From assembly GCF_029761915.1 (NCBI RefSeq), contig NZ_CP121695.1, forward strand, positions 1,054,001 to 1,118,000: a DNA stretch of 64,000 bases, given 5' to 3'. Each line of letters begins with the position of its first letter. The stretch's first letter is position 1. The notes under the pieces were generated by a model. It saw only the letters and a list, made by a program, of their open reading frames with translations. It was not told where the DNA came from and did no database searches. Below are positions 1 to 64,000 of this stretch, piece by piece. The DNA comes from Bradyrhizobium sp. CB1650 (lineage in GTDB: Bacteria; Pseudomonadota; Alphaproteobacteria; Rhizobiales; Xanthobacteraceae). A program made the position numbers and the translations under genes.

Positions 1-1400
1 AGGTCTACATCATCGACGAAGTCCACATGCTGTCGACGGCGGCCTTCAACGCCTTCCTGAAGACGCTGGAAGAGCCGCCGGAGCATGCAAAATTCGTGTT
101 CGCGACCACCGAGATCCGCAAGGTTCCGGTGACCGTGCTGTCGCGCTGCCAGCGTTTCGACCTGCGCCGGGTCGAGGCCGACGTGCTGATGAAGCACCTC
201 GCCAATATCGCGACGAAAGAAAGCGTCGAGATCGAGCCGGAGGCGCTCGGCATCATCGCGCGCGCCGCGGAAGGATCCGTGCGCGATTCGCTGTCGCTGC
301 TCGACCAGGCGATCGCGCATGCGGCGGGCCAGGTGAAGGCCGACGCCGTCAGGCAGATGCTGGGGCTCGCCGACCGCACCCGTGTCATCGACCTCTTCGA
401 TTCGCTGGCGCGTGGCGACATCGCGACCGCCTTCAAGGAGTTCCGCGACCAGTACGACACCGGTGCCGATCCGATCGTCGTGCTCTCGGACCTCGCCGAA
501 TTCGTCAACTTCGTCACCCGCGTGAAGATCGTGCCGGCGACCGCCGACAACGTTGCCTATGGCGAGACCGAGCGGCTGCGCGCGCGCGATTTCGCCGCGA
601 AGATCTCGATGCGGGTGCTGTCGCGGATGTGGCAGATGCTGCTCAAGGGCATCACCGAGGTGCAGGCCGCGACTCGGCCCGCCGCGGCCGCCGAGATGGT
701 GCTGGTGCGCATCGCCTATGTTGCCGACCTGCCGACGCCGGACGAAGCCATCAGGATGCTGGAACAGAACGGCGGTGGCTCACAGGCCGCGAGCGGCGGA
801 AGTGCCGCGCGCAGTGCGCCGGCCGCACCCGTTGCCTCTGCGCCGGTTGCCTCCGCGGCGCCCGTCCGCGCGCCGACCCCGTCGCCGTCATCGTTCGGCG
901 GCGGCGCCCGGCCGCAGATGGCAGTCCCCGCGCCGGATCCGCAAGGCGCCGCGCCCGCGCTGCGCATCACCAGCTTCACCCAGCTCGTCGCGCTCGCCGG
1001 CCAGAAGCGCGATCTCATGACCAAGGGCGCGCTCGAAGGCGACATGCGCCTCGTCCGTTTCGAGGAGGGCCGGCTGGAGGTCGCGCTCGAGCCCAACGCC
1101 TCCAAGACCACGATCACCGAGCTTGCCCGCAAGTTCGAGCTCTGGACCGGCCGCCGCTGGACCGTGATCGTCTCCAACGAGCAGGGCCAGCCGACGCTGC
1201 GTTCGGTGAACCAGGCCGCCAAGCAGGAGCATGCGCGTACCGCCGAGGCCGATCCGCGCGTGCAGGAGGTGCTGTCGCGCTTTCCCGGCGCAAAGGTTGT
1301 AGAGGTCCGCAGGCTTGCCCCCGAGACGCCGGAATCCAATATTAACTCGGACTATGGCAGTGATGATCCGGTCGACGGTTCCGACAGCGACGATCTCTAA
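1..1400 (+). CDS. dnaX: DNA polymerase III subunit gamma/tau, 3' part (5' end outside window)
   Basis: Clamp-loader ATPase subunit that loads the beta sliding clamp and tethers the core polymerases. The frame is already open at base 3 and the first residues contain the DEVHML Walker B box, so the start and Walker A lie upstream. A FATTEIRKVPVTVLSRC segment (sensor 1 / arginine-finger region) follows, then the helical clamp-loader domains II and III. A Pro/Ala-rich linker at about 1.0 kb leads into a tau-type C-terminal domain ending in an acidic tail. About 466 codons are visible. It is followed at once by ebfC and recR, the classic replication/repair operon. Identification is firm; only the length is unknown. 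Confidence 0.97.
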   Translation, partial: VYIIDEVHMLSTAAFNAFLKTLEEPPEHAKFVFATTEIRKVPVTVLSRCQRFDLRRVEADVLMKHLANIATKESVEIEPEALGIIARAAEGSVRDSLSLLDQAIAHAAGQVKADAVRQMLGLADRTRVIDLFDSLARGDIATAFKEFRDQYDTGADPIVVLSDLAEFVNFVTRVKIVPATADNVAYGETERLRARDFAAKISMRVLSRMWQMLLKGITEVQAATRPAAAAEMVLVRIAYVADLPTPDEAIRMLEQNGGGSQAASGGSAARSAPAAPVASAPVASAAPVRAPTPSPSSFGGGARPQMAVPAPDPQGAAPALRITSFTQLVALAGQKRDLMTKGALEGDMRLVRFEEGRLEVALEPNASKTTITELARKFELWTGRRWTVIVSNEQGQPTLRSVNQAAKQEHARTAEADPRVQEVLSRFPGAKVVEVRRLAPETPESNINSDYGSDDPVDGSDSDDL

Positions 1401-1426
1401 GCCAGGCTTTCCAAGGACAGGCACCG

Positions 1427-1747
1427 ATGGCTGATTTTCTCGGCATGATGAAGCAGGCGGCGGAGCTGCAATCCAAGATGCAGGCGATGCAGGAGGAGCT
1501 CGGCAATGTCGAAGTCGAGGGCATCTCCGGCGGTGGCCTGGTCGCGGTGCGCATGACCGCGAAGATGGACGTGAAGGGCGTGAAGATCGATCCTTCGCTG
1601 ATGAAGCCCGAGGAGCGCGAAGTGCTGGAGGACCTTCTGGTCACCGCATGTAGCGATGCGCGCCGCAAGGCGGAAACGGCGATGCAGGAAAAGATGCAGT
1701 CCTTGACCGGCGGGCTCGGCCTGCCGCCGGGGCTGTTCGGCCAATAA
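1427..1747 (+). CDS. ebfC: YbaB/EbfC family nucleoid-associated protein
   Basis: A 106-aa protein matching the usual size of the YbaB/EbfC family, small dimeric DNA-binding proteins that coat the nucleoid. The N-terminal helix is the typical [18 protein letters not shown], followed by a glycine-rich loop ([11 protein letters not shown]) and a C-terminal helix ending [10 protein letters not shown]. It begins 26 bp after the dnaX stop and its stop is 1 bp before the recR ATG, so the three genes almost certainly form one transcript, an arrangement conserved across bacteria. Confidence 0.95.
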
Positions 1748-1748
1748 C

Positions 1749-2351
1749 ATGGGCGCGGTTGCAGGTCCCGAGATCGAGCGGCTGGTCCAGCTTCTCGCAC
1801 GGCTGCCGGGCCTCGGTCCCCGCTCGGCGCGGCGAGCGGCGCTGCATCTCATCAAGAAGCGCGAGGCGCTGATGATGCCGCTGTCGGGCGCCTTGCAGGT
1901 CGCGCTCGACAAGGTGCAGGTGTGCGGGACCTGCGGCAACATCGACACGCAGAATCCCTGCACGGTCTGCACCGATCCGCGGCGCGACCCCTCGATCATC
2001 GTCGTCGTCGCCGACGTCGCCGATCTCTGGGCGCTGGAACGGGCCAATGCGACGCAGGGCCGCTATCATGTGCTTGGCGCGACATTGTCGCCGCTGGACG
2101 GCGTCGGTCCGCAGGATCTCACCATTGATGCGCTGGTCGCCCGCGCGCATGATGCGCAGGTGCACGAAATCATCCTTGCCCTGAATGCGACGGTCGACGG
2201 CCAGACCACCGCGCATTACATCACCGACCTGCTCCAGGACGCCAACGTCAAGGTGACCCGGCTCGCCCATGGCGTGCCGGTCGGCGGCGAGCTCGATTAT
2301 CTCGATGAGGGTACGCTATCGGCCGCGATGCGGCAGCGCACCCTGTTCTAA
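1749..2351 (+). CDS. recR: Recombination mediator protein RecR
   Basis: A 200-aa protein of the normal RecR length; with RecF/RecO it loads RecA at gaps and stalled forks. An N-terminal helix-hairpin-helix region ([19 protein letters not shown]) is followed by a C4 zinc finger with Cys59, Cys62, Cys71 and Cys74. A Toprim domain comes next ([14 protein letters not shown] and the LSPLDGVGP loop), then the conserved tail [17 protein letters not shown]. It begins 1 bp after the ebfC stop, which implies translational coupling. Confidence 0.97.
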
Positions 2352-2381
2352 CAATCCTACGGAAGTTACGGAACGGACGAC

Positions 2382-2819
2382 ATGACGAAACGATTCGCCA
2401 AACGGCTGGCCTTGGTCGCGACGATGATGACGCTGGTGACACCGGCCTTCTCCGCGCAGCAGGGCGACGAGGCTCCGCCGCCGCCAAAGCCCGGCAAGCC
2501 GATCAACACGGGAGACGTGCTCTCGGGCGAGCTGAACGCCATGCGCGTGCGCGACGTCAAGAACGGCGGCAAGAGGGTTGCGACCTTCCTGGTCACGTCC
2601 GAGCCGCGCCGCCTGCCGCCGCCGAGTGGGCTCTGCAATCTCGAGACCGGACCCGAGACGTTCCAGCTCGTCACCTCCAGCGACGCGCAGGCCACGCAGC
2701 TCAAATCGTTCGTCGGCAAGGAGATCTCGGTCAAGGTCGACGAGATCGCCTGCGCCAGCGATGCCGGCCAGATGAGCGAAGCCGTGATCACGAAGTGGAG
2801 CCTGGTGAGGAAACAGTAG
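2382..2819 (+). CDS. Secreted protein of unknown function
   Basis: A 145-aa protein starting with a clear Sec signal peptide: basic MTKRFAKR, a hydrophobic stretch, then an AFSA cleavage site near residue 25. The mature part has no family I can name. It has a Pro-rich N-terminus (EAPPPPKPGKP) and two cysteines (one in GLCNLE, one in EIACASD) that could form a disulfide in the periplasm. It lies 30 bp after recR on the same strand but is not a usual member of that operon. A palindromic repeat follows it. Confidence 0.8.
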   Translation: MTKRFAKRLALVATMMTLVTPAFSAQQGDEAPPPPKPGKPINTGDVLSGELNAMRVRDVKNGGKRVATFLVTSEPRRLPPPSGLCNLETGPETFQLVTSSDAQATQLKSFVGKEISVKVDEIACASDAGQMSEAVITKWSLVRKQ

Positions 2820-2840
2820 GGCTCGCAAACAATTCGGTGT

Positions 2841-2940
2841 CGTCGCCCGGCTTGACCGGGCGACCCAGTACGCCGCGGCTTCTCGAAAATCACAACCGTC
2901 TCTGGAATACTGGATGCCCCGCCTCCGCGGGGCATGACGG
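2841..2940. repeat. Palindromic intergenic repeat, copy 1
   Basis: About 100 bp made of two inward-facing hairpin arms (CGTCGCCCGGCTTGACCGGG and GGATGCCCCGCC...GGGGCATGACGG) joined by the shared internal words CCAGTACGCCGCGG and ATACTGGAT. The same design recurs in many gaps of the first 20 kb. It lies between convergent genes and could fold as a terminator-like structure in either direction. Confidence 0.8.
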
Positions 2941-2952
2941 ATACTGTGATTG

Positions 2953-4317
2953 CTAAACCCGCACCGGCCCCAGCGTCGCGAAATGTCCGCGCTTCTGCAG
3001 GTACGCGAGCAGGATCAGGCTGGGCACCGCGACCACGACGCAGATCATGAAGAACAGCGGCCAGCCCGTCAGCTTCGCGACGAATCCCGCGCCTGATGAC
3101 AGATAGGTGCGCCCCACAGCCGCGAGCGCGGTGAGCAGCGCATATTGCGTGGCGGTGTGCAGCGGGTTCCGGCACAGCGCGGAGAGGTAGGCGACGAAGA
3201 TCACGGTGCCGATGGCGCTGGTGAAGTTCTCGCAGGTGATGGCGAAGGCGAGCGCCCACTGGTTGGTGCCGACCAGCGCGAGCCAGGAGAAGGACAGGTT
3301 CGCGATCGCCTGCACCACGCCGCCGATCCACAAGCTCGTCGCCAGCGAATAGCGCCGCGCCACGAAGCCCCCGGCAAAGCCGCCGATCAGCGTTGCGGCA
3401 AGGCCGACGCCCTTCACGATCGCCGCATAGTCGTTGCGGGAAAAGCCGAGATCGATCACGAACGGCGCCGTCATGGTGCCCGAGAACGCGTCGGTGAATT
3501 TGAACAGCACCACGAAGGCGAGCGCGGCGAGCGCATCCTTGCGCGACAGGAATTCCGAGAAGGCGCCGATCGCGGCGTGCAGCACGCGCGCGAACGCCGT
3601 CTCGGCTTGCGTCGCCGCTTCAGCCCGCACCGATTGTTCGGGCTCGGTCGCGGCGAGCGCCGTGACCGTGCCGATCAACACCATCGCCGCCATCACCACA
3701 TAGCCCCACATCCAGGCCGAGGAGCGCGGAAGGCCGGTGCTCTCGAAGCCGGAGACGATGAAGAGCGCGCCGGCGGTCGAGACCAGCATGCCGATGCGGT
3801 AGGCTGCGACGTAGGACGCCATGCCGGCAGCCTGCTCGCTTTCGGGCAGGCTCTCGACGCGGAAGGCGTCGACCACGATGTCCTGCGTCGACGACGTCGT
3901 CGCGACCAGCAGCGCGCCGAGCGCGACGAAGAATGGCGAGCGCGCCGGATCGGTCAGCGCCAGCAGCAGGATCGAGACGATCAGCAGCAGTTGCGAGAAC
4001 AATAGCCAGCCGCGGCGGCGGCCGACGGCGTGGGTGAACAGCGGCACATGCAGCGCATCCACCAGCGGCGCCCACAGGAATTTCAGCGTGTAGGGTGTGC
4101 CGACCAGCGCGAACAGCCCGATGGTTCCGAGATCGACCCCGGATTCCCGCATCCACACCAAAAGCGTCGATCCCGACAGCGCCAGCGGCAACCCCGAGGA
4201 GAAGCCGAGAAACAGCACGATCAGCACCCGCGGCTGCAGGTACACGGCAAGGCCATCACGCCAGGACGTGGCGGGGGCCTCAGTGCTGGCGGGGGAGGTT
4301 GTGTCGGGTGCGGTCAT
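2953..4317 (-). CDS. AmpG-like MFS permease (muropeptide transporter family)
   Basis: A 454-aa polytopic inner-membrane protein with about 12 hydrophobic segments. The opening segment (VLIVLFLGFSSGLPLALSGSTLLVWMRESG) and the motifs FALVGTPYTLKFLWAPLVD and STQDIVVDAFRVE are hallmarks of the AmpG/SLC33-type MFS branch. AmpG imports anhydro-muropeptides for cell-wall recycling and can feed beta-lactamase induction. No ampR/ampC neighbour is present, so the substrate is inferred from family only. Confidence 0.88.
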   Translation of the reverse strand: MTAPDTTSPASTEAPATSWRDGLAVYLQPRVLIVLFLGFSSGLPLALSGSTLLVWMRESGVDLGTIGLFALVGTPYTLKFLWAPLVDALHVPLFTHAVGRRRGWLLFSQLLLIVSILLLALTDPARSPFFVALGALLVATTSSTQDIVVDAFRVESLPESEQAAGMASYVAAYRIGMLVSTAGALFIVSGFESTGLPRSSAWMWGYVVMAAMVLIGTVTALAATEPEQSVRAEAATQAETAFARVLHAAIGAFSEFLSRKDALAALAFVVLFKFTDAFSGTMTAPFVIDLGFSRNDYAAIVKGVGLAATLIGGFAGGFVARRYSLATSLWIGGVVQAIANLSFSWLALVGTNQWALAFAITCENFTSAIGTVIFVAYLSALCRNPLHTATQYALLTALAAVGRTYLSSGAGFVAKLTGWPLFFMICVVVAVPSLILLAYLQKRGHFATLGPVRV

Positions 4318-4396
4318 GGGGAGGTGTTAGCAGATTCTGGCCGAAATGCCTCCCCGCCGTCGGATCGAAGCGGGAGTTGGCGCCGTCCTCTCGGTG

Positions 4397-4496
4397 TCAT
4401 CGTCCGCGAAGGCGGACGATCCAGTACTCCAGGGCGTTTCGGCTCAATAACGACTGTCACGGCGTACTGGATGCCCCGCCTTCGCGGGGCATGACA
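4397..4496. repeat. Palindromic intergenic repeat, copy 2 (left of GIY-YIG gene)
   Basis: Same 100-bp design as copy 1: arm TCATCGTCCGCGAAGGCGGA, then CCAGTACTC, a variable centre, GTACTGGATGCCCCGCC, and an outer arm ending GGGGCATGACA. Both outer arms are nearly identical to the repeat at 4820-4920 and lie in the same orientation, so the two copies bracket the GIY-YIG gene as direct repeats. Confidence 0.85.
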
Positions 4497-4499
4497 GTG

Positions 4500-4802
4500 T
4501 CATGGTGGGCCGGCTAAGGCGGGATAAAGATCGTCCCAATTCGGATTGTGCTGCTCAATCAGGCGAATCTTCCAAGCCCTGTTCCATTTCTTCAGCCGCT
4601 TCTCCCGCTTGATGGCGTTCTCGGGATCGTCGAACTGCTCAAAATAGACCAGCCTTGCAACGTCGTACTTTTCCGTGAAGCTCCCGATGAGTTTTGATTT
4701 ATGCTCCGCCACCCGGCGGATGAGGTCATTCGTCACGCCGATGTACAGCGTTCCGCCGATCTTGCTGGCGAGGATGTACACGTAGTAGACGCGCTCTCCC
4801 AT
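4500..4802 (-). CDS. GIY-YIG nuclease superfamily protein (YhbQ/UPF0213-like)
   Basis: A 100-aa protein consisting of a single GIY-YIG domain. The N-terminal strand VYYVYILASK and TLYIGVTNDLIRRVAEHK give the GIY/YIG pair, with Arg in the following helix. The conserved Glu lies in the ENAIKREKRLKKW segment. Stand-alone proteins of this class are poorly characterised and some have DNA endonuclease activity in vitro. The gene is exactly bracketed by two near-identical palindromic repeats in direct orientation, a cassette-like layout. Confidence 0.9.
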   Translation of the reverse strand: MGERVYYVYILASKIGGTLYIGVTNDLIRRVAEHKSKLIGSFTEKYDVARLVYFEQFDDPENAIKREKRLKKWNRAWKIRLIEQHNPNWDDLYPALAGPP

Positions 4803-4819
4803 CTGCCACCTTCTCCGGT

Positions 4820-4920
4820 GTCATCGTCCGCGAAGGCGGACGATCCAGTACTCACCGGCGTCTTGGTTCAATCACGGCCGCCGCGGCGTACTGGATGCCC
4901 CGCCTTCGCGGGGCATGACA
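4820..4920. repeat. Palindromic intergenic repeat, copy 3 (right of GIY-YIG gene)
   Basis: Near-duplicate of the repeat at 4397-4496: the first ~35 bases and last ~30 bases agree, while the centre differs. It separates the GIY-YIG gene start from the rmuC stop. Confidence 0.85.
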
Positions 4921-4934
4921 GTGTGCCTCAAATC

Positions 4935-6134
4935 TCACTCCCCCGCCTGGAGCTTGCGCGGGAACAGCTCCGGCGCGCTTGCCACCACCAGGCGCGGGCC
5001 CTCCGGCGTATCGCTCTTGCTGAAATCGAGCTCCTCGATCCGCCCGGCGCGCTTTTCAATCTTGTCGGCGGAGATCAGGACCTGGCGCACGTCCTCGCTC
5101 ACGTCGGCAAAATGCTTCTGCAGCTTCAGCACGCGGTCGCGCAGGCGCCCCAGGTCGTCGCCGAGCTTGATCACCTCGGTGCGGATCTGGTCGGCAGCAT
5201 CGCGCATGCGCGCATCCTTCATGATCTGCTGCATCACCTGGATCGCCAGCATCAAGAGCGAAGGCGATACCAGCACGACGCGGGCGCGATAGGCCTTCTG
5301 GATCACGTCGTCGAAGCCGTCATGGATCTCGGCATAGACCGATTCCGACGGCACGAACATCAGCGCCATCTCCTGGGTCTCGCCGGTGACGAGATATTTT
5401 TCGGCGATGTCGCTGACATGCTTCATGACGTCGCTGCGCAGCCGCTGCGTGGCAATCCGCCGCTCGTCATCGCTGCGCGCATCGTGCAGCGCGGTCATCG
5501 CCTCCAGCGGAAATTTGGCGTCGATGCAGAGCGGACGCTGATCGGGCAGAAACACCACGCAGTCCGGCCGCTTTCCGGTCGAGAGCGTGAACTGGAACTC
5601 GTAGGAGCCTTTCGGGAGGCCGTCCTGGACGATCGTCTCCATCCGCGCCTGGCCGAACGCGCCGCGCGACTGCTTGTTGGCGAGCACGTCGCGCAAGGTC
5701 GTCACCTGCGTGGTGAGGTCGGTGAGGTTCTTGTGCGCGCTGTCGATGATGCCGAGCCGCTCGTGCAGCGCCCGCAGGCTCTCCATGGTGTTGCGGGTCG
5801 AATGTTCCATCGACTGGCCGACGCGATGGGTCACCGAATCGAGCCGCTCGTTGACCGCGCGCGCCATCTCGGCCTGGCGGCCGGCGAGTGACTGGGTCAT
5901 GGCGTCGACCCGGCCCGACGCCTCGCTCTGGGCCCGCAGCATTTCGCTCAGCCGCTCCTCGAGCTCGTCGGCCCGGATGGTCTGGGCCATCGCAAGTTCC
6001 GCGCCGCGCCGGGAAGAGCGGGCGATGATGATGGCGATCACCACGAGCAGGATGAGGACCAGCACGCCAAAGCCGATCAGCGCATCGATGGTGCGCACCG
6101 GCCAGTCGCCAGCGATGAAAATGATCTCGTTCAT
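4935..6134 (-). CDS. rmuC: DNA recombination protein RmuC
   Basis: A 399-aa protein: one N-terminal membrane segment (LIGFGVLVLILLVVIAIIIA, about residues 20-40), a long coiled coil (about 45-165), then the RmuC nuclease-like domain (KGSYEFQFTLSTGKRPDCVVFLPD ... PLCIDAKFPLEAM ... MFVPSESVYAEI). RmuC limits inversions at short inverted repeats. I start it at the ATG at 6134 (MNEIIF) because this puts the membrane segment at the N-terminus. The open frame continues upstream only through antisense-def sequence. Confidence 0.93.
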   Translation of the reverse strand: MNEIIFIAGDWPVRTIDALIGFGVLVLILLVVIAIIIARSSRRGAELAMAQTIRADELEERLSEMLRAQSEASGRVDAMTQSLAGRQAEMARAVNERLDSVTHRVGQSMEHSTRNTMESLRALHERLGIIDSAHKNLTDLTTQVTTLRDVLANKQSRGAFGQARMETIVQDGLPKGSYEFQFTLSTGKRPDCVVFLPDQRPLCIDAKFPLEAMTALHDARSDDERRIATQRLRSDVMKHVSDIAEKYLVTGETQEMALMFVPSESVYAEIHDGFDDVIQKAYRARVVLVSPSLLMLAIQVMQQIMKDARMRDAADQIRTEVIKLGDDLGRLRDRVLKLQKHFADVSEDVRQVLISADKIEKRAGRIEELDFSKSDTPEGPRLVVASAPELFPRKLQAGE

Positions 6135-6184
6135 GCCACCCGTTCTAGCCGATTCGCGCGCGTGTGCGAACGAAGAGGGAACGC

Positions 6185-6256
6185 TTATGGTTAACAGCTC
6201 GCTAATTTTTATGGTTAACGGCGCCTTAAGTTTTATGGTTAGCGGACGGTTAACGG
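6185..6256. promoter_or_regulatory. Three tandem CtrA-like boxes between rmuC and def
   Basis: Three units of TTATGGTTAAC or TTATGGTTAGC start at 6185, 6209 and 6233, an exact 24-bp period. Each contains a TTAA-N7-TTAA-like site: 6191-6205 (TTAA-N7-CTAA), 6215-6229 (TTAA-N7-TTAA, exact) and 6239-6253 (TTAG-N7-TTAA). This matches the known binding consensus of the alphaproteobacterial cell-cycle regulator CtrA. The sites lie in the divergent promoter region of rmuC and def; which gene they control cannot be told. Confidence 0.6.
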
Positions 6257-6305
6257 TGTTCCGGGCCGCATTGACCGCATCAGGCGCGGGGCTTAAATCG
6301 CCGCC

Positions 6306-6833
6306 ATGGCCCTCAGAGAAATCATCATCCTGCCCGACAAGCAGTTGCGTCTGGTCTCCAAGCCGATCGAGAAGGTCACGCCGGAGATACGCAAGCTTGC
6401 CGACGACATGTTCGAGACCATGTACGACGCGCCCGGCATTGGCTTGGCGGCGATCCAGGTCGCGCAACCGCTGCGCCTGATCACCATGGACCTCGCCAAG
6501 CGCGACGAGAACGGCGAGACCAAGCACGAGCCGCGCGTCTTCATCAATCCCGAGATCATCGCCGCGTCCGAGGAGCTGTCGGTTTACGAGGAAGGCTGCC
6601 TCTCGATCCCCGAATATTACGAGGAGGTCGAACGTCCCGCGAAGGTGCGCGTCCGCTTCACCGACCTCGACGGCAAGGTGCACGAGGAGGACGCCGAAGG
6701 CCTCTACGCCACCTGCATCCAGCACGAGATCGACCATCTCAACGGCGTGCTCTTCGTCGACTATCTGTCGAAGCTCAAGCGTGACCGCGTGTTCAAGAAA
6801 TTCGAGAAGGCCGCCAAGCGCGTGGCGGAGTAG
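6306..6833 (+). CDS. def: Peptide deformylase
   Basis: A 175-aa metalloenzyme that removes the formyl group from nascent N-terminal Met. All three family motifs are present: GIGLAAIQV (motif 1), EGCLS with metal ligand Cys98 (motif 2), and HEIDH with His140 and His144 plus catalytic Glu141 (motif 3). It is followed by fmt and truA on the same strand. The pairing with fmt is functional, since one adds and the other removes the formyl group. Confidence 0.98.
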
Positions 6834-6850
6834 GCTTGGCTCTCTCAAGT

Positions 6851-6937
6851 CGTCATGGCCGGGCTTGGCCCGGCCATCCACGCCTTGCTTGCTTGGCCGA
6901 AGAACGTGGATGCCCGGAACAAGCCCGGGCATGACGG
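6851..6937. repeat. Palindromic intergenic repeat, copy 4
   Basis: Arms CGTCATGGCCGGGCTTGGCC... and ...AAGCCCGGGCATGACGG fold back on each other, and inner words CATCCACG / CGTGGATG pair. It lies between def and fmt, so it may act as an attenuator or mRNA-stability element inside the operon. A nearly identical subtype lies at 13383-13469. Confidence 0.8.
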
Positions 6938-6967
6938 AAAACCAGAACTCTGACCGAACGCCGCCAC

Positions 6968-7903
6968 ATGCCCCTCCGCCTCATCTTCATGGGTACGCCC
7001 GATTTCTCCGTGCCGACGCTGCTCGAGCTGGTGGCGCACGGTCACGAGATCGCGGCGGTCTATACCCGCGCGCCGAAGCCGGGCGGGCGGCGCGGCCTGC
7101 AATTGCAGCCGACGCCCGTGGAGGAAGCCGCGCGAAAACTCGGTGTGCCCGTGCTGACGCCGAAGACGCTGAAGACACAGGAAGCGCTCGACGCTTTTCG
7201 CGCATTCGACGCCGATGCCGCCGTCGTCGTCGCCTACGGCATGATCCTGCCGCAGGCGATCCTCGATGCGCCAAAGCTCGGCTGCTACAACCTGCACGCC
7301 TCGTTGCTGCCGCGCTGGCGCGGTGCAGCTCCCATCAACCGCGCGATCATGGCTGGCGATGCCGAGAGCGGCGTGATGGTGATGAAGATGGATGTCGGCC
7401 TCGATACCGGCGACATCGCCATGGCCGAGCGCCTCGCGATCACGGACAGCATGACGGCTGCCGATCTGCACGATCGCCTCTCCCGGCTCGGTGCCGATCT
7501 GATGGTCCGCGCGATGGCCGTGCTCGACCGCGGCGGGCTCCAGCTCACCAGGCAGAGCGAGGATGGCGTCACCTACGCCGCCAAGATCGACAAGGCCGAG
7601 GCACGGATCGACTGGAGCAGGCCGGCTCGCGCGGTGCTGCGCCACATCCATGGCCTGTCGCCGTTTCCCGGCGCCTGGGGCGAGCTCGCCGGGGTGAGCG
7701 AGAATGCGCGCGTAAAAATCCTGCGCTGCGAGCTGGCGAAGGGTGCGGGCGCGCCAGGCGATGTCCTCGACGACCAGCTCACCATCGCCTGCGGCGACGG
7801 CGCCATCCGCATCACCGAGCTGCAGCGCGAAGGCAAGGCGCGGATGCGGGCGGCGGACTTTTTGCGCGGCGTGCCGTTGAGGGCAGGCGCGAGATTCACC
7901 TAA
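6968..7903 (+). CDS. fmt: Methionyl-tRNA formyltransferase
   Basis: A 311-aa enzyme of standard length that formylates initiator Met-tRNA using 10-formyl-tetrahydrofolate. The N-terminal hydrolase-fold domain has [14 protein letters not shown], the catalytic region [20 protein letters not shown] and the D-T-G site MDVGLDTGD. The C-terminal OB-like domain contains [14 protein letters not shown]. It lies between def and truA, a common alphaproteobacterial order. Confidence 0.98.
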
Positions 7904-7908
7904 CACTG

Positions 7909-8027
7909 TCATACCTCGCGAAGGCGGGGTATCCAGTACGCCGAGACCTCTCGGTCGAACGGATAGGCTGCGGAGTACTGGATCGCCCGCTCCAGTGCGC
8001 AATGGCGCACAAGGCGGGCGATGACGG
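7909..8027. repeat. Palindromic intergenic repeat, copy 5 (expanded)
   Basis: Begins GTCATACCTCGCGAAGGCGG and ends GGGCGGGCGATGACGG, with the usual CCAGTACGCC and AGTACTGGAT words inside. It has an extra small palindrome (AGTGCGCAATGGCGCAC) in the right arm, making it longer than the other copies. Its right edge supplies a spurious in-frame ATG upstream of truA. Confidence 0.75.
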
Positions 8028-8041
8028 TGAAATTGGACAAG

Positions 8042-8779
8042 ATGCCCCGCTACAAGCTCACCATCGAATATGACGGCGCGCCGTTCTGCGGCTGGCAGGT
8101 GCAGGAGACGCTGCCCTCGGTGCAGGGTGCGCTCGAAAAAGCCGTGAAGGCGATGACCGGCGCCGACGCGCGGGTGCATGGCGCGGGCCGCACCGATGCC
8201 GGGGTGCACGCGCTCGGCCAGGTCGCGCATGTCGACATCGAAAAGCACTTCGCGCCCGATCGTTTTCGCGACGGGTTGAATGCGCATCTGCGCCCGCATC
8301 CGGTCGCCGTGCTGGATGCCGAGGTCGTGCCGGAGAGTTTCGAGGCGCGCTTCTCCGCCATCAAGCGCCACTACCGCTACCGTATCGTCAACACCCGCGC
8401 CAATCTTGCGCTCGATGTCGGTCACGTCTGGCGTGTGCCGCGCAGGCTCGACACCGACGCGATGCATGCGGCGGCCCAGCGCCTGATCGGCAAGCACGAT
8501 TTCACCACCTTCCGTCACACCGAATGCCAGGCCAAGTCGCCGGAGAAGACGCTCGATCAGCTCGACGTGCTGCGCGATGGCCGCGAGGTGACGATCCTGA
8601 CCTCGGCGCGCTCCTTCCTGCACAGCCAGGTTCGTTCGATGGTCGGCTCGCTGGTCTGGGTCGGCGAAGGCCGCTGGACCGCGGACGATCTCGCCGCAGC
8701 CCTCAAAGCCCGCAACCGCGCCGCCTGCGGCATCGTCGCTCCGCCGGAGGGGCTGTATCTGGTGCGGGTGGACTATTAG
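8042..8779 (+). CDS. truA: tRNA pseudouridine(38-40) synthase TruA
   Basis: A 245-aa enzyme that makes pseudouridine at positions 38-40 of the tRNA anticodon arm. It begins with the typical [19 protein letters not shown]; the catalytic Asp lies in [15 protein letters not shown], and the C-terminal [15 protein letters not shown] block is conserved. An upstream in-frame ATG at 8021 lies inside the palindromic repeat and adds only seven non-conserved residues, so 8042 is the preferred start. Confidence 0.97.
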
Positions 8780-8811
8780 TTGGGTGGGTCGCCTCTCGCC
8801 GCCCCATCGGG

Positions 8812-8912
8812 GTCATGCCCCGCGAAAGCGGGGCATCCAGTACGCCGCGGCTTCTCCGTATTCGTCACTGTCGCTGGAATACTGGATCGCCTGCCTTCGC
8901 GGGCGATGACGG
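8812..8912. repeat. Palindromic intergenic repeat, copy 6
   Basis: Canonical copy: GGTCATGCCCCGCGAAAGCG, CCAGTACGCCGCGGC, centre, ATACTGGATCG, and an outer arm ending GGGCGATGACGG. It lies between the convergent genes truA and dapE, where it may serve as a bidirectional terminator. Confidence 0.8.
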
Positions 8913-8950
8913 CGGAGCAAGTAGCGGGAGCGGAGTGAAGTGGCGGAAGC

Positions 8951-10117
8951 TTACCCAAAATACCTTGCCAAAATCCCGCGATACACCTTCGTCAGCTTCT
9001 CCAGATCCGCCACCGGCACACGCTCGTCGACCTGGTGCATGGTCTGGCCGACCAGGCCGAACTCGATCACCGGGCAATAGCTCGAGATGAAGCGCGCATC
9101 CGAGGTGCCGCCGCTGGTCGACAGCTCCGGCTTGCGCCCCGTCACCTCCTCGATCGCGGCGACCGCGAGATCGGTGAACGGGCCGGGCTTGGTCACGAAC
9201 ACGTTGGAGTTCGAGGGCTCCCAGACGACGCGGGCGCGGATGCGGTTGCCGCAGGCTTTGGCCAGCCGCGCCTCGACGAGTTCGCGCAGGCTCGCCTGCG
9301 TGTGGTTGTCGTTGTAGCGGATGTTGAACTTCGCTCGGGCTTGGCCGGGGATGACGTTGTTGGCGCTGTTGCCGACGTCGACCGAGGTGAATTCGAGATT
9401 GGAGGCCTGGAACTGCGCGCTGCCATGGTCGAGCGGCTCGTCGGAAATCGCCACGATCAGCCGTGCGATGTCCGGCACCGGATTGGACGCGCGGTGCGGA
9501 TAGGCGACGTGGCCCTGCACACCGTCGACATAGAGTGTGCCGGATTGCGAGCCGCGGCGGCCGACCTTGATGGTGTCGCCGAGCACCTCGACATTGGAGG
9601 GTTCGCCGAGCACGCAGTGATCGAACTTTTCGCCGCGCTCGGCGGCCCACTTCAACAGCTTGATCGTGCCGTTGATGGAGACGTCTTCCTCGTCGCCGGT
9701 GATCAGGAACGAGATTGAACCCTTGCCATCGGCGCGCGGCCTGCCGCCATTGGCGGCGAGATGCTCCAGCACCGCGGCGACCGAGCAGGCGATGCCGCCT
9801 TTCATGTCGACCGCGCCGCGACCGTGGAGAAAACCGTCCTTCACCTCGCCGGAGAACGCGCCGACGCTCCAGGCGCTCTCGTCGCCGGGCGGCACCACGT
9901 CGGTGTGGCCGGCAAAGGTGATGTGCGGGCCTTCGGTGCCGATCCGCGCGTAGAGATTGTCGACATCGGCGGTGCCTGCTTCCGAGAAGGTCACGCGGTG
10001 GCAGGTGAAGCCGGCTGCGGCGAGCGCCTGTTCAAGCACGCCCAGCGCACCGGCGTCGGCCGGAGTTACCGAGGGGCAGCGGATCAGATCGCGGGCAATG
10101 GAGAGAGCATCGGTCAT
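8951..10117 (-). CDS. dapE: Succinyl-diaminopimelate desuccinylase
   Basis: A 388-aa M20-family zinc hydrolase of the lysine/diaminopimelate pathway that cleaves N-succinyl-LL-DAP. Metal-binding motifs are present in order: [13 protein letters not shown] (His/Asp), [12 protein letters not shown] (bridging Asp), [13 protein letters not shown] (catalytic and ligand Glu) and the late [10 protein letters not shown]. The central dimerisation domain lies around [22 protein letters not shown]. It lies beside dapD on the same strand; the two act in the same pathway. Confidence 0.97.
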
Positions 10118-10254
10118 GTGCTCCGCTTAACATGCATGGAGCCGGGCGGGCTAGCGCTGGGCGGGACAATTTCGAGCCCGCTCTGCTGGTCCCAGCGGAG
10201 CCATCCTCGATGCGATGGAAGGAGGGTGGGTTCGATTGGGCCGGCGGCGCCGCA

Positions 10255-10400
10255 GGTCACCTCGCCCCGCTTGCGGGGAGAGGTCGGTCGCGAAGCGACC
10301 GGGTGAGGGGGAGCCTCCGCGAGTCCCGCTCTCAGTGTGACTGCGGAAGTAGCCCCTCACCCCGACCCTCTCCCCGCGAAGAGCGGGGAGAGGGAGGGTC
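10255..10400. repeat. Palindromic repeat of a second family (CCTCTCCCCGC type)
   Basis: Inverted arms CCCCGCTTGCGGGGAGAGG and CCCTCTCCCCGCGAAGAGCG, with an inner GGTCGCGAAGCGACCGGGTG hairpin. Differs in sequence from the ~100-bp family found in the other gaps. It lies between dapD (downstream end) and dapE (upstream end), both on the minus strand. Confidence 0.75.
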
Positions 10401-10406
10401 GAGTCC

Positions 10407-11252
10407 TCAATCCCGCAGCAATTCGTTGATGCTGGTCTTGGCGCGGGTGCGCTCGTCGACGCGCTTGACGATCACCGCGCAGGCGGTACTGGGACCGATC
10501 TGGCCGTTCTTCATCGGCTTGCCGGGCAGGGCGCCAGGTACCACCACCGAATATTCCGGGACCTCGCCGATGAAGACTTCACCGGTCTCGCGGTCGACGA
10601 TCTTGGTCGAGGCGCCCAGGAACACGCCCATCGCCAGCACCGCGCCCTTGCGCACGATCACGCCCTCGGCGACCTCCGAGCGCGCGCCGATGAAGCAGTC
10701 GTCCTCGATGATGACGGGCTCGGCCTGCAGCGGCTCGAGCACGCCGCCGATGCCGGCGCCGCCGGAGATGTGCACGCGCTTGCCGATCTGGGCGCAGGAG
10801 CCGACGGTGGCCCAGGTGTCGACCATGGTGCTCTCATCGACGTAGGCGCCGAGATTGACGAAGGAAGGCATCAGCACCACGTTCTTGGCGATGAACGCCG
10901 AGCGGCGCACCACCGCGCCGGGCACCGCGCGAAAACCGGCGTCGCGAAAGCGATTCTCGCCCCAGCCTTCGAACTTCGAGGGCACCTTGTCCCACCAGGT
11001 CGCCTTGCCCGGGCCGCCGGGAATGACGCCCATGTCGTTGAGGCGGAAGGAGAGCAGCACGGCCTTCTTCAGCCACTGATTGACCTTCCACTTGCCGTCG
11101 GCCCCGCGCTCGGCGACGCGCGCCTCGCCCTTGTCCAGAATCTCCAGCGCCTGATCCACCGCCTCGCGGACCTCGCCCCTGGTCGAGGTCGAGACGCCGT
11201 CGCGCGCGTCGAAGGCGCTGTTGATGGTGGATTCGAGGGCTTGGAGGGACAT
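10407..11252 (-). CDS. dapD: 2,3,4,5-tetrahydropyridine-2,6-dicarboxylate N-succinyltransferase
   Basis: A 281-aa succinyl-CoA-dependent acyltransferase of diaminopimelate synthesis, one step upstream of the aminotransferase that feeds DapE. An N-terminal helical domain is followed by a left-handed beta-helix of hexapeptide repeats ([27 protein letters not shown]..., [21 protein letters not shown]). The length is normal. The ATG at 11252 has an AGAGGAA element about 6 bp upstream. Confidence 0.97.
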
Positions 11253-11340
11253 CGGGATTTCCTCTCGGGAAGGGCAGGATTTGTGATGGATTGGGAGGCT
11301 TTTTCGGGATTTGGGGGGACGGAGTCAAGCTAGGTTCGCT

Positions 11341-11438
11341 GTCATCACCCGCGAAAGCGAGTGATCCAGTACGCCGCGGCGTCGTGATGAATCGAGATAG
11401 CAGTGATTACTGGATACCCCGCTTTCGCGGGCTATGAC
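11341..11438. repeat. Palindromic intergenic repeat, copy 7
   Basis: GTCATCACCCGCGAAAGCGA, CCAGTACGCCGCGGC, a variable centre, TACTGGATACCCCGC, then GCGGGCTATGAC. Lies upstream of dapD, between it and the end of the HAD gene. Confidence 0.8.
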
Positions 11439-11468
11439 GCCCCATCGGGGCTTTACCGCCGCTACGCC

Positions 11469-12158
11469 TCAACGTGACAGCTTCGCCAAAAACCCCGCCA
11501 GATCATCCGTGACGTGGTCGACATGGGCCGCGTCCCGGCCTTCCAGTTCCCAGTCTTCGCGCACCACCTCCTGCGTGCCGTCGGGCACCACCAGAACAGT
11601 GGTCATGCCGAGCATGTGCGGGACGGTGAGATTGCGCGCGAGGTCCTCGAACATCGCGCTGCGGGTCGGATCGACGGCATGGTCTGCGAGAAATTTCCGG
11701 TAGGTCTGCGGCGCCGGCTTGGGTTCGAACTCGGCCGCGATGATGTCGAACACGCCGTCGAAATGCGACATCAGGCCAAGCCGCGCCAGCACCGCATCGA
11801 CATGGTCGACCGAGCCGTTGGTCAGGATCAGCTTGCGCCCGGGAAGCTTCGCGATGGCTTCGCCGAGCGCCGGGTTCGGCTGCAGCGGCGAATGGTCGAT
11901 CTTGTGCACGTAAGCGAGGTAGTCGTCGGCGCGCACGCCATGCAGGGTCATCATGCCGCGCATGGTGGTGCCGAAGCGCCGGTAATAGTCCTTCTGGAGC
12001 TTTCGCGCTTCCTCGGGCGTGACGTTCAGCCAGCTGCACACGAACTCCCCGATCCGCGCATCGACCTGCTGCCACAGATTGACGTGATGCGGATAGAGGG
12101 TGTTGTCGAGGTCGAACACCCAGGTGTCGACGTGAGTGAAGGTGCGGGGGGATTTCAT
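11469..12158 (-). CDS. Pyrimidine 5'-nucleotidase (HAD superfamily)
   Basis: A 229-aa HAD phosphatase. Motif I is WVFDLDNTLYPH, with the nucleophile and acid/base aspartates; the cap region contains YYRRFGTTMRGMM, typical of the SDT1/PHM8 type; motif II is LILTNGS; the late acidic motif is AMFEDLARNLTVPH. Known relatives dephosphorylate pyrimidine nucleoside monophosphates. I start at the ATG at 12158 (MKSPRTFTHVDTW); the frame extends to 12362 only through repeat DNA. Confidence 0.9.
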   Translation of the reverse strand: MKSPRTFTHVDTWVFDLDNTLYPHHVNLWQQVDARIGEFVCSWLNVTPEEARKLQKDYYRRFGTTMRGMMTLHGVRADDYLAYVHKIDHSPLQPNPALGEAIAKLPGRKLILTNGSVDHVDAVLARLGLMSHFDGVFDIIAAEFEPKPAPQTYRKFLADHAVDPTRSAMFEDLARNLTVPHMLGMTTVLVVPDGTQEVVREDWELEGRDAAHVDHVTDDLAGFLAKLSR

Positions 12159-12212
12159 TGCGACTCTCTCCACTCGGCGTCGCGGACAAGCGAGCGGAGC
12201 GAGTGCAGATCC

Positions 12213-12314
12213 GGGACCCATAACCACAGGAAAGAGTCGTTTGCGAGCTCGCGGTTGAATCTCACCGCACAACCCAATCCTGTGGTTATGGGTCCCGGCC
12301 TTCGCCGGGACGAC
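12213..12314. repeat. Palindromic intergenic repeat, CCATAACCACAGG subtype
   Basis: Perfect 18-bp inverted arms GGGACCCATAACCACAGG (12213-12230) and CCTGTGGTTATGGGTCCC (12279-12296), followed by GGCCTTCGCCGGGACGACG. The repeat differs in sequence from the neighbouring CCAGTACGCC family but has the same size and position type. It lies between the DUF1036 gene and the nucleotidase gene. Confidence 0.8.
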
Positions 12315-12348
12315 GGTGGTGTTTGTGGCGCCATCATCCCACCAGCCA

Positions 12349-13335
12349 TCACGGCATCGCAAAGCGCAGCGTCTTGCCGCCGCTACTCATATCCACCGCA
12401 GCAAAGCCGGTCGCCGCAAAGCCGCGCGCGGGACAATCGTTCTGCTCGTTGGTTTCGAACTTGCTCTCGCGCGTGCAGAGCTGCCTGTCGCCGCCCCAGT
12501 TGAGCGCGCGGTCCTTCAGCCTGATGGTCCGGTTGTCGCCATCGACGGCCTCCGCGAAGCTGAAGATCTGCTTCGGCTGGCCGGTCACGTCGGGGTGCAG
12601 GCATTTGCTGGGATCGATGCGATACCAGCCGCGGCTCGTCACGGACTTGCCGTCGTCGGTGGCGACCGCCGCCATCACCTTGTGTGGCGTGTCGTTGCAC
12701 CAGGTCAGACCGCTGGCCGAGGGCGTCTGCACCGCATCCACCATGGTCTTGAAGAGATTCGGCGATGACACGATGTCAGACGAAAGCCCGCGGCTCTTCA
12801 GGAATGCGGCAAGCGCCCCTTGCGTCTTCGGCCCGTCGACGCCGTCGATGGGAGCAGCGTCATAGCCTGCGATCACCAGCAGCCGCTGGATGCCGGCAAG
12901 CCGTGCCTGCTCGTCGTCATATTCCGAATCCTCGGCGAGATAGGCAATGAGGTTGCCGTCATCGCCCTGCGTCGGCGTCACTTGGGTGAAGGCGGCCTGG
13001 GTCTGGCCGCTCCGGCATTGCCGCGCGGCGGCGATGACGAAATTGTCCTGCGTCACGCAGAGCATGTCACGGCCGTTCTGCGGGATGGGCGAGGCGCCGT
13101 AAACTCCAAGCGCGCGGGCGTTGAGCAGGATACGGTCGGCGGTCAGCGTGCCCTGCACCACGACGCGACAGGTGGCGGGATCGATCCGGAACCAGCCCCG
13201 TGTCGCGGTCGCGGCCTTGTCGTCGATGCCGATCGCGGCCTCCACGACATAGGACATGCGATTGCAGATCTTGAGGTCGGCGAAGGCCGGTGCGGAGGAG
13301 AAGAAGAACGAGACGACTGCGGCCGGCAGCGTCAT
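12349..13335 (-). CDS. DUF1036 domain protein with internal peptidoglycan-binding-like region
   Basis: A 328-aa exported protein in three parts: DUF1036 (LKICNRMSYVVEAAIG ... about residues 20-130), a short PG_binding_1-like segment (IQRLLVIAGYDAAPIDGVDG), and a second DUF1036 (WCNDTPHKVMAAVATDD ... to the end). Each DUF1036 copy has a matching RGW(F/Y)RIDP motif. The hydrophobic signal ends AFA-DLK. The start is uncertain: ATG 13335 leaves the signal peptide without a basic N-region, while the Arg-rich residues just upstream (HRRPATTRFL) run directly into a palindromic repeat. The true start may be a non-ATG codon there. Confidence 0.8.
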   Translation of the reverse strand: MTLPAAVVSFFFSSAPAFADLKICNRMSYVVEAAIGIDDKAATATRGWFRIDPATCRVVVQGTLTADRILLNARALGVYGASPIPQNGRDMLCVTQDNFVIAAARQCRSGQTQAAFTQVTPTQGDDGNLIAYLAEDSEYDDEQARLAGIQRLLVIAGYDAAPIDGVDGPKTQGALAAFLKSRGLSSDIVSSPNLFKTMVDAVQTPSASGLTWCNDTPHKVMAAVATDDGKSVTSRGWYRIDPSKCLHPDVTGQPKQIFSFAEAVDGDNRTIRLKDRALNWGGDRQLCTRESKFETNEQNDCPARGFAATGFAAVDMSSGGKTLRFAMP

Positions 13336-13382
13336 CAGGAAGCGGGTGGTGGCGGGGCGGCGGTGCGGCCTCGCTCTCGACT

Positions 13383-13469
13383 CGTCATGGCCGGGCTTAA
13401 CCCGGCCATCCACGTACGGCCGCGCGTGCGGAGAGGCGTGGATGCCCGGGTCAAGCCCGGGCATGACGA
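13383..13469. repeat. Palindromic intergenic repeat, copy 8 (same subtype as 6851-6937)
   Basis: CGTCATGGCCGGGCTTAACC ... CATCCACG ... CGTGGATGCCCGGG ... CCCGGGCATGACG. The arms match the def-fmt repeat almost base for base. It abuts the DUF1036 gene start and argB stop and creates a false N-terminal extension of the DUF1036 frame. Confidence 0.8.
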
Positions 13470-13496
13470 CCTTTTTCCGCTGCTCGCTCTCTTCCA

Positions 13497-14384
13497 TCAC
13501 TTGTGGATCAGCGTACCCGTGCCCTGATTGGTGAAGAGCTCGAGCAGCACCGCGTGCTGCATCTTGCCGTCGATGATGACGACGCCCTGTACGCCCTGTT
13601 CGAGCGCATAGATGCAGGTCTCGACCTTCGGGATCATGCCGCCGGAGATGGTGCCGTCGGCGATCAGTTTTCGGGCGTCCTTGACCGAGAGCTGCGGGAT
13701 CAGCTTCTTGGACTTGTCGAGCACGCCCGGCACGTCGGTGAGCAGCAAGAGGCGCTTTGCCTTGAGCGCGCCCGCCACCGCGCCCGCAAAGGTGTCTGCG
13801 TTGACGTTGAAGGTCTGGCCTTCCTTCGAGGTCGCGAGCGGAGCCAGCACCGGGATCAGCTCGTAGCCGATGAGTTGGTTGAGCAGCGTGAGGTCCACCT
13901 TCTCCGGCTCGCCGACGAAGCCGAGATCGACCACCTTTTCGATGTTGGAGCCGGGATCGATCATGGTGCGCGTCGCCTTGGTCGCGCGGACCATGTTGCC
14001 GTCCTTGCCGCAGAGGCCGACGGCCTTGCCGCCGGCTTCGTTGATGTAGCCGACGAGCTGCTTGTTGATGGAGCCGGCCAGCACCATCTCGACGATCTCG
14101 ATGGTCGCGGCGTCGGTGATGCGCAGGCCGGCGGCGAACTCCGACTGGATGCCGAGGCGCTTCAGCATGGTCGCGATCTGCGGCCCGCCGCCATGCACCA
14201 CCACCGGATTGATCGCGGTCTGCTCGAGCAGCACGATGTCGCGGGCAAAGTTCTTCGCGGTCTCCTCGTCGCCCATGGCATGGCCGCCATATTTGATGAC
14301 GATGGTCTCTTCGTCATACTGCTGCATGTGCGGCAGCGCTTCGGACAGGATGCGGGCCTGGTCGAGCGGGGAGATGTCGGTCAT
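13497..14384 (-). CDS. argB: Acetylglutamate kinase
   Basis: A 295-aa amino-acid kinase catalysing the second step of arginine synthesis (N-acetylglutamate phosphorylation). Motifs: [12 protein letters not shown] (Lys/Gly phosphate site), [18 protein letters not shown] (acetylglutamate binding), [12 protein letters not shown], and [15 protein letters not shown] (catalytic Lys). An N-terminal helix of about 20 residues ([17 protein letters not shown]) is of the kind seen in arginine-inhibited hexameric enzymes. It lies downstream of engB, as in other Rhizobiales. Confidence 0.97.
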
Positions 14385-14487
14385 GGGCGGATCTCGCTGG
14401 CGGGACTGTCGGGCCGCGTTCTATCCGATTGGCGGGGCTGGCGCAAAGAGCGTGTTCTTACCCTCCAGGGGAGGGTAAGATGGAGCG

Positions 14488-14853
14488 TTACTTGCCCGGC
14501 CACACCGCGGCCACGCTCACCGCCAGCCAGCTCGCGATCATCAGCGTTCCGCCCGTCGGCGCGGCATAGGGAAACAGCGAATGGCCCGCGTATTGGCGCA
14601 AGCTCAGGTCGCCCGCGAACAGCGTCGCCGCAATCACGAAGCCGAATGCCGCAGCAAGGCCAATTCCGCCATGTAGAAGTCCGCGCACGAGCAATGCGAC
14701 CACCGCCAAAATGGCAGTTGCATGAAACAGCAGCATGGCACTTGCGCTGGCGAGCCGGCTCGCCTCGGCGCCGTGGGCGGAGGCGGCCGCCAGCGCGACG
14801 CCGGCGGCGCCCATCAGACCGGCAAGCCCGATCAGCGGGCGGAACGCCGGCAT
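14488..14853 (-). CDS. DUF423 family small membrane protein
   Basis: A 121-aa protein with four hydrophobic segments and the DUF423 signature: an N-terminal GLAGLMGAAGVALAAASAHG and a late SLRQYAGHSLFPYAAPTGGTLMIASW. Function unknown; the family (YgdD-like) is widespread. Its ATG overlaps the engB TGA by one base (TGATG), so translation is probably coupled to engB. Confidence 0.88.
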   Translation of the reverse strand: MPAFRPLIGLAGLMGAAGVALAAASAHGAEASRLASASAMLLFHATAILAVVALLVRGLLHGGIGLAAAFGFVIAATLFAGDLSLRQYAGHSLFPYAAPTGGTLMIASWLAVSVAAVWPGK

Positions 14854-15518
14854 CACGAGCCTCGCTCTTCCAGGAGCCGCGCCATCGCAGCGCGCAGCTC
14901 CGCCATGCCCGCCGAGTTGCGCGAGGAGGTGGCGAGCACGTTTGGGAAGGCGGCCGGGTGCTTGGTCAACGCGGCTTCGGTCTCGGCGATGCGCGATTGT
15001 AGTTCGGAGGCCTTCACCTGGTCGGCCTTGGTCAGCACGATCTGATAGCTGACGGCCGAGCGGTCGAGCGTCTTCAGGATCTCGAGATCGACGTCCTTGA
15101 GCCCGTGCCGTGCATCGATCAGCACATAGACCCGTGCCAGCGAGGCGCGTCCCAGCAGGAATTTGTGGATCAGGTCGGTCCAGGACGCGACCTGCGTCTT
15201 GGGCGCCTTGGCGTAGCCGTAGCCGGGCATGTCGACCAGCCGCAGGTCGGATTTTCCCGGGACTTCGAAGAAGATCAGCTCCTGCGTCCGGCCCGGCGTA
15301 TGCGAGGTGCGCGCGAGGTTGTTGCGGCCGGTCAGCGCGTTGATCAGGCTCGACTTGCCGACGTTGGAGCGACCGGCAAAGGCGATCTCCAGCCCCGCCA
15401 TCGGCGGCAGCGTCGCAATCGATGGCGAGGCCCAGATGAACTGCCAGTCGCGGGCGAACAGCTTTCGCCCGGCTTCGGTCAGCTTCGCATCTTTGTCGTC
15501 GTTCATGCGAAGGCTCAC
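14853..15518 (-). CDS. engB: Ribosome biogenesis GTP-binding protein EngB (YihA/YsxC)
   Basis: A 221-aa GTPase needed for 50S subunit assembly. G1 is [11 protein letters not shown]2 the TSHTPGRTQ loop, G3 [12 protein letters not shown]4 LTKADQ and G5 ATSSRNSAG. The open frame begins at a GTG (15518); an ATG four codons in (15506, MNDDKD) is an equally likely start. It lies between yidC and the DUF423 gene in the conserved rpmH-rnpA-yidC-engB-argB order. Confidence 0.95.
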
Positions 15519-15528
15519 TGTTTCCCCG

Positions 15529-15614
15529 CGTCATTGCGAGCGAAGCGAAGCAATCCAGACTTTCTCCGCGGAAATGGCCTGGATTGCTTCGTCGCTTCGC
15601 TCCTCGCAATGACG
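15529..15614. repeat. Palindromic repeat, CATTGCGAGCGAAGCGAAGCA type
   Basis: An almost perfect inverted repeat: CGTCATTGCGAGCGAAGCG plus AAGCAATCCAG on the left, and CTGGATTGCTTCG plus TCGCTTCGCTCCTCGCAATGACGG on the right. It fills the gap between yidC and engB and would fold into a long stem in mRNA of the minus-strand operon. It is a different sequence family from the CCAGTACGCC repeats. Confidence 0.8.
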
Positions 15615-15615
15615 G

Positions 15616-17472
15616 TTACGTCGCCTTCCTCGCGAACGTCGCCTTGAGATTGTCGAACAGCTCCACCTTCACGCCGTTGCGGCGCATGATGAAGCTCTGC
15701 TGGATCACCGAGAGCAGGTTGTTCCAGGCCCAGTAGATCACGAGGCCCGCCGGGAAGCCCGCCAGCATGAAGGTGAAGATCAGCGGCATCCAGTTGAAGA
15801 TGATCTGCTGCGTCGGATCCGGCGGCGTCGGATTCAGCTTCATCTGGAACCACATCGTGATGCCCATGATGATCGGCCAGATGCCGAGCGCGAGATAGTG
15901 GCCGAACACCGGGATCGTGGTCGGATCGAACGGGATCAGCCCGAACAGGGTGAACAGGTTGGTCGGATCGGGCGCCGAGAGATCCTTGATCCAGCCGTAG
16001 AACGGCGCGTGCCGCATCTCGATGGTGACGAACAGCACCTTGTAGAGCGAGAAGAACACGGGAATCTGGATCACGACGGGAAGACAGCCGGCGACCGGGT
16101 TGATCTTCTCCTTGCGGTAGATCTCCATCATCTCCTGCTGCTGCTTCACCTTGTCGTCGGGGAAGCGCTCCTTGAGCGCCTGAAGCTGCGGCTGGATCGA
16201 CTTCATCTTCGCCATCGAGGCGTAGGACTTGTTCGCCAGCGGGAAGAACAGCAGCTTCACGATCACGGTGACGAGCAGGATCGAGATGCCGAAATTGCCG
16301 AAGAAGCGATAGAAGAAGTCGAGGCCGAGGAACATCGGCTTGGTGATGAAGTAGAACCAGCCCCAGTCGATCAAGAGATCGAAATGGTTGAGGCCGAGCT
16401 GCTTGTTGTAGCCGCCGAGGCCCGCGAGCGGGAAGTTGATGCCGACCACGCCGGCTTCCTTGGCGCCCGCGAACAGCCGCGCATTCGCCGTCGCCGTGCC
16501 GCCGATCGCAACGGTGACGGGATCGAGCAGATAGTCGGTCTGGTAGGTGTGCATGTTGCCGGTGGGGTTCGACGAGAACCGCGCCTGAAGCTGGGCACTG
16601 GTGTCGGGCAACAGCGCCGAGGCCCAGTATTTGTCGGTCATGCCGAGCCAGCCATTGGTGGCCTTGAAATTCACCTGCTTGGCTTCGTCGATCTTCTTGT
16701 AGGCATATTCCTGCAGGCCGTGCTCGCCGAGATAGCCGATCAGGCCTTCATGCAGGATGTAGTAGCCCGAGACCTGCGGCGTGCCGTGGCGCGAGATCAG
16801 CGCGAACGGATAGAGCGTAACCGGCGCGTTGCCGACATTGCTCACCTCGTCCTTGACCGTGAAGAGATAGTGGTCGTCGACCGAGATGGTGCGGCGGAAG
16901 GTGAGGCCCTCGCCATTGTCCCATTTCAGCACCACCGGCGTCGACGGCGTCAGGCTGCCGCTGCCGTCCTGCTGCCAGACGGTCTGGGCGTCCGGCAGCT
17001 TGGCCGACACGCCCGTCGCCGGCACCCAGCCGAACTCGGCGTAATAGGGCTCGGCCGTGCCGGAGGGCGAATACAGGATGATCGGCGGCGATTTCGGGTC
17101 GACCGTCTCGCGGTACTGCACCAGCGCGAGGTCGTCGATGCGGCCGCCCTTCAGCGAGATCGAGCCGGCGAGGCGAGGCGTATCGATCTTGACGCGCGGG
17201 GAGGCGGCAATCGCGGTGGCGCGGTTGACGACCGGTTGGGCCTGCTGGTTCGCGGCGGGCGCCGTTGACGGCTGCGGCGCGTTGCTGGACTGCGGCGTGG
17301 CGCCCGGCGTCGGAGAGGCCGTCGGCTGCGGCGCGTTCTTCTGGAGCTCGGCCTGCACCTGTTGCTGGGCGCGCTGCTTCTCCATCTGCGGCATGTTGTA
17401 GAAATATTGCCAGGCGATCAGCACCAGCCCGGACAGAATGACGGCGAGAATGGTATTGCGGTTGTCGGTCAT
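15616..17472 (-). CDS. yidC: Membrane protein insertase YidC
   Basis: A 618-aa Gram-negative-type YidC that inserts and folds inner-membrane proteins with or without SecYEG. An N-terminal signal anchor (NTILAVILSGLVLIAWQYFY) is followed by a Pro/Ala/Gln-rich linker, the large periplasmic beta-domain (about 90-380), and the conserved core of five membrane segments from FGNFGISILLVTVIVKLLFFPL, with INPVAGCLPVVIQIPVFFSLYKVL. It lies 16 bp downstream of rnpA. Confidence 0.97.
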   Translation of the reverse strand: MTDNRNTILAVILSGLVLIAWQYFYNMPQMEKQRAQQQVQAELQKNAPQPTASPTPGATPQSSNAPQPSTAPAANQQAQPVVNRATAIAASPRVKIDTPRLAGSISLKGGRIDDLALVQYRETVDPKSPPIILYSPSGTAEPYYAEFGWVPATGVSAKLPDAQTVWQQDGSGSLTPSTPVVLKWDNGEGLTFRRTISVDDHYLFTVKDEVSNVGNAPVTLYPFALISRHGTPQVSGYYILHEGLIGYLGEHGLQEYAYKKIDEAKQVNFKATNGWLGMTDKYWASALLPDTSAQLQARFSSNPTGNMHTYQTDYLLDPVTVAIGGTATANARLFAGAKEAGVVGINFPLAGLGGYNKQLGLNHFDLLIDWGWFYFITKPMFLGLDFFYRFFGNFGISILLVTVIVKLLFFPLANKSYASMAKMKSIQPQLQALKERFPDDKVKQQQEMMEIYRKEKINPVAGCLPVVIQIPVFFSLYKVLFVTIEMRHAPFYGWIKDLSAPDPTNLFTLFGLIPFDPTTIPVFGHYLALGIWPIIMGITMWFQMKLNPTPPDPTQQIIFNWMPLIFTFMLAGFPAGLVIYWAWNNLLSVIQQSFIMRRNGVKVELFDNLKATFARKAT

Positions 17473-17488
17473 CTCTTGGGTCTCGTCA

Positions 17489-17899
17489 TCAATCCGGTTT
17501 GCGGCTGGTCGTGGGGGACGGGCCGGGCTTCGGACCGCGTCCCTTGTCGTGTCCCTTGCCAGGTCCCTTGGGCGCCTGTCGCGCGGGCTTCCTGAACGCG
17601 GCGCGGAGGTCGTCGAGCATCGTCGCGAAGTCGCGCGTGAGCGCCTCCCTTCGGCCGACTAGCACATAATCATGATGGGGGAGCATCGACACCGGATCGA
17701 GCCGCTTCACCAATTCGCGAAGCCTGCGCCTGATACGATTGCGCTCGGTGGCGGTGCCGTTCTTCTTGGTAACGGTAAAGCCGACCCGGATCGGGCCGCT
17801 GTCATCACGGCGACGGCTTTGCAGGACGAACGCGCTGGCGTTTACCCGCGCGCTATTGGCAACGGCGAGGAAATCCGCCCGCTGCCTCAGCCGTTCCAT
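17489..17899 (-). CDS. rnpA: Ribonuclease P protein component
   Basis: A 136-aa basic protein subunit of RNase P, which processes tRNA 5' ends. The hallmark is TKKNGTATERNRIRRRLRE, the RNR motif, following RVGFTVTKK. A Gly/Lys/Pro-rich C-terminal tail of about 25 residues extends beyond the usual fold. It starts 24 bp after the rpmH stop in the universal rpmH-rnpA arrangement. Confidence 0.96.
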   Translation of the reverse strand: MERLRQRADFLAVANSARVNASAFVLQSRRRDDSGPIRVGFTVTKKNGTATERNRIRRRLRELVKRLDPVSMLPHHDYVLVGRREALTRDFATMLDDLRAAFRKPARQAPKGPGKGHDKGRGPKPGPSPTTSRKPD

Positions 17900-17923
17900 G
17901 ATGAAATCCCAAAAGGGGCCGGC

Positions 17924-18058
17924 TCAGGCGCTCAGACGCTTGCGGCCACGGGCGCGACGGGCGGCGAGCACCTTGCGGCCGCCGGCGGTGGCGAGACGGG
18001 CACGGAAGCCGTGACGGCGCTTGCGCACCAGTTTGCTGGGTTGATAAGTCCGCTTCAC
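17924..18058 (-). CDS. rpmH: 50S ribosomal protein L34
   Basis: A 44-aa ribosomal protein, starting at a [23 protein letters not shown], then a Gly/Arg/Lys-rich tail. Sequence and length are canonical for L34. The in-frame reading upstream of 18058 is not conserved. It is the first gene of the rpmH-rnpA-yidC transcript. Confidence 0.97.
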
Positions 18059-18391
18059 GGGTTGTTCTCCGCTGACCGGGCAATTTGCCTGTAGAATTGA
18101 TGGTAAAGTCCGGAAGATGCGGCCCAAAACGGGCCCTTTTCGGCCCCAAGAGAGCCGCTCCCGGTCAAGCCGGGTCAACGCGGACAATTGGCGCGGCTTA
18201 TATGCGAGCGCCCCCTTTTCGTCAACGTCGCAGGAAGGCGCAGATCGGGCGAATATCACTGTTTCGGCGGTGTTTTTAACCGATGAGGTGGCGACTCGCC
18301 GCTTCCGGCCTTACATCCGACCTTGGGAGATTAGCGATCCGTAATTTGACCGGGGCTGGTAGCGGGCCGCATTCTTCCACCCGCAAAGGCA
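18059..18391. other. Intergenic region upstream of rpmH and the histidine kinase
   Basis: 333 bp between divergent genes. It must hold the promoter of the rpmH operon and that of the kinase. A short hairpin CCCGGTCAAGCCGGG lies near 18160. No gene or clear promoter boxes could be assigned by eye. Confidence 0.5.
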
Positions 18392-19924
18392 GTGAGGGCG
18401 AATTTCGTGGCAGCGACAGACCTCCAGCCGACCCAGGGCTTAGATAGCTCTATGGATCAGCCGGACCAGCCGGCGCCGCGGCCGCATGAGCCGCGCCGGC
18501 TCGGCCTGTCCGGCAAGCTGCTGCTGCTGACCGTTCCCCTGGTGATGATCGCGGCCGTCCTGCTCTATGTGCCGGCCATCGCCAACTTCTGGGTCAACCG
18601 TCTGAACGATCGCGTCGCCGCGGCTAACACCGCCGCCCTCGTGCTCGACGCCGCGCCGCTCGGCATGGTCCCCGATTCGCTGTCGCGGCAGATCCTGAAG
18701 AGCATCAATGCGCGCGCGGTCGCGATCAAGATGGGCCAGCAGCGCCGGCTGCTCGCCAGCGACAATTTGCCGACCGCCATCGAGCACGACATCGACCTGC
18801 GCGACATGACGGTGTGGCAGGCGATCACCGGCTCCTTCGAGATGATGCTGGAGACCGGCAACCAGTCCATACGCATCGTCGGCCCGGGCGTCGGCAATGC
18901 CCAGTTCATCGAGATCGTCACCGACGAGCAGCCGCTGCGGCAGTCGATGTACCGCTTCTCCCGCAATGTCGTGGTGGTCGCGCTGATCATCGCGGTGCTG
19001 ACCGCGGGCCTGGTCTATCTCGCGCTCCACTACCTGTTCGTCCGGCCGATGCGGCGCCTGACCGCGAGCCTGGTCGGTTTCCACGAGAATCCCGAGAGTT
19101 CGGCGCGAATCATCGTCCCGAGCCAGCGCGGCGACGAGATCGGGGTTGCCGAGCGCGAGCTGTCCGACATGCAGCGTGACCTGATGTCGATGCTGCATCA
19201 GAAGAGCCGCCTCGCGGCGCTCGGCCTTGCCGTCTCCAAGATCAACCACGACCTGCGCAATCTGCTGGCTTCGGCACAGCTCCTGTCCGATCAGCTCGCC
19301 AGCGTGCCCGATCCGCGGGTGCAGCGCTTCGCGCCAAAGCTGGTGCGCTCGCTCGAGCGCGCGATCGCCTTCTGCCAGTCGACGCTGTCCTACGGCCGTG
19401 CCCAGGAGGCCGCGCCCGATCGCCGCATGATCCTGATCGAGCCGGTGGTGCTCGAGGTGCGCGAGACCGCGGGCCTTGCCAGCGACGCCTCGATCGCCTG
19501 GGTCGCCGCGATCGAGCGCGGGCTCGCGATCGATGCCGATCCGGATCAGCTCTTCCGGGTGCTGCTCAACCTTGTGCGCAACGCCGCGCAGGCGCTGGAG
19601 ACGCATTCTTCTGCTTCCGGCGACGGCAACGTGCAGCAGATCCGGATCACCGGCAAGCGCGAGGGTGCGGTTGCTATCCTGGAAGTCTCCGATACCGGTC
19701 CCGGCGTCCCTGAAAAGACCCGGGAGCACCTGTTCGAGGCGTTCCAGACCTCGGGCCGCCCGGGCGGCAGCGGTCTCGGCCTTGCGATCGCCGCCGAGCT
19801 CGTCCGCGCCCATGGCGGCGACATCCATCTGGTCGAAGGCACCATCGGCGCCACCTTCCGGATCGTCATCCCCGACCGCCCCGTGGAACTCCTCTCCATC
19901 CGCAACGAGCGGGCGAGGGCGTAG
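18392..19924 (+). CDS. Membrane-bound sensor histidine kinase
   Basis: A ~510-aa two-component kinase. It has a membrane segment (LLLLTVPLVMIAAVLLYVPAI), a ~140-residue periplasmic sensor, a second segment (VVVVALIIAVLTAGLVYLAL), HAMP, then a dimerisation/phosphoacceptor helix with the H box SKINHDLRNLLA. The HATPase has N box LLNLVRNAAQALE, G1 EVSDTGPGVPE, F box and G2 GGSGLGLAIAAELV. There is no adjacent response regulator, so it is an orphan here. Start codons GTG 18392, GTG 18407 and ATG 18452 are all possible. Confidence 0.9.
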   Translation: MRANFVAATDLQPTQGLDSSMDQPDQPAPRPHEPRRLGLSGKLLLLTVPLVMIAAVLLYVPAIANFWVNRLNDRVAAANTAALVLDAAPLGMVPDSLSRQILKSINARAVAIKMGQQRRLLASDNLPTAIEHDIDLRDMTVWQAITGSFEMMLETGNQSIRIVGPGVGNAQFIEIVTDEQPLRQSMYRFSRNVVVVALIIAVLTAGLVYLALHYLFVRPMRRLTASLVGFHENPESSARIIVPSQRGDEIGVAERELSDMQRDLMSMLHQKSRLAALGLAVSKINHDLRNLLASAQLLSDQLASVPDPRVQRFAPKLVRSLERAIAFCQSTLSYGRAQEAAPDRRMILIEPVVLEVRETAGLASDASIAWVAAIERGLAIDADPDQLFRVLLNLVRNAAQALETHSSASGDGNVQQIRITGKREGAVAILEVSDTGPGVPEKTREHLFEAFQTSGRPGGSGLGLAIAAELVRAHGGDIHLVEGTIGATFRIVIPDRPVELLSIRNERARA

Positions 19925-19941
19925 TCGGCCAGAAGCCGAGT

Positions 19942-20113
19942 GCGTCATTCCGTGGCTCGCAAAGCGAGAACCCGGAATCCGGAGCCTTGGCGCGAGATCG
20001 CGCCTCCCCCGTCGTCATTCCGGGATGGCCCGAAGGGCCGGGCCCGGAATCCATAACCCCGGCTCGCGGTTACGGAGTCCGGGCTCGCGACTTCGTCGCG
20101 CCCCCGAATGACG
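19942..20113. repeat. Composite palindromic repeat, GTCATTCCGGG type
   Basis: Two units in tandem: GCGTCATTCCGTGGCTCGC ... GAACCCGGAATCC, and CGTCATTCCGGGATGGCCC ... GGGCCGGGCCCGGAATCCAT, then a third arm ending CCCGAATGACG. It lies between the kinase gene and tRNA-Arg. Confidence 0.75.
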
Positions 20114-20263
20114 ATCCAGAGGCGGAAATGCCCCAAATACCCTCATCCCGGACCTTGCCAACCGGGGAAAGAGCGGTTAGTCAGAGCGCTCTTTCGCACC
20201 CCTTCCGGTTCATCCGGGAGATGCGTGCGGGCGGATCGCCCGCAACCGCTGTTTGCGAAACAC

Positions 20264-20340
20264 GCGCCCGTAGCTCAGCTGGATAGAGCATCAGACTACG
20301 AATCTGAGGGTCGGACGTTCGAATCGTTCCGGGCGCGCCA
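20264..20340 (+). tRNA. tRNA-Arg (anticodon ACG)
   Basis: A 77-nt cloverleaf. The acceptor stem GCGCCCG pairs with CGGGCGC; the D arm is GCTC-AGCTGGATA-GAGC, the anticodon arm TCAGA-CTACGAA-TCTGA with ACG, and the T arm GGACG-TTCGAAT-CGTTC. A G discriminator and encoded CCA complete the 3' end. The immediate 3' flank carries, on the other strand, the end of a serine recombinase frame that reads through the T arm, so the gene looks like an old integration target. Confidence 0.97.
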
Positions 20341-20490
20341 TTTCGGTACAGAACTGGGCACGCCAAAACCCGCCGTTTTTGCGCTTGAAGCGGTGACGAG
20401 CGTACGCAGAAGCACGCTTTTCGACCCCATGATGCGAAGTTCTTTCTGGTCGACTTCGATGCGTTGGGCGAGGGCGCGGAGCCCTGCAAA
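20296..20490 (-). pseudogene. C-terminal remnant of a site-specific serine recombinase
   Basis: The minus-strand frame reads LRALAQRIEVDQKELRIMGS, KSVLLRTLVTASS and VPSSVPKW, which closely resembles the extreme C-terminus of large rhizobial recombinase-family integrases. It then runs into the tRNA-Arg gene and stops at TAG (20296-20298). Nothing upstream in the frame matches a catalytic, recombinase or zinc-ribbon domain, so only the tail survives. A piece of the preceding coiled region of the same family lies at 45.2-45.6 kb. Confidence 0.7.
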
Positions 20491-20512
20491 CGAAAGGCAC
20501 CAAAGTCCGCAC

Positions 20513-20899
20513 TCAAGGAGATCGTTTTGTGAGGCGCCTCTCGACTGTTTGGCGGATAGCTTCGTAACCATAACCTGCGCGGCTGGTGATAAGATCGTTT
20601 GCGCGATCAAGGAGGGGATCGTCGTGCATGGTGTCGGCGTCAATTGCACGCAGGGCGTCAGCGATCTCAGCGGCTCCGACCTCCGCGAAGGCGGATGCGG
20701 TCTCTTCCATCCACTGCGGAAAATAGCGATCGAGGAAAGAGTCAATACCCTCCATATCGCAGAGAACCTCCGCTTCTGATATCAGGTATACAAGGCGCTG
20801 ATCAGCGTCTAACGCGCCGATTCCCCGACCGTCCCGTAGTGCGCGGGAGCCCACCTCAATGGCGGTGTTGATGAACGCATCTGGGTCGGCGTGTCTCAA
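20513..20899 (-). CDS. Hypothetical protein, DUF4375 (DMP19)-like
   Basis: A 128-aa acidic protein (start MRHADPDAFINTAIEVG). The segment LVYLISEAEVLCDMEGIDSFLDRYFPQW resembles the DUF4375 family, which includes the Neisseria DNA-mimic protein DMP19, but the match is by eye only. It lies directly beside the recombinase remnant and tRNA-Arg, so it was probably brought in with the element. An alternative is a housekeeping immunity-like protein of unknown role. Confidence 0.65.
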   Translation of the reverse strand: MRHADPDAFINTAIEVGSRALRDGRGIGALDADQRLVYLISEAEVLCDMEGIDSFLDRYFPQWMEETASAFAEVGAAEIADALRAIDADTMHDDPLLDRANDLITSRAGYGYEAIRQTVERRLTKRSP

Positions 20900-21253
20900 T
20901 TGAGCTCTCCTCTTGTCGCCTTCTTCGGTCCGCTGCTCGTAGCGATCCGCGAACCCCCCGCCAGCCTAGCCGGTTAATCTTGCACTTGCCCGCAATTGGC
21001 CCTTCGCGTCTATCTGGCAGGCTTATCGAGATTACCGCTAATGAGGGGTAAGCCGACCACCCAACAATATCGGGGTCCAAGAGGCGTGGTGCTGGATCCC
21101 AGGGCATCCCAGAGTTGCCAATTGGAGCGTATCGCCGGCTACGAAATCATAGCGCCACAGCGTAGTGCCCATCTTCAGGGGCCGTGGCGCGCCATTTTCG
21201 CTTCGATTGCGATGCCGCCAATCAATTGCGGCCTTTGCTGTGGTTCGCCTAGC
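20900..21253. other. Intergenic stretch without a recognisable gene
   Basis: 354 bp of lower apparent coding quality between two minus-strand hypothetical genes. Its right part holds a dispersed repeat copy (21149-21203). No RNA gene or promoter was recognised. Confidence 0.5.
21149..21203. repeat. Dispersed repeat (GTAGTGCCCATCTTC family), copy A
   Basis: Contains CATAGCGCCAC, GTAGTGCCCATCTTC and GGCCGTGGCGCGCCAT in order. The same words recur near 33722-33772, 34630-34690 and 46148-46190. The family is confined to the accessory part of this window, and each copy is degraded to a different extent. Confidence 0.6.
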
Positions 21254-21574
21254 TTACGGGATTCTTGCCACGACGTCGGGCCGGTTTTTCTCGAGCCACG
21301 CGACGGCCTCTGGTCCATCGACGACACACTCGAAGGTTTCCCAGGTTGGGTCCTCCAGGGATTCCGATTGCAGTCGCTTCGCCGCGTACTCAACGAGGTC
21401 GTGCAAACTCTCGTATCCCCGTCGGCGCTCGAGGGAATCTGCAATCGCGGTGCTGGCCCATCCTCGTTGGGCCAAATCGATAATGCTCGGAGCGTCAGCC
21501 TCGCTGAACCACGGTGTGGCATCGAATTCGATGCACCGGATATTATCGGCGGTGTGGCAAGTGGCGTGGATCAT
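21254..21574 (-). CDS. Hypothetical protein
   Basis: A 106-aa protein starting MIHATCHTADNIRCIEFDAT, with a strong GGAGGA ribosome-binding site about 6 bp before the ATG at 21574; the frame continues nine residues further upstream without support. Visible features are acidic patches and a helical segment with RRGYESLHDLVEYAAKRL. I recognise no family. It lies between the tRNA-side element remnant and the glutamate dehydrogenase gene. Confidence 0.65.
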   Translation of the reverse strand: MIHATCHTADNIRCIEFDATPWFSEADAPSIIDLAQRGWASTAIADSLERRRGYESLHDLVEYAAKRLQSESLEDPTWETFECVVDGPEAVAWLEKNRPDVVARIP

Positions 21575-21607
21575 TGGATTCCTCCGTTCGCCGGCGAACA
21601 ACCTGCA

Positions 21608-21708
21608 CTAAAGCGCGATGTGATCGGGTTGAATTGTCATCGCGCTTTAGGTTGTTGTTTGCGCATGATCTTTTCGGAAAACCGCTCCGCACTTTTTCGG
21701 ATCATGCT
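21608..21708. repeat. Double palindromic repeat (AAAGCGCGATG / GCATGATC family)
   Basis: Two consecutive inverted repeats: CTAAAGCGCGATG ... CATCGCGCTTTAG (21608-21650) and GCATGATCTTTTCGG ... TTTTTCGGATCATGC (21663-21707). The sequence resembles a repeat I know from Bradyrhizobium and related genomes. It sits just downstream of the gdh stop. Confidence 0.75.
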
Positions 21709-21745
21709 TTGGCATTGCGCTTCTCGCATCGCTGCCCGCACGCTC

Positions 21746-24700
21746 TCAGGCTTTGACCAGGTCCCCCAGCAGGTTCGCTGCCACCGTCAGCTTGGCGAGC
21801 GTCAGGCCGCTGGCAGCAATCTCCTCGACCGAGCGGCGGATGCGCGTCGCTTCGGGGTGAGCAGCGAGCCAGGTCTCGACCGCTTGCTGGCCGGATTGTC
21901 CGATTGCCAGTATATCCGCGGCCAGTCTTCTTTCGGCGCCGGCGATCTGCTCAATGGCGCGATCGATGGCAAGACGTTCGTAACGATCGCTTGCCGGCAC
22001 GCTACGCGCGGCGGCGACGATGCGATCGAGACGGAAATTCGCCTCGGCGGCGAAGAAGGTCGCCGCCGCTTCGCCGATGGCGCGGGTGGTGCGCTCGGCA
22101 ACCGTCACGATATCGGGTGCCGAGACCAGGGCGTCGAGATCGGCGAGCTCGCCGGCGAGGCCGGCCGGGACACCGGCGTCGGCGAGTTCCTGTCGACGCC
22201 TGGCTCGTGCGGCCTGCAAGTCCGCTGGCAGGGTGGTGTCGAGCGAGGCTGCGATCTCACGGACGGCAGGGCCAAACCGGGCGATGACCGCGCTCAGACC
22301 ATCCTTGAAATCGACATTGCGCACGTACCAGACCATCCGGGAGAGCAGGAGATCCTGGATCGCCGCGTAGAGGCCAAGCTGCAACTGCCCGTCGATGCGG
22401 GTGTCGAGCGCGTCGATCGCGTCATTGAGTCGCCTGAACTCGTAGATCGCGTCCACCGCCACCTGCGCCATGACGATGGTCGAGATATCGGCGTCGGTCT
22501 CGTCGGTCAGGCGCACGATGCAGGCCGGCCCCCCGCGGTTGATCGCGGCATTGACGAGACTGGTTGCGATGATCTCGCGTCGGAGGCGATGGAGCTCGAC
22601 CGCGGTCGGGAATTTGTCGGGAACCTCGCGCGGAAAGTAAAGGGACAGTCTGCGGGCAAGATAAGGATCGTCCGGCACGCTCGTGAGGAGCAGGTCGTCG
22701 TAGAGCGTCAGCTTGGCGTAGGCGAGCAATACGGCAAGCTCCGGCCGTGTCAGGGCTTGGCCGCGCCGCGTGCGCTCGGTGAGCGCGGCGTCGTCAGGCA
22801 GGAATTCCACCGCGCGGCTGAGCAGGCCGCGCTGCTCGAGCGACTGCATCAGGCGGGTGAGGAAGCCGGTCTCGGCCACGCCCTTGCGCTCGGCGAGCGA
22901 GAGCGCCAGCGTCTGCAGATAGTTGTTGCGCAGCACAAGCGTGCCGACCTCGTCGGTCATCGCAGCAAGCAGGCTGTTGCGGTCAGCGGGACTAAGGCGT
23001 CCCTCGCGCTCGAGGCGCGCCAGCGCGATCTTGATATTGACCTCGACGTCGGACGTGTTCACGCCGGCGGAATTGTCGATGGCGTCGGTGTTGAGCCTGA
23101 CGCCCTTCTGCGCCGCTTCAATGCGGCCGCGCTGGGTGACGCCGAGATTGGCGCCTTCGCCGATCACCCGGGCGCGCACGTCGCCGCCCGTGATGCGGAT
23201 CGGTTCGTTGGCTCGGTCGCCGACCTGATCGTCGCCTTCCCCGGAGGAGCGGACATAGGTGCCGATGCCACCAAACCACAAGAGGTCCGCGCGCGCCTTC
23301 AGGATCGCCGTCATCACCTCGAACGGCGTGGCTTGCGGCTTGTCGAGATCGAGCAGGGCGCGCACTTCCGGAGCGAGCGGGATCGCCTTGAGCTGGCGCG
23401 AGAACACGCCGCCGCCCTGCGAGATCAGCGCCTTGTTGTAGTCCTGCCAGCTCGATCGCGGCAGGTCGAACAGGCGCTTGCGCTCGGCGAAGCTGATCGA
23501 AGGATCAGGCGAGGGATCGATGAAGATGTCGCGGTGATCGAAAGCCGCCACAAGCTTTGTCGCCGGCGAGAGCAGCATGCCATTGCCGAAAACGTCGCCG
23601 GACATGTCGCCCACGCCGACCGCGGTGAACGGCATCGTCTGAATGTCGGTGCCGATCTCGCGGAAGTGGCGCTTGACCGCCTCCCAGGCGCCGCGCGCCG
23701 TAATCCCCATCTTCTTGTGGTCGTAGCCCTGGCTGCCGCCGGAGGCGAAGGCATCGCCGAGCCAATGGTTCTTCTCGGCCGAAATCGCGTTGGCGACGTC
23801 CGAGAAGGTGGCGGTGCCCTTGTCTGCGGCGACGACGAGGTAGGGGTCGTCGCCGTCATGCCGCACGGTCGAGTCGGGCGGAACGACGATGTCGCCGTCG
23901 AGATTGTCGGTGAGTTCGAGCAGCGAGCGAACGAAGATGCGATAGGCTTCGGTGCCCTCCGCGAGCCACGCCTCGCGATCGGAGGGCGGCGGCAGGCGTT
24001 TGGGCACGAAGCCGCCCTTGGCGCCGACCGGCACGATCACGGCGTTCTTGACCTGCTGCGCTTTCACCAGGCCGAGGATTTCGGTGCGGAAATCCTGCGG
24101 CCGATCGGACCAGCGCAAGCCACCGCGCGCAACCTTGCCGAAGCGCAGGTGAATACCTTCGACACGAGGTGAATAGACGAAGATCTCGTAGAGAGGTCGA
24201 GGAGCCGGCAAGTCGTCGATCCGGCGCGCGGCGAACTTGAAGGAAATCACCGGACGTGGATGTCCGTCCTGGCCGACCTGCCACAAATTGGTGCGAATGG
24301 TTGACTGCACCAGATTGGTGAAACGGCGCAGGATGCGGTCTTCATCGAGCGAGGCAACGGATTTGAGTTGCTCCTCGATCTCGGCAAGCAGGCTCGTCTC
24401 GCGTGCCGAGCGCTCGGCATCCGTGGAGGCGAGACGTGGATCGAGGCGGGTCTGGAACAGCGCGACGAGGCTGGCCGTGATTGCGGCGTTCTTGCGCAGG
24501 GTCTCCCACATATAGTCCTGGGTGAACGGAGCGCGGATCTGGTGCAAATAGCGGGACAGCGCCCGGATGGTCGAGACCTCGCGCCAGCCCAGGGCGGTGC
24601 GCAGGATTAAGGCATTGTACCCGTCGGATTCAGCGCGATCGGTCACGACCGCCATGATCGAGGCTTCCAGGCGCTGGCTGAAGTCCGGGTTGATCTCGAT

Positions 24701-26560
24701 CGGCTGGCCGTCGTTGGTCTCGATCGTCATATCGTGCAGCCAAACCGGCTCAAGCCTGTTACCGGGCACGATCTGATAGGTGCGTTCGTTGACCACGCGC
24801 AGGCCATGATTTTCGATCACCGGCACGCGGTAGGACAGCGACAGCGGTGCGGCGTCCGAAAATACCTTCAGGCCCAAGCGCCTGGGATCGTCCTCGCCCT
24901 CGAAGCGGTGAACCGAAATCGTCACCGGGCGGGCCGGCGTGAGCTTTTCGATCGTAGCGATATCGGTGATCGCCTGTTCCGCGCCGAACACCTCGGTATA
25001 GCCGCCGCTAAAAGCCCGGGCATATCGGCTAGTGAGCATGCGTGCCCGCATGCCATCGGTAGATGCGGCGAGTGCGGCCTTCAGCTTGTCCGCCCAGGTT
25101 GCGGCAATGGCACTGATCCCGGCTTCGAGTGCCACGCGCTCGACCACGGGAGTTTTTCCTTCATAGCGCCCGATGATGTAGTGGACGCGCGCAAGTGATC
25201 CTTCGGGGAAGGATACGTAAGAGGCCGACAGGGTCCCCTTGTAGACCTGCGACAGGAAAGCCCCGACGCGCGTGCGCACGTCGGTGTCGTATTTGTCGCG
25301 CGGAATGAAGGTGAGGATCGAGACGAAGCGATCGAATTTGTCCACTCGCGCCAGCGCCCGGACGCGGGGGCGCTCGTAGAGGATGAGGACCTCCATGACG
25401 AAGTTGTAGAGGGTGTCGACGTCGACCTGGAAAAGTTCGTCACGCGGATAGTCTTCGAGAATGTGCATCAGCGCCTTGCCCGAATGGCTGTTCGGGTCGA
25501 AGCCGGCGCGCTGCAGCGCCCGCGTCACCTTGTGGCGGACATAAGGGATCTGCCGTACCGAGCGGGTGTAGGCGCCCGAGGTGAACAGGCCGACGAGGCG
25601 CAATTCGCCCTCGAGCCGGCCGTCGCGCGTATAGAGTTTGATGCCGACATAATCCATCCGGATGCGGCGATGAACGCGGCTACTGACATTGGCCTTGATG
25701 ACGATCAGCAGGGTCGGCTCGTGCATGAACTCGCGAATTTCGGACGTCATCACCACCATCTCGCTGCCGCGGCGCAGGACCTTCACGTCGGGATCGCGCA
25801 GGATGCCGAGGCCTTCGCCGGTCGTGATGTCGTCGGACGCCTCGCTGTCGGACGAGAAGCGATATTCGCGCACGCCGAGAAAGGTGAAATTGTCGGCGCA
25901 CAGCCATTGCAGGAACTGGTTGGCTTCGGCGACCTCGTCGATCGGCAGCGGTGGTGGATTGGAAGAAAAAGTCTTGATCGCTTCCTCGACCCGGTCGCGC
26001 ATGGCGCGCCAGTCGGTGACGCAGGCGCGGACATCGTTCAACGTCCTGGTGAGGCCGTCGATCAGCTTCTGGCGATCGGCATCGGCATCCAGGCGGGTGA
26101 TGTGGAGATGAATCAGGCTTTCGCGCGTGCCCTTTGCTTCCTCCGGCAGTGCTTCGCCGTGGAAGCGCTGCAGCTTGCCCTCATCATCGCGTTCCACGGC
26201 GATGATCGGATGAGCGACGAGGGTGACTTCGATGCCCTGTTCGGCGAGCTCTGCCATGGTGGAATCGAACAGGAACGGCATGTTGTCGTTGAGAATCTCG
26301 AGTACGGATATCTCGCGCCCGTCCGGCATCGTCGGATTGATGACGCGAATATCGGCACTGCCTGCCGTCCGCCGCTGCACATGCTCCCAGGCCTGCTCGG
26401 CCAGGAAGGCAAGCGCCGAGGCATTGTAGTTGGCGATATCCTCGCTGTTGGTGTAGCCGAACAGAAGCTCGGCAAAGGTCCGGGGGGCCCTGCCCGGCTG
26501 CACGCTCTCCACCGTATCGCGAATCAGGGCTGCCCGGGCTTTGTCGTCGCGCCACGCCAT
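21746..26560 (-). CDS. NAD-specific glutamate dehydrogenase, large (GDH-180-like) type
   Basis: A 1604-aa enzyme converting glutamate to 2-oxoglutarate and ammonium with NAD, a catabolic role. The long N-terminal region (about 1-700) carries ACT-like segments (RPVTISVHRFEGEDDPRRLGL). The catalytic core contains FKFAARRIDDLPAPRPLYEIFVYSPRVEGIHLRFG, KVARGGLRWSDRPQDFRTEILGL, VPVGAKGGFVPK and the nucleotide-binding part TAVGVGDMSGDVFGNGM. A C-terminal helical domain ends the protein. ATG 26560 (MAWRDDKARAA) is preferred: the upstream codons ATGGAGGAAGCT form its GGAGGA ribosome-binding site. Confidence 0.95.
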   Translation of the reverse strand: MAWRDDKARAALIRDTVESVQPGRAPRTFAELLFGYTNSEDIANYNASALAFLAEQAWEHVQRRTAGSADIRVINPTMPDGREISVLEILNDNMPFLFDSTMAELAEQGIEVTLVAHPIIAVERDDEGKLQRFHGEALPEEAKGTRESLIHLHITRLDADADRQKLIDGLTRTLNDVRACVTDWRAMRDRVEEAIKTFSSNPPPLPIDEVAEANQFLQWLCADNFTFLGVREYRFSSDSEASDDITTGEGLGILRDPDVKVLRRGSEMVVMTSEIREFMHEPTLLIVIKANVSSRVHRRIRMDYVGIKLYTRDGRLEGELRLVGLFTSGAYTRSVRQIPYVRHKVTRALQRAGFDPNSHSGKALMHILEDYPRDELFQVDVDTLYNFVMEVLILYERPRVRALARVDKFDRFVSILTFIPRDKYDTDVRTRVGAFLSQVYKGTLSASYVSFPEGSLARVHYIIGRYEGKTPVVERVALEAGISAIAATWADKLKAALAASTDGMRARMLTSRYARAFSGGYTEVFGAEQAITDIATIEKLTPARPVTISVHRFEGEDDPRRLGLKVFSDAAPLSLSYRVPVIENHGLRVVNERTYQIVPGNRLEPVWLHDMTIETNDGQPIEINPDFSQRLEASIMAVVTDRAESDGYNALILRTALGWREVSTIRALSRYLHQIRAPFTQDYMWETLRKNAAITASLVALFQTRLDPRLASTDAERSARETSLLAEIEEQLKSVASLDEDRILRRFTNLVQSTIRTNLWQVGQDGHPRPVISFKFAARRIDDLPAPRPLYEIFVYSPRVEGIHLRFGKVARGGLRWSDRPQDFRTEILGLVKAQQVKNAVIVPVGAKGGFVPKRLPPPSDREAWLAEGTEAYRIFVRSLLELTDNLDGDIVVPPDSTVRHDGDDPYLVVAADKGTATFSDVANAISAEKNHWLGDAFASGGSQGYDHKKMGITARGAWEAVKRHFREIGTDIQTMPFTAVGVGDMSGDVFGNGMLLSPATKLVAAFDHRDIFIDPSPDPSISFAERKRLFDLPRSSWQDYNKALISQGGGVFSRQLKAIPLAPEVRALLDLDKPQATPFEVMTAILKARADLLWFGGIGTYVRSSGEGDDQVGDRANEPIRITGGDVRARVIGEGANLGVTQRGRIEAAQKGVRLNTDAIDNSAGVNTSDVEVNIKIALARLEREGRLSPADRNSLLAAMTDEVGTLVLRNNYLQTLALSLAERKGVAETGFLTRLMQSLEQRGLLSRAVEFLPDDAALTERTRRGQALTRPELAVLLAYAKLTLYDDLLLTSVPDDPYLARRLSLYFPREVPDKFPTAVELHRLRREIIATSLVNAAINRGGPACIVRLTDETDADISTIVMAQVAVDAIYEFRRLNDAIDALDTRIDGQLQLGLYAAIQDLLLSRMVWYVRNVDFKDGLSAVIARFGPAVREIAASLDTTLPADLQAARARRRQELADAGVPAGLAGELADLDALVSAPDIVTVAERTTRAIGEAAATFFAAEANFRLDRIVAAARSVPASDRYERLAIDRAIEQIAGAERRLAADILAIGQSGQQAVETWLAAHPEATRIRRSVEEIAASGLTLAKLTVAANLLGDLVKA

Positions 26561-27031
26561 AGCTTCCTCCATGTCCCGCGCCGTCTCACCGCATTGCGGT
26601 CGTGTTTACGTTCGTGCGTTCATTTTGGAGTGCATCTCTTCGAGCACCATGGTCTTGACCGCGATCGAGCGCGTACCCGGAATCCTCGGTCTCGAAGCTT
26701 CGACAGCTCCCGACGACAATACTACGATCCCACAGCGAAGGGCGCACGCTGCCGTGAGGGGTGCCGAAATGCCCTACGGCAGCGCGTGAGGCGGAAGCCG
26801 GTGCCGACGGCCGTCGAACCATCGGGTCAGGAAAAATCCCAAGTAATTTCAATTATGTATCAGTTCGTAGTTCTATCCTGAACGGCGCGCCATTTGCCGT
26901 CTAGCCGGCTTGGTTTGCTACCTCCCAACCGCCGATTACCGCACGCAATGGGTCGATGAATTGCGTGCCGATGGGCAGCGCGGCCTTCGTCGCGGCAGCC
27001 CCGCAGGTGCGAACCTGCCGTCCCCGCCTGC
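26561..27031. other. Intergenic region between gdh and the ABC transporter cassette
   Basis: 471 bp. It should hold the gdh promoter. The right half contains an AT-richer degraded repeat (26836-26896) whose partner lies at 33146-33212. No gene is supported. Confidence 0.5.
26836..26896. repeat. Degraded direct repeat, left border of the catabolic cassette
   Basis: Contains ATTTCAATTATGTATCAGTTCG, split by small changes from the right copy, then TATCCTGAACGGCGCGCCA. The copy at 33146-33212 has ATTTCAATGACATGCGAGTTCG and TATCCCGAACGGCGCGCCA in the same order and orientation. Fainter relatives occur at 36470-36540 and 49895-49965. Confidence 0.55.
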
Positions 27032-27769
27032 TCACTCGTGGAGGGATGACAGGAATTGTTTCAGCTCGGCAGTCTTCGGGGCGGCGAACAACTCATCCGG
27101 CGGGCCCATCTCGTGGACGCGCCCTTGGTGCATAAAGATCAGTCGATCCGAGACCTTGCGGGCGAAACTCATCTCGTGGGTCACCATGAGAAGGGTCATG
27201 CCCTCCTCAGCCAGGCTCTCGACGACCCGCAAAACCTCCCCGACGAGTTCAGGATCGAGAGCGGACGTGATTTCATCGCAAAGGAGCACCGCCGGCTCCA
27301 TGGCAAGCGCGCGGGCAATGGCCACGCGCTGCTGCTGTCCGCCCGACAGGCGATCCGGCATGGCATCGAATTTGTCGGTGAGCCCGACGCGGGCCAGCAA
27401 GCGGCGCGCCTGATCGGCAGCTTCGCTTGAGACCTTCCTTTTCACGAGACCGGGAGCCAGCATGATGTTGCGGCCCGCCGATAGGTGCGGGAAGAGGTTG
27501 AAGCTTTGGAAGATCATGCCGACGCGCTGTCGGAGGGCTCGCATCGCCTTGGCGTCGCCATGTATGAGCGGCTTGCCGTCGACCGTCAGACTGCCTTCCT
27601 GAAACGCCTCCAGCCCGTTGATGCAGCGTAGCAGCGTCGATTTGCCGGACCCGGAACGACCGATGATGGCTACGACCTCGCCAGGCTGTACCGTAAGGTC
27701 GATCCCTTTGAGGACCTCGTGCGCTCCGAACGACTTTCGCAGACCCTTGATCTCAACGATAGGCTGCAT
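27032..27769 (-). CDS. Polar amino-acid-type ABC transporter ATP-binding protein
   Basis: A 245-aa ATPase of the GlnQ/HisP class: Walker A IGRSGSGKSTLL, Q-loop FQSFNLFPHLSAGRN, signature LSGGQQQRVAIARAL, Walker B AVLLCDEITSALDPE and the H-loop VTHEMSFARKVSDR. The ATG at 27769 (MQPIVEIKGL) overlaps the end of the permease gene by 17 bp; the frame also allows a start at 27784. It powers the two permeases encoded upstream in the same operon. Confidence 0.95.
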   Translation of the reverse strand: MQPIVEIKGLRKSFGAHEVLKGIDLTVQPGEVVAIIGRSGSGKSTLLRCINGLEAFQEGSLTVDGKPLIHGDAKAMRALRQRVGMIFQSFNLFPHLSAGRNIMLAPGLVKRKVSSEAADQARRLLARVGLTDKFDAMPDRLSGGQQQRVAIARALAMEPAVLLCDEITSALDPELVGEVLRVVESLAEEGMTLLMVTHEMSFARKVSDRLIFMHQGRVHEMGPPDELFAAPKTAELKQFLSSLHE

Positions 27770-28406
27770 GGAGCTTCCTCTCAAGCTGCTTCGCGACGAG
27801 GCTGATGGGATAACAGAGCACGAAGTAGAAGAGCCCGACGCAACTATAGACGACGAAAGGTCGGAACGTCGCGTTGGTCACCATCGAGCCGGCTTTGGTG
27901 AGTTCGACGAAGCCGATCACGGATGCGAGCGCCGTACCCTTGATGACTTGAACCAGAAAACCGACCGTTGGTGCGATGGCGATCGTGAGTGCTTGCGGCA
28001 GGACGACGTGCCGAAGGGTCTCGCTGAACGAGAGCGCCAGGCTGGTTCCGGCTTCCCATTGGCCTCGCGGCACGGCCTCAACGCAGCCGCGCCAAATCTC
28101 GACCAGGAAGGCGCTGGTGTAGAGCGTGAGCGCCAGTGTCGCAGCCGTCCAAGCCGAGGTGTTCAGGCCGAACAGCGCGATCCCGAAGTAAGCGAGAAAG
28201 AGTTGCACCAGCAGGGGCGTGCCCTGGAATACCTCGACGTAACCCTCGACGAACGCCCTTCCCATGCGCGACGGCGAGAGTCGCAGCACAAGCAGCGCGG
28301 CGCCGACCAGGCCGCCACCGAGGAAAGCGATCAGCGACAACACCACGGTCCAGCGCGCCGCGAGGGCGAGGTTGCGCAAGATGTCCCAGAGCGTGAACTC
28401 AACCAC
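27753..28406 (-). CDS. Amino-acid ABC transporter permease (HisMQ type), 1
   Basis: A 217-aa inner-membrane protein with about five hydrophobic segments and the HisM/Q permease signature around FVEGYVEVFQGTPLLVQLFLAYFGI plus the EAA-like loop EAVPRGQWEAGTSLALSFSETLRHVVLPQAL. It is followed by its ATPase gene with overlap and preceded by the second permease gene 2 bp away. The two permeases very likely form a heterodimer. Confidence 0.93.
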   Translation of the reverse strand: MVEFTLWDILRNLALAARWTVVLSLIAFLGGGLVGAALLVLRLSPSRMGRAFVEGYVEVFQGTPLLVQLFLAYFGIALFGLNTSAWTAATLALTLYTSAFLVEIWRGCVEAVPRGQWEAGTSLALSFSETLRHVVLPQALTIAIAPTVGFLVQVIKGTALASVIGFVELTKAGSMVTNATFRPFVVYSCVGLFYFVLCYPISLVAKQLERKLHAAYR

Positions 28407-28408
28407 GA

Positions 28409-29071
28409 TCAGCGTCCGAACACGAATCTGGGTCCTGTCCAGCGCAGGAGCCGCCGGACCGTGAACGCCAGAACGAGATAGATCGCGGCAACGATGATGA
28501 ACGCTTCGAAGGATCGAAAATTGCGGCTTTGGATCAGGCTGGCCGCGAAGGTCAATTCAGGCACCGAGATTTGGCCGCACACGGCGGAGCCGAGCATTAC
28601 GATGATGATCTGGCTGACGAGCGCGGGCCATATCCGGGCAAGCGATGGCGGGGCCACGACGTAAACGAAGGTCTGCATCCGTGAGAGAGCGAGGCTGATC
28701 GCGGCTTCTCTCTGTCCCCGCGGCGTCGCCTCTATTCCAGCCCGAACGATCTCCGTCGCATAGGCAGACAAGTTGACGACCATGGCGATCACAGACGCAA
28801 CTTCAGGCGAAAGGCGAAAGCCGGCGGCCGGCAACCCGAAGAAGATGAAGAAGAGCTGGACGATGAAAGGGGTGTTGCGGATCAGTTCAACGTAGGTGCC
28901 GACCACGATTCCGAGCAGCAGCGGCCCCTCGCTTCTGACCCACGCGCACGCGATGCCGATGAGGACACCGAGCACGGCCGACACCGCCGTCAGGCCGAGC
29001 GTCCAGCCGACGCCGACGAGCAGCACTGGCCAGTCTGCCAGCACAGCGCCGAAATCCAATTCAACCGTCAT
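28409..29071 (-). CDS. Amino-acid ABC transporter permease (HisMQ type), 2
   Basis: A 220-aa partner of the neighbouring permease. It has the family segment GTYVELIRNTPFIVQLFFIFFGLP and EAA loop EATPRGQREAAISLALSRMQTFVYVVAPPSL. It ends 2 bp before the next permease and starts 29 bp after the binding-protein gene, consistent with one transcript. Confidence 0.93.
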   Translation of the reverse strand: MTVELDFGAVLADWPVLLVGVGWTLGLTAVSAVLGVLIGIACAWVRSEGPLLLGIVVGTYVELIRNTPFIVQLFFIFFGLPAAGFRLSPEVASVIAMVVNLSAYATEIVRAGIEATPRGQREAAISLALSRMQTFVYVVAPPSLARIWPALVSQIIIVMLGSAVCGQISVPELTFAASLIQSRNFRSFEAFIIVAAIYLVLAFTVRRLLRWTGPRFVFGR

Positions 29072-29100
29072 GCATCCAGCCTAAAGTGAAATGCGTTCGC

Positions 29101-29907
29101 CTATATCGGCAGATCGCCGGCTTCTCGGCCCAGCCACTTCTTGCACATCCGGTCGATCTCGCCAGACTTGCGAGCTTCCGCGACGATCTCATTGACCCGG
29201 GTCCGAAGGGCGTCCTCCCCCTTCGCGACGCCGATGAAGTTCGGGCTATCCTTGAGCAGGAACTTGTACTCGAGCCCGAGCGAGGCATTCTTTTGCATGA
29301 TCGTGGACGCAACCTGGGCACTCGTCGCGACGAGTTGCGTCTGGCCTGCGAGGAAGGCCGAGATCGTTGCGTTGTTGTCCTCAAAGCGGCGGATTTCGGC
29401 GGTTGGGGGCGCGACCTTGGTCAGTTCCTGATCGTCGACGGAGCCGCGCGTCACCGCGATCGACTTGCCAGCAAGATCCCCGGGTGCCTTGACGGCAGCG
29501 GTCTTCGGAGCGAACACCGCAATGAAGAAAGGCGAATACGCGATCGTGAAGTCGACAACCTTCTCACGCTCCGGGTTCTTTCCGAGCGTGGAGATGACGA
29601 GGTCGACTTTCTTGGTCTGGAGATATGGAATCCGGTTCGCAGTCGTGACCGGGACGAGTTCGACCTTGGCGCCGAGCTTTGCTGCAACGAATTTCGCCAT
29701 GTCGACGTCGAGGCCCTGAGGCGCCATATCTGCGCCGACAAAGCCGTAGGGCGGGAAATCCGTTGGGATCGCGATCTTGATCGTCTTGGATTTCGTGATG
29801 TCGTCGAGCGCAGTCTGGGCCTGGGCGGTGCCCGCGATCAGGACGGCGCAAGCGGTGAGAGCATAAAGAGCGGTTCGGCGCGTCGTTTTGGACGTCATAG
29901 CGTACAT
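29101..29907 (-). CDS. Amino-acid-type ABC transporter substrate-binding protein
   Basis: A 268-aa periplasmic SBP_bac_3 protein. It starts at ATG 29907 with AGGAGG about 5 bp upstream and has a signal peptide ending GTAQA-QTALDD. The mature part shows TIKIAIPTDFPPYGFVGADMAPQGLDVDMAKFVAAKLG and VDLVISTLGKNPEREKVVDFTIAYSPFF, typical of polar amino-acid or opine binders. The actual ligand is unknown. The amidase and hydratase nearby suggest an amide or a compound yielding a 2-keto acid. Confidence 0.93.
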   Translation of the reverse strand: MYAMTSKTTRRTALYALTACAVLIAGTAQAQTALDDITKSKTIKIAIPTDFPPYGFVGADMAPQGLDVDMAKFVAAKLGAKVELVPVTTANRIPYLQTKKVDLVISTLGKNPEREKVVDFTIAYSPFFIAVFAPKTAAVKAPGDLAGKSIAVTRGSVDDQELTKVAPPTAEIRRFEDNNATISAFLAGQTQLVATSAQVASTIMQKNASLGLEYKFLLKDSPNFIGVAKGEDALRTRVNEIVAEARKSGEIDRMCKKWLGREAGDLPI

Positions 29908-29915
29908 GGATCCTC

Positions 29916-30656
29916 CTAGCTGGTGGACCGCGCCGGTCTGGCCGAGCGCGACTTGGCGACTAATCTTGTATGCAAGTCACGTGCCGGGCGATCGACCGGT
30001 TGAAGAGCCTCGCGAAGCAGGGAAACGGAATCGCTCCCGGGCGGGACCGACAGCTTGGCGTCCCATGTACCGAGATGAGCCGACATCGCGGACGCCGCTG
30101 CCGCCAGGTCTCCGCTATGCAGGGTCTCGATGATCGCGCGGTGTTCATTAAAGGACCGCGTGGCATCCTTCCACGACTGGAAGCGCATCGCTGCGAGCGT
30201 GGTGCGCACGGTTAGGTCCCGCAAGGTCTCTGCCAGAATGCTGTTGCCGAGACATTGCGCGAGGCAGACGTGAAAATCGCCGAGCAGGAAGCTCCGCAAG
30301 GCTACATTGTCGCTGGCAAATGACGCCTTTTGACGCTTGATGTGAGCATCAAGTCGCCTGAGTGATTCAGCGCTCACCTGCTTTGCGTTGTTCAGAATCC
30401 CAACCTCGATGATGCGCCTCGACTCGAACACTTCGCGCGCTTGCTCTCGCGTCACCTCGACAACGTACCACCCTCGGCGCGGACTGACGTTGACCAGACC
30501 ACGCGCACTCAGTCGAGTGAGAGCTTCCCGGACTATTGTCCGGCTGCAGCCGAATACAGCGGCGAGATCCTGCTCGCCGAAACGCGAGCCGGGCTCGAAC
30601 TTTCCGGCGAGTAGAGCCTCTAGGAGGCGCTCGGAGATATCGGCCGACGTCTGCAT
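29916..30656 (-). CDS. GntR-family regulator, FCD subfamily
   Basis: A 246-aa repressor-type protein. The N-terminal winged helix is ISERLLEALLAGKFEPGSRFGEQDLAAVFGCSRTIVREAL ... RGLVNVSPRRGWYVVEV. The C-terminal FCD domain (about 100-220) contains an Asp/His pattern typical of metal/ligand-binding pockets (LLGDFHVCLAQCLGNSILAE, FNEHRAIIETLHSGD). The start at ATG 30656 (MQTSADISERL) is chosen for domain fit. It precedes the transporter genes and probably controls them. Confidence 0.92.
   Translation of the reverse strand: MQTSADISERLLEALLAGKFEPGSRFGEQDLAAVFGCSRTIVREALTRLSARGLVNVSPRRGWYVVEVTREQAREVFESRRIIEVGILNNAKQVSAESLRRLDAHIKRQKASFASDNVALRSFLLGDFHVCLAQCLGNSILAETLRDLTVRTTLAAMRFQSWKDATRSFNEHRAIIETLHSGDLAAAASAMSAHLGTWDAKLSVPPGSDSVSLLREALQPVDRPARDLHTRLVAKSRSARPARSTS
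29963..29976. promoter_or_regulatory. Candidate GntR operator 1 (ATCTTGTATGCAAG)
   Basis: A near-perfect palindrome CTTG-TATG-CAAG at the 3' end of the GntR coding sequence, about 55 bp upstream of the binding-protein start. It shares ATCTTGTAT with the site at 30682-30695. FCD regulators commonly bind TTGTATACAA-like palindromes. Confidence 0.4.
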
Positions 30657-30681
30657 TCGGCGCACTATAGCTATGCCGAAA

Positions 30682-30695
30682 CAGGTATACAAGAT
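30682..30695. promoter_or_regulatory. Candidate GntR operator 2 (reverse: ATCTTGTATACCTG)
   Basis: On the minus strand it reads ATCTTGTATACCTG, 26 bp upstream of the GntR start. It has the GTATAC core expected of FCD-type operators and matches operator 1 in its left half. Confidence 0.4.
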
Positions 30696-30734
30696 CGGCA
30701 GGCGAGCGGTGGCCCACAATTTGGGAGGCGCACT

Positions 30735-31469
30735 TCAAAAGTGCAGCACGACCTCGCCGAGGCCGAATACCCGCGCCGAAACCCTGCCGGTCGGTGCTGC
30801 AAACAGCAGACCCGTGCAGGAGCCGGTCGTGATCACGTCGCCGGCCCGTAATGGCCTGCCACGCGCCTCCGCGTGCCTCGCGAGCCAGGCCAGAAGACGC
30901 CAGACGTCGCTGGCGGGATTGCCGCCCCGCGTCGATGCGATCGTCTGACCGTTGAAGGCCAGCTCCGCGCGCACGTCGCGAAGATCAAGCGTCGCTGGAT
31001 CAACCGGGGATGGCTGACCGAGGACGAGAGCGCCGTGGCTCTGAAAATCGGCCAGCTTGGCCAAAGGAGGACTCTCCGACCAATCGGCGAGTCTGGTCTC
31101 GACCACCTCAACGACCGGGAGCAGCGCCTCTACGGCCCGGATGCAGTCAGATCGGGACGGTGCACCCACAAGGTCACGGCCGAGACGTAGTCCTACCTCG
31201 ACCTCCACACCCCGCATGCGCCACTCCGGTCCGTCGAATGTTGAAGGCGACCCGGAAATTCCGATCGATGGGCAGGGCGCGCCGATCGGCTCTGCCTTCG
31301 GGTCGGCCGCTCCCACCTTCCAGCCGCCAACAGGTCCGAGTTGAAGGGCGACGATGTCCTGAACGGCATAGGCGGCAGCCCGATCCGGCAGCTCGAGGTC
31401 GCGCCACGAAGCCGGTGTACCGGTCCGGCGCGCTTCAAGCAATCTCTCGGCGAAACCTGGGACACTCAT
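30735..31469 (-). CDS. 2-keto-4-pentenoate hydratase-like enzyme (FAH fold)
   Basis: A 244-aa protein of the MhpD/fumarylacetoacetate-hydrolase fold. Recognisable parts are GGWKVGAADPKAEPIGAP, the metal site GVEVEVGLRLGRDL (Glu pair), VVEVVETRLADW and the late LRAGDVITTGSCTGL. Family members hydrate or decarboxylate 2-oxo-alkenoates in aromatic or amino-acid breakdown. ATG 31469 overlaps the amidase TGA in an ATGA junction, so the two are translationally coupled. Confidence 0.85.
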   Translation of the reverse strand: MSVPGFAERLLEARRTGTPASWRDLELPDRAAAYAVQDIVALQLGPVGGWKVGAADPKAEPIGAPCPSIGISGSPSTFDGPEWRMRGVEVEVGLRLGRDLVGAPSRSDCIRAVEALLPVVEVVETRLADWSESPPLAKLADFQSHGALVLGQPSPVDPATLDLRDVRAELAFNGQTIASTRGGNPASDVWRLLAWLARHAEARGRPLRAGDVITTGSCTGLLFAAPTGRVSARVFGLGEVVLHF

Positions 31470-32875
31470 ACGCGCTGCGCCTTCGGCATCGTCGGATCCG
31501 GCCAGCTCGGCCGCCATGGGTGGGCGTCGTCATAGAGGCGAGCGAGCATCAGTACGGCGTTGTCCTCCCCACGTCGGCCGACGATCTGGAATCCGGTTGG
31601 GAGACCATCGACAAAACCGCTCGGTACCGCAATCGCGGGTAAGCCCGCCGCGTTGGCGAAGGCCGTGAAGACGGCATGTCCACGACGGCCGACGGACTCG
31701 CCGGCAATGACGGGAGGATGCGTTTCATTTGCCGGCCAGGGCAGAGCGGCGGTGGCTGGTGTAAGAATGGCGTCGTGGCGAGAGAAGATGACTGCGATTT
31801 CGCGTTCAAGCTCGCGGACCGCAGCGAGCACCTCAAAAAGGAGGGTTGCGGACGCAATCTGTCCGGCCTGAAGGGCTGCCCGGCTCTCGGGCATCAAGAG
31901 ATCGAGGTCGAGCGGCGCTGCGCGCCCCGACAACTCGTCGAATTGCCCTGCGCGCTCGATCATCCAGGCAAGTCCCGCGCCGGACAGGGTCGGCCAAAGC
32001 GCGTTCACGCGCTCGGCGATCCCGAATTCGACGGCTTCTTCGACGAGGCAGCCCAGCTTCTCGAAACGACGAGCGGCCGCTCGTACCTCGGCATCGATTG
32101 CTGGATCGACCGGATGAGTTCCGAAGCGAGGCACGAACAGGATCCGACGGAGCGGCGCTGCGTCCGGCAACTCGCGTCCCGCCAGAACGGTGGTCAGCGC
32201 GCCGACGTCCCGAAGGCTGCGGCCGACCGCTCCCACGACTTCAAAATCCTGAAAAATCTCGGGCAGCCCACCGCCGCGCGGCACGAGGCCCATCGACGGC
32301 TTGAAACCGTAGAGGCCGGTATGCGACGCAGGCCTTCGTGTCGACCCGCCACCATCCGTCGTGAGTGCAAGTGGGCCGCAACAAGCGGCAACCGCCGCAA
32401 CCGCGCCACCGGATGAACCGCCGGGCGTGAGGTCCGCGCGCCACGGGTTGCCCGTCGTCCCCGCCAACGCATTCGTCGTGGTCCCCTGCATGGCGAATTC
32501 GGGACAATTCGTCTTGCCAAAAAGAACGGCGCCTGCCGCTCGAAGTCGAGCCACGGGCGCTTCGTCGTGCGGCGCGACATAGCCCTGCAAGAGCCGGCTG
32601 CCCCAGCTCGTTGATAGCTGGGCCACGTGAAGATTGTCCTTGACGCTGATCGGCACTCCGTCCAGCGGGCCGAGCGGTTCGCGCCGCGCCCAGCGTTGCC
32701 CGCTCTCCTCGGCCGCACGCCGCGCATTCTCGTCCAGTGATACGAACATGTTCAGCACGGATTGGCATGTGGCTGCTCGAGCCAGACAGGCGTCGAGCAC
32801 TTCGATCGGCGTGAACTCGTTGGCGCCAAAGCCGCCCACGAGTTCGGCAGCGTCGAGCTGCCACAACTTCAGCAT
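31466..32875 (-). CDS. Amidase (amidase signature family)
   Basis: A 469-aa hydrolase with the Ser-cisSer-Lys machinery: Lys in GVPISVKDNLHV, the glycine-rich TPGGSSGGAVAAVAACC and the nucleophile in TDGGGSTRRPAS. The length is typical of this family. It sits upstream of the hydratase gene with a 4-base overlap and faces the transporter genes on the same strand. Together they look like uptake and stepwise breakdown of an amide-bearing substrate; the substrate cannot be read from sequence. Confidence 0.93.
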   Translation of the reverse strand: MLKLWQLDAAELVGGFGANEFTPIEVLDACLARAATCQSVLNMFVSLDENARRAAEESGQRWARREPLGPLDGVPISVKDNLHVAQLSTSWGSRLLQGYVAPHDEAPVARLRAAGAVLFGKTNCPEFAMQGTTTNALAGTTGNPWRADLTPGGSSGGAVAAVAACCGPLALTTDGGGSTRRPASHTGLYGFKPSMGLVPRGGGLPEIFQDFEVVGAVGRSLRDVGALTTVLAGRELPDAAPLRRILFVPRFGTHPVDPAIDAEVRAAARRFEKLGCLVEEAVEFGIAERVNALWPTLSGAGLAWMIERAGQFDELSGRAAPLDLDLLMPESRAALQAGQIASATLLFEVLAAVRELEREIAVIFSRHDAILTPATAALPWPANETHPPVIAGESVGRRGHAVFTAFANAAGLPAIAVPSGFVDGLPTGFQIVGRRGEDNAVLMLARLYDDAHPWRPSWPDPTMPKAQRV

Positions 32876-33247
32876 GTCAAGAACTCCGGATCTGCAACGA
32901 ACAATCCAATGCGCCTACCGCAGAAGGAATCGCAAGCGGACCGTATACTATGTGCAGCCTGGAGCCACGGCTCCACATCTCGACTCCACAGGGGCGGTGG
33001 TCGGGGTCCGCGCGACATCTGGCTGATTTGGATCGTGTGCCCCTGATCGCTGACGTTACGGGCAGCGCAATAGGACGTCTTTGGGAGACGTCTTTGGGTG
33101 TAAGCAAGATCCAACGCCGCGCATTCTCTCTCAACAAGGTCAAATAATTAGATAGATATTTCAATGACATGCGAGTTCGCGATTTTATCCCGAACGGCGC
33201 GCCAGTTTCGCCACGCACGCCACGACGCGCCGGATGCGGCGTCTCGG
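32876..33247. other. Intergenic region upstream of the amidase
   Basis: 372 bp that should hold the amidase promoter. The right part contains the AT-richer degraded repeat at 33146-33212. No coding sequence is supported. Confidence 0.5.
33146..33212. repeat. Degraded direct repeat, right border of the catabolic cassette
   Basis: Partner of 26836-26896 in the same orientation; the best-conserved block is TATCCCGAACGGCGCGCCAG. The two copies enclose about 6.3 kb with the transporter, regulator, hydratase and amidase genes. Confidence 0.55.
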
Positions 33248-33664
33248 CTAAGGACTGGTTTCGCAGCCGTGTGTCGGCTTGCGCTGGACCAGGTCCCAAC
33301 GGTTGCCACAGAGATCCTCGAAAACCGCGACGACGCCGTAGGTCTCATGCCGTGGCTCCTCAACGAACCGCACGCCGGCTGCGATCATGCGCGCATGATC
33401 GCGATCGAAATCATCCGTCTCCAGGAACAGGAAGACCCGCCCTCCGGTCTGGTCACCAATGCGCGCCACTTGGGCCGGACCGTCGGCCCGCGCGAGTAGC
33501 AGGCCAGAGCCAGCACCGCCCGGTGGGCGCACGACCACCCAACGCTTGCCGCCGCCGAGCGGCGTGTCCTCGCAGAGCTCGAAATCCAGGGCGCCGGTGA
33601 AGAAGGCGATCGCCTCGTCATAGTCCGCGACCACGAGGCTGATGAGGGAAAGATGCTGATTCAT
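33248..33664 (-). CDS. VOC family protein (glyoxalase/bleomycin-resistance fold)
   Basis: A 138-aa single VOC domain starting MNQHLSLISLVVADYDEAIAFF. The typical C-terminal half ETYGVVAVFEDLCGNRWDLVQ carries the Glu/Asp metal pattern. Function within this broad superfamily cannot be assigned. An alternative ATG is two codons upstream (33670). It lies between two degraded repeats. Confidence 0.88.
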   Translation of the reverse strand: MNQHLSLISLVVADYDEAIAFFTGALDFELCEDTPLGGGKRWVVVRPPGGAGSGLLLARADGPAQVARIGDQTGGRVFLFLETDDFDRDHARMIAAGVRFVEEPRHETYGVVAVFEDLCGNRWDLVQRKPTHGCETSP

Positions 33665-33721
33665 GCTCATACCAAGCCGAAGACGACAAGTTGGCGGGGT
33701 GTCGCAACTTTGCCAACAGGA

Positions 33722-33772
33722 GCGCGTAGTTCCCATCTTCGTCGGTCGTGGCGCTGCCAATTCGGCATTCGC
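33722..33772. repeat. Dispersed repeat (GTAGTGCCCATCTTC family), copy C
   Basis: Degraded: GCGTAGTTCCCATCTTCGTC then GGTCGTGGCGCTGCCA, matching copies at 21149 and 34630 in order and orientation. Confidence 0.5.
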
Positions 33773-33900
33773 CATTGGTGCCAAAATCGGCCGCAGCTTC
33801 GATTGACTCGGTCAAGTTGTCGCGTTGAGTGCATGGTCACCGTAATAAGCTGTCCATACGATGGCGCGACACCGGACGGAACCGCTAACCGAGGTTTGAC

Positions 33901-34494
33901 ATGAGGGATCCGATCTTCCGCAGAAGCGATGGCGTGTGGCTGAACGAACCGGCGCGATGGTCCGCGCAAGACGAGAGCCTTCAGATCGCCACTGACGGAG
34001 CCACCGACTTCTGGCGCGAAACCCATTATGGCTTCAGCCGCGACAGCGGGCATTTCCTGGGTTTTCCCACCGCCGAGGCGTTCACCGCCGAGTTGCGCAT
34101 CCAGGCTGACTTTCAGGCGCTCTACGACCAAGCCGGCATCATGGTGCGCATCGACGCGCAGCGTTGGGTCAAGGCCGGAATCGAGTTCACGGACGGTCGC
34201 GCCATGCTTGCCAGCGTGCTGACCGACGGGCGATCGGACTGGGCCACGGCGACCTATGAGCAAGACGCTGGCGAATTCTGGATGCGCGCGACCGTCGCGA
34301 ACGGCGTTCTTCGCTTGCAGACTTCGGCCGATGGCAAGCTCTGGCCGCTCATGCGGCTGGCGCCGTTCGCCAAGGCAAACTCATATCTCGTGGGTCCGAT
34401 GGCCTGCACGCCCGAGCGGGCCGGATTGAAGGTCGTTTTCTCGAGGTTTCGCCTGACGCCGCCGCTTGGCAAGGATCTGCACGATCTCGGCTGA
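33901..34494 (+). CDS. DUF1349 domain protein
   Basis: A 197-aa protein consisting of a DUF1349 concanavalin-like jelly roll: LQIATDGATDFWRETHYGFSRDSGHF, then FQALYDQAGIMVRIDAQRWVKAGIEFTDGRAMLASVLTDGRSDW. There is no signal peptide, so it is probably cytoplasmic. The YeaC/YkgB-like relatives are uncharacterised. A GAGG element lies about 6 bp before the ATG. Confidence 0.88.
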   Translation: MRDPIFRRSDGVWLNEPARWSAQDESLQIATDGATDFWRETHYGFSRDSGHFLGFPTAEAFTAELRIQADFQALYDQAGIMVRIDAQRWVKAGIEFTDGRAMLASVLTDGRSDWATATYEQDAGEFWMRATVANGVLRLQTSADGKLWPLMRLAPFAKANSYLVGPMACTPERAGLKVVFSRFRLTPPLGKDLHDLG

Positions 34495-34561
34495 GGGGCG
34501 GGGATAGAGGCTGCTGCCGAAGGGGACCCGGACCATCTTGTTGAATTGCGAAGACTGCCGC

Positions 34562-34690
34562 CCTCGAGGCGTAGCGCAAGATCGCAAGCAATCGAAGATT
34601 TGCCGATTGTAGCGCTTGGTTGGCCAAAACATCATAGCGCCACGGCGAAGCAGTAGTGCCCATCTTCATCGGCCGTGGTGCGCCATGAAA
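34562..34690. repeat. Dispersed repeat (GTAGTGCCCATCTTC family), longest copy
   Basis: Left part GCGTAGCGCAAGATCGCAAG and GATTTGCCGATTG also occurs at 46885-46936. Right part CATCATAGCGCCACGGCG, GTAGTGCCCATCTTCATC, GGCCGTGGTGCGCCAT also occurs at 21149, 33722 and 46148. This copy joins both halves and shows they belong to one element. No transposase is attached. Confidence 0.6.
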
Positions 34691-34771
34691 GGGCGAAGGT
34701 TCATTGCGCGTTTTCAGAGCTGCCTGTCGGCGTGCTTAGGGCGGGCGCCCCGGGAGCGCCATCAGCATGAA

Positions 34772-36232
34772 TCACTGAGCGGAAGCATCCGGCTTTAAAA
34801 AAGATTTCAGTTCGTCGAGGAAGCGACCGAATGCCGGCTCATCTTCCAGGATCAAGTGATTTCGGCTTTCGAGCGGAACAAAGCGAGCTCCTGGAATGGC
34901 CGCGGCCATGCGCCGGCCCGCTTCAAATGGCACCCTGGCGTCGTGACGTGAGTGCATCACCAATGTCGGCACGTTCACCTTGGAAAGCAGCGCCGTCACG
35001 TCTGTTTCGCCGGTAGCCATCAGATTGCGCGCTGCATCTTCGGGAGAGGTCGAGATACGCTGCAACTCGTTGAACCAGTCTGCTTGCTCCTTGGTGCCGC
35101 CCGGAAGGAACTGCGACGTGAATATTTGGCGGAAAGCCGGGTTTTCCTGACCCCACCCCAAACGCACAAGGGTCAGCATCGCTTCGCTGGCGTCCTTCTC
35201 GGCTTGCGTTCTTGCGCGCTTTTTCCATCCAACGGCATAGCCTCCAAAAAGGACCAGGCGAGTAACTCGCTCTGGATGCCGGACCGCATAGGCGATTGAT
35301 ACCGAACAGCCCTGCGAGACGCCAAGAAGAGCAAAGCGGTCGACTCCCGCCGCGTCGACGACGGCTTCGAGATCGTCCACGAAATGATCGAAGGAGACGT
35401 CGGGAACGTCACGATCCGAAAGTCCGTTTCCTCGCGAGTCATAGCGGATCAACTCATGATCGCGCGATAACTCGCGATAGAGATGTCTCCAGATCGGGCT
35501 TTCGAAATCGAATTCGAGATGGGTCATCCAATTGCCCGTCTTGACGAGGGCCGGACCCTTGCCCGTCTTCGCATAGGCCAGTTGCACGCCGTCCTTGGTT
35601 TGGCAGAAGTGGATCTCCTGCTCGTCGATGGCGACGTCGTTCGTTGCAGGCAACGCTGTCCACTCGGGCGCTGCCGCGAATTCGAGTGCTCTGATATCCT
35701 TGGCCGCCAGCCCGTAAACTCCGACGGCGCGCGCGATGTTCTTGACTGTCTGCTCCCCAAGGTCAGCGAAAGCCAATGAGAGCTTGTCCCTAATCTGTTC
35801 GTTCGCAGCCCGGGAGATGCAGACCCCGCCTGGCTCGCACAGCGCTTCGAGACGCGCAGCGATATTTACGCCATCGCCAAATATATCGCCGCCATCGATG
35901 ATGATATCGCCGACATTGATGCCGATGCGGAAGACGATCTGCTTATCTTCTGGAACGGTGGCATTGCGTGCCACCATCTCCCGCTGAATATTGACGGCGC
36001 ACGCAACCGCATCAACGACGCTTGCGAATTCGACCAGCATGCCGTCGCCCGTGGTTTTGACGATGCGCCCCCGGTGTTCCGCAATTCCCGGGTCGACCAG
36101 TTCACGGCGGTGAGATTTGAGAGATCGGAGCGTGCCAACTTCGTCGGCACCCATCAGACGGCTATAGCCAACGACATCTGCAGCCAGGACTGCCGCGAGC
36201 CGACGCTGCATCATCCACCCCACCATTTTCAT
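34772..36232 (-). CDS. Class III adenylate/guanylate cyclase fused to an alpha/beta hydrolase
   Basis: A 486-aa two-domain protein. Residues about 8-170 form a cyclase homology domain: LAAVLAADVVGYSRLM (first metal Asp), VKTTGDGMLVEFAS (second Asp), FRIGINVGDIIIDGGDIFGDGVNIAARLE. Residues about 205-486 form an alpha/beta hydrolase: nucleophile elbow GVSQGCSVS, Asp in HSRHDARVPF, His in ESRNHLILED, a complete triad. The hydrolase may act as a sensor or as an enzyme coupled to cyclic-nucleotide output. ATGs at 36214 or 36211 (MMQRRLAAV) are alternative starts. Confidence 0.9.
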   Translation of the reverse strand: MKMVGWMMQRRLAAVLAADVVGYSRLMGADEVGTLRSLKSHRRELVDPGIAEHRGRIVKTTGDGMLVEFASVVDAVACAVNIQREMVARNATVPEDKQIVFRIGINVGDIIIDGGDIFGDGVNIAARLEALCEPGGVCISRAANEQIRDKLSLAFADLGEQTVKNIARAVGVYGLAAKDIRALEFAAAPEWTALPATNDVAIDEQEIHFCQTKDGVQLAYAKTGKGPALVKTGNWMTHLEFDFESPIWRHLYRELSRDHELIRYDSRGNGLSDRDVPDVSFDHFVDDLEAVVDAAGVDRFALLGVSQGCSVSIAYAVRHPERVTRLVLFGGYAVGWKKRARTQAEKDASEAMLTLVRLGWGQENPAFRQIFTSQFLPGGTKEQADWFNELQRISTSPEDAARNLMATGETDVTALLSKVNVPTLVMHSRHDARVPFEAGRRMAAAIPGARFVPLESRNHLILEDEPAFGRFLDELKSFLKPDASAQ

Positions 36233-36759
36233 CTTATTTGGCTTACATAACCTTGTTTTCGAGCAAGTGGAATGATTCGATCGTCGAAACTAGGGGTGGT
36301 GCGGAACAGGTACCTTGACCTCGGACCAGGGCTTTACCGCAGATCGGATTAGGTGCTTCCCAAAGCAGAGCGGATGCTGGTTCGGAAAACAGATGCCCGG
36401 ATGTCGGAACGGTCACGGCACAAGGGCAGATCAGCGGTCGATGCCCGTTATGGCCCCAGCCAAGCATCGCGCGGGAAATTACATAGTAATCTCAGCTACA
36501 TAAGAGTTTCGTGGCCTTGTTCTGAAGCCGCGCCATTTTCAGTCCTTTGACCTTTGACGGCGGTTATCTCCCACCATCCATGGCGTCGATGTCCGCCGGG
36601 CAGGCTCGACATCGCTACGACCGGCGTCCATCGGGAAGCCCGCAATTCGCCGCCGGGCAGGGATGAAACCCTTTGTCGGCCGCACGAAGCCGACCGGAAA
36701 CAAACCAAGCCTAACCTCCGCCACGCTGCCCCGTCCAACCCGATCTAAGGGAGGATCTT
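36233..36759. other. Intergenic stretch without a supported gene
   Basis: 527 bp between divergent genes. It holds a faint relative of the degraded repeat (36470-36540: TTACATAGTAATCTCAG ... GTTCTGAAGCCGCGCCATTTTC). Open frames here are short and show no family features. Confidence 0.5.
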
Positions 36760-37134
36760 ATGAAAGCAGCACTCTTGGCACTGTCGCTTCTTGGCCCGCC
36801 CGCGATACCGATTTCAGACCGCGTGCCCATCTTCAACGTGGACGCCCTTTGCAGGGACGTTTCCGCCGACGACAAAGCCTCAGGGCTCGCCCTGGCGCAA
36901 GATGCCAGCGAATGCGTGCGTGACGAGACACTTGCGCAGCAACAGTTGAGTTCGACCTGGCTGACTGTCCCGGGTCCCACGCGCGAAAGTTGCGAAGGCG
37001 AGGCCGCGGCAGGAGGAATTCAAAGCTATGTCGATCTGCTCACCTGTCTGCAGATGGCAGGCTGGGCAAATCCGGCTCCCCCACCCGCGGTCCCGCTCAG
37101 GGGAGCGAGCAAGATGCGGAACGCCAAAAATTAG
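36760..37134 (+). CDS. Small exported hypothetical protein
   Basis: A 124-aa protein with a short signal-like start (MKAALLALSLLGPPAIP) and a strong AGGGAGGA ribosome-binding site. The mature part has four cysteines (in ALCRD, SECVRD, ESCEGE and LLTCLQM) that could form two disulfides. I know no family. Confidence 0.65.
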   Translation: MKAALLALSLLGPPAIPISDRVPIFNVDALCRDVSADDKASGLALAQDASECVRDETLAQQQLSSTWLTVPGPTRESCEGEAAAGGIQSYVDLLTCLQMAGWANPAPPPAVPLRGASKMRNAKN

Positions 37135-37202
37135 GTGCGCAAGCGCGTATCCACGACGGCGGATATTGTAAGACGCCCTGCGCTGACCGGCGATGGTTGC
37201 TC

Positions 37203-38231
37203 TTACGCGGCCGTACCATCGACCGCGCGGCGGATCACCCGCTGCACTTCCGCATTCGACAGGAACAGGTCGTGGTTGACGATGCCCCAGCCTTCCTGGG
37301 ACGCATCGACCACGCGCACGCCGAGCTGCTCGATGACGGTCTTCTCGGCGGCCCCGACCCTGGTCATCCCACCTGCGATTTGCCCCGACAGCGCCAGCGC
37401 GCGATCGTTGGTCGCGGCGATCACGGTGATCTTGCCGGCAAGCGGGCCGATGCGGTGGATCGCCGACGAGAACACGTCCATGTCGATATCGGGCGCGGCA
37501 AACACGACCGCGCCGATCTTGCTCGTAACGGTGTCGCCGTATCGCGCATAGAGCTGACGCAGGCTTTCGAGCGTCAGCATGGTTCCCATGCTGTGCGCAA
37601 CGATGTGCACGCGGCCGCCGCTTGGAGCCGACACCAGCGAAGAGAGCACGCGTTCGAAATCGTCGCGGGACCACATCGCGCTGTCGCGGTCATAGGCATA
37701 GTCGAACAGTCCTGCCTTGGAAGGCCAGGAGAACACCATGGTCCGACCGCGGAACTTGATCCCATCGGAGAGATGGGCGGCATCGAGCACGGCCGTCTCG
37801 AATGTCTGCTTGAAGCCGTGCACATAGATCAGCACGTCTCCTCCGCCGCCGCCCTGCGCGAGGAGATCACCAATTTCGGCCGACACCGGTTCGACGCGAT
37901 CAAGGCGCCAGTCGCCAAGTCCGACCGAGGCGAGCGAAAGGCGGCTCTCGTCCGGCGCCACCAGCCTTGCTTGCGCGACCGTCATTTTGGTCGCGCGCTC
38001 CGGCCCGAACCAGGGTTTGGTGCGGCCGCCGTTCACGGGCTTGCGCGTGGTGGTGACGAGCAATGTGGGGTCGACGGAGAGGGACGAGGCGTCGTAGCGC
38101 GCCCCGGTCGCGCCCAAGCCGGCGCATCCGCCGAGCGCAAGGGCACTGCCCGCCGACGCAAGTCCGCCCAGGAGCGCGCGGCGCGAAAGAGAATGATGAG
38201 AGTCGCGTTGCAGAAGACGTCGGACGATCAC
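37203..38231 (-). CDS. Alpha/beta hydrolase lipoprotein (DUF900 family), Tat-type signal
   Basis: A ~342-aa protein whose N-terminus has a twin-arginine motif and lipobox: SRRALLGGLASAGSALALGGCAG. The DUF900 hydrolase follows: VLIYVHGFKQTFETAVLDAA, the nucleophile in VHIVAHSMGTMLTLE and a late His in GWGIVNHDLFLSN. It is probably anchored to the membrane facing the periplasm after folding in the cytoplasm. The start is not certain: GTG 38231 (VIVRRLLQRD) is used here; a TTG at 38291 is possible. Confidence 0.87.
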   Translation of the reverse strand: MIVRRLLQRDSHHSLSRRALLGGLASAGSALALGGCAGLGATGARYDASSLSVDPTLLVTTTRKPVNGGRTKPWFGPERATKMTVAQARLVAPDESRLSLASVGLGDWRLDRVEPVSAEIGDLLAQGGGGGDVLIYVHGFKQTFETAVLDAAHLSDGIKFRGRTMVFSWPSKAGLFDYAYDRDSAMWSRDDFERVLSSLVSAPSGGRVHIVAHSMGTMLTLESLRQLYARYGDTVTSKIGAVVFAAPDIDMDVFSSAIHRIGPLAGKITVIAATNDRALALSGQIAGGMTRVGAAEKTVIEQLGVRVVDASQEGWGIVNHDLFLSNAEVQRVIRRAVDGTAA

Positions 38232-38407
38232 GCGGAACCTTTGGGAACTTTGCCCACCTAGCGCCGCCCCGCCTGCCTCCCTGAATGACAATGGGGGCGA
38301 GAAAACGGCGGAGCAGCTTCATGATAGCGCCCGGTCACCGCGTCCGCGTTCGCCGGTCGCGGGGCTGCGGGCGATCCGACGAAGTTCCGGCATCGGCCGG
38401 CCTTGCA

Positions 38408-38830
38408 TCAATGATGATGGGCCGACACGCCCTTGACGCATTGGGTCAACAGATCGGCGGTGGCGGATTGGCTGACATCACCCAGGCTGATCATGCCGAC
38501 CATCCGCTTGCTCCGGTTGATCACGGGCAGCCTGCGGATTTTCAGCGTCTCCATGTGATGCACGGCTTTCGCCAGATCGTCGTCTTCCCGGCAGCAATGG
38601 ATGCCTTCGGTCATCACGTCCCGCGCCGTCATGCGCGCGGCGTTGAAGTCCTTGTTGGCAAGACCTTTGCAGACGATGTCGCGATCGGTCACCATCCCGA
38701 TCAAATGATCGTCTTCGCCGATCGGAATGCAGCCGATGTCATGGCCTTGCATCAACTTCGCGATCTCGGTGATCGGGGTGTCGGGGCTGACCCAATCGAC
38801 TCCCTTGTGCATCACGTCTTTGACCTTCAT
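38408..38830 (-). CDS. CBS-domain pair protein
   Basis: A 140-aa protein of two CBS domains starting MKVKDVMHKGVDWVSPDTPI, with TDRDIVCKGL and the second domain from TARDVMTEGIHCC. Such stand-alone pairs bind adenine nucleotides and modulate partner proteins. A GGAGG ribosome-binding site precedes ATG 38830. The C-terminus ends in a His-rich SAHHH. Confidence 0.92.
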   Translation of the reverse strand: MKVKDVMHKGVDWVSPDTPITEIAKLMQGHDIGCIPIGEDDHLIGMVTDRDIVCKGLANKDFNAARMTARDVMTEGIHCCREDDDLAKAVHHMETLKIRRLPVINRSKRMVGMISLGDVSQSATADLLTQCVKGVSAHHH

Positions 38831-38945
38831 GGAGGACCTCCGTTGCGAACGCAGCCCCCGTGACGTGACTATACAACGAACCGGGCGCGATCGCACGCGC
38901 GCCGCGCCGAAGGCGTTCCTGGAATCATCTCGCCGTCATGCCGTG

Positions 38946-39416
38946 TCAGTCGTGCATGCTGAAGCGTCCATGCGGTGCATTGGCCGTCAGGCGCTCGAAC
39001 TGGGCGTGGGTGAGCTGGAGCAGCGTCTCGTGATCGCCGGCCTCGATATAGACCTCGGGCTGGGCCCGGATGCTCTCATCGACGATGAGATCGAGCCCGT
39101 AACACCGGCCGACCGCCGGAACGGCTCCGTGCGCGCAGTCCGCGAACAGCCGGTTGATCTCGGTTTCGTTGGCCATCGCGAGATCTTCGCCGAGCCTCTC
39201 CTTCAAGTCCGGCAGGTTGAGATGGTGCGATGCCGGTACGACCGCGAGCATGTAGCCGCCGTCATGCCGCAGCACGACCGCCTTGGCGAGACGATCGCCC
39301 GAGACGTGGCAGGCCTGCGCCGTGCGCGTGGATGACATGGTGAGATCGTGCGGGATCTCGGCATACTGGATGTTCTCGGCCGTCAGATAACGGTGCAGGG
39401 TTGGGGCAATGGACAT
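38946..39416 (-). CDS. YbaK/aminoacyl-tRNA deacylase family protein
   Basis: A 156-aa stand-alone editing-type domain: LTAENIQYAEIPHDLTMSSTRTA near the start, the conserved Lys in SGDRLAKAVVLRHDGGYMLAVVPA, and GAVPAVGRCYGLDLIVDESI. Relatives (ProX, YbaK) hydrolyse mischarged aminoacyl-tRNA. An ATG at 39416 with upstream GGAGG is used; the frame runs further without conservation. Confidence 0.88.
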   Translation of the reverse strand: MSIAPTLHRYLTAENIQYAEIPHDLTMSSTRTAQACHVSGDRLAKAVVLRHDGGYMLAVVPASHHLNLPDLKERLGEDLAMANETEINRLFADCAHGAVPAVGRCYGLDLIVDESIRAQPEVYIEAGDHETLLQLTHAQFERLTANAPHGRFSMHD

Positions 39417-39532
39417 GGCGTGGCCTCCGGATGGTATGCGAACCATCCACCGTGAGGCTGCCCCCGCCGCACGATGGGCGGCCGCGTGATTGGCGGGCTC
39501 CAGCATAGGCCTTGCCCTCGAATCCCGCAATT

Positions 39533-39559
39533 GGGTCGGTCGTTCGAATCGCTCCGGGC
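39533..39559 (+). repeat. tRNA-Arg 3'-end fragment (possible att scar)
   Basis: 27 bp (GGGTCGGTCGTTCG ... CGCTCCGGGC) match tRNA-Arg bases 20308-20334 at 25 of 27 positions, in the same orientation. It covers the T arm and start of the 3' acceptor strand. Such fragments mark ends of tRNA-targeting integrative elements. Confidence 0.55.
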
Positions 39560-39638
39560 ATGCGTCTGACCGGTTCGATTGGATTCAAGTCCTGAATGCG
39601 AGAGGACCAGGCCGCAGAACATTCGAAGACGTCACCCG

Positions 39639-41096
39639 CTAGCTCGGGATTGCCGGTTTCCTGCCGCGTCCGAGCGCGAATTGACCGACCGGGCCTTCGA
39701 CGTGGAATTCGAGCCCCGTCATTCTTGCAAACAGATCGATGTTGCTAGTGCCGATGGCGCAGCCACCAAGGCCCATCTCGGTCGCCGCCAGGTAGAACGT
39801 CTGGAACAAATTGCCGACATTCTTCAGGATCAGCGAATATGCGATTGCGCTGTATTTCCAGGAGATCCGCCCAAATCGCGCGGCGATCGTGATCAGGACC
39901 TGCGGCGGCCCGGATGCGTCCATGGCAAACTCGGCCGCCATCGCAAGCTCCCGGAGCTGCTGGGCGGAGGCGTCGATCGCGACCAGGCCGTGGCTGCCCG
40001 CGTCGTAGTGGTAGAACCCACGTGCCAGGCCCTCGCAGTTCAGGACCGCGAGATACAGTTCCAGCTCGTACGCGCTGCCTGCCGACGGATAGGGGCGCGT
40101 GCTGTAGGTGACCTCCGGACCGCCGTCAAAGCCCGCGCCGGTCTTCCATTCCGACAGAACGCGGGCCGTCGTGCCGAGAAACTGCGCGAGCTCGGCGAGC
40201 GTGACCGGATGCTGGTCGTCGAAATCTCGTATTGAATGGCGTTCGCGGAGCAGCTTGGCGAAGGGCGAGATCGGTCCTGGCGTGGAGAACTTGCGAAGGT
40301 CGATCGTCTTGCCCGGCCAGGGCAGACGCACCGCGGGCAGCGGTGCAATGACGCCCGCATAGGCGAACGCGCCGCCGACCGGATCGGCATGCCGGCCTTC
40401 CGTGCTCCGCGTGTGAAACACGAGGTCGTGGAAATCCCAGAGAACGAGATTGCCGTCGCCTTCATTCTCCCGAAGGCCGTCGTCGTCTTTCGCATCGAGC
40501 TTGATCAGCATCCGGTTGTCGAGCAGCAATCCGAGCAGGTCGAGATTCACGGGGGCTGCGTGGCGGCGAAGCTTGCTGATCTTCCGGGGTTGCGACAGGG
40601 CCGCGAGGGTGGCCGCGATGGCGGGATCGCAAATCCGGAACAGCGCGCCGGCGCGCGGCGATTCCAGCACCATCTCGTTGCCGCGCCGGCGCAAGTATGC
40701 GAAGCGCGACAACGCGACGGTATCGCTGTCTCCCAGCTTTGCCGGCTGCGGCCAGTATTCGGCCACTTGCGGCTCGATGACCACGAGGTCCTGTTCGTCA
40801 CGCGGAGAAGAGAGCCGGTATTCGAGAAGCCCGTGCCGCGCCAGTCGCTGCACCAGGGCATGAACCTGCCGCGCGAGGACGCTTTTGCCGGCAAAGGAGG
40901 CGAGCGGCAGGCCGGTGGCGAGATGTCCCGCCCGCTCGACCGCCGCCACGCTGAATTGTCCCAGGTTGACCGAATAGCCGCCGAGGCCGGCGGCGATGCT
41001 TCCGTCCGCCTGCATGTGAAGGGAACAACGACCGTTCAATCGGGCGGCGATGATTGGTGCGATCTTCCTGGTCGGCTTTTTCCGGAAGTTGCGCAA
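39639..41096 (-). CDS. SagB-type dehydrogenase (TOMM/LAP maturation oxidase)
   Basis: A 485-aa protein. The C-terminal half is an FMN nitroreductase-fold SagB domain: ERHSIRDFDDQHPVTLAELA, RPYPSAGSAYELELYLAV and SWKYSAIAYSLILKNVGNLFQTFY, which includes the Lys-Tyr pair of these oxidases. The N-terminal ~215 residues are an extra domain of the kind seen in long SagB proteins. In known systems this enzyme oxidises azolines to thiazoles/oxazoles. The likely start is TTG 41096, with AAGG about 10 bp upstream; it follows the YcaO gene by 12 bp. Confidence 0.9.
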   Translation of the reverse strand: MRNFRKKPTRKIAPIIAARLNGRCSLHMQADGSIAAGLGGYSVNLGQFSVAAVERAGHLATGLPLASFAGKSVLARQVHALVQRLARHGLLEYRLSSPRDEQDLVVIEPQVAEYWPQPAKLGDSDTVALSRFAYLRRRGNEMVLESPRAGALFRICDPAIAATLAALSQPRKISKLRRHAAPVNLDLLGLLLDNRMLIKLDAKDDDGLRENEGDGNLVLWDFHDLVFHTRSTEGRHADPVGGAFAYAGVIAPLPAVRLPWPGKTIDLRKFSTPGPISPFAKLLRERHSIRDFDDQHPVTLAELAQFLGTTARVLSEWKTGAGFDGGPEVTYSTRPYPSAGSAYELELYLAVLNCEGLARGFYHYDAGSHGLVAIDASAQQLRELAMAAEFAMDASGPPQVLITIAARFGRISWKYSAIAYSLILKNVGNLFQTFYLAATEMGLGGCAIGTSNIDLFARMTGLEFHVEGPVGQFALGRGRKPAIPS

Positions 41097-41108
41097 CGAG
41101 GCGAGCCT

Positions 41109-43355
41109 TCAGGTGTGTGGAAGGAACGGAGTGAGTTCGCTTTCCAGTCGCGGGCGATCCAGCAATCCAAGCTTCACCGGAACATCGTAGAGCCGGCCGG
41201 GCGCGAAGCGGCGATAGAAATGCCGCAAGCCCGGGACGAGCACTCTGACGACGGGCACCTCGACGTCGGGCCGCGTCTGGTCGAGCACGAGGAAATCGTA
41301 ACCTGCCTGGGTGGCGATCTCGACACAGGCGTTGACCTGGTCGCGCGTATTGTCGTGAACCTCGAGGCTCGGTGCCGGCGGGACGATTGGATCGTCGCCG
41401 GGGATCAGGAACGGATAATCGTCGAGGCGGAGCGGCGTGACGCCGTCCAGCGTCGGCTTCTCGCCACTTCCGCCATGCATCATGCCGATCGACATGAACT
41501 GGGTCAGCTCGGTGAGGGACCGCAGCAGGGCGATGCGGCGATCGAAATGCGAGCCGGATCCGAACTCGATATTTTCGTGTCCGTCCTGCATCCAGTGCAT
41601 GATCGCCACGTAGGAGGGAATGCCGAGATCGCTGGTGATGTCGAGCACCCAAAGCCTGCGCCCCGCATCGGCAAACTGCGCCTGCAGGTCCCGCACATAG
41701 GAATCCTCGAATTGCGTGAGGTCGACCTCGGCGCGCTGCAGTCGGTTGTACCACCAGATGGCGTAGGCATCGCGCTCGACCAGTTCGAGGAAGCCTTGCA
41801 CGATGGCTTCCTCGCGGGTGTTGCCGGCGGCGCATCCGTTGGAATCGGTGTTGAAGCCGCCATAGAAGAAGTACAGGAGGCCGGTCGGAAGATATTTGAA
41901 GCGCTTGTCGCGGAGCGACCAGACCGGCGACCACTCGGTCCTGGTCGAGGGATCGAGCGGCTCGGGAACAGGATGCGAATCGTCGAGCCGCGGGGCGTAT
42001 CTGTTCTGAAACTGCGTGTCGCTGAAAAGCTGGACCTCGTTGGGGAGAAGAGCGTCGCCGGGCGCGAAATCGGTAAAGCGGCGCTTCGTCCTGATCTCGT
42101 CACCCTGGAAAATGCCCGAATAGCGCTCGATCGCCTCCATCAGTGCGCTGGCCTCGCCCTGTTCGGCCGTGGAGCCCTTGCCGAAGCTGCCGCCGCTCAG
42201 TCCGGATCTGAGCTGGTCGACGTTCCAGGCCGGCGCAGAGAAATTGTGGTAGGCGAAAAAATTGGTGTTCATCGGCAGATCGGCTTCGATCCGCTCGAGC
42301 CGCGAAACCACGCCGGTCAGCGGACTGACGTGTTTGCGAAACCGCGCGACGGTGGCTCGGGACGTCACGGTGCGGTATCCGCCGCTGGTCATGACGAGCT
42401 TTCTGCCCTCCGCAATCTCGATCGGCGTTGCGGCCCGGCGCGGACTCTGCAGCTTCTTGGCTCCGCAAGTGGGACATTGCGGGCGTTTGGCGACGTAGTG
42501 CTTGGCGATGACCGCTCCGGTCAGGTCGAAGCTTGCGATGTGATCGCGCAGATCGGTGCGAAATCCCGAGGCGATCGCTTTTGCGATTTCAACGGCCGCG
42601 AAGTGGACGGCGATCTGTCCTACGGTGTCGCCGACCAGGGGCGATACGGCGACCGCTTGCGCCGGTCCGCGGTCGAGAAATCCCTTGATCTCCCGATTGC
42701 GTATCATGCGATCGAACAGGCAGGTCCAGCAGGCGCTCTCGCCCGGCTTGAACACAGGTCCCACCAGCGGAAACACGCCCGACGGCTGCACCAGCAGCCA
42801 GGGCGCCCTCTCTGTCACGCGGTTCTGATTGATTTCAATCAGGCGCCGATCGAGGTAGTCGTTCGCCAACGTGATCGTGAGCTTGGGCGACCGCTTGGCG
42901 ATCCGAACGCCGAGCTTGCTCAAGGCGGCGGCAAGTTCCTTGGCGCCTTTGACATCGATCGATTCCACCCGCACGGGCCAATTGCGGAGGTTCTGTTCCG
43001 CTATCTCGGGAGGCAGACCGAGGCTCGCCCAATATCCATCGACGGCGCCTGTGAATGCGCGCGATGCACCGTTCACGACGTATCCGCGCTCCAACAGTCG
43101 TCCGATCGCTTCCTCGATCTTGTCGATAGGAAAATTCTTCAAAAGCTGACGAACGATCTCCGGCGCAGCCTTTCCGTTTTTCCCGATCGCCGCAGCCACC
43201 GCACAATAGAGATCGCCGTGCAGGAAGAACTTGCGGTTCTCGGAATAGAGACAGACCACATTGGGAGGAATGAGATAGGCGGTGAAGTTCGGCGCGAATC
43301 GCAAAATGCCCTCGCGGGTCTGTCTCGCAGCGCGGCTCTTGCCATTGACTGTCAT
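41109..43355 (-). CDS. Fused ocin-ThiF-like / YcaO cyclodehydratase (TOMM/LAP biosynthesis)
   Basis: A 748-aa fusion. Residues about 15-95 look like a winged-helix peptide-recognition element. Residues 100-330 are E1-like, with a zinc site at Cys209/Cys212 (ACWTCLF) and Cys294/Cys297 (QCPTCGAK). Residues 340-748 are YcaO, with ATP-binding motifs SALMEAIERYSG and EAIVQGFLELVERDAYAIWW. Such proteins bind the leader peptide and convert Cys/Ser/Thr to azolines using ATP. The C-terminus ends TPFLPHT rather than a clean PxPxP. A TTG at 43466 would extend the N-terminus. Confidence 0.93.
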   Translation of the reverse strand: MTVNGKSRAARQTREGILRFAPNFTAYLIPPNVVCLYSENRKFFLHGDLYCAVAAAIGKNGKAAPEIVRQLLKNFPIDKIEEAIGRLLERGYVVNGASRAFTGAVDGYWASLGLPPEIAEQNLRNWPVRVESIDVKGAKELAAALSKLGVRIAKRSPKLTITLANDYLDRRLIEINQNRVTERAPWLLVQPSGVFPLVGPVFKPGESACWTCLFDRMIRNREIKGFLDRGPAQAVAVSPLVGDTVGQIAVHFAAVEIAKAIASGFRTDLRDHIASFDLTGAVIAKHYVAKRPQCPTCGAKKLQSPRRAATPIEIAEGRKLVMTSGGYRTVTSRATVARFRKHVSPLTGVVSRLERIEADLPMNTNFFAYHNFSAPAWNVDQLRSGLSGGSFGKGSTAEQGEASALMEAIERYSGIFQGDEIRTKRRFTDFAPGDALLPNEVQLFSDTQFQNRYAPRLDDSHPVPEPLDPSTRTEWSPVWSLRDKRFKYLPTGLLYFFYGGFNTDSNGCAAGNTREEAIVQGFLELVERDAYAIWWYNRLQRAEVDLTQFEDSYVRDLQAQFADAGRRLWVLDITSDLGIPSYVAIMHWMQDGHENIEFGSGSHFDRRIALLRSLTELTQFMSIGMMHGGSGEKPTLDGVTPLRLDDYPFLIPGDDPIVPPAPSLEVHDNTRDQVNACVEIATQAGYDFLVLDQTRPDVEVPVVRVLVPGLRHFYRRFAPGRLYDVPVKLGLLDRPRLESELTPFLPHT

Positions 43356-43539
43356 CGGGTCAGCACGCTGATCCTGTTGCTGTCGCGTCCGGTTGCCGGC
43401 GCAGAGCGAACCAATCGCCCCGCGCGACGTGTGTGCCTCGCTCGACCGGTCGTATTCCTCGAACAAGTTGGATCACACTCGCCCGCCATCGGCAAGCTGA
43501 GCAGAGAGGTGCGGCGAACGTTGCGACGAAAGCAACAAA

Positions 43540-43568
43540 TTGGCCGGGTCGTTCGCCGGCCCGGCCAA
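43540..43568 (-). terminator. Hairpin between TOMM precursor and cyclodehydratase genes
   Basis: A perfect 9-bp stem (TTGGCCGGG / CCCGGCCAA) with an 11-nt loop, followed on the minus strand by TTTGTTGCTTTC. It lies 45 bp downstream of the precursor stop. Partial terminators at this place are known in sagA-type operons, where they let the precursor be expressed above the enzymes. Confidence 0.65.
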
Positions 43569-43613
43569 TGAAATCACAACGTGTCGATACGCAAAATCTG
43601 GGAGCGCTGTCTC

Positions 43614-44087
43614 CTAGCACCAGCGGCAGCGGCCCCACGATGCACAGCACCCTGCGCAGGACACCCATGGCACGCCTACGCCGATCCAACCGACGCCACA
43701 GCCGCCGCACCCACCGCAACCGACGCCGCAGCGGCAACCTCTGCAGGCCCGGCATCCTCCGCAGCCTCTGCAGCCTCCGCAACCTCTGGCGCCTCCGCAG
43801 CCATGGCAACCGCCGCATCCCCGCGCGAGCAGCACACTGCCCGCGACGCTTCCACGGTCGATGAGATTGAGATGGAAGGTGGCGAGACTGACGTCGGCGA
43901 GTTCTTCCTCACTGAGCGCCGTCATATGGCCGGGCGTGAAGTTCGGCCTGTGTTGAACGTCGCCGTTTGGCACCGCCGACGCCGATGCGCCTCCCGCGAG
44001 CGAAAAAGTCAGACCGGCTACGCCCAGCGCCGGCACCGCGGCTTTGGTCATCCGCTTCTTTTTCGAAGCTTGCTTCGCTCGCTGCAT
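43614..44087 (-). CDS. TOMM/LAP precursor peptide, Cys/Gly-rich core
   Basis: 157 aa. Residues 1-37: basic start (QRAKQASKKKRMTK), then a hydrophobic run to AGGASASA, like a Sec signal. Residues about 55-85: leader with LSEEELADVSLATFHL, recalling Nif11/NHLP-type recognition motifs. Residues 89-157: core with 18 Cys (91, 94, 97, 103, 106, 109, 112, 115, 118, 120, 124, 127, 130, 144, 147, 148, 154, 157), mostly CxxC steps with Gly/Arg, and a Trp/Val-rich gap at 131-143. It resembles microcin B17 and heterocycloanthracin cores in style. ATG 44087 has GGAGGA about 7 bp upstream. The enzymes follow on the same strand. Confidence 0.88.
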   Translation of the reverse strand: MQRAKQASKKKRMTKAAVPALGVAGLTFSLAGGASASAVPNGDVQHRPNFTPGHMTALSEEELADVSLATFHLNLIDRGSVAGSVLLARGCGGCHGCGGARGCGGCRGCGGCRACRGCRCGVGCGGCGGCGVGWIGVGVPWVSCAGCCASWGRCRWC

Positions 44088-44327
44088 GGCCGCATCCTCC
44101 AGGGTTGGAAGAACGATGTCCGAGAATATGATCCTATGCCGAGCGAACAAGGCGGGCAAGATTTACGCAAACACAAATTAATGGGGCTCGGCTGGATTGC
44201 ATTCATCTTCCTGAACGAAATCGCGCAATTTAATCGATCTCACCGGGGATCCGCGCGCGAGCGCAGTTGCGACGGGTGCGTTTGATGCAGTGCGCAATTG
44301 CCCTGCCGCTTGAACGGGGGAATTAGC
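44088..44327. promoter_or_regulatory. Divergent promoter region of the TOMM operon and VOC gene
   Basis: 240 bp between the precursor ATG and the VOC start. It is relatively AT-rich around 44160-44240 (ACAAATTAATGG, AATTTAATCG), as expected for promoters; exact boxes could not be fixed by eye. Confidence 0.4.
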
Positions 44328-45197
44328 TTGGTCGATCAGCCCGGACGCTTCGCCTGGTATGAACTATTGACGACAGACATGCGGGCCGCAGGAGCCTTCT
44401 ATGGCAAGGTCGTCGGTTGGGCCGCGAAAGATGCGTCGACTCCGGAACTGGCCTACACGCTTCTGACCAGAGGCGATGCTCCCCTCGTTGGGCTCATGGA
44501 GCTCCCCGAAGAGGGGCTGCGAATGGGCGCAACGCCGAGATGGGTCGGCTACGTCGCCGTCGATGACATGGATGCGAAGGCCGCGCAGATCCGCCGTCTC
44601 GGGGGCGCCATCCTGGTATCGCCGACCGACAGCAATATCGGCCGAATCTCTGTCGTCGCCGATCCGCAAGGAGCGACGTTTGCGCTGGTCACCGGACTGA
44701 CATATGGCGAGCGGCACCCCGGCGGCCTGGACGAGCCTGGGCGCGTGGGCTGGCACGAATTGCTGGCTGAAGACCGCAGCAGGATCTTCCCGTTTTACGG
44801 CGAGCTTCTTGGCTGGCGGAAGGCCTCCGCCGAAGCCGATCCGGCGGACCTGTATGATTTGTTTTCGGTGGCCGGACAGACGGTCGGCGGCATGCTCACC
44901 AAGCTTCCGAGCGTATCGCAGCCTTGTTGGCTCTATTACTTCAATGTCGACGACATCGGCGCGGCCGCCGAGCGCGTTGACACCGGCGGAGGCCGGGTCC
45001 TCCAGGGTCCGATCGAGTTGCCCGATGGTTGCTGGATCGTGCGGTGCGCCGATCCCCAAGGCGCCCTGTTTGCGCTGCAGGGGCCTTGGGATCAGAAGTG
45101 CACCGAGCGAGCTTCCGCCTCGGAAGTCAATTGGTCCGCCAGGTGGGGCGGTGTTTCTTCAAAGGGCAGGGTGGTCCTTCACAAGACCAAGCGCTAG
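44328..45197 (+). CDS. Two-domain VOC family protein
   Basis: A 289-aa protein of two tandem VOC repeats, beginning GRFAWYELLTTDMRAAGAFY and GRVGWHELLAEDRSRIFPFY. Each repeat ends in a DPQGA(T/L)FAL block (VVADPQGATFALV, RCADPQGALFALQ). It resembles CFP-30/hydroxylase-like VOC proteins of unknown substrate. TTG 44328 is preferred as start: GGGGGA lies 8 bp upstream, and an earlier TTG at 44298 lacks a site. It is divergent from the TOMM precursor. Confidence 0.88.
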   Translation: MVDQPGRFAWYELLTTDMRAAGAFYGKVVGWAAKDASTPELAYTLLTRGDAPLVGLMELPEEGLRMGATPRWVGYVAVDDMDAKAAQIRRLGGAILVSPTDSNIGRISVVADPQGATFALVTGLTYGERHPGGLDEPGRVGWHELLAEDRSRIFPFYGELLGWRKASAEADPADLYDLFSVAGQTVGGMLTKLPSVSQPCWLYYFNVDDIGAAAERVDTGGGRVLQGPIELPDGCWIVRCADPQGALFALQGPWDQKCTERASASEVNWSARWGGVSSKGRVVLHKTKR

Positions 45198-45224
45198 GTG
45201 GGGTGTTTCGCGGCGCGTCGATGT

Positions 45225-45592
45225 GATCAATCTCGGCATTCGGCAGCTTTGCAGCCCGAAGTGATACGACAACGCCGCGGGCTTTCTGAGCACGCTCTAC
45301 TTGCGCTCTGCAGTTCCCGGCGCACGTCCTCGCGCATCCTTGTCGAGCTTTGGCAGGCAGGCACCTCGGCCCGGAGCGATTTCCGGCAGCTCGAGCGCAG
45401 GCAAGGCGGGCCTGATCGCGCGTGGCCTTCAGTTCAGCGATGCGGTCCTTCAGCATGGGGTCGGACAGATCGGCGATACCATTCTCGATCGCATCGTAGA
45501 GCCGCCTGAGTTTGGCGTCTGCCTTGGCCGCCCGCTTGCGCAATTCGGCAATGTGCACCTTTCGTCGCTCGGCGCGCTCGGTGCGGCGATCG
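45225..45592 (-). pseudogene. Serine recombinase coiled-region remnant with inserted foreign piece
   Basis: The frame TERAERRKVHIAELRKRAAK, ADAKLRRLYDAIENGIADLS and DPMLKDRIAELKATRDQARL matches the coiled region just before the C-terminus of large serine recombinases. It then loses similarity at a 63-bp segment (45333-45395) that belongs, on the other strand, to a metallophosphoesterase gene. No catalytic domain is present. The upstream edge coincides with the stop of the methyltransferase-like gene. Confidence 0.7.
45333..45395 (+). repeat. 63-bp metallophosphoesterase gene fragment inside the recombinase remnant
   Basis: On the plus strand it encodes RILVELWQAG followed by TSARSDFRQLE, identical in protein to part of the intact metallophosphoesterase at 47314-47376. 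The DNA differs at about six positions, all synonymous. Flanks on both sides are unrelated. Confidence 0.75.
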
Positions 45593-46096
45593 TCACGGGA
45601 CTCGCCATGGGGTCAGCCGTGGAACCCAGCGCGGGACGTTGGCCCGAAAGTCGTCGTACTGCGCGCCAAACGTCTGCTTGAGCGTTGGTTCTTCGTACAC
45701 CAAGACGAAGACGTGGAAAAAGAGCCAGAGCAGCGCGGCATACCAGAGGAGGCGCCAATCGCCGAATAAAAGTGCTTGACCAAAAATGACAGCAGCGACC
45801 CCGACGTAAATCGGATTTCGCACGTAGCGATAGAGACCCGTGACCACCAGCTTCCGTGTCGGCGCGATCGGGGCTGGCGTTCCCAGCCCCTGCAGTGCAA
45901 ACCGCGCGAACGAATCCACAACTCCGGGCACTCCGACAATGATCAACATAAGGCCGATGGCGCGGGTCAGTTCAAAGCCGAAAAAAGTCGGCCGGAACTC
46001 CCAATGTGTGATCCACCATGGCACGAACCCCGCCAGCACCAAGGGCGCGACGACGAAGAATAGAGCAGAGCCCAATACCGCGATCGTTTTCGGCAT
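45593..46096 (-). CDS. Isoprenylcysteine carboxyl methyltransferase/NnrU-like membrane protein
   Basis: A 167-aa integral membrane protein with about four hydrophobic segments. The signature GLYRYVRNPIYVGVAAVIFGQAL and the C-terminal EEPTLKQTFGAQYDDFRANVPRWVPR are typical of the ICMT/PEMT methyltransferase superfamily. The substrate is unknown; many bacterial members methylate lipids or small molecules. Start ATG 46096 with GGAAGGAGG upstream. Confidence 0.88.
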   Translation of the reverse strand: MPKTIAVLGSALFFVVAPLVLAGFVPWWITHWEFRPTFFGFELTRAIGLMLIIVGVPGVVDSFARFALQGLGTPAPIAPTRKLVVTGLYRYVRNPIYVGVAAVIFGQALLFGDWRLLWYAALLWLFFHVFVLVYEEPTLKQTFGAQYDDFRANVPRWVPRLTPWRVP

Positions 46097-46147
46097 GGCA
46101 CCTCCTTCCCGTCCTGTCGCAAGGCGGTCGGCAAAATTGAACCGTTG

Positions 46148-46190
46148 CATCATAGCGCCATTACGGCGAACACGTAGTGCCCGCCGATTC
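46148..46190. repeat. Dispersed repeat (GTAGTGCCCATCTTC family), copy D
   Basis: CATCATAGCGCCATTACGGC, then GTAGTGCCCGCCGATTC: matches the start of the longest copy at 34630 and then decays. Confidence 0.45.
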
Positions 46191-46371
46191 TGCGTATTCG
46201 CGGCGACCGAAGAGGTCGCGCGTGGGGGCGGGTGTACTCGATGACCGTGTAGCGACCGCCGCACGACAGTTTTCACTGAAACGCGGCTCCGATGCGCTAA
46301 GTCGCGTGAGAAATGCGGGGGGTCATGCGGTATGCTGAGAATCGGCCGTACCATTGGGAAGAGGACACAGT

Positions 46372-46776
46372 ATGGGCATGAGCTTCGAGCTAATGGTACT
46401 GGCCGCCGCAAGTCTTTGGGGCTTCCTTCAACTCGTCGTCGCGGCGCAGGCCGCAAACGCGCAGTACGGCCTTCAATGGGCTGCGAGCCCGCGCGACGCC
46501 GCGATGCCGCCGCTCAAGCCCATCCCCGGGCGCATCAACCGCAACTTCCGTAACTACATGGAGACGTTTCCGTTCTTTGCCGCAGCGGTTCTCACCGCTC
46601 AGACGGCAGGCGTTCACAATGACCTGACCTATTGGGGATCGATTGCCTATATCGGTGGGCGCATCGCCTACACCGCGCTTTATATATCCGGGATACCCCT
46701 CGTCCGCTCGCTGTTCTGGAACATCGCCGCCTTCGGTATGCTGGCGGTTCTGGCGGCGCCATTCTTTCCGCGCTGA
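46372..46776 (+). CDS. MAPEG family membrane protein
   Basis: A 134-aa four-helix membrane protein. The MAPEG pattern is visible in RINRNFRNYMETFPFFAAAVL followed by ...GGRIAYTALYISGIPLVRS. Family members include glutathione-dependent enzymes of eicosanoid metabolism; bacterial roles are mostly unknown. ATG 46372 has GAAGAGG upstream; a second ATG two codons on is also possible. Confidence 0.9.
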   Translation: MGMSFELMVLAAASLWGFLQLVVAAQAANAQYGLQWAASPRDAAMPPLKPIPGRINRNFRNYMETFPFFAAAVLTAQTAGVHNDLTYWGSIAYIGGRIAYTALYISGIPLVRSLFWNIAAFGMLAVLAAPFFPR

Positions 46777-47121
46777 AGCGAGTAATCGAACGCCGGCCCT
46801 GCAGCACATTCAGATCGCGGATACGATCAGTATGGACGCTATCGAAGGGCAGTCGGGCCAGTTGCGATACGGGGACGGCAGCCGCGGGCGTAGTACAAGA
46901 TCGCAGGCAAGCGCAGACTTTGCCGATTGGGCGTGTGACAGGCCTCGACGCGGCTCGGCGGCATCGCTTGCATGCGCCGTCGAGACGATGCTAATCATTC
47001 GAACAGCGCCGATTTGACACTCAGCTTGCGGGCGCTTCTAAAAGTGCAGCTAAAGCGAACCGCTACTCCTGCATCTTCCCGCACAGGGCTCGTCATCGGC
47101 CATCCCGAATGGGAGGGCTAA
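46777..47121. other. Intergenic region with a repeat fragment
   Basis: 345 bp. At 46885-46936 it holds GCGTAGTACAAGATCGCAGG ... CTTTGCCGATTG, the left half of the dispersed repeat whose full copy lies at 34562-34690. No gene is supported. Confidence 0.5.
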
Positions 47122-47874
47122 ATGAAATTTGCTGCAATCGCGGATGTACACGGGAACTGTCCGGCACTTGAGGCCGTTCTTGCCGACATAGCCGCTCTCG
47201 GCATCAACGAGGTCGTGAACCTCGGCGATCACGTCAGCGGCCCGCTCGAGGCGGCCCGAACTGCGGACCTGCTGATCGAGCGCGGCTTTCCGTCGGTGCG
47301 GGGCGATCAGGATCGAATCCTCGTTGAGCTCTGGCAGGCAGGCACCTCGGCTCGGAGCGATTTCCGTCAGCTCGAGCACAAGCACTTCGATTGGATGGCG
47401 AGCATGCCGCCCACGCTTGCGCATCGAGACGAAGTGTTCCTGTGCCATGCATCTCCACGGGACGACGCCGCTTTCTGGCTGGACTATGTGAGCATCGACG
47501 GCGGCGTGCGCACGAGTCCGATCGACGCCATTGAGGCTGGAGCCGAAGGGGTCGACGCCCAGGTCATCCTGTGCGGGCACACCCACATTCCGAGAGTGGT
47601 TCGTCTGAGGGATGGACGCATGATCGTAAATCCCGGCAGCGTCGGACTGCCTGGTTACGATGGTCACGCGCCTGTTCCTTACGTGGTCGAAGTCGGTACG
47701 CCTCATGCGTGCTACGCGATCTTGGAGCATACCCGAGCAGGCTGGTCCGCCACGATCCGCTACGTGCCCTACGACAACGCGGCCATGGCTGCACTGGCCC
47801 GCAGCAGGGGAATGCACGCCTGGGCGAGCGCGATTGCCACCGGCTGGGTTGGGCCGTCCTTGCCGCGACGATGA
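47122..47874 (+). CDS. Calcineurin-like metallophosphoesterase (YfcE type)
   Basis: A 250-aa phosphoesterase. Metal motifs in order: FAAIADVHGNCPALEAVL (D-x-H), NLGDHVSGP (GD), a GDQDR motif replacing GNHD, LCHASP and CGHTHIPRVVR (GHTH), then NPGSVGLPGYDG. This is the domain order of YfcE/MJ0936-type phosphodiesterases; the Gln for His/Asn in the third motif (RGDQDR) is seen in a subset of the family. Part of this gene has a 63-bp relative at 45333-45395. Confidence 0.92.
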   Translation: MKFAAIADVHGNCPALEAVLADIAALGINEVVNLGDHVSGPLEAARTADLLIERGFPSVRGDQDRILVELWQAGTSARSDFRQLEHKHFDWMASMPPTLAHRDEVFLCHASPRDDAAFWLDYVSIDGGVRTSPIDAIEAGAEGVDAQVILCGHTHIPRVVRLRDGRMIVNPGSVGLPGYDGHAPVPYVVEVGTPHACYAILEHTRAGWSATIRYVPYDNAAMAALARSRGMHAWASAIATGWVGPSLPRR

Positions 47875-48011
47875 CGTCGCTGCTCCGGCTACGGAAGCCC
47901 GACGTGATCTTCTGGCGAGGGATCGAAGCTTCGAGCTCGCGAGCGAGCTCTTCGGTTGGCAGAACCTGGATTGCTCGGAATCTTGTCAAGGGAGAGAACC
48001 CGACGGCTGTC

Positions 48012-49682
48012 CTACGATGTCAAGGCGCGCGAGATTGCAACCACGACGGGCCCCATCAGCGGCAACAGGACATTGGAGATGGCATAGGTCACGGTATAGC
48101 CGATGACGGGGATCGAGTTTCCCGACTGCGAGACGAGCGCGCTGATCGTCGGCGTGCTGCAATGCTGCCCGGCGATGATCCCGAGAAGGATCGGTGTCTC
48201 GATCTTCATCAGCTTCGAACCGACAAGAAGCGAGACCAGGGCCGGGACGAACGACAGGAGCAGGCCGAGCACGGGCAGGATCACACCATATTGCTTGATG
48301 AGATTGATGGCATCGGGGCCCGCGCTAAGTCCGATCGCGGCGATGAATGCGGCAAGGCCAAAATCCTTGGCGAACTCGGCGGCCGCATTCGGAAGACGGC
48401 CATGGCGTGGATCGCGCATGTGCAGCCATCCGAAGATCAGGCCTGAAATCAGCGCGCCGCCGCCGGAGCCGAGCGTCAGTTCCAGTGCGCCGACCTTGAG
48501 ACTGAAATGTCCGATCAAGAGGCCGACCACGACGCCGAGACCCAGGAAAATGAAGTCGGCCTTGTCGCCCGGGGAAAGTGGGTTGCCGAGCTCTTGCGCC
48601 GCGCGGGCGACTGCTTTTTCGGGCCCGTAGAGGGTCACGATGTCGCCCTCCTGCAGCACTGTCCCCGAAAGCGCGGGTATGTTTTGCCCCATCCGGCGGA
48701 TGCGGGGAATGAAAATGCCCCGCTGGAGATCCGGCGCCGCCATCTGCCGCAGCTCGCGCACCTGGCGACCAAACACGCTCCTCCTGACGAGGACCACATC
48801 GCGCGTTGCAAGAGCAAATCCGGTTCCTTGCGGTACCGGGACTTCCTTTCCCAGCCGATCCGTCACCGCGATCACCGCGTTGCGACGTCCCCTGACGAAA
48901 ACGATGTCTCCGCGCTCGAGAGGAAATTCCGGGGCTGTCTCCAGGAGCTCGGAGCCGCGTTGCACCCGCTCAAGCACCACCGCCCAGTTGCGGCTGCGCT
49001 CGAAATCGCCAACCGTCTGGCCGGCCGCCGGGCCCACGTCAAAGGCGCGCCCGACGACCACGGGAAGGCCTTCCTCCTCCTCCTCGTCATCGACGGAGCC
49101 TAGCGCACGCGCCAGCTTCTGGGCTTCTTTCCGCAGGTCCGTCTTGAGGATCAGCGGTGCAATCTGCGTCGTGAAGATGACGATTGCGATGAGGCCGAAC
49201 AGGTAGGTCAGGCTATAGGCAGTGGCGATGTTGGCCTGCATCTGGAGAATATCGCCGTCCGGCAGGTCCAGCTTGGATATGGCTTCGGCTGCGGTGCCGA
49301 TCACGGCCGATTCCGTCGCCGATCCGGCAAAGAGCCCGGCGGCCGTACCGGCATCAAATCCGAACATCGCGACCGCGGCGGCCAATATCAGCAGCACCGT
49401 CACAACCTCGATGATCGAGAAGATGCCGTATCGCCATCCGCCGCGAATGTTAGCGAAAAACTGCGGCCCCGCGGTGAAGCCGAGCGCGAAGATAAACAGC
49501 GCGAACGCGGTCTTCTTGAGGTCGGGACTGATCCGAACCCCAAGCTGCCCGAGTGCGAGGGCGACGAAGAGAGTGCCGCAGATGCCGCCGAGTTGGACTG
49601 GCCCGACCCGCAATTGGCCGATGAAGTAGCCGAGGCCGAGGCACATGAAGAGGGCAACGACGGGATCGGTGAGAAATGACAT
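48012..49682 (-). CDS. AspT/YbjL-type transporter with two TrkA-C domains
   Basis: A 556-aa membrane protein: two hydrophobic halves (about residues 5-180 and 370-556) with internal similarity (GLGYFIGQLRVGPVQLGGICGTLFVALALG and GLGVVVGLLIGHFSLKVGALELTLGSGGGALISGLIFG). Between them are two TrkA_C regulatory domains (PLERGDIVFVRGRRNAVI, VLQEGDIVTLYGPEKAV). This is the aspartate:alanine exchanger family; the substrate here is unknown. ATG 49682 (MSFLTDPVV) is preferred. Confidence 0.92.
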   Translation of the reverse strand: MSFLTDPVVALFMCLGLGYFIGQLRVGPVQLGGICGTLFVALALGQLGVRISPDLKKTAFALFIFALGFTAGPQFFANIRGGWRYGIFSIIEVVTVLLILAAAVAMFGFDAGTAAGLFAGSATESAVIGTAAEAISKLDLPDGDILQMQANIATAYSLTYLFGLIAIVIFTTQIAPLILKTDLRKEAQKLARALGSVDDEEEEEGLPVVVGRAFDVGPAAGQTVGDFERSRNWAVVLERVQRGSELLETAPEFPLERGDIVFVRGRRNAVIAVTDRLGKEVPVPQGTGFALATRDVVLVRRSVFGRQVRELRQMAAPDLQRGIFIPRIRRMGQNIPALSGTVLQEGDIVTLYGPEKAVARAAQELGNPLSPGDKADFIFLGLGVVVGLLIGHFSLKVGALELTLGSGGGALISGLIFGWLHMRDPRHGRLPNAAAEFAKDFGLAAFIAAIGLSAGPDAINLIKQYGVILPVLGLLLSFVPALVSLLVGSKLMKIETPILLGIIAGQHCSTPTISALVSQSGNSIPVIGYTVTYAISNVLLPLMGPVVVAISRALTS

Positions 49683-49894
49683 GACGGCCCCCGGACGTGA
49701 AAACACCTGCGCCGAAAACAGCGCTGCTTAGTCTACAGGAACGGAAAGACTGCGGGGCGGATGTGTTGTCGCGAGCCACTGGAAAAGGGCGAACAACTGC
49801 TCGCCGGCATTGGGTCTTGTTGCCCGCATCCCGAAACGGGCCGGGCCGTCCAGACCGCGTCCTCCGGTTCGTCATGGACGCCGGGCCGTCGATC

Positions 49895-49965
49895 CAAAGA
49901 TCATGCAGCGATTTCAATCGGATGTGGGTTTGTAGTTTGTCCTGAATGGCGTGCCGCCGGCTCGC
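49895..49965. repeat. Faint relative of the cassette-border repeat
   Basis: CGATTTCAATCGGATGTGGG ... GTTTGTCCTGAATGGCGTGCC resembles the copies at 26836 and 33146 in word order (TTTCAAT, GTT, TCC/TGAA, GGCG-GCC). It lies between the AspT-like gene and the AraC-type regulator gene. Confidence 0.35.
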
Positions 49966-49983
49966 CGAGCGGTCGACACAGAT

Positions 49984-51015
49984 CTATCCGCGCCCGTGAT
50001 GGCCGCGCTGCGGGCCGCCCTTGCGCCACTGCGAGGCGCTCCTGCCGAACTGCGCTTTGAACCAGCGCGAAAAAGCCGGCAGGCCGGCGAAGCCCAGCAA
50101 GTGGGCGGTTTCGACCAGCGTCCTGCCCTCCGTCTTGATGTGACGCTGGGCCAATTCGACACGCACGCCGTTCTGGATCTGCGAGAAACTCGTCCCGAGC
50201 GCCGCGAGCCTGCGGCTGAGGGTCCGGCGGTCAATGCCCAGATGACTGGCAAGCAACTCGCTGGTGCAGCGTCCCGATGGCAGCAGTGTGAACACCAATT
50301 GGCGGACCGTCGCGTCGATCATGGTCGCCGGCTGGGTGATGACCTCGTCGAGGTAGCGTCGAACGTAACGTGCCATGACCGGGTCCGCCGTCGCGATCGG
50401 CGCGTCCAGATCGCGCGTTCGCAGCAGCAAGCCGTCGAACGTGCTGCCGAAGTGCGGGCGGCACCTGAAGAAGGTGCCATGCGCGGTACGGCGAAGTGGC
50501 GGTGGATGGGAAAAATGCACCGATTCAGGCGCCCAGCTATCGCTGGCGAGCGCGTTGAGCGTCCTGAACACGATGCCGACGATGAGTTCGATCACCTGTC
50601 GTGTGCTGCCCTTTGTCGCCAGCATGAGCTGCACCCCCAGGCTCGTGACGTCGTCATGTTCCTCCAAATTCAGGATCAACATTTCGGTCCGGAGGCGGAA
50701 ATGGCGTTCGAACAGTCTGATCGCATCGCGCAGCGTCGGCTCCTCCCGAGCAACCAGGCCGACCGGTCCAAGGTGCGCGAGGCTTCGTCGCGCAGCCATG
50801 CGTAATCCGAAATCTTCGACATCAGCGGCTCCCGCCGAGCGCTCGAGCAGCTCCAGCACGGCCGCGACCGGGATCAGGGTATCTGCATCGGACAGATCGA
50901 GACGATGCAGCCCGACGCTTTTCAGCAAGCGACGAGGATCGAGCCCGAGAGACTGCGCGACGTCGGAATAGCCGGTCAGGATAGCGGCGCGGAACAGGTT
51001 TGCGGGTATCGCCAT
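49984..51015 (-). CDS. AraC-family transcriptional regulator
   Basis: A 343-aa regulator: an N-terminal AraC-type arabinose-binding-like domain (AAILTGYSDVAQSLGLDPRRLL ...), and a C-terminal pair of helix-turn-helices (LASHLGIDRRTLSRRLAALGTSF, LVETAHLLGFAGLPAFSRWFKAQFG). ATG 51015 is used since the frame upstream has no domain content. It is divergent from the ferredoxin-P450 genes, the usual place for the regulator of such an operon. Confidence 0.93.
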   Translation of the reverse strand: MAIPANLFRAAILTGYSDVAQSLGLDPRRLLKSVGLHRLDLSDADTLIPVAAVLELLERSAGAADVEDFGLRMAARRSLAHLGPVGLVAREEPTLRDAIRLFERHFRLRTEMLILNLEEHDDVTSLGVQLMLATKGSTRQVIELIVGIVFRTLNALASDSWAPESVHFSHPPPLRRTAHGTFFRCRPHFGSTFDGLLLRTRDLDAPIATADPVMARYVRRYLDEVITQPATMIDATVRQLVFTLLPSGRCTSELLASHLGIDRRTLSRRLAALGTSFSQIQNGVRVELAQRHIKTEGRTLVETAHLLGFAGLPAFSRWFKAQFGRSASQWRKGGPQRGHHGRG

Positions 51016-51209
51016 CTGCTGGGCTCGGTGTGGTCCGGTGAGCCTAGCGATGCCTGTCCCAAATTGCAAAGCCGCTGCCCCAATATGCAAAGCGCGGCGC
51101 GGCAAAGGGGGCAATGCTGGCAGCAAAAGCAAGAGACACGGCTACTTCGCAGGACCGCCCCTCCGCGGGTGATGTCGTCCTGCGGGACGGAAACAACGGG
51201 AGGGCCTTC

Positions 51210-51530
51210 ATGCCAAGAATCCATTTCGTCGAGTTTGGCGGACGCGAGCATCTCGTCGATGTTCCGGCCGGCACCAGCGTGATGCAGGCCGCCATCGACA
51301 ACAATGTCCCGGGAATTGACGGCGACTGCGGCGGCGAGTGCGCCTGCGGCACCTGCCACGTCTATGTCGATTCCGGATGGCTGCCGAAGGCCGGTGCCCA
51401 AACCACATCGGAAGCGGAGCTTCTGAATTTCGCAGCCGCCACCCAGGACAATTCCAGGCTGGCCTGCCAAATCCGCATGGACGATGCGCTGGACGGATTG
51501 CGGGTGCGGATGCCGGAAGGCCAGCACTGA
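51210..51530 (+). CDS. 2Fe-2S ferredoxin (adrenodoxin/putidaredoxin type)
   Basis: A 106-aa electron carrier with cluster ligands Cys40, Cys46, Cys49 (DCGGECACGTCH) and Cys86 (RLACQIRM). It lies 38 bp upstream of the P450 gene and is the natural redox partner. ATG 51210 has GGGAGGG upstream; the frame extends to 51114 without support. No ferredoxin reductase gene is nearby. Confidence 0.95.
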   Translation: MPRIHFVEFGGREHLVDVPAGTSVMQAAIDNNVPGIDGDCGGECACGTCHVYVDSGWLPKAGAQTTSEAELLNFAAATQDNSRLACQIRMDDALDGLRVRMPEGQH

Positions 51531-51568
51531 GAAGAAACCCGCGCAGCCTATTCAAGGGAGATATCGGG

Positions 51569-52813
51569 ATGAGCACGCCGGCGATGGAGCGAGCGCGGGA
51601 GGAGGCCTGGTCAACTCCGCTGGACCGTATCGACGTCAGCGACCCCAGGCGGTTCAAGGACGATACGATCTGGCCGTTCTTCGAGCGGCTGCGCCAGGAA
51701 GAGCCCGTTCACTACTGCAGCGACGGCATGTTCGGCCCGTATTGGTCCATTACGAAGTACCGGGACATCATGGCCGTCGACACAAATCACGGTGCGTTTT
51801 CGTCGGAAGCCGGCGGCATCGTCATCTTCGATCGCAACGTTGGAGAGCGCTATCCGAACTTCATCGCGATGGATCCGCCGAAGCACGACGAGCAACGCAA
51901 GACCGTCAGCCCAATCGTTGCTCCCGCCAATCTGGCCAATCTCGAAGGGCTGATCCGCAGTCGTGTCTGCGCCATCCTGGACAGCCTGCCGCGCGGTGAG
52001 ACCTTCAACTGGGTCGAGAAGGTCTCGATCGAGCTGACGACCCAGATGCTTGCCACGTTGTTCGACTTCCCGTTCGAGGATCGGCGGCTTCTCACCTATT
52101 GGTCGGATATTGCGACCACGTTCCCGCAACCGGGCCAGCCGATCGACACGTGGGAGAAGCGCGACGCGATCCTGGCCGGATGCCTGGCCTATTTTACCGA
52201 GCTGTGGAACGAGCGGATCAACAAGGCGCCGGGCTTCGACCTGATTTCGATGCTGGCGCATTCGCCCTCCACCCGAAACATGGCGCCGCGCGAGTTTCTC
52301 GGCAATCTCATCCTCCTGATCGTCGGCGGCAACGACACGACCCGCAATTCGATCACGGGCGGGCTCTGGTTCATGAGCGAGAATCCGGAGCAGTTGCGGA
52401 AATTGCGCGGCAGCCCGGCCCTGATTCCCAGCGCCGTGTCCGAGATCATCCGTTACCAGACGCCGCTTGCTCACATGCGACGGACCGCGTTGAAGGATAC
52501 GACGGTCGGGACCAGGCAGATCAAGGCCGGCGACAAGGTCGTCATGTGGTACATCTCCGGCAACCGCGATCACGAAGTGATCGAAAACCCGGACAGCTTC
52601 ACCATCGACCGGAAGAATCCGCGTCAGCACCTGTCCTTCGGGTTCGGGATTCATCGCTGCGTGGGAAATCGGCTCGCCGAACTGCAGCTTCGCATCCTCT
52701 GGGAAGAGCTGCTCAGCCGCAGGCTCGAGGTCGAAGTGGTCGGTCCTCCCGAGCGCGTGCCGTCGAACTTCGTGCACGGCTATTCGGCGCTGCCGGTCCG
52801 GATCGCGGCCTGA
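51569..52813 (+). CDS. Cytochrome P450, CYP153-like (alkane/fatty-chain hydroxylase type)
   Basis: A 414-aa soluble P450. The heme loop FGFGIHRCVG carries Cys364; the I-helix is IVGGNDTTRNS; the K-helix ExxR is SEIIRYQ; MRRTALKDTTVG and WYISGNRDHEVIENPD follow. FGPYWSITKYRDIMAVDTNH near the N-terminus is characteristic of CYP153 enzymes, which hydroxylate medium-chain alkanes and related compounds at the terminal carbon. The class-I setup is supported by the adjacent ferredoxin gene. Confidence 0.93.
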   Translation: MSTPAMERAREEAWSTPLDRIDVSDPRRFKDDTIWPFFERLRQEEPVHYCSDGMFGPYWSITKYRDIMAVDTNHGAFSSEAGGIVIFDRNVGERYPNFIAMDPPKHDEQRKTVSPIVAPANLANLEGLIRSRVCAILDSLPRGETFNWVEKVSIELTTQMLATLFDFPFEDRRLLTYWSDIATTFPQPGQPIDTWEKRDAILAGCLAYFTELWNERINKAPGFDLISMLAHSPSTRNMAPREFLGNLILLIVGGNDTTRNSITGGLWFMSENPEQLRKLRGSPALIPSAVSEIIRYQTPLAHMRRTALKDTTVGTRQIKAGDKVVMWYISGNRDHEVIENPDSFTIDRKNPRQHLSFGFGIHRCVGNRLAELQLRILWEELLSRRLEVEVVGPPERVPSNFVHGYSALPVRIAA

Positions 52814-52879
52814 AGCAGCCTGCACCAGAACGCGAAAAAATGCGTCGGTGCTCAATGGACGAACAAGAGGGAGGAACTG

Positions 52880-54160
52880 ATGTCCGTAACGAAGGTGCCC
52901 GCGAAGGCGTGGGCGATCGTCGCGCTGCTGTTCGGCTTCATGATGATCAATTTCGCCGACAAGATCATCGTCGGGCTGGCCGGTGTGCCGATCATGACCG
53001 ACCTGCAATTGACGCCGAAGCAGTTCGGCCTTGGTGGGATCGAGCTTTTTCTCCTCTTTTCGATCTCGGCCGTCGTGACGGGTTTTCTCGTCAATCGCAT
53101 CCGTTCGAAATGGGCGCTCCTGGCAATGGGCGTCGTTTGGGCGCTGGTGCAGTTTCCGATGTTGGGAACGATCGGAATCGAAGCGCTTATTGCGTGCCGG
53201 ATCGTCCTTGGTGCGGGAGAGGGACCCGCCTATCCCGTTGCTCTCCATGCCGCCTACAAATGGTTTCCCGACGATCGTCGGACACTTCCATCCGCCATCA
53301 TTTCCCAGGGAGCGTCGATCGGCGTGATCATCGTCGTTCCGCTTTTGACGTGGATCATCACCAAATATAGCTGGCACTCAGCCTTCGGCACACTCGGAGC
53401 CGTCGGGCTGCTCTGGGTCCTGCTGTGGGCGATCTGGGGTGCGGAGGGTGAAGGCGATGTGATGGCCAAGCCTGTCAATTCGGGCGAGGCGGATCATATT
53501 CCCTACGGCACCCTGCTGTTGAATCCGACCAACCTCGCGTCTTGGTGCAGCTATTTCGGCGCCTATTTCGGCCTCGCGCTCGTGCTCTCCTGGTTCACGC
53601 CCTGGCTCATCAAGGTGCTGGGCTTTTCGCAAGCCGTTGCAGGTCAATTGACGGCGTTGCCGTTCGTGGTGGGCTTCGTGGTCGTCATCAGCGGCGGCTG
53701 GCTGTCGGAATGGATGATGCGACGGGGATGGGGCAGCCGCGTGGCGCGCGGCCTGCTCACGGGCGCGGCCCTCGTCATCGGCGGACTGGCACTGCTGGCG
53801 GCACCCTACGTTGCCGGCGTTGCACTGAAGATCGCTCTGGTTCTGGTCGGCGTGGCCGTGCCATCGATCGTCTATGCGACCTCGCCCGCAATGCTCGGCG
53901 AGATCACGCCACCGCAGCAGCGCGGCGCCATTCTCGGCATCAACAGTGCCGTGGGGACGTCGGCCGGAATCCTGGCGCCCTACCTCATGGGAAGCATGAT
54001 CGAGGGAGCGGCTTCGGCGGCGGAGGGTTATGGTCTCGGATTCTCCATTTGCGGCCTCGTTACGCTCGTTGGTGGGATCATCGGCCTGCTTTTCCTGCAT
54101 CCGGAAGCGCAGCGCGCTCGTTTCGCCGTTCTCAAGCCCGCGGCAATCCAGGCAGGATGA
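52880..54160 (+). CDS. MFS transporter (ACS-like family)
   Basis: A 426-aa protein with about 12 membrane segments. Family hallmarks: NFADKIIVGLAGVPIMTDLQLT, RIVLGAGEGPAYPVALHAAYKWFP and SAIISQGASIGVIIVVPLL. It follows the P450 gene by 66 bp on the same strand, so it may import a substrate or export a product of the hydroxylase. Anion:cation symporter family members usually carry organic acids. Confidence 0.9.
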   Translation: MSVTKVPAKAWAIVALLFGFMMINFADKIIVGLAGVPIMTDLQLTPKQFGLGGIELFLLFSISAVVTGFLVNRIRSKWALLAMGVVWALVQFPMLGTIGIEALIACRIVLGAGEGPAYPVALHAAYKWFPDDRRTLPSAIISQGASIGVIIVVPLLTWIITKYSWHSAFGTLGAVGLLWVLLWAIWGAEGEGDVMAKPVNSGEADHIPYGTLLLNPTNLASWCSYFGAYFGLALVLSWFTPWLIKVLGFSQAVAGQLTALPFVVGFVVVISGGWLSEWMMRRGWGSRVARGLLTGAALVIGGLALLAAPYVAGVALKIALVLVGVAVPSIVYATSPAMLGEITPPQQRGAILGINSAVGTSAGILAPYLMGSMIEGAASAAEGYGLGFSICGLVTLVGGIIGLLFLHPEAQRARFAVLKPAAIQAG

Positions 54161-54167
54161 ATCATCT

Positions 54168-55256
54168 CTAGTGGCTGGCAGCACGCATCAGCTTCGACTG
54201 TATCCGAGCCAGCGCGTCGCTTAACCGTGCAGCTTCGTCAAACCGTGTTTCCTGGTACGGCGGGCGCGAGGCTGGATCCTGCACGATGGTTTCGGCCGAT
54301 TCGGAAAGCCGGCGCAGTGGTGTCCTGAGCCATTGTGCCGCGAGGAAGAGCAATGCCAGTGCAGCGAGAGCACCGGCTCCGAGAATGAGCCAGAATGATC
54401 TGATCAGCTCGCGGGTGGAGGCCATGGCCGCATCCGCGTTCTGGCGGACCAGAAGAGACCAGCCGAAACTCGGCAGATCCGCAAAGCCGACGGTCGGAAC
54501 GATGACCGTGAAGTAGTCCTTGCCGTCGGGCCACCGCTCGCTCAGAAACGCGGTGGTGACCCGGCTGGCCGCCAGCGCGGAGCCGATATTCAAAGGCTTG
54601 TTGATGAGATCGGGTGGCCCAAACAGGACGGTCCGGTCCTGCGATACCAGCAGCACGTCGATGCCGGGCGCCTGCAACGCCGCCATGCCTTCTGCCACCC
54701 AATTCCAGTTCAGTTGCGCGCCGACCACGCCCGCGACGGACCCCGCGTGCCGCAACGGTGCAGCCAGGTCGATGAAACGATAGGGTTCCTGAGACTTGGG
54801 CAAGAGGTTCGCGAGCAATTGCGCCTCGTGCACGTCAATGGCCGTCGGCGCCTCGAGGCCCCGCCTGAACCACGGCCTTTCTGCCACGCTTTCGCCCTCG
54901 AGCATGCCGTCCTTGGCCGTCAGCACCTTGCCTCCGACATCCGCAATTCCAAGCCAGGAATACCGTCCATCAAGACGACTCATGAACTGGATCTGCTCGC
55001 GGGCGTTTGCGAGGTTGGCCGGATCAATCAGGCTGGCAAGCTTGGCCACATCCATCCAGACGCCATAGGTCCGGCGCGCCAGCAGGTTGGCGCTCAGCTC
55101 GCCGCGGGTGGTGAGCTTCTCGACCTGCAATTCCTCACCCCGCTGCTGCAGGGCGGCCGTATAGAGCGTTGCGGTCACGATCGCGGGCACCAGCATCAGC
55201 GTGGCGCCGCCAATGAACACGATCGTGCGTAAGCTCAGTCGACTGCTCGCCATCAC
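54168..55256 (-). CDS. Cache-domain membrane protein with HAMP-like segment, no output domain
   Basis: A 362-aa protein: N-terminal membrane helix (IVFIGGATLMLVPAIVTATLY), a double-Cache periplasmic sensor (YSWLGIADVGGKVLTAKDG, RPWFRRGLEA, FIDLAAPLRHAGSVAGVVGAQLNW), a second helix (LILGAGALAALALLFLAAQWL) and a HAMP-like cytoplasmic stub (LRRLSESAETIVQD) ending at residue 362. No kinase, GGDEF or chemotaxis domain follows. It is the last gene of the exopolysaccharide-type operon, 7 bp after the glycosyltransferase. Confidence 0.87.
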   Translation of the reverse strand: MMASSRLSLRTIVFIGGATLMLVPAIVTATLYTAALQQRGEELQVEKLTTRGELSANLLARRTYGVWMDVAKLASLIDPANLANAREQIQFMSRLDGRYSWLGIADVGGKVLTAKDGMLEGESVAERPWFRRGLEAPTAIDVHEAQLLANLLPKSQEPYRFIDLAAPLRHAGSVAGVVGAQLNWNWVAEGMAALQAPGIDVLLVSQDRTVLFGPPDLINKPLNIGSALAASRVTTAFLSERWPDGKDYFTVIVPTVGFADLPSFGWSLLVRQNADAAMASTRELIRSFWLILGAGALAALALLFLAAQWLRTPLRRLSESAETIVQDPASRPPYQETRFDEAARLSDALARIQSKLMRAASH

Positions 55257-55262
55257 GCCTCC

Positions 55263-56906
55263 TCAATGGGTCAGAGCCCGGGCCAACTCGCGGATCATGC
55301 GCACGATGTCCGCCCGATCGGAGCCCGGCAGGGCCCGGGCGGTGTGGAGCTTCTCGATGATTTGCGCCCGCTGATCCGCAGTAGGCGAGAATCTCAGCCG
55401 ATAGCCATCGCGGGTTGGCGCAAGAATGCGTGCCTCGAGCTCGCCGATCGCCGGGATGGTCAATCTGCCGGCCGCCCCGACCGAAAGGCCGAACGGTCCG
55501 CTTATGCGCGCGCCTTCCGTCCCGAGATTGACGAGCCAACCGCGGTGTTTCTCGTCTCCAATCATCAATGTGATGGGCTCAACGACCTGACGCTGCGGTC
55601 GGTTATATCTGGGCCGTTCGATGCACACCGCGATGGCCACCAACAAGACCAGGATGTTGTAGACCGTCCAGAACATGACGATGGCGACGCCATCGCCAGC
55701 CGTCGACGAAGTGTTGAAGACAAAATCGGAATGCAGCGGCATGAGCAAGCCGCCGACGGTCAGTCCGAACAACACCAGGAACGGTCGCATCAACGACCAT
55801 TGGACCACCACTCTGGTTCTGTCACCTCCCTTGGCCGTCACCGAAAATCTATGCGGTCCCCTCGTCAGAAGCCCCAGCGCGGCAGCCCGGCAGATCGGCC
55901 AGGCGGCGATCAGTTGCGCCGTGTCGTTGATGATCGGGATGAACAGCCCCTTCGAAAGCCAGTTCAAAACGGTCAGGACGGCCAGATAGTAGGGGAGATA
56001 GTATTTGGTGATATCGACCAGCGATGCGTTCACGATCGTAATGCCGAGCCACCAGTACAGCAGCGGGCAGATCAGGCTGGCCAGACGGAAGGGGTAGGTG
56101 CTCAGCCAATACAGGAGGGAATCGATCACACTGATCCGGTGGATCAAATCCAAACGGTGCGAGCCGAACGGATTGTACGAGTGGCGCGCAATCTGCATCA
56201 AGCCAAGGCACCAGCGGCCGCGTTGGACGATATATTCCTTGAGTCCTTCTGGAGCCAAACCCTCGGTCAGCGGCTCATTCAGGTAAACGGTTTGCCATCC
56301 GTTTTCCGCGAGCTTCAGCGTGAGCAGGAAGTCCTCGGTCACGCTCTGCGTCGGAAGCCGGCCGATCTGCTCGATCGCGCGAACTCTCATCACGGACGAC
56401 GTGCCGCAGCAGATCGCGATTCCCCAGGCATCCCGTGCCGGCTCCACGTTGTCGAAGAAGTGGCGCTGCTCATCGGGATACCCGGTGCTGATCCCCAGAT
56501 TATGCTGGATGGGATCCGGATTGAAAAAGTGCTGCGGCGTTTGAACGAGCCCGACATCAGGGTCGTGAAATAACGCCACCACCCGGTCGATGAAATCGAC
56601 ATGCGGAACGAAATCCGCGTCCAGTATGGCGACGAAATCCGGCCGGTCCGCATCCCGGGCCCGTGCCGCGAGCGCATGGTTGATGTTTCCCGCCTTGGCG
56701 TGGGCGTTGTCCGAACGCACGATGTATCCGACGCGATGCCGCTCGCAGGCCTGCCGGAGCCAGTCTCTGCGGCCATCGTCAAGCACGAAGACGCGGAGGT
56801 TCGGGAAACGCACCGCCTTTGCGCCGATGATCGTCCGCTCGAGTATGTCCAGCGGTTCATTATAAGTCGTGATGAAGATGTCCACGCGTGGCGCTTCTCC
56901 GGGCAA
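55263..56906 (-). CDS. Cellulose-synthase-like glycosyltransferase, C-terminal part (frame-split) with PilZ-like domain
   Basis: A ~547-aa frame encoding the family-2 glycosyltransferase core: DIFITTYNEPLDILERTIIG, VFVLDDGRRDW, DADFVPHVDFID (D-x-D), TEDFLLTLKL (TED) and QRGRWCLGLMQI (QxxRW). Several membrane helices and a PilZ-like end follow (RPRYNRPQRQ ... VNLGTEGARISG, an imperfect c-di-GMP motif). Its only start in frame is a TTG at 56906. The N-terminal membrane part is encoded in another frame at 56860-57228, so this is one gene broken by a one-base shift. Confidence 0.88.
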   Translation of the reverse strand: MPGEAPRVDIFITTYNEPLDILERTIIGAKAVRFPNLRVFVLDDGRRDWLRQACERHRVGYIVRSDNAHAKAGNINHALAARARDADRPDFVAILDADFVPHVDFIDRVVALFHDPDVGLVQTPQHFFNPDPIQHNLGISTGYPDEQRHFFDNVEPARDAWGIAICCGTSSVMRVRAIEQIGRLPTQSVTEDFLLTLKLAENGWQTVYLNEPLTEGLAPEGLKEYIVQRGRWCLGLMQIARHSYNPFGSHRLDLIHRISVIDSLLYWLSTYPFRLASLICPLLYWWLGITIVNASLVDITKYYLPYYLAVLTVLNWLSKGLFIPIINDTAQLIAAWPICRAAALGLLTRGPHRFSVTAKGGDRTRVVVQWSLMRPFLVLFGLTVGGLLMPLHSDFVFNTSSTAGDGVAIVMFWTVYNILVLLVAIAVCIERPRYNRPQRQVVEPITLMIGDEKHRGWLVNLGTEGARISGPFGLSVGAAGRLTIPAIGELEARILAPTRDGYRLRFSPTADQRAQIIEKLHTARALPGSDRADIVRMIRELARALTH

Positions 56907-57228
56907 CCACCATCCGGCGTAGCGGTCTGCCTCCGCGTTCCTTGACCCGGGAGAGGATTACAAAGGCGATGGAGGAGGACAGGACCGTCAGGGCTTCGAG
57001 CGCGGCGAACCCCCAACTGAACAACGCGTCCGCCGTCCAGTCGAGTGGCACCAGGGTCTCGGTGAAGCGCCAGACCACGTAGCGCCACGACAGGGTTGCG
57101 GCCAACCCCAGAAGAAGGGCGCGCCAGTACCACTTGCCCGGGTCGAGCAATGGGAGGACCGTCAAGCGGAGCCCGATGACGACGGCGGCTCCCGCAAGGG
57201 CAGCCAACAGTGGCGACAGCACAAGCAT
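56860..57228 (-). CDS. Cellulose-synthase-like glycosyltransferase, N-terminal membrane part (frame-split)
   Basis: 122 aa with four hydrophobic segments (LLAALAGAAVVIGLRLTVLPLL, YWRALLLGLAATLSWRYVVW, ALFSWGFAALEALTVLSSSIAFVILSRVKER). Its ATG overlaps the HlyD stop (TGATG), so it is the natural start of the next gene. The segment after VKERGG loses sense, while the other frame reads EADRYAGWWLPGEAPRVDIF, so the shift lies near 56935. It could be a mutation, a sequencing error or recoding. Confidence 0.8.
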   Translation of the reverse strand: MLVLSPLLAALAGAAVVIGLRLTVLPLLDPGKWYWRALLLGLAATLSWRYVVWRFTETLVPLDWTADALFSWGFAALEALTVLSSSIAFVILSRVKERGGRPLRRMVVARRSATRGHLHHDL

Positions 57229-58433
57229 CAGAAGCCGTAGAGTGTAAGAAACCGACGCAATCGGGCGATCGGACCGCTCGAAAAGACGACACGTCCAGTG
57301 CGTCCGACGGCGCAGCCCAGATCGGGCTGTTGCGCGAGGTCCGGCACGGTCACGGTGACGTCGAAGCGCTGCAGATGTTGCGGGCTTGGACCCACGGCAA
57401 GATTCGCATAGAGCGATGCCCCGCCGGATCCCCCAAGCCGGGTAACGGTTCCGTTGAAAATTCGCTCGTCACCGAACAGCCGGAACTGCACCGCCGCTCC
57501 GATCGACAAGCTGTCGTAAAGCGACTCGGAGACGCCGGCCGTGATGATCAGGCTGTTGCAGTCGACGAGCTTGAGGAGGTCCTGTCCGCGCCGCGTGTGC
57601 TCGCCATCGTCCACCAGGACATCCCAGATCAGGCCGGGAACGCGCGCATTGAGCGTGGCGGAAGTCAAGCGATTGACGCGGAGATGCTCGGCATCGATCT
57701 GCCGGTCGAACTGGGTGATGCGGGCCTTGACTTGCTCTTCATCGACTTGCAGCTCGGCCAGCCGCTGATCGAGCTCACGGATCCGCTGGGTCGAGAAGGG
57801 AGCGTCGTTGTAGGATTCGCCGATGAACACGCCTGCGCGGGCTGAGGTGAGCTCCGTCTCGAAGTAGTTGACCCGCTGCTGTGCACTCTCCAGTTCCTGC
57901 TGCGCGACATCGAATGTCGCACGCGCCTTCCCCAGCCCGGCGACGGTCTGCACGCCGCGCGTGCTCAGCTCGTTGGCGCGTTTGAATTCTGCGTCTGCCT
58001 CGCGCAGGCGTGCGGCTGCGGCATCCTGGGTCGCCTTGGTCTCGGCAAGCCGCGCTTCGATCTGCCGGATCCTGCCGCGCTGGTAGTCGGTTGATTGCGC
58101 ATCGAACCCGGTCCGAGACTGCGACAGAACGTCCCGTTGGCCGGCAAGGCGCTTGAGTTCGATCCGCTGGTTGTCGCGATCGCGCTCGAGCTCGAGCAGT
58201 CGGGCGGTGTCGAATCGCTCGTCGGTGACTTCAGCTACGTGTTCCCCCGGGCTGACGCGCGCACCGATACTCTTGACCGCAAGCGTTACCCTGCCTTCGA
58301 TCGGGGCGCGAACGACGTATAGTCGCGCGTTGATGGTGGCGTCTGCCGACGTTCCAGCGAAGTGCTCGCCGATAATGACGTACAGTCCTCCGACCAACAG
58401 AACCAAGCCGATGACCACACGTGCGAGCCTCAT
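57228..58433 (-). CDS. HlyD/EmrA-type membrane-fusion adaptor
   Basis: A 401-aa periplasmic adaptor: an N-terminal membrane anchor (VVIGLVLLVGGLYVIIGEHF), a first lipoyl half (VVRAPIEGRVTLAVKSIGARVSPGEHV), a long coiled coil (about 80-230), a second lipoyl half and a beta-barrel. It is the first gene of the operon with the cellulose-synthase-like glycosyltransferase and the Cache protein, as in alginate/poly-sugar export systems, where it would guide the polymer across the periplasm. Confidence 0.92.
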   Translation of the reverse strand: MRLARVVIGLVLLVGGLYVIIGEHFAGTSADATINARLYVVRAPIEGRVTLAVKSIGARVSPGEHVAEVTDERFDTARLLELERDRDNQRIELKRLAGQRDVLSQSRTGFDAQSTDYQRGRIRQIEARLAETKATQDAAAARLREADAEFKRANELSTRGVQTVAGLGKARATFDVAQQELESAQQRVNYFETELTSARAGVFIGESYNDAPFSTQRIRELDQRLAELQVDEEQVKARITQFDRQIDAEHLRVNRLTSATLNARVPGLIWDVLVDDGEHTRRGQDLLKLVDCNSLIITAGVSESLYDSLSIGAAVQFRLFGDERIFNGTVTRLGGSGGASLYANLAVGPSPQHLQRFDVTVTVPDLAQQPDLGCAVGRTGRVVFSSGPIARLRRFLTLYGF

Positions 58434-58619
58434 GGGCGACTTCCGATTGCATTCCAGGTAGTATGATACGGCAACTTAGCGGCCATTTTGTGGAAAGCGA
58501 GCCGGTTACGGTGTTCAGCTTGACGTTGAGCTTGCCCTTATCGCGACGGTGCGCCCGCGATTGCCGGCGCTCTTCGTGAGCGCCGGGCTTGCAATTCGCC
58601 GCATGCCGCCAGGAAGGTA

Positions 58620-59315
58620 TCAACCGCCGCTTTCAATGAGCCCTGGTTCCAACTCAGAGTTCGGCCGCCGCGGACCGAATACGCCGCGGTACCAGATCTT
58701 TGCGCAATGCATCGCGATAAGTTCGATTTCCTCGCTGCTTGGTGCTCTCGCTGCGAGATCGAGCTTGATGTATGCGATTTGCTCCATCATGCCGCCGAGG
58801 GCCTCGGCGGCTGTTTCAGGTTCGAATTCCTTGTCGATTTCACCAAGGCTCTGCAGGCGAGTGAGCCACGTCGCTGTGCGTCGTAAGAACCGGCTCCGCT
58901 CGCTTTGGTAGAGCGAAAAGAACGTCGATTTTTCGCCGCGGGCGGCAGCCTCTCGCATGAGGCGCAATAATTTCCGATGCCTGGCGTAAGCCTTGAAGTA
59001 TGCGATCGTGTTTTCAACGAACTCGGCTTCCGTAGCTCGGAACGACCGGCCGTTCCCTCGCTTGCTGGCGGAGTAAAGCTCGTCCACCAGAGGACGCAGC
59101 ACCGCGAGCAGCACTTCGTCTTTGTTGCGGAAGTGTCGGTAGAAGTTTCCGTAGGACGTCTTGGCGGCCTTGACGATGTCCTCCACGCGCGTGGCTTCGT
59201 ACCCTTTGCGGCCAAACACGGCGCCAGCAGCCGACAGCAGTCGTTCGCGCATGGCTGCCCCCTTGGCCGTCGCTGGGATCATTGGCTCCGGCATTTCCTT
59301 GCGCGAGTTCGACAT
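58620..59315 (-). CDS. TetR-family transcriptional regulator
   Basis: A 231-aa regulator with an N-terminal helix-turn-helix: RERLLSAAGAVFGRKGYEATRVEDIVKAAKTSYGNFYRHFRNKDEVLLAV. The C-terminal ligand domain has no recognisable subfamily. ATG 59315 (MSNSRKEMPEP) is used; an ATG four codons upstream is possible. It is divergent from the binding-protein gene, the typical layout for autoregulation plus control of the neighbour. Confidence 0.92.
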   Translation of the reverse strand: MSNSRKEMPEPMIPATAKGAAMRERLLSAAGAVFGRKGYEATRVEDIVKAAKTSYGNFYRHFRNKDEVLLAVLRPLVDELYSASKRGNGRSFRATEAEFVENTIAYFKAYARHRKLLRLMREAAARGEKSTFFSLYQSERSRFLRRTATWLTRLQSLGEIDKEFEPETAAEALGGMMEQIAYIKLDLAARAPSSEEIELIAMHCAKIWYRGVFGPRRPNSELEPGLIESGG

Positions 59316-59363
59316 CCTGCTTCTCACCAGTGAGGGCTTGACCTGAGGGAGGCTAACGGTAAT

Positions 59364-59379
59364 GTGACGTCAGTGTCAC
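59364..59379. promoter_or_regulatory. Candidate TetR operator
   Basis: GTGACGTCAGTGTCAC, an inverted repeat GTGAC-N6-GTCAC, in the gap between the TetR gene and the binding-protein gene, 49 bp from the TetR start. Confidence 0.35.
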
Positions 59380-59590
59380 TAATTTAAGCGTTCGGCCAGC
59401 CACCTCGTATCGGGAACAATCGTAAACCACTGAAAAATATAGCATCTGCCCGGATGATTTGTCACCGAACGCATCTCCCCAACGCGAAAAACCATCAGCT
59501 TGAGATCGGTCACTTTCGACAGGGCCGCAATCGACCGCCGCCCTTCTACCAACGAAGCAAAAAGAAAGAGAAATCCAAAGGAGAGAGGAA

Positions 59591-60802
59591 ATGTCGATAA
59601 GGATCGCCGGGGCGGCCGCCGTCGCGGCAGCCATCGTCGCGCTTCACGCAGGCGCAGCACTTGCCCAAAAGAAATACGACACCGGCGCGAGCGATACGGA
59701 GATCAAGGTCGGCAATCTCATGCCGTACAGTGGCCCAGGATCAGCGTATGGCGTCATTGGCCAGGTTCAGGCCGCCTACTTCAAGATGATCAACGACAAG
59801 GGCGGCATCAACGGTCGCAAGATCAACTTCATCAGCTATGACGATGCGTACTCGCCGCCGAAGGCAGTGGAGCAGGTCCGAAAGCTGGTTGAGAGCGATG
59901 ACGTTTTGCTCGTGTTCGATCCGCTGGGCACGGCCAACAACACCGCCATCCAGAAATACTTGAACGCCAAGAAGATCCCGCAGCTCTTCGTCGCGGCCGG
60001 CGCGACCAAGTTTAACGACCCCAAGAACTTTCCCTGGACCACGGGTTGGCAGCCCTCCTACCAGAGCGAGGCGCATGCCTACGCGAAGTACATTCTGAAG
60101 GCGAAGCCAAGCGCCAAGGTCGCCGTATTCTTCCAGAATGACGATCTCGGAAAGGACTACCTGAAGGGCCTCAAGGACAGGCTCGGTGCCAAGATCATCG
60201 CGGAGGAAAGCTACGAGACGACCGAGCCGACGATCGACAGTCACATCGTCAAGCTCAAGGCGACGGGTGCCGACACGCTGGTCAACATCAGCTCCCCGAA
60301 GTTTGCAGCCCAGGCAATCAAGAAGATCGCCGAAGTCGACTGGAAGCCGCTGCACATCCTGAGCAACGTCTCGGCCTCCGTCGGCAGCGTGATCAAACCT
60401 GCCGGCTTCGAGAACGCGCAAGGCATCATCTCGGCCACCTACCTGAAGGACCCGGCGGATCCGCAGTGGGACAATGACCCCGGAATGAAGGCGTTTCAGG
60501 GCTTTCTGAGCAAGTACTATCCGGAAGGCAACAAACGCGACATATTGCTGATGACCGGCTACGCGCTTGCGGAGACACTGGCACAGACGTTGAAGCAATG
60601 CGGTGACGGTCTCACCCGCGAGAACGTCATGAAACAGGCTGCGAGCCTGAAGGACTGGCGCACCGAGGCGCTGTTGCCGGGCATCTACGTCAACACGTCG
60701 CCGACCGACTTCGCTCCGATCACCCAACTTCAACTCATGCGCTTTGGCGGCGAAAAGTGGGAGCTGTTTGGAGACGTGATCAACGGGGATACGGCCGATT
60801 GA
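59591..60802 (+). CDS. Branched-chain-amino-acid-type ABC transporter substrate-binding protein
   Basis: A 403-aa periplasmic protein (HAAT/LivK class). The signal peptide ends GAALAQ, followed by IKVGNLMPYSGPGSAYGVIG, GRKINFISYDDAYSPPKAVEQVRKLVE, and DVLLVFDPLGTANNTAIQKYLNAKKIPQLF. No permease or ATPase genes lie nearby, so it is an orphan that must share membrane components. Such HAAT proteins often bind aromatic acids as well as amino acids. Confidence 0.93.
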   Translation: MSIRIAGAAAVAAAIVALHAGAALAQKKYDTGASDTEIKVGNLMPYSGPGSAYGVIGQVQAAYFKMINDKGGINGRKINFISYDDAYSPPKAVEQVRKLVESDDVLLVFDPLGTANNTAIQKYLNAKKIPQLFVAAGATKFNDPKNFPWTTGWQPSYQSEAHAYAKYILKAKPSAKVAVFFQNDDLGKDYLKGLKDRLGAKIIAEESYETTEPTIDSHIVKLKATGADTLVNISSPKFAAQAIKKIAEVDWKPLHILSNVSASVGSVIKPAGFENAQGIISATYLKDPADPQWDNDPGMKAFQGFLSKYYPEGNKRDILLMTGYALAETLAQTLKQCGDGLTRENVMKQAASLKDWRTEALLPGIYVNTSPTDFAPITQLQLMRFGGEKWELFGDVINGDTAD

Positions 60803-60871
60803 TCTGTGCGCGAAGCACCGTCGTCCCTGCCTTCGGCGCGGCGGTCCGAACGGCTTGCTGAAGAGGATGTC

Positions 60872-61849
60872 ATGAGAGCTGTTGTCGTCGACAACTACGA
60901 TCGCATCGAAAACATCACCATCAGGAACGTGGCCAAGCCGGAGTTGGCGGCAGGCTTGGTCCGAGTTCGAATCCAGGCAGCCGCCGTCGGTTTCGTGGAC
61001 GGCTTGAAAGTGCAGGGCCTGTACCAGACCAAGGACCCCCTGCCGTTTACGCCAGGCTCGGAGTTTGCGGGTGTCGTCGACGAGGCGGCTTCCGATGTCA
61101 CGGACTTCGCGCCGGGCACGCCGGTCATCGGGATGGTCAGAAATGGCGGCCTCGCGCAGTATGTTTGCGCCCCGGTCGCGGACCTTTTCGTGAGGCCAAA
61201 TGGCATGGAGCCCGAGGCGGGTGCCTCGTTTTTCGCCAATTATCTCACGGCACTTTACGCGCTCAGCGCGCGGGCAAAGCTGCGGAGCGGCGAGACACTT
61301 CTGGTCTTGGGAGCTGCCGGCGGGGTTGGAATAGCTGCCGTTCAGGTTGGAAAGCTGCTGGGCGCGCGCGTCATTGCGGCAGCGTCGACGGAGGAGAAGC
61401 GACAGTTTGCAATCAAATTCGGCGCGGACGCGAGCCTGGACTACACGCGTGAAGGCTGGCGCGACGAACTCGGCGAGCTGACGGGCGGTCATGGCGCGGA
61501 TGTGATCTATGACCCCGTCGGCGGAGAGTTGAGCCTGCAAGCGTTCCGTTCGATTGCGTGGAATGGCCGGCATCTGGTGATCGGGTTTGCTTCAGGGACC
61601 ATTCCGGCGCTGAAGTTCAATTTGCCCCTTCTAAAGGGAGGAGCGCTCCTGGGCGTTGATCTCGCCCAGATCGGCCGTCGTGAACCGGAAGTGCGGGATC
61701 AGGTGATTGCTCAACTCTTCACCTGGCTAAGCGAGAAGACGCTTGTTCCTGTCGTGGGAAGGGTTTTCGCGTTTGAGAGATTCCACGAAGCATTCGCAGC
61801 GATGACGACGCGCTCGGCCCTCGGAAAGATGGTTGTCCGGATCGATTGA
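60872..61849 (+). CDS. MDR-family NADPH:quinone oxidoreductase-like enzyme
   Basis: A 325-aa zinc-free medium-chain dehydrogenase: a GroES-like start (MRAVVVDNYDRIENITIRNV), FTPGSEFAGVVDEA, and the nucleotide site VLGAAGGVGIAAVQVGKLLGARVIAAAS, with no structural zinc Cys cluster. ATG 60872 has AGAGGA upstream. It follows the binding-protein gene by about 70 bp on the same strand and may be cotranscribed. Confidence 0.92.
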   Translation: MRAVVVDNYDRIENITIRNVAKPELAAGLVRVRIQAAAVGFVDGLKVQGLYQTKDPLPFTPGSEFAGVVDEAASDVTDFAPGTPVIGMVRNGGLAQYVCAPVADLFVRPNGMEPEAGASFFANYLTALYALSARAKLRSGETLLVLGAAGGVGIAAVQVGKLLGARVIAAASTEEKRQFAIKFGADASLDYTREGWRDELGELTGGHGADVIYDPVGGELSLQAFRSIAWNGRHLVIGFASGTIPALKFNLPLLKGGALLGVDLAQIGRREPEVRDQVIAQLFTWLSEKTLVPVVGRVFAFERFHEAFAAMTTRSALGKMVVRID

Positions 61850-61915
61850 CCATCCTTCAGGGACGACATCGCAGATGAGCCCAGCTTCGATCCGCCAGAG
61901 CCGCCGCGCGCTCCG

Positions 61916-62938
61916 TCATCGCCATCCCAGCGCCGGCGCCACCTGGGTCAGAATCGCCTCGATCGCATGGGCGCAGTAGGCGACGCCCAACTGGTTGGGC
62001 ACGGTCAGCAGAAGAGTGTCCGCTTCGGCGATCGCCTCGTCCTTTCGTAGCTGCTCGATGAGGATGTCGGGCTCGGCGGCATAGCTGCGGCCGAAGATCG
62101 CGCGCGTCCGCGGATCGATGAAGCCGATCTGGTCCTCCTCTTCGCGACCGCCGCCGAAATAGGCGCGATCGCGATCGTCGACCAGCGCGAAAATGCTGCG
62201 GCTGACGGAGACGCGCGGCTCGCGGCTGTGGCCGGCCGCCTTCCACGCGGCGCGATAGGCGCGGATCTGGGCTGCCTGCTGCACATGGAAGGCTTCGCCG
62301 GTCTCATCGTTCTTCAGCGTCGAGCTCTGCAGGTTCATGCCGAGCTTGGCAGCCCAGACGGCAGTGGCGTTCGAGCCGGCACCCCACCAGATCCGCTCGC
62401 GCAGGCCTTCGGAATGCGGTTCGAGCCGCAGCAGCCCCGGCGGATTTGGAAACATCGGCTGCGGATTGGGCTCGGCAAAACCTTCGCCGCGCAACAGGTC
62501 GAGAAAGACTTCGGCGTGGCGCCGGCCCATGTCGGCGTCGCTCTGGCCCTCGGCCGGCCGATAGCCGAAATAGCGCCAGCCATCGATCACCTGCTCGGGC
62601 GAGCCGCGGCTGATGCCGAGCTGCAGCCGCCCGCCGGCGATCAGATCTGCGCTACCTGCGTCCTCCACCATGTAGAGCGGGTTCTCGTAGCGCATGTCGA
62701 TCACGGCCGTGCCGATCTCGATGCGGCGGGTCCTGGCGCCGACGGCGGCGAGCAGGGGAAAGGGCGACGCAAGCTGGCGCGCGAAGTGATGGACACGGAA
62801 ATAGGCGCCGTCCGCGCCGAGCTCTTCCGCTGCCACGGCGAGCTCGATCGATTGCAGCAGCGTGTCCGCGGCCGAGCGGGTCTGCACCTGCGGCGAGGAC
62901 GTCCAGTGTCCGAAGGACAGGAATCCGATCTTCTTCAT
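61916..62938 (-). CDS. LLM-class flavin-dependent oxidoreductase (luciferase-like)
   Basis: A 340-aa bacterial-luciferase-fold enzyme using F420 or FMNH2. It begins MKKIGFLSFGHWTSSP, has AAEELGADGAYFRVHHFARQLASPFPLLAAVGARTRRIEIGT, and GRLQLGISRGSPEQVIDGWR. Residue patterns match the group-1 LLM family; the substrate is unknown. Confidence 0.92.
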   Translation of the reverse strand: MKKIGFLSFGHWTSSPQVQTRSAADTLLQSIELAVAAEELGADGAYFRVHHFARQLASPFPLLAAVGARTRRIEIGTAVIDMRYENPLYMVEDAGSADLIAGGRLQLGISRGSPEQVIDGWRYFGYRPAEGQSDADMGRRHAEVFLDLLRGEGFAEPNPQPMFPNPPGLLRLEPHSEGLRERIWWGAGSNATAVWAAKLGMNLQSSTLKNDETGEAFHVQQAAQIRAYRAAWKAAGHSREPRVSVSRSIFALVDDRDRAYFGGGREEEDQIGFIDPRTRAIFGRSYAAEPDILIEQLRKDEAIAEADTLLLTVPNQLGVAYCAHAIEAILTQVAPALGWR

Positions 62939-63195
62939 GCGGGCAATCTATGGATGATGGGGAGGGGCGAGTCTTCTGACAATCGGGTGGGACGGAAGGT
63001 GGTCAGGAAAGCCCACGTGCCCCGATGATGCCATCGTGCGCCTGTTTTGCCCGACGGGTCAACCGCTTCTCAACCGCTTCGCGAAGTGCCTAAGCCATTG
63101 ATCCGGCACTTGCCGGCTACTTTGCATGGGGTTGTTTTCGACTTTTTTTGTTTTGGGAGCACGAAAGCGTCAGGCCGAGCGGGGTCGCACCCCGG
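62939..63195. other. Intergenic region with a T-rich tract
   Basis: 257 bp between two minus-strand genes. It includes TTTTCGACTTTTTTTGTTTT at about 63126-63145; on the minus strand this is an A-rich tract upstream of the LLM gene. No gene is supported. Confidence 0.45.
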
Positions 63196-64000
63196 CTACT
63201 TCATCACCCGTACGCCCTTGGTGGTGAAGCGCTGCGTCCGGCCGCCCGGGCGCAAATGGCGCTTTGTGCCGGCGGCCTTGCCGGTGCCGGGCGGCTGGTG
63301 CGCGGGCACGAGCTGGTCGGGGCGGGAGCCGATCAGGTCGGCGCGGCCCATCGCTTTCAGCGCATCGCGCAATAGAGGCCAGTTGTCGGGGTCGTGATAG
63401 CGCAGGAACGCCTTGTGCAGCCGGCGCTGCCGCAGGCCCTTGATCGCCTCGACCTGGTCGCTGCCGCCGCGCCGCACGCCGCGCAGCGGATTGACGCCGG
63501 TGTGGTACATCGCGGTCGCGGTCGCCATCGGCGAGGGCAGGAAGGTCTGCACCTGGTCGGCGCGGTAGCGGTTCTTCTTGAGCCAGAGCGCGAGGTTCAT
63601 CATGTCCTCGTCGGTCGTGCCCGGATGCGCGGCGATGAAATAGGGGATCAGGTAATATTTCTTGCCGGCCTGCTCGGCGGCGGCGTCGAACATCCGCTTG
63701 AAGCGGTTGTAGGCGCCGATGCCCGGCTTCATCATCTTGTCGAGCGGGCCGCGCTCGGTGTGCTCGGGCGCGATCTTCAGATAGCCGCCGACGTGATGAG
63801 TGACGAGCTCCTTGATGTATTCCGGGCTCTCCACCGCGAGGTCGTAGCGCACGCCGGAAGCGACCATCACCTTCTTGATGCCCTTGACCTCGCGCACCTT
63901 GCGATAGAGCCGGATCAAATCGTCGTGCGAGGTGTTGAGGTTCGGACAGATCTCGGGGAAGACGCAGGATGGCCGCCGGCACGCTGCCTCGACCTTCGGA
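63196..64000 (-). CDS. YgiQ-family radical SAM protein, 3' part (5' end outside window)
   Basis: About 268 codons of the C-terminal part. The minus-strand frame at the window edge reads [20 protein letters not shown], followed by [50 protein letters not shown] and [25 protein letters not shown], then a Gly/Arg-rich tail ending VMK. This is the YgiQ (UPF0313) radical SAM family; the Fe-S CxxxCxxC motif lies beyond the window. Function is not established. Confidence 0.93.

Follow-up and report, generated by a model that had tools for sequence, protein, structure and literature searches.

The window, a stretch of 64,000 nucleotides from the genome of Bradyrhizobium sp. CB1650, contains three genes on its minus strand in the order precursor, leader-binding/YcaO fusion and SagB-type dehydrogenase, as an earlier sequence-only reading had described. 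The coordinates given at that time, 39639..44087, leave out a VOC gene, an upstream palindrome and precursor genes that are not linked to the enzymes. The features of the locus are the following:

43614..44087, minus strand: RiPP precursor of 157 amino acids (leader 1-88, Cys-rich core 89-157), assigned from its sequence and its relatives
43974..44087, minus strand: leader residues 1-38, with a basic start, a hydrophobic stretch and A-x-A, signal-peptide-like as judged by charge, hydropathy and A-x-A
43875..43916, minus strand: leader residues 58-71, LSEEELADVSLATF, presumably the motif recognized by the enzyme (alignment of 36 leaders), resembling cyanobactin LAELSEE
43617..43823, minus strand: core residues 89-157, with 18 Cys and the C-terminal end CCASWGRCRWC
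41109..43352, minus strand: LynD/TruD-like leader-binding and YcaO heterocyclase, 747 amino acids from the ATG at 43352 (frame open to a TTG at 43466)
39639..41096, minus strand: SagB/ThcOx-type FMN dehydrogenase, 485 amino acids, TTG start uncertain
44328..45197, plus strand: VOC (glyoxalase-fold) protein, divergent from the precursor, with the TTG start at 44328 chosen by eye and the frame open from 44298
44202..44215: palindrome TTCAT-N4-ATGAA between the VOC and precursor genes, with a single mismatch in this copy (minus strand: TTCAGGAAGATGAA)

The stop codon of the precursor is separated by 261 bp from the YcaO start codon at 43352, and the YcaO and SagB genes by 12 bp. Elsewhere in the window (34772-36232, minus strand), a guanylate/adenylate cyclase domain is fused to an alpha/beta hydrolase.

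The 18 Cys of the precursor all lie within residues 89-157, as had been noticed earlier, at positions 91, 94, 97, 103, 106, 109, 112, 115, 118, 120, 124, 127, 130, 144, 147, 148, 154 and 157, and the same region contains 25 Gly, 8 Arg and 2 Ser but no Thr. Profile searches, which had been proposed as a check, placed the enzymes in clear Pfam and NCBIfam families and the precursor in none. The nearest relative of the precursor in the protein search came from Bradyrhizobium elkanii (89 % identity). Precursors adjoining the enzyme have 12-20 Cys; all 85 end in Cys, and 83 have the terminal motif CC..WG.C[RW].C. According to a passage in PMC3995012, TruD begins at the C-terminal Cys and requires the leader for processivity. 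The terminal motif might be the site at which the enzyme starts.

Within the leader, E61, E62, D65, L68 and F71 are invariant in the segment L-x-EEE-x-x-DVSLATF across 36 diverse leaders, one row of which is from another family. In this alignment the motif is common to linked and orphan precursors. LAELSEE is conserved in cyanobactin leaders (PMC5460452, in part); the leader in the window reads ALSEEELADV, and its relatives LSEE or LGEEE. This comparison is based on the relevant part of PMC5460452 and on the leaders of cyanobactin-like clusters in Bradyrhizobium; no cyanobactin precursor came up when the PDB was searched with the leader segment. The leader-motif pattern also served as a filter when linked and orphan precursors were extracted, and its presence in those sets is not counted as a finding. 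At one locus (L032, genome G017) the YcaO enzyme is 91 % identical to that of the window and the precursor only 72 % identical and shorter, which looks like an exchange of the precursor.

The cores vary strongly by insertions and deletions. For pairs of precursors picked by leader dS alone, dN/dS was 0.26-0.30 in the leader and 0.09-0.14 in the core (three bands of 66, 167 and 404 pairs, which are not independent of each other; the alignment matrix biases the figure of 98 % for aligned Cys). The core is under purifying selection, as would suit a defined product and not a rapid arms race.

The YcaO fusion matched the profiles TIGR03882 (E 7e-44), TIGR03604 (E 4e-65; 220.4 bits, cut-off 219.25) and PF02624 (E 5e-91), and the dehydrogenase matched TIGR03605 (E 6e-52) and PF22767 (E 4e-34). 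The heterocyclase aligned over nearly its full length with LynD (E 6e-140), TruD and MusD. The zinc-type Cys pairs 208/211 and 293/296 of the 747-amino-acid form aligned with CWDC and CPTC of LynD. The best alignment of the dehydrogenase was with CyaGox (E 3e-51), McbC being distant (E 2e-5). Judged by these alignments, the enzyme pair is of the cyanobactin type and not of the microcin B17 or heterocycloanthracin type. Close relatives of the enzyme were present at 67 named loci, 62 of them in Bradyrhizobium and 5 in less finely named MAGs. The CB1650 genome, a single contig of 9.43 Mb, has one YcaO match. It has no match to the PatG domain (PF18065), for which the same search gave two matches in each of three Bradyrhizobium control genomes, and no S8 protease matched among the nine flanking genes scanned. 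A linear peptide in the style of microcin B17 or heterocycloanthracin had been suggested; linearity would fit the missing PatG domain in the CB1650 genome, and the two named models are not the nearest to these full-length relatives of LynD/TruD and CyaGox. The assignment to azole-forming RiPP clusters as a class is strongly supported by the enzyme families and by the linkage of precursor and enzymes, and the cluster very probably turns a Cys-packed peptide into a chain of thiazole rings, as predicted from these sequences.

Other LynD-like enzymes also occur in the genus. Three cyanobactin-like clusters of Bradyrhizobium (L122 in G085, L123 in G118 and L124 in G196:C11) combine such an enzyme with short precursors carrying SELSEE/LAELSEE leaders, and with proteins that have a Peptidase_S8 and a PatG domain together (five scanned). 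Another LynD-like YcaO enzyme, 32 % identical to that of the window, is encoded in L125 (G106:C3, 1643-5130, plus strand), with a Thr/Ser/Gly-repeat protein of 352 amino acids without a Pfam match upstream of it.

Of 195 Bradyrhizobium genomes, 85 have the precursor leader, the YcaO enzyme, SagB and the VOC protein together, a co-occurrence confounded by kinship. Among the remaining 110 genomes, one had a partial enzyme pair and two had distant LynD-like enzymes. In 84 of the 85 precursor-bearing genomes the precursor gene immediately precedes that of the enzyme and shares its strand; in the 85th (G027), precursor and enzyme are on separate contigs, both at contig ends. The earlier reading would have been refuted by a precursor frame not conserved in related genomes; the 85 copies linked to the enzyme all have it open, and it is not a chance frame. 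The VOC gene, present in the same genomes, belongs to the precursor/YcaO/SagB set. In an order-wide search of 397 genomes, eight matched the enzyme at E<=1e-90, five from Bradyrhizobium and three from other families. One of the latter (G426, enzyme 57 %) has precursor and SagB, with no VOC match in the stretch fetched around the precursor-enzyme set; in another (G401, 65 %) the match is broken; in the third (G329, 40 %) the precursor is of a different type. The precursor of G329 (L182, 8801-9211, minus strand), which adjoins the 40 % identical YcaO enzyme, resembles nitrile-hydratase-leader peptides by eye and has DELSEEELDQVSGG before the core.

Precursor matches numbered 135 in 86 genomes, of which 85 (in 84 genomes) adjoin the enzyme and 50 are unlinked; in G020 two matches correspond to one gene. 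After leaving out G027 (contig break) and G033 (E 5e-4, missed by the leader profile), 48 orphan precursors, sharing the leader of the linked ones but differing in the core, remained in 22 genomes, all among the 85 with the gene set (hypergeometric probability 2e-9, ignoring kinship). Two are in the CB1650 genome, and a conjugative plasmid of Bradyrhizobium sp. Ash2021 carries another. Their Cys count ranges from 2 to 22, and a proline-rich tail is present in 10 of the 47 that were read (G001:C162 was left out). Such scattered copies suggest that one enzyme pair serves several peptides.

Upstream of linked precursors, TTCAT-N4-ATGAA was found exactly in 69 and with one mismatch in 13 of the 84 with enough upstream sequence, mostly 125-145 bp before the start; upstream of orphans the corresponding numbers were 12 and 6 of 46, one of these 6 at another distance. 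Shuffled sequences, which preserve base composition only, gave 0.15 and 0.3 per set at one mismatch and no exact copies. It was an alignment of 29 upstream regions that first revealed the palindrome, and the later count is not an independent test. The exact sequence occurs at 12 places in the CB1650 genome; neither of the two CB1650 orphans has the palindrome upstream. The same pattern would also be expected if gene and promoter had been copied together.

Alternatively, most orphans could be duplicates that are dead or in decay rather than functional substrates. The terminal motif is absent from 16 of the 47 orphans and the palindrome from 28 of 46; in three orphans the core is degenerate, out of frame or cut where the contig stops; in three others ending in GGQPQ the matches run on past a stop, so that these may have been cut short. 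Two of the GGQPQ orphans are those of CB1650, 97 % alike over 1048 bp. Against decay, 31 of 47 orphans retain the terminal motif, 18 of 46 have the palindrome at about the same distance, and no orphan was found among the 110 genomes without the gene set. Decay of most orphans is a serious possibility of less than even probability and not the reading adopted here, in which the orphans are probably substrates. An origin of the orphans in mobile elements was considered and rejected: among the matches listed, homology between loci mostly extends over 0.25-1 kb with unrelated flanks, and in one aligned group (10 loci) the copy ends differ, with no clear terminal repeats by eye. Longer matches between orphan loci (3.7 kb for L105/L107; 1.6-2 kb among L092, L100 and L104) look like shared positions. 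Three orphans with proline-rich tails in one genome (L113, L117 and L118 in G076) show 98-99 % identity along about 710 bp and occupy three sites of one chromosome with differing flanks.

The VOC gene is divergent from a precursor at 85 of 86 VOC matches. The protein would seem to be dedicated to the precursor as its partner; most likely it protects the producer by binding the product, and less likely it tailors the product. AbxF, a VOC-fold protein which tailors a polyketide, counts against self-protection and, by analogy, makes a tailoring enzyme acting on the peptide conceivable, with a chance that should be taken seriously but falls short of even. The VOC gene is found once beside an orphan precursor without the enzymes, and no VOC match was found at G426, where the enzymes are present; both points speak against tailoring and neither is decisive. 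The missing match at G426 also counts against VOC as a dedicated partner.

In the scheme proposed with self-protection by VOC, the precursor would be made with its long leader, the LSEEExxDVSLATF segment of which would be bound by the N-terminal region of the LynD-like heterocyclase. The YcaO domain, with ATP, would convert core Cys to thiazolines, and the SagB/ThcOx-type flavoenzyme would oxidize these to thiazoles, both as expected from the enzyme families. The same pair probably modifies precursors from dispersed sites of the same genomes. In 85 linked precursors the leader start has a median net charge of +7, a hydrophobic window with a median of 1.66 and, in 84, a small-x-Ala site; the call as signal-like was made on charge, hydropathy and A-x-A. 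The 13 loci compared (ATG frames of at least 90 amino acids in 13 stretches of about 17 kb) had neither an exporter nor a protease in common. Because no exporter gene is common to the loci, the modified peptide probably leaves the cell through this leader start, and the VOC protein would then bind the product. A peptide-transporter-like ABC ATPase, seen by eye near 4 of the 13 loci, may help export at some of them. Sec signals are called rare in RiPP precursors, and their use is demonstrated only for bufferins, according to a section of PMC12452194.

Antimicrobial activity of the product is possible, and a secreted antibacterial peptide seems somewhat more likely than a metal-binding one. With the same chemistry, the product could be an exported metal-binding peptide working like bufferins, which share Cys-derived heterocycles, a Sec signal and copper buffering (PMC12452194, in part). 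The Cys-rich core, the signal-like leader start and the purifying selection on the core in place of fast change would fit such a role. The enzymes, however, differ from those of bufferins, the cluster lacking an MNIO gene; the free thiol is lost when a thiazole forms, and no metal gene was common to the 13 loci. This function is considered unlikely. That the precursor is an unmodified metal-binding or structural protein adjoining the enzymes by chance, as its composition, like that of Cys-rich metal-binding proteins, might suggest, is very improbable given that linkage and orientation are kept in 84 genomes, presence and absence agree across 195 genomes and the recognition motif is cyanobactin-like.

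The preferred reading, an azole-forming RiPP core locus with enzymes that also act on dispersed precursors, export through the leader start and a VOC partner, is considered probable. More speculatively, and with less than even confidence, the genomes would harbour a distributed RiPP system in which one LynD-like heterocyclase and one oxidase process signal-bearing precursors scattered over the chromosomes and a plasmid of Bradyrhizobium, in part under a shared palindromic operator, to exported polythiazoles of up to about 20 rings protected by a VOC-fold guard. If true, the system would mirror, with YcaO enzymes, the prochlorosin arrangement of one enzyme for many scattered precursors. It would also bring azole peptides into the rare group of RiPPs whose precursors use a general export signal, and would indicate a VOC-fold partner for thiazole peptides. 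With the gene set in 85 of 195 sampled genomes of Bradyrhizobium, symbionts of agricultural soils, the product and its role are directly testable.

Among azole-forming RiPPs in the wide sense (TOMM/LAP), the locus has a YcaO cyclodehydratase with a leader-binding domain adjoining the precursor gene, a precursor with a conserved leader and a core rich in cyclisable residues (Cys/Ser/Thr in the class, mainly Cys here) and a SagB-type FMN dehydrogenase, which is common but not universal in the class. The precursor family was not found described in a literature search of titles and passages, subscription journals lying outside its scope. The string 'rhizob' is absent from the main-text part of Cox et al. 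2015 (PMC4603692), and PMC8120280, in the portion concerned, covers TfuA-type clusters. Scattered precursors (prochlorosins, PMC10783134), distant precursors (heterocycloanthracin) and protease-less cyanobactin-like enzymes (NHLP/Nif11; PMC4603692) are already known from parts of these papers; no paper in the literature search combined them with leaders of the signal-like kind and a VOC partner.

Microcin B17 and other linear azole peptides likewise have a linear Cys/Gly-rich core, and the oxidase is distantly related to McbC. The microcin B17 type has its own export and immunity genes. Its C and D proteins are discrete and unfused (PMC4603692, in part), whereas the Bradyrhizobium enzyme is fused. 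Heterocycloanthracin and sonorensin also have a Cys/Gly-rich core and a precursor that can lie far from the enzyme, but heterocycloanthracin has a truncated cyclodehydratase and an F protein (both from passages of PMC4603692), whereas the Bradyrhizobium enzyme aligns from LynD residue 6 on and no F-protein gene was seen at the locus. The heterocycloanthracin precursor model TIGR03601 gave no match to the window precursor at E<=1 and 17.2 and 13.2 bits, below the cut-off of 35, for the precursors of two relatives, and the precursor of one relative carries the heterocycloanthracin/sonorensin family name in UniRef. NHLP/Nif11 TOMMs also have cyanobactin-type D proteins without PatA/PatG (PMC4603692, in part), with a leader of another kind, whereas the Bradyrhizobium precursor has no family match. 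Bufferins share a Cys-rich precursor with an N-terminal signal (a section of PMC12452194), only signal-like here, and differ in having an MNIO enzyme instead of YcaO/SagB and no separate recognition motif of the LSEEE kind; the sole MNIO (DUF692) match of the CB1650 genome is at 7.33 Mb, 6.2 Mb from the cluster. Prochlorosins (ProcA/SyncA) also have precursor genes scattered over the genome for one promiscuous enzyme (PMC10783134, in part), with lanthipeptide chemistry and another leader. Cyanobactins share the most with the locus: a heterocyclase matching LynD/TruD/MusD over its full length, an oxidase matching CyaGox/ThcOx and a leader motif of the LSEE type. In cyanobactins, protease signatures flank short core cassettes; none were seen by eye in the precursor of the window or in linked precursors. 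The Bradyrhizobium locus differs further in the absence of a PatG domain from the CB1650 genome, a much longer, Cys-rich core, a signal-like leader start and a VOC partner.
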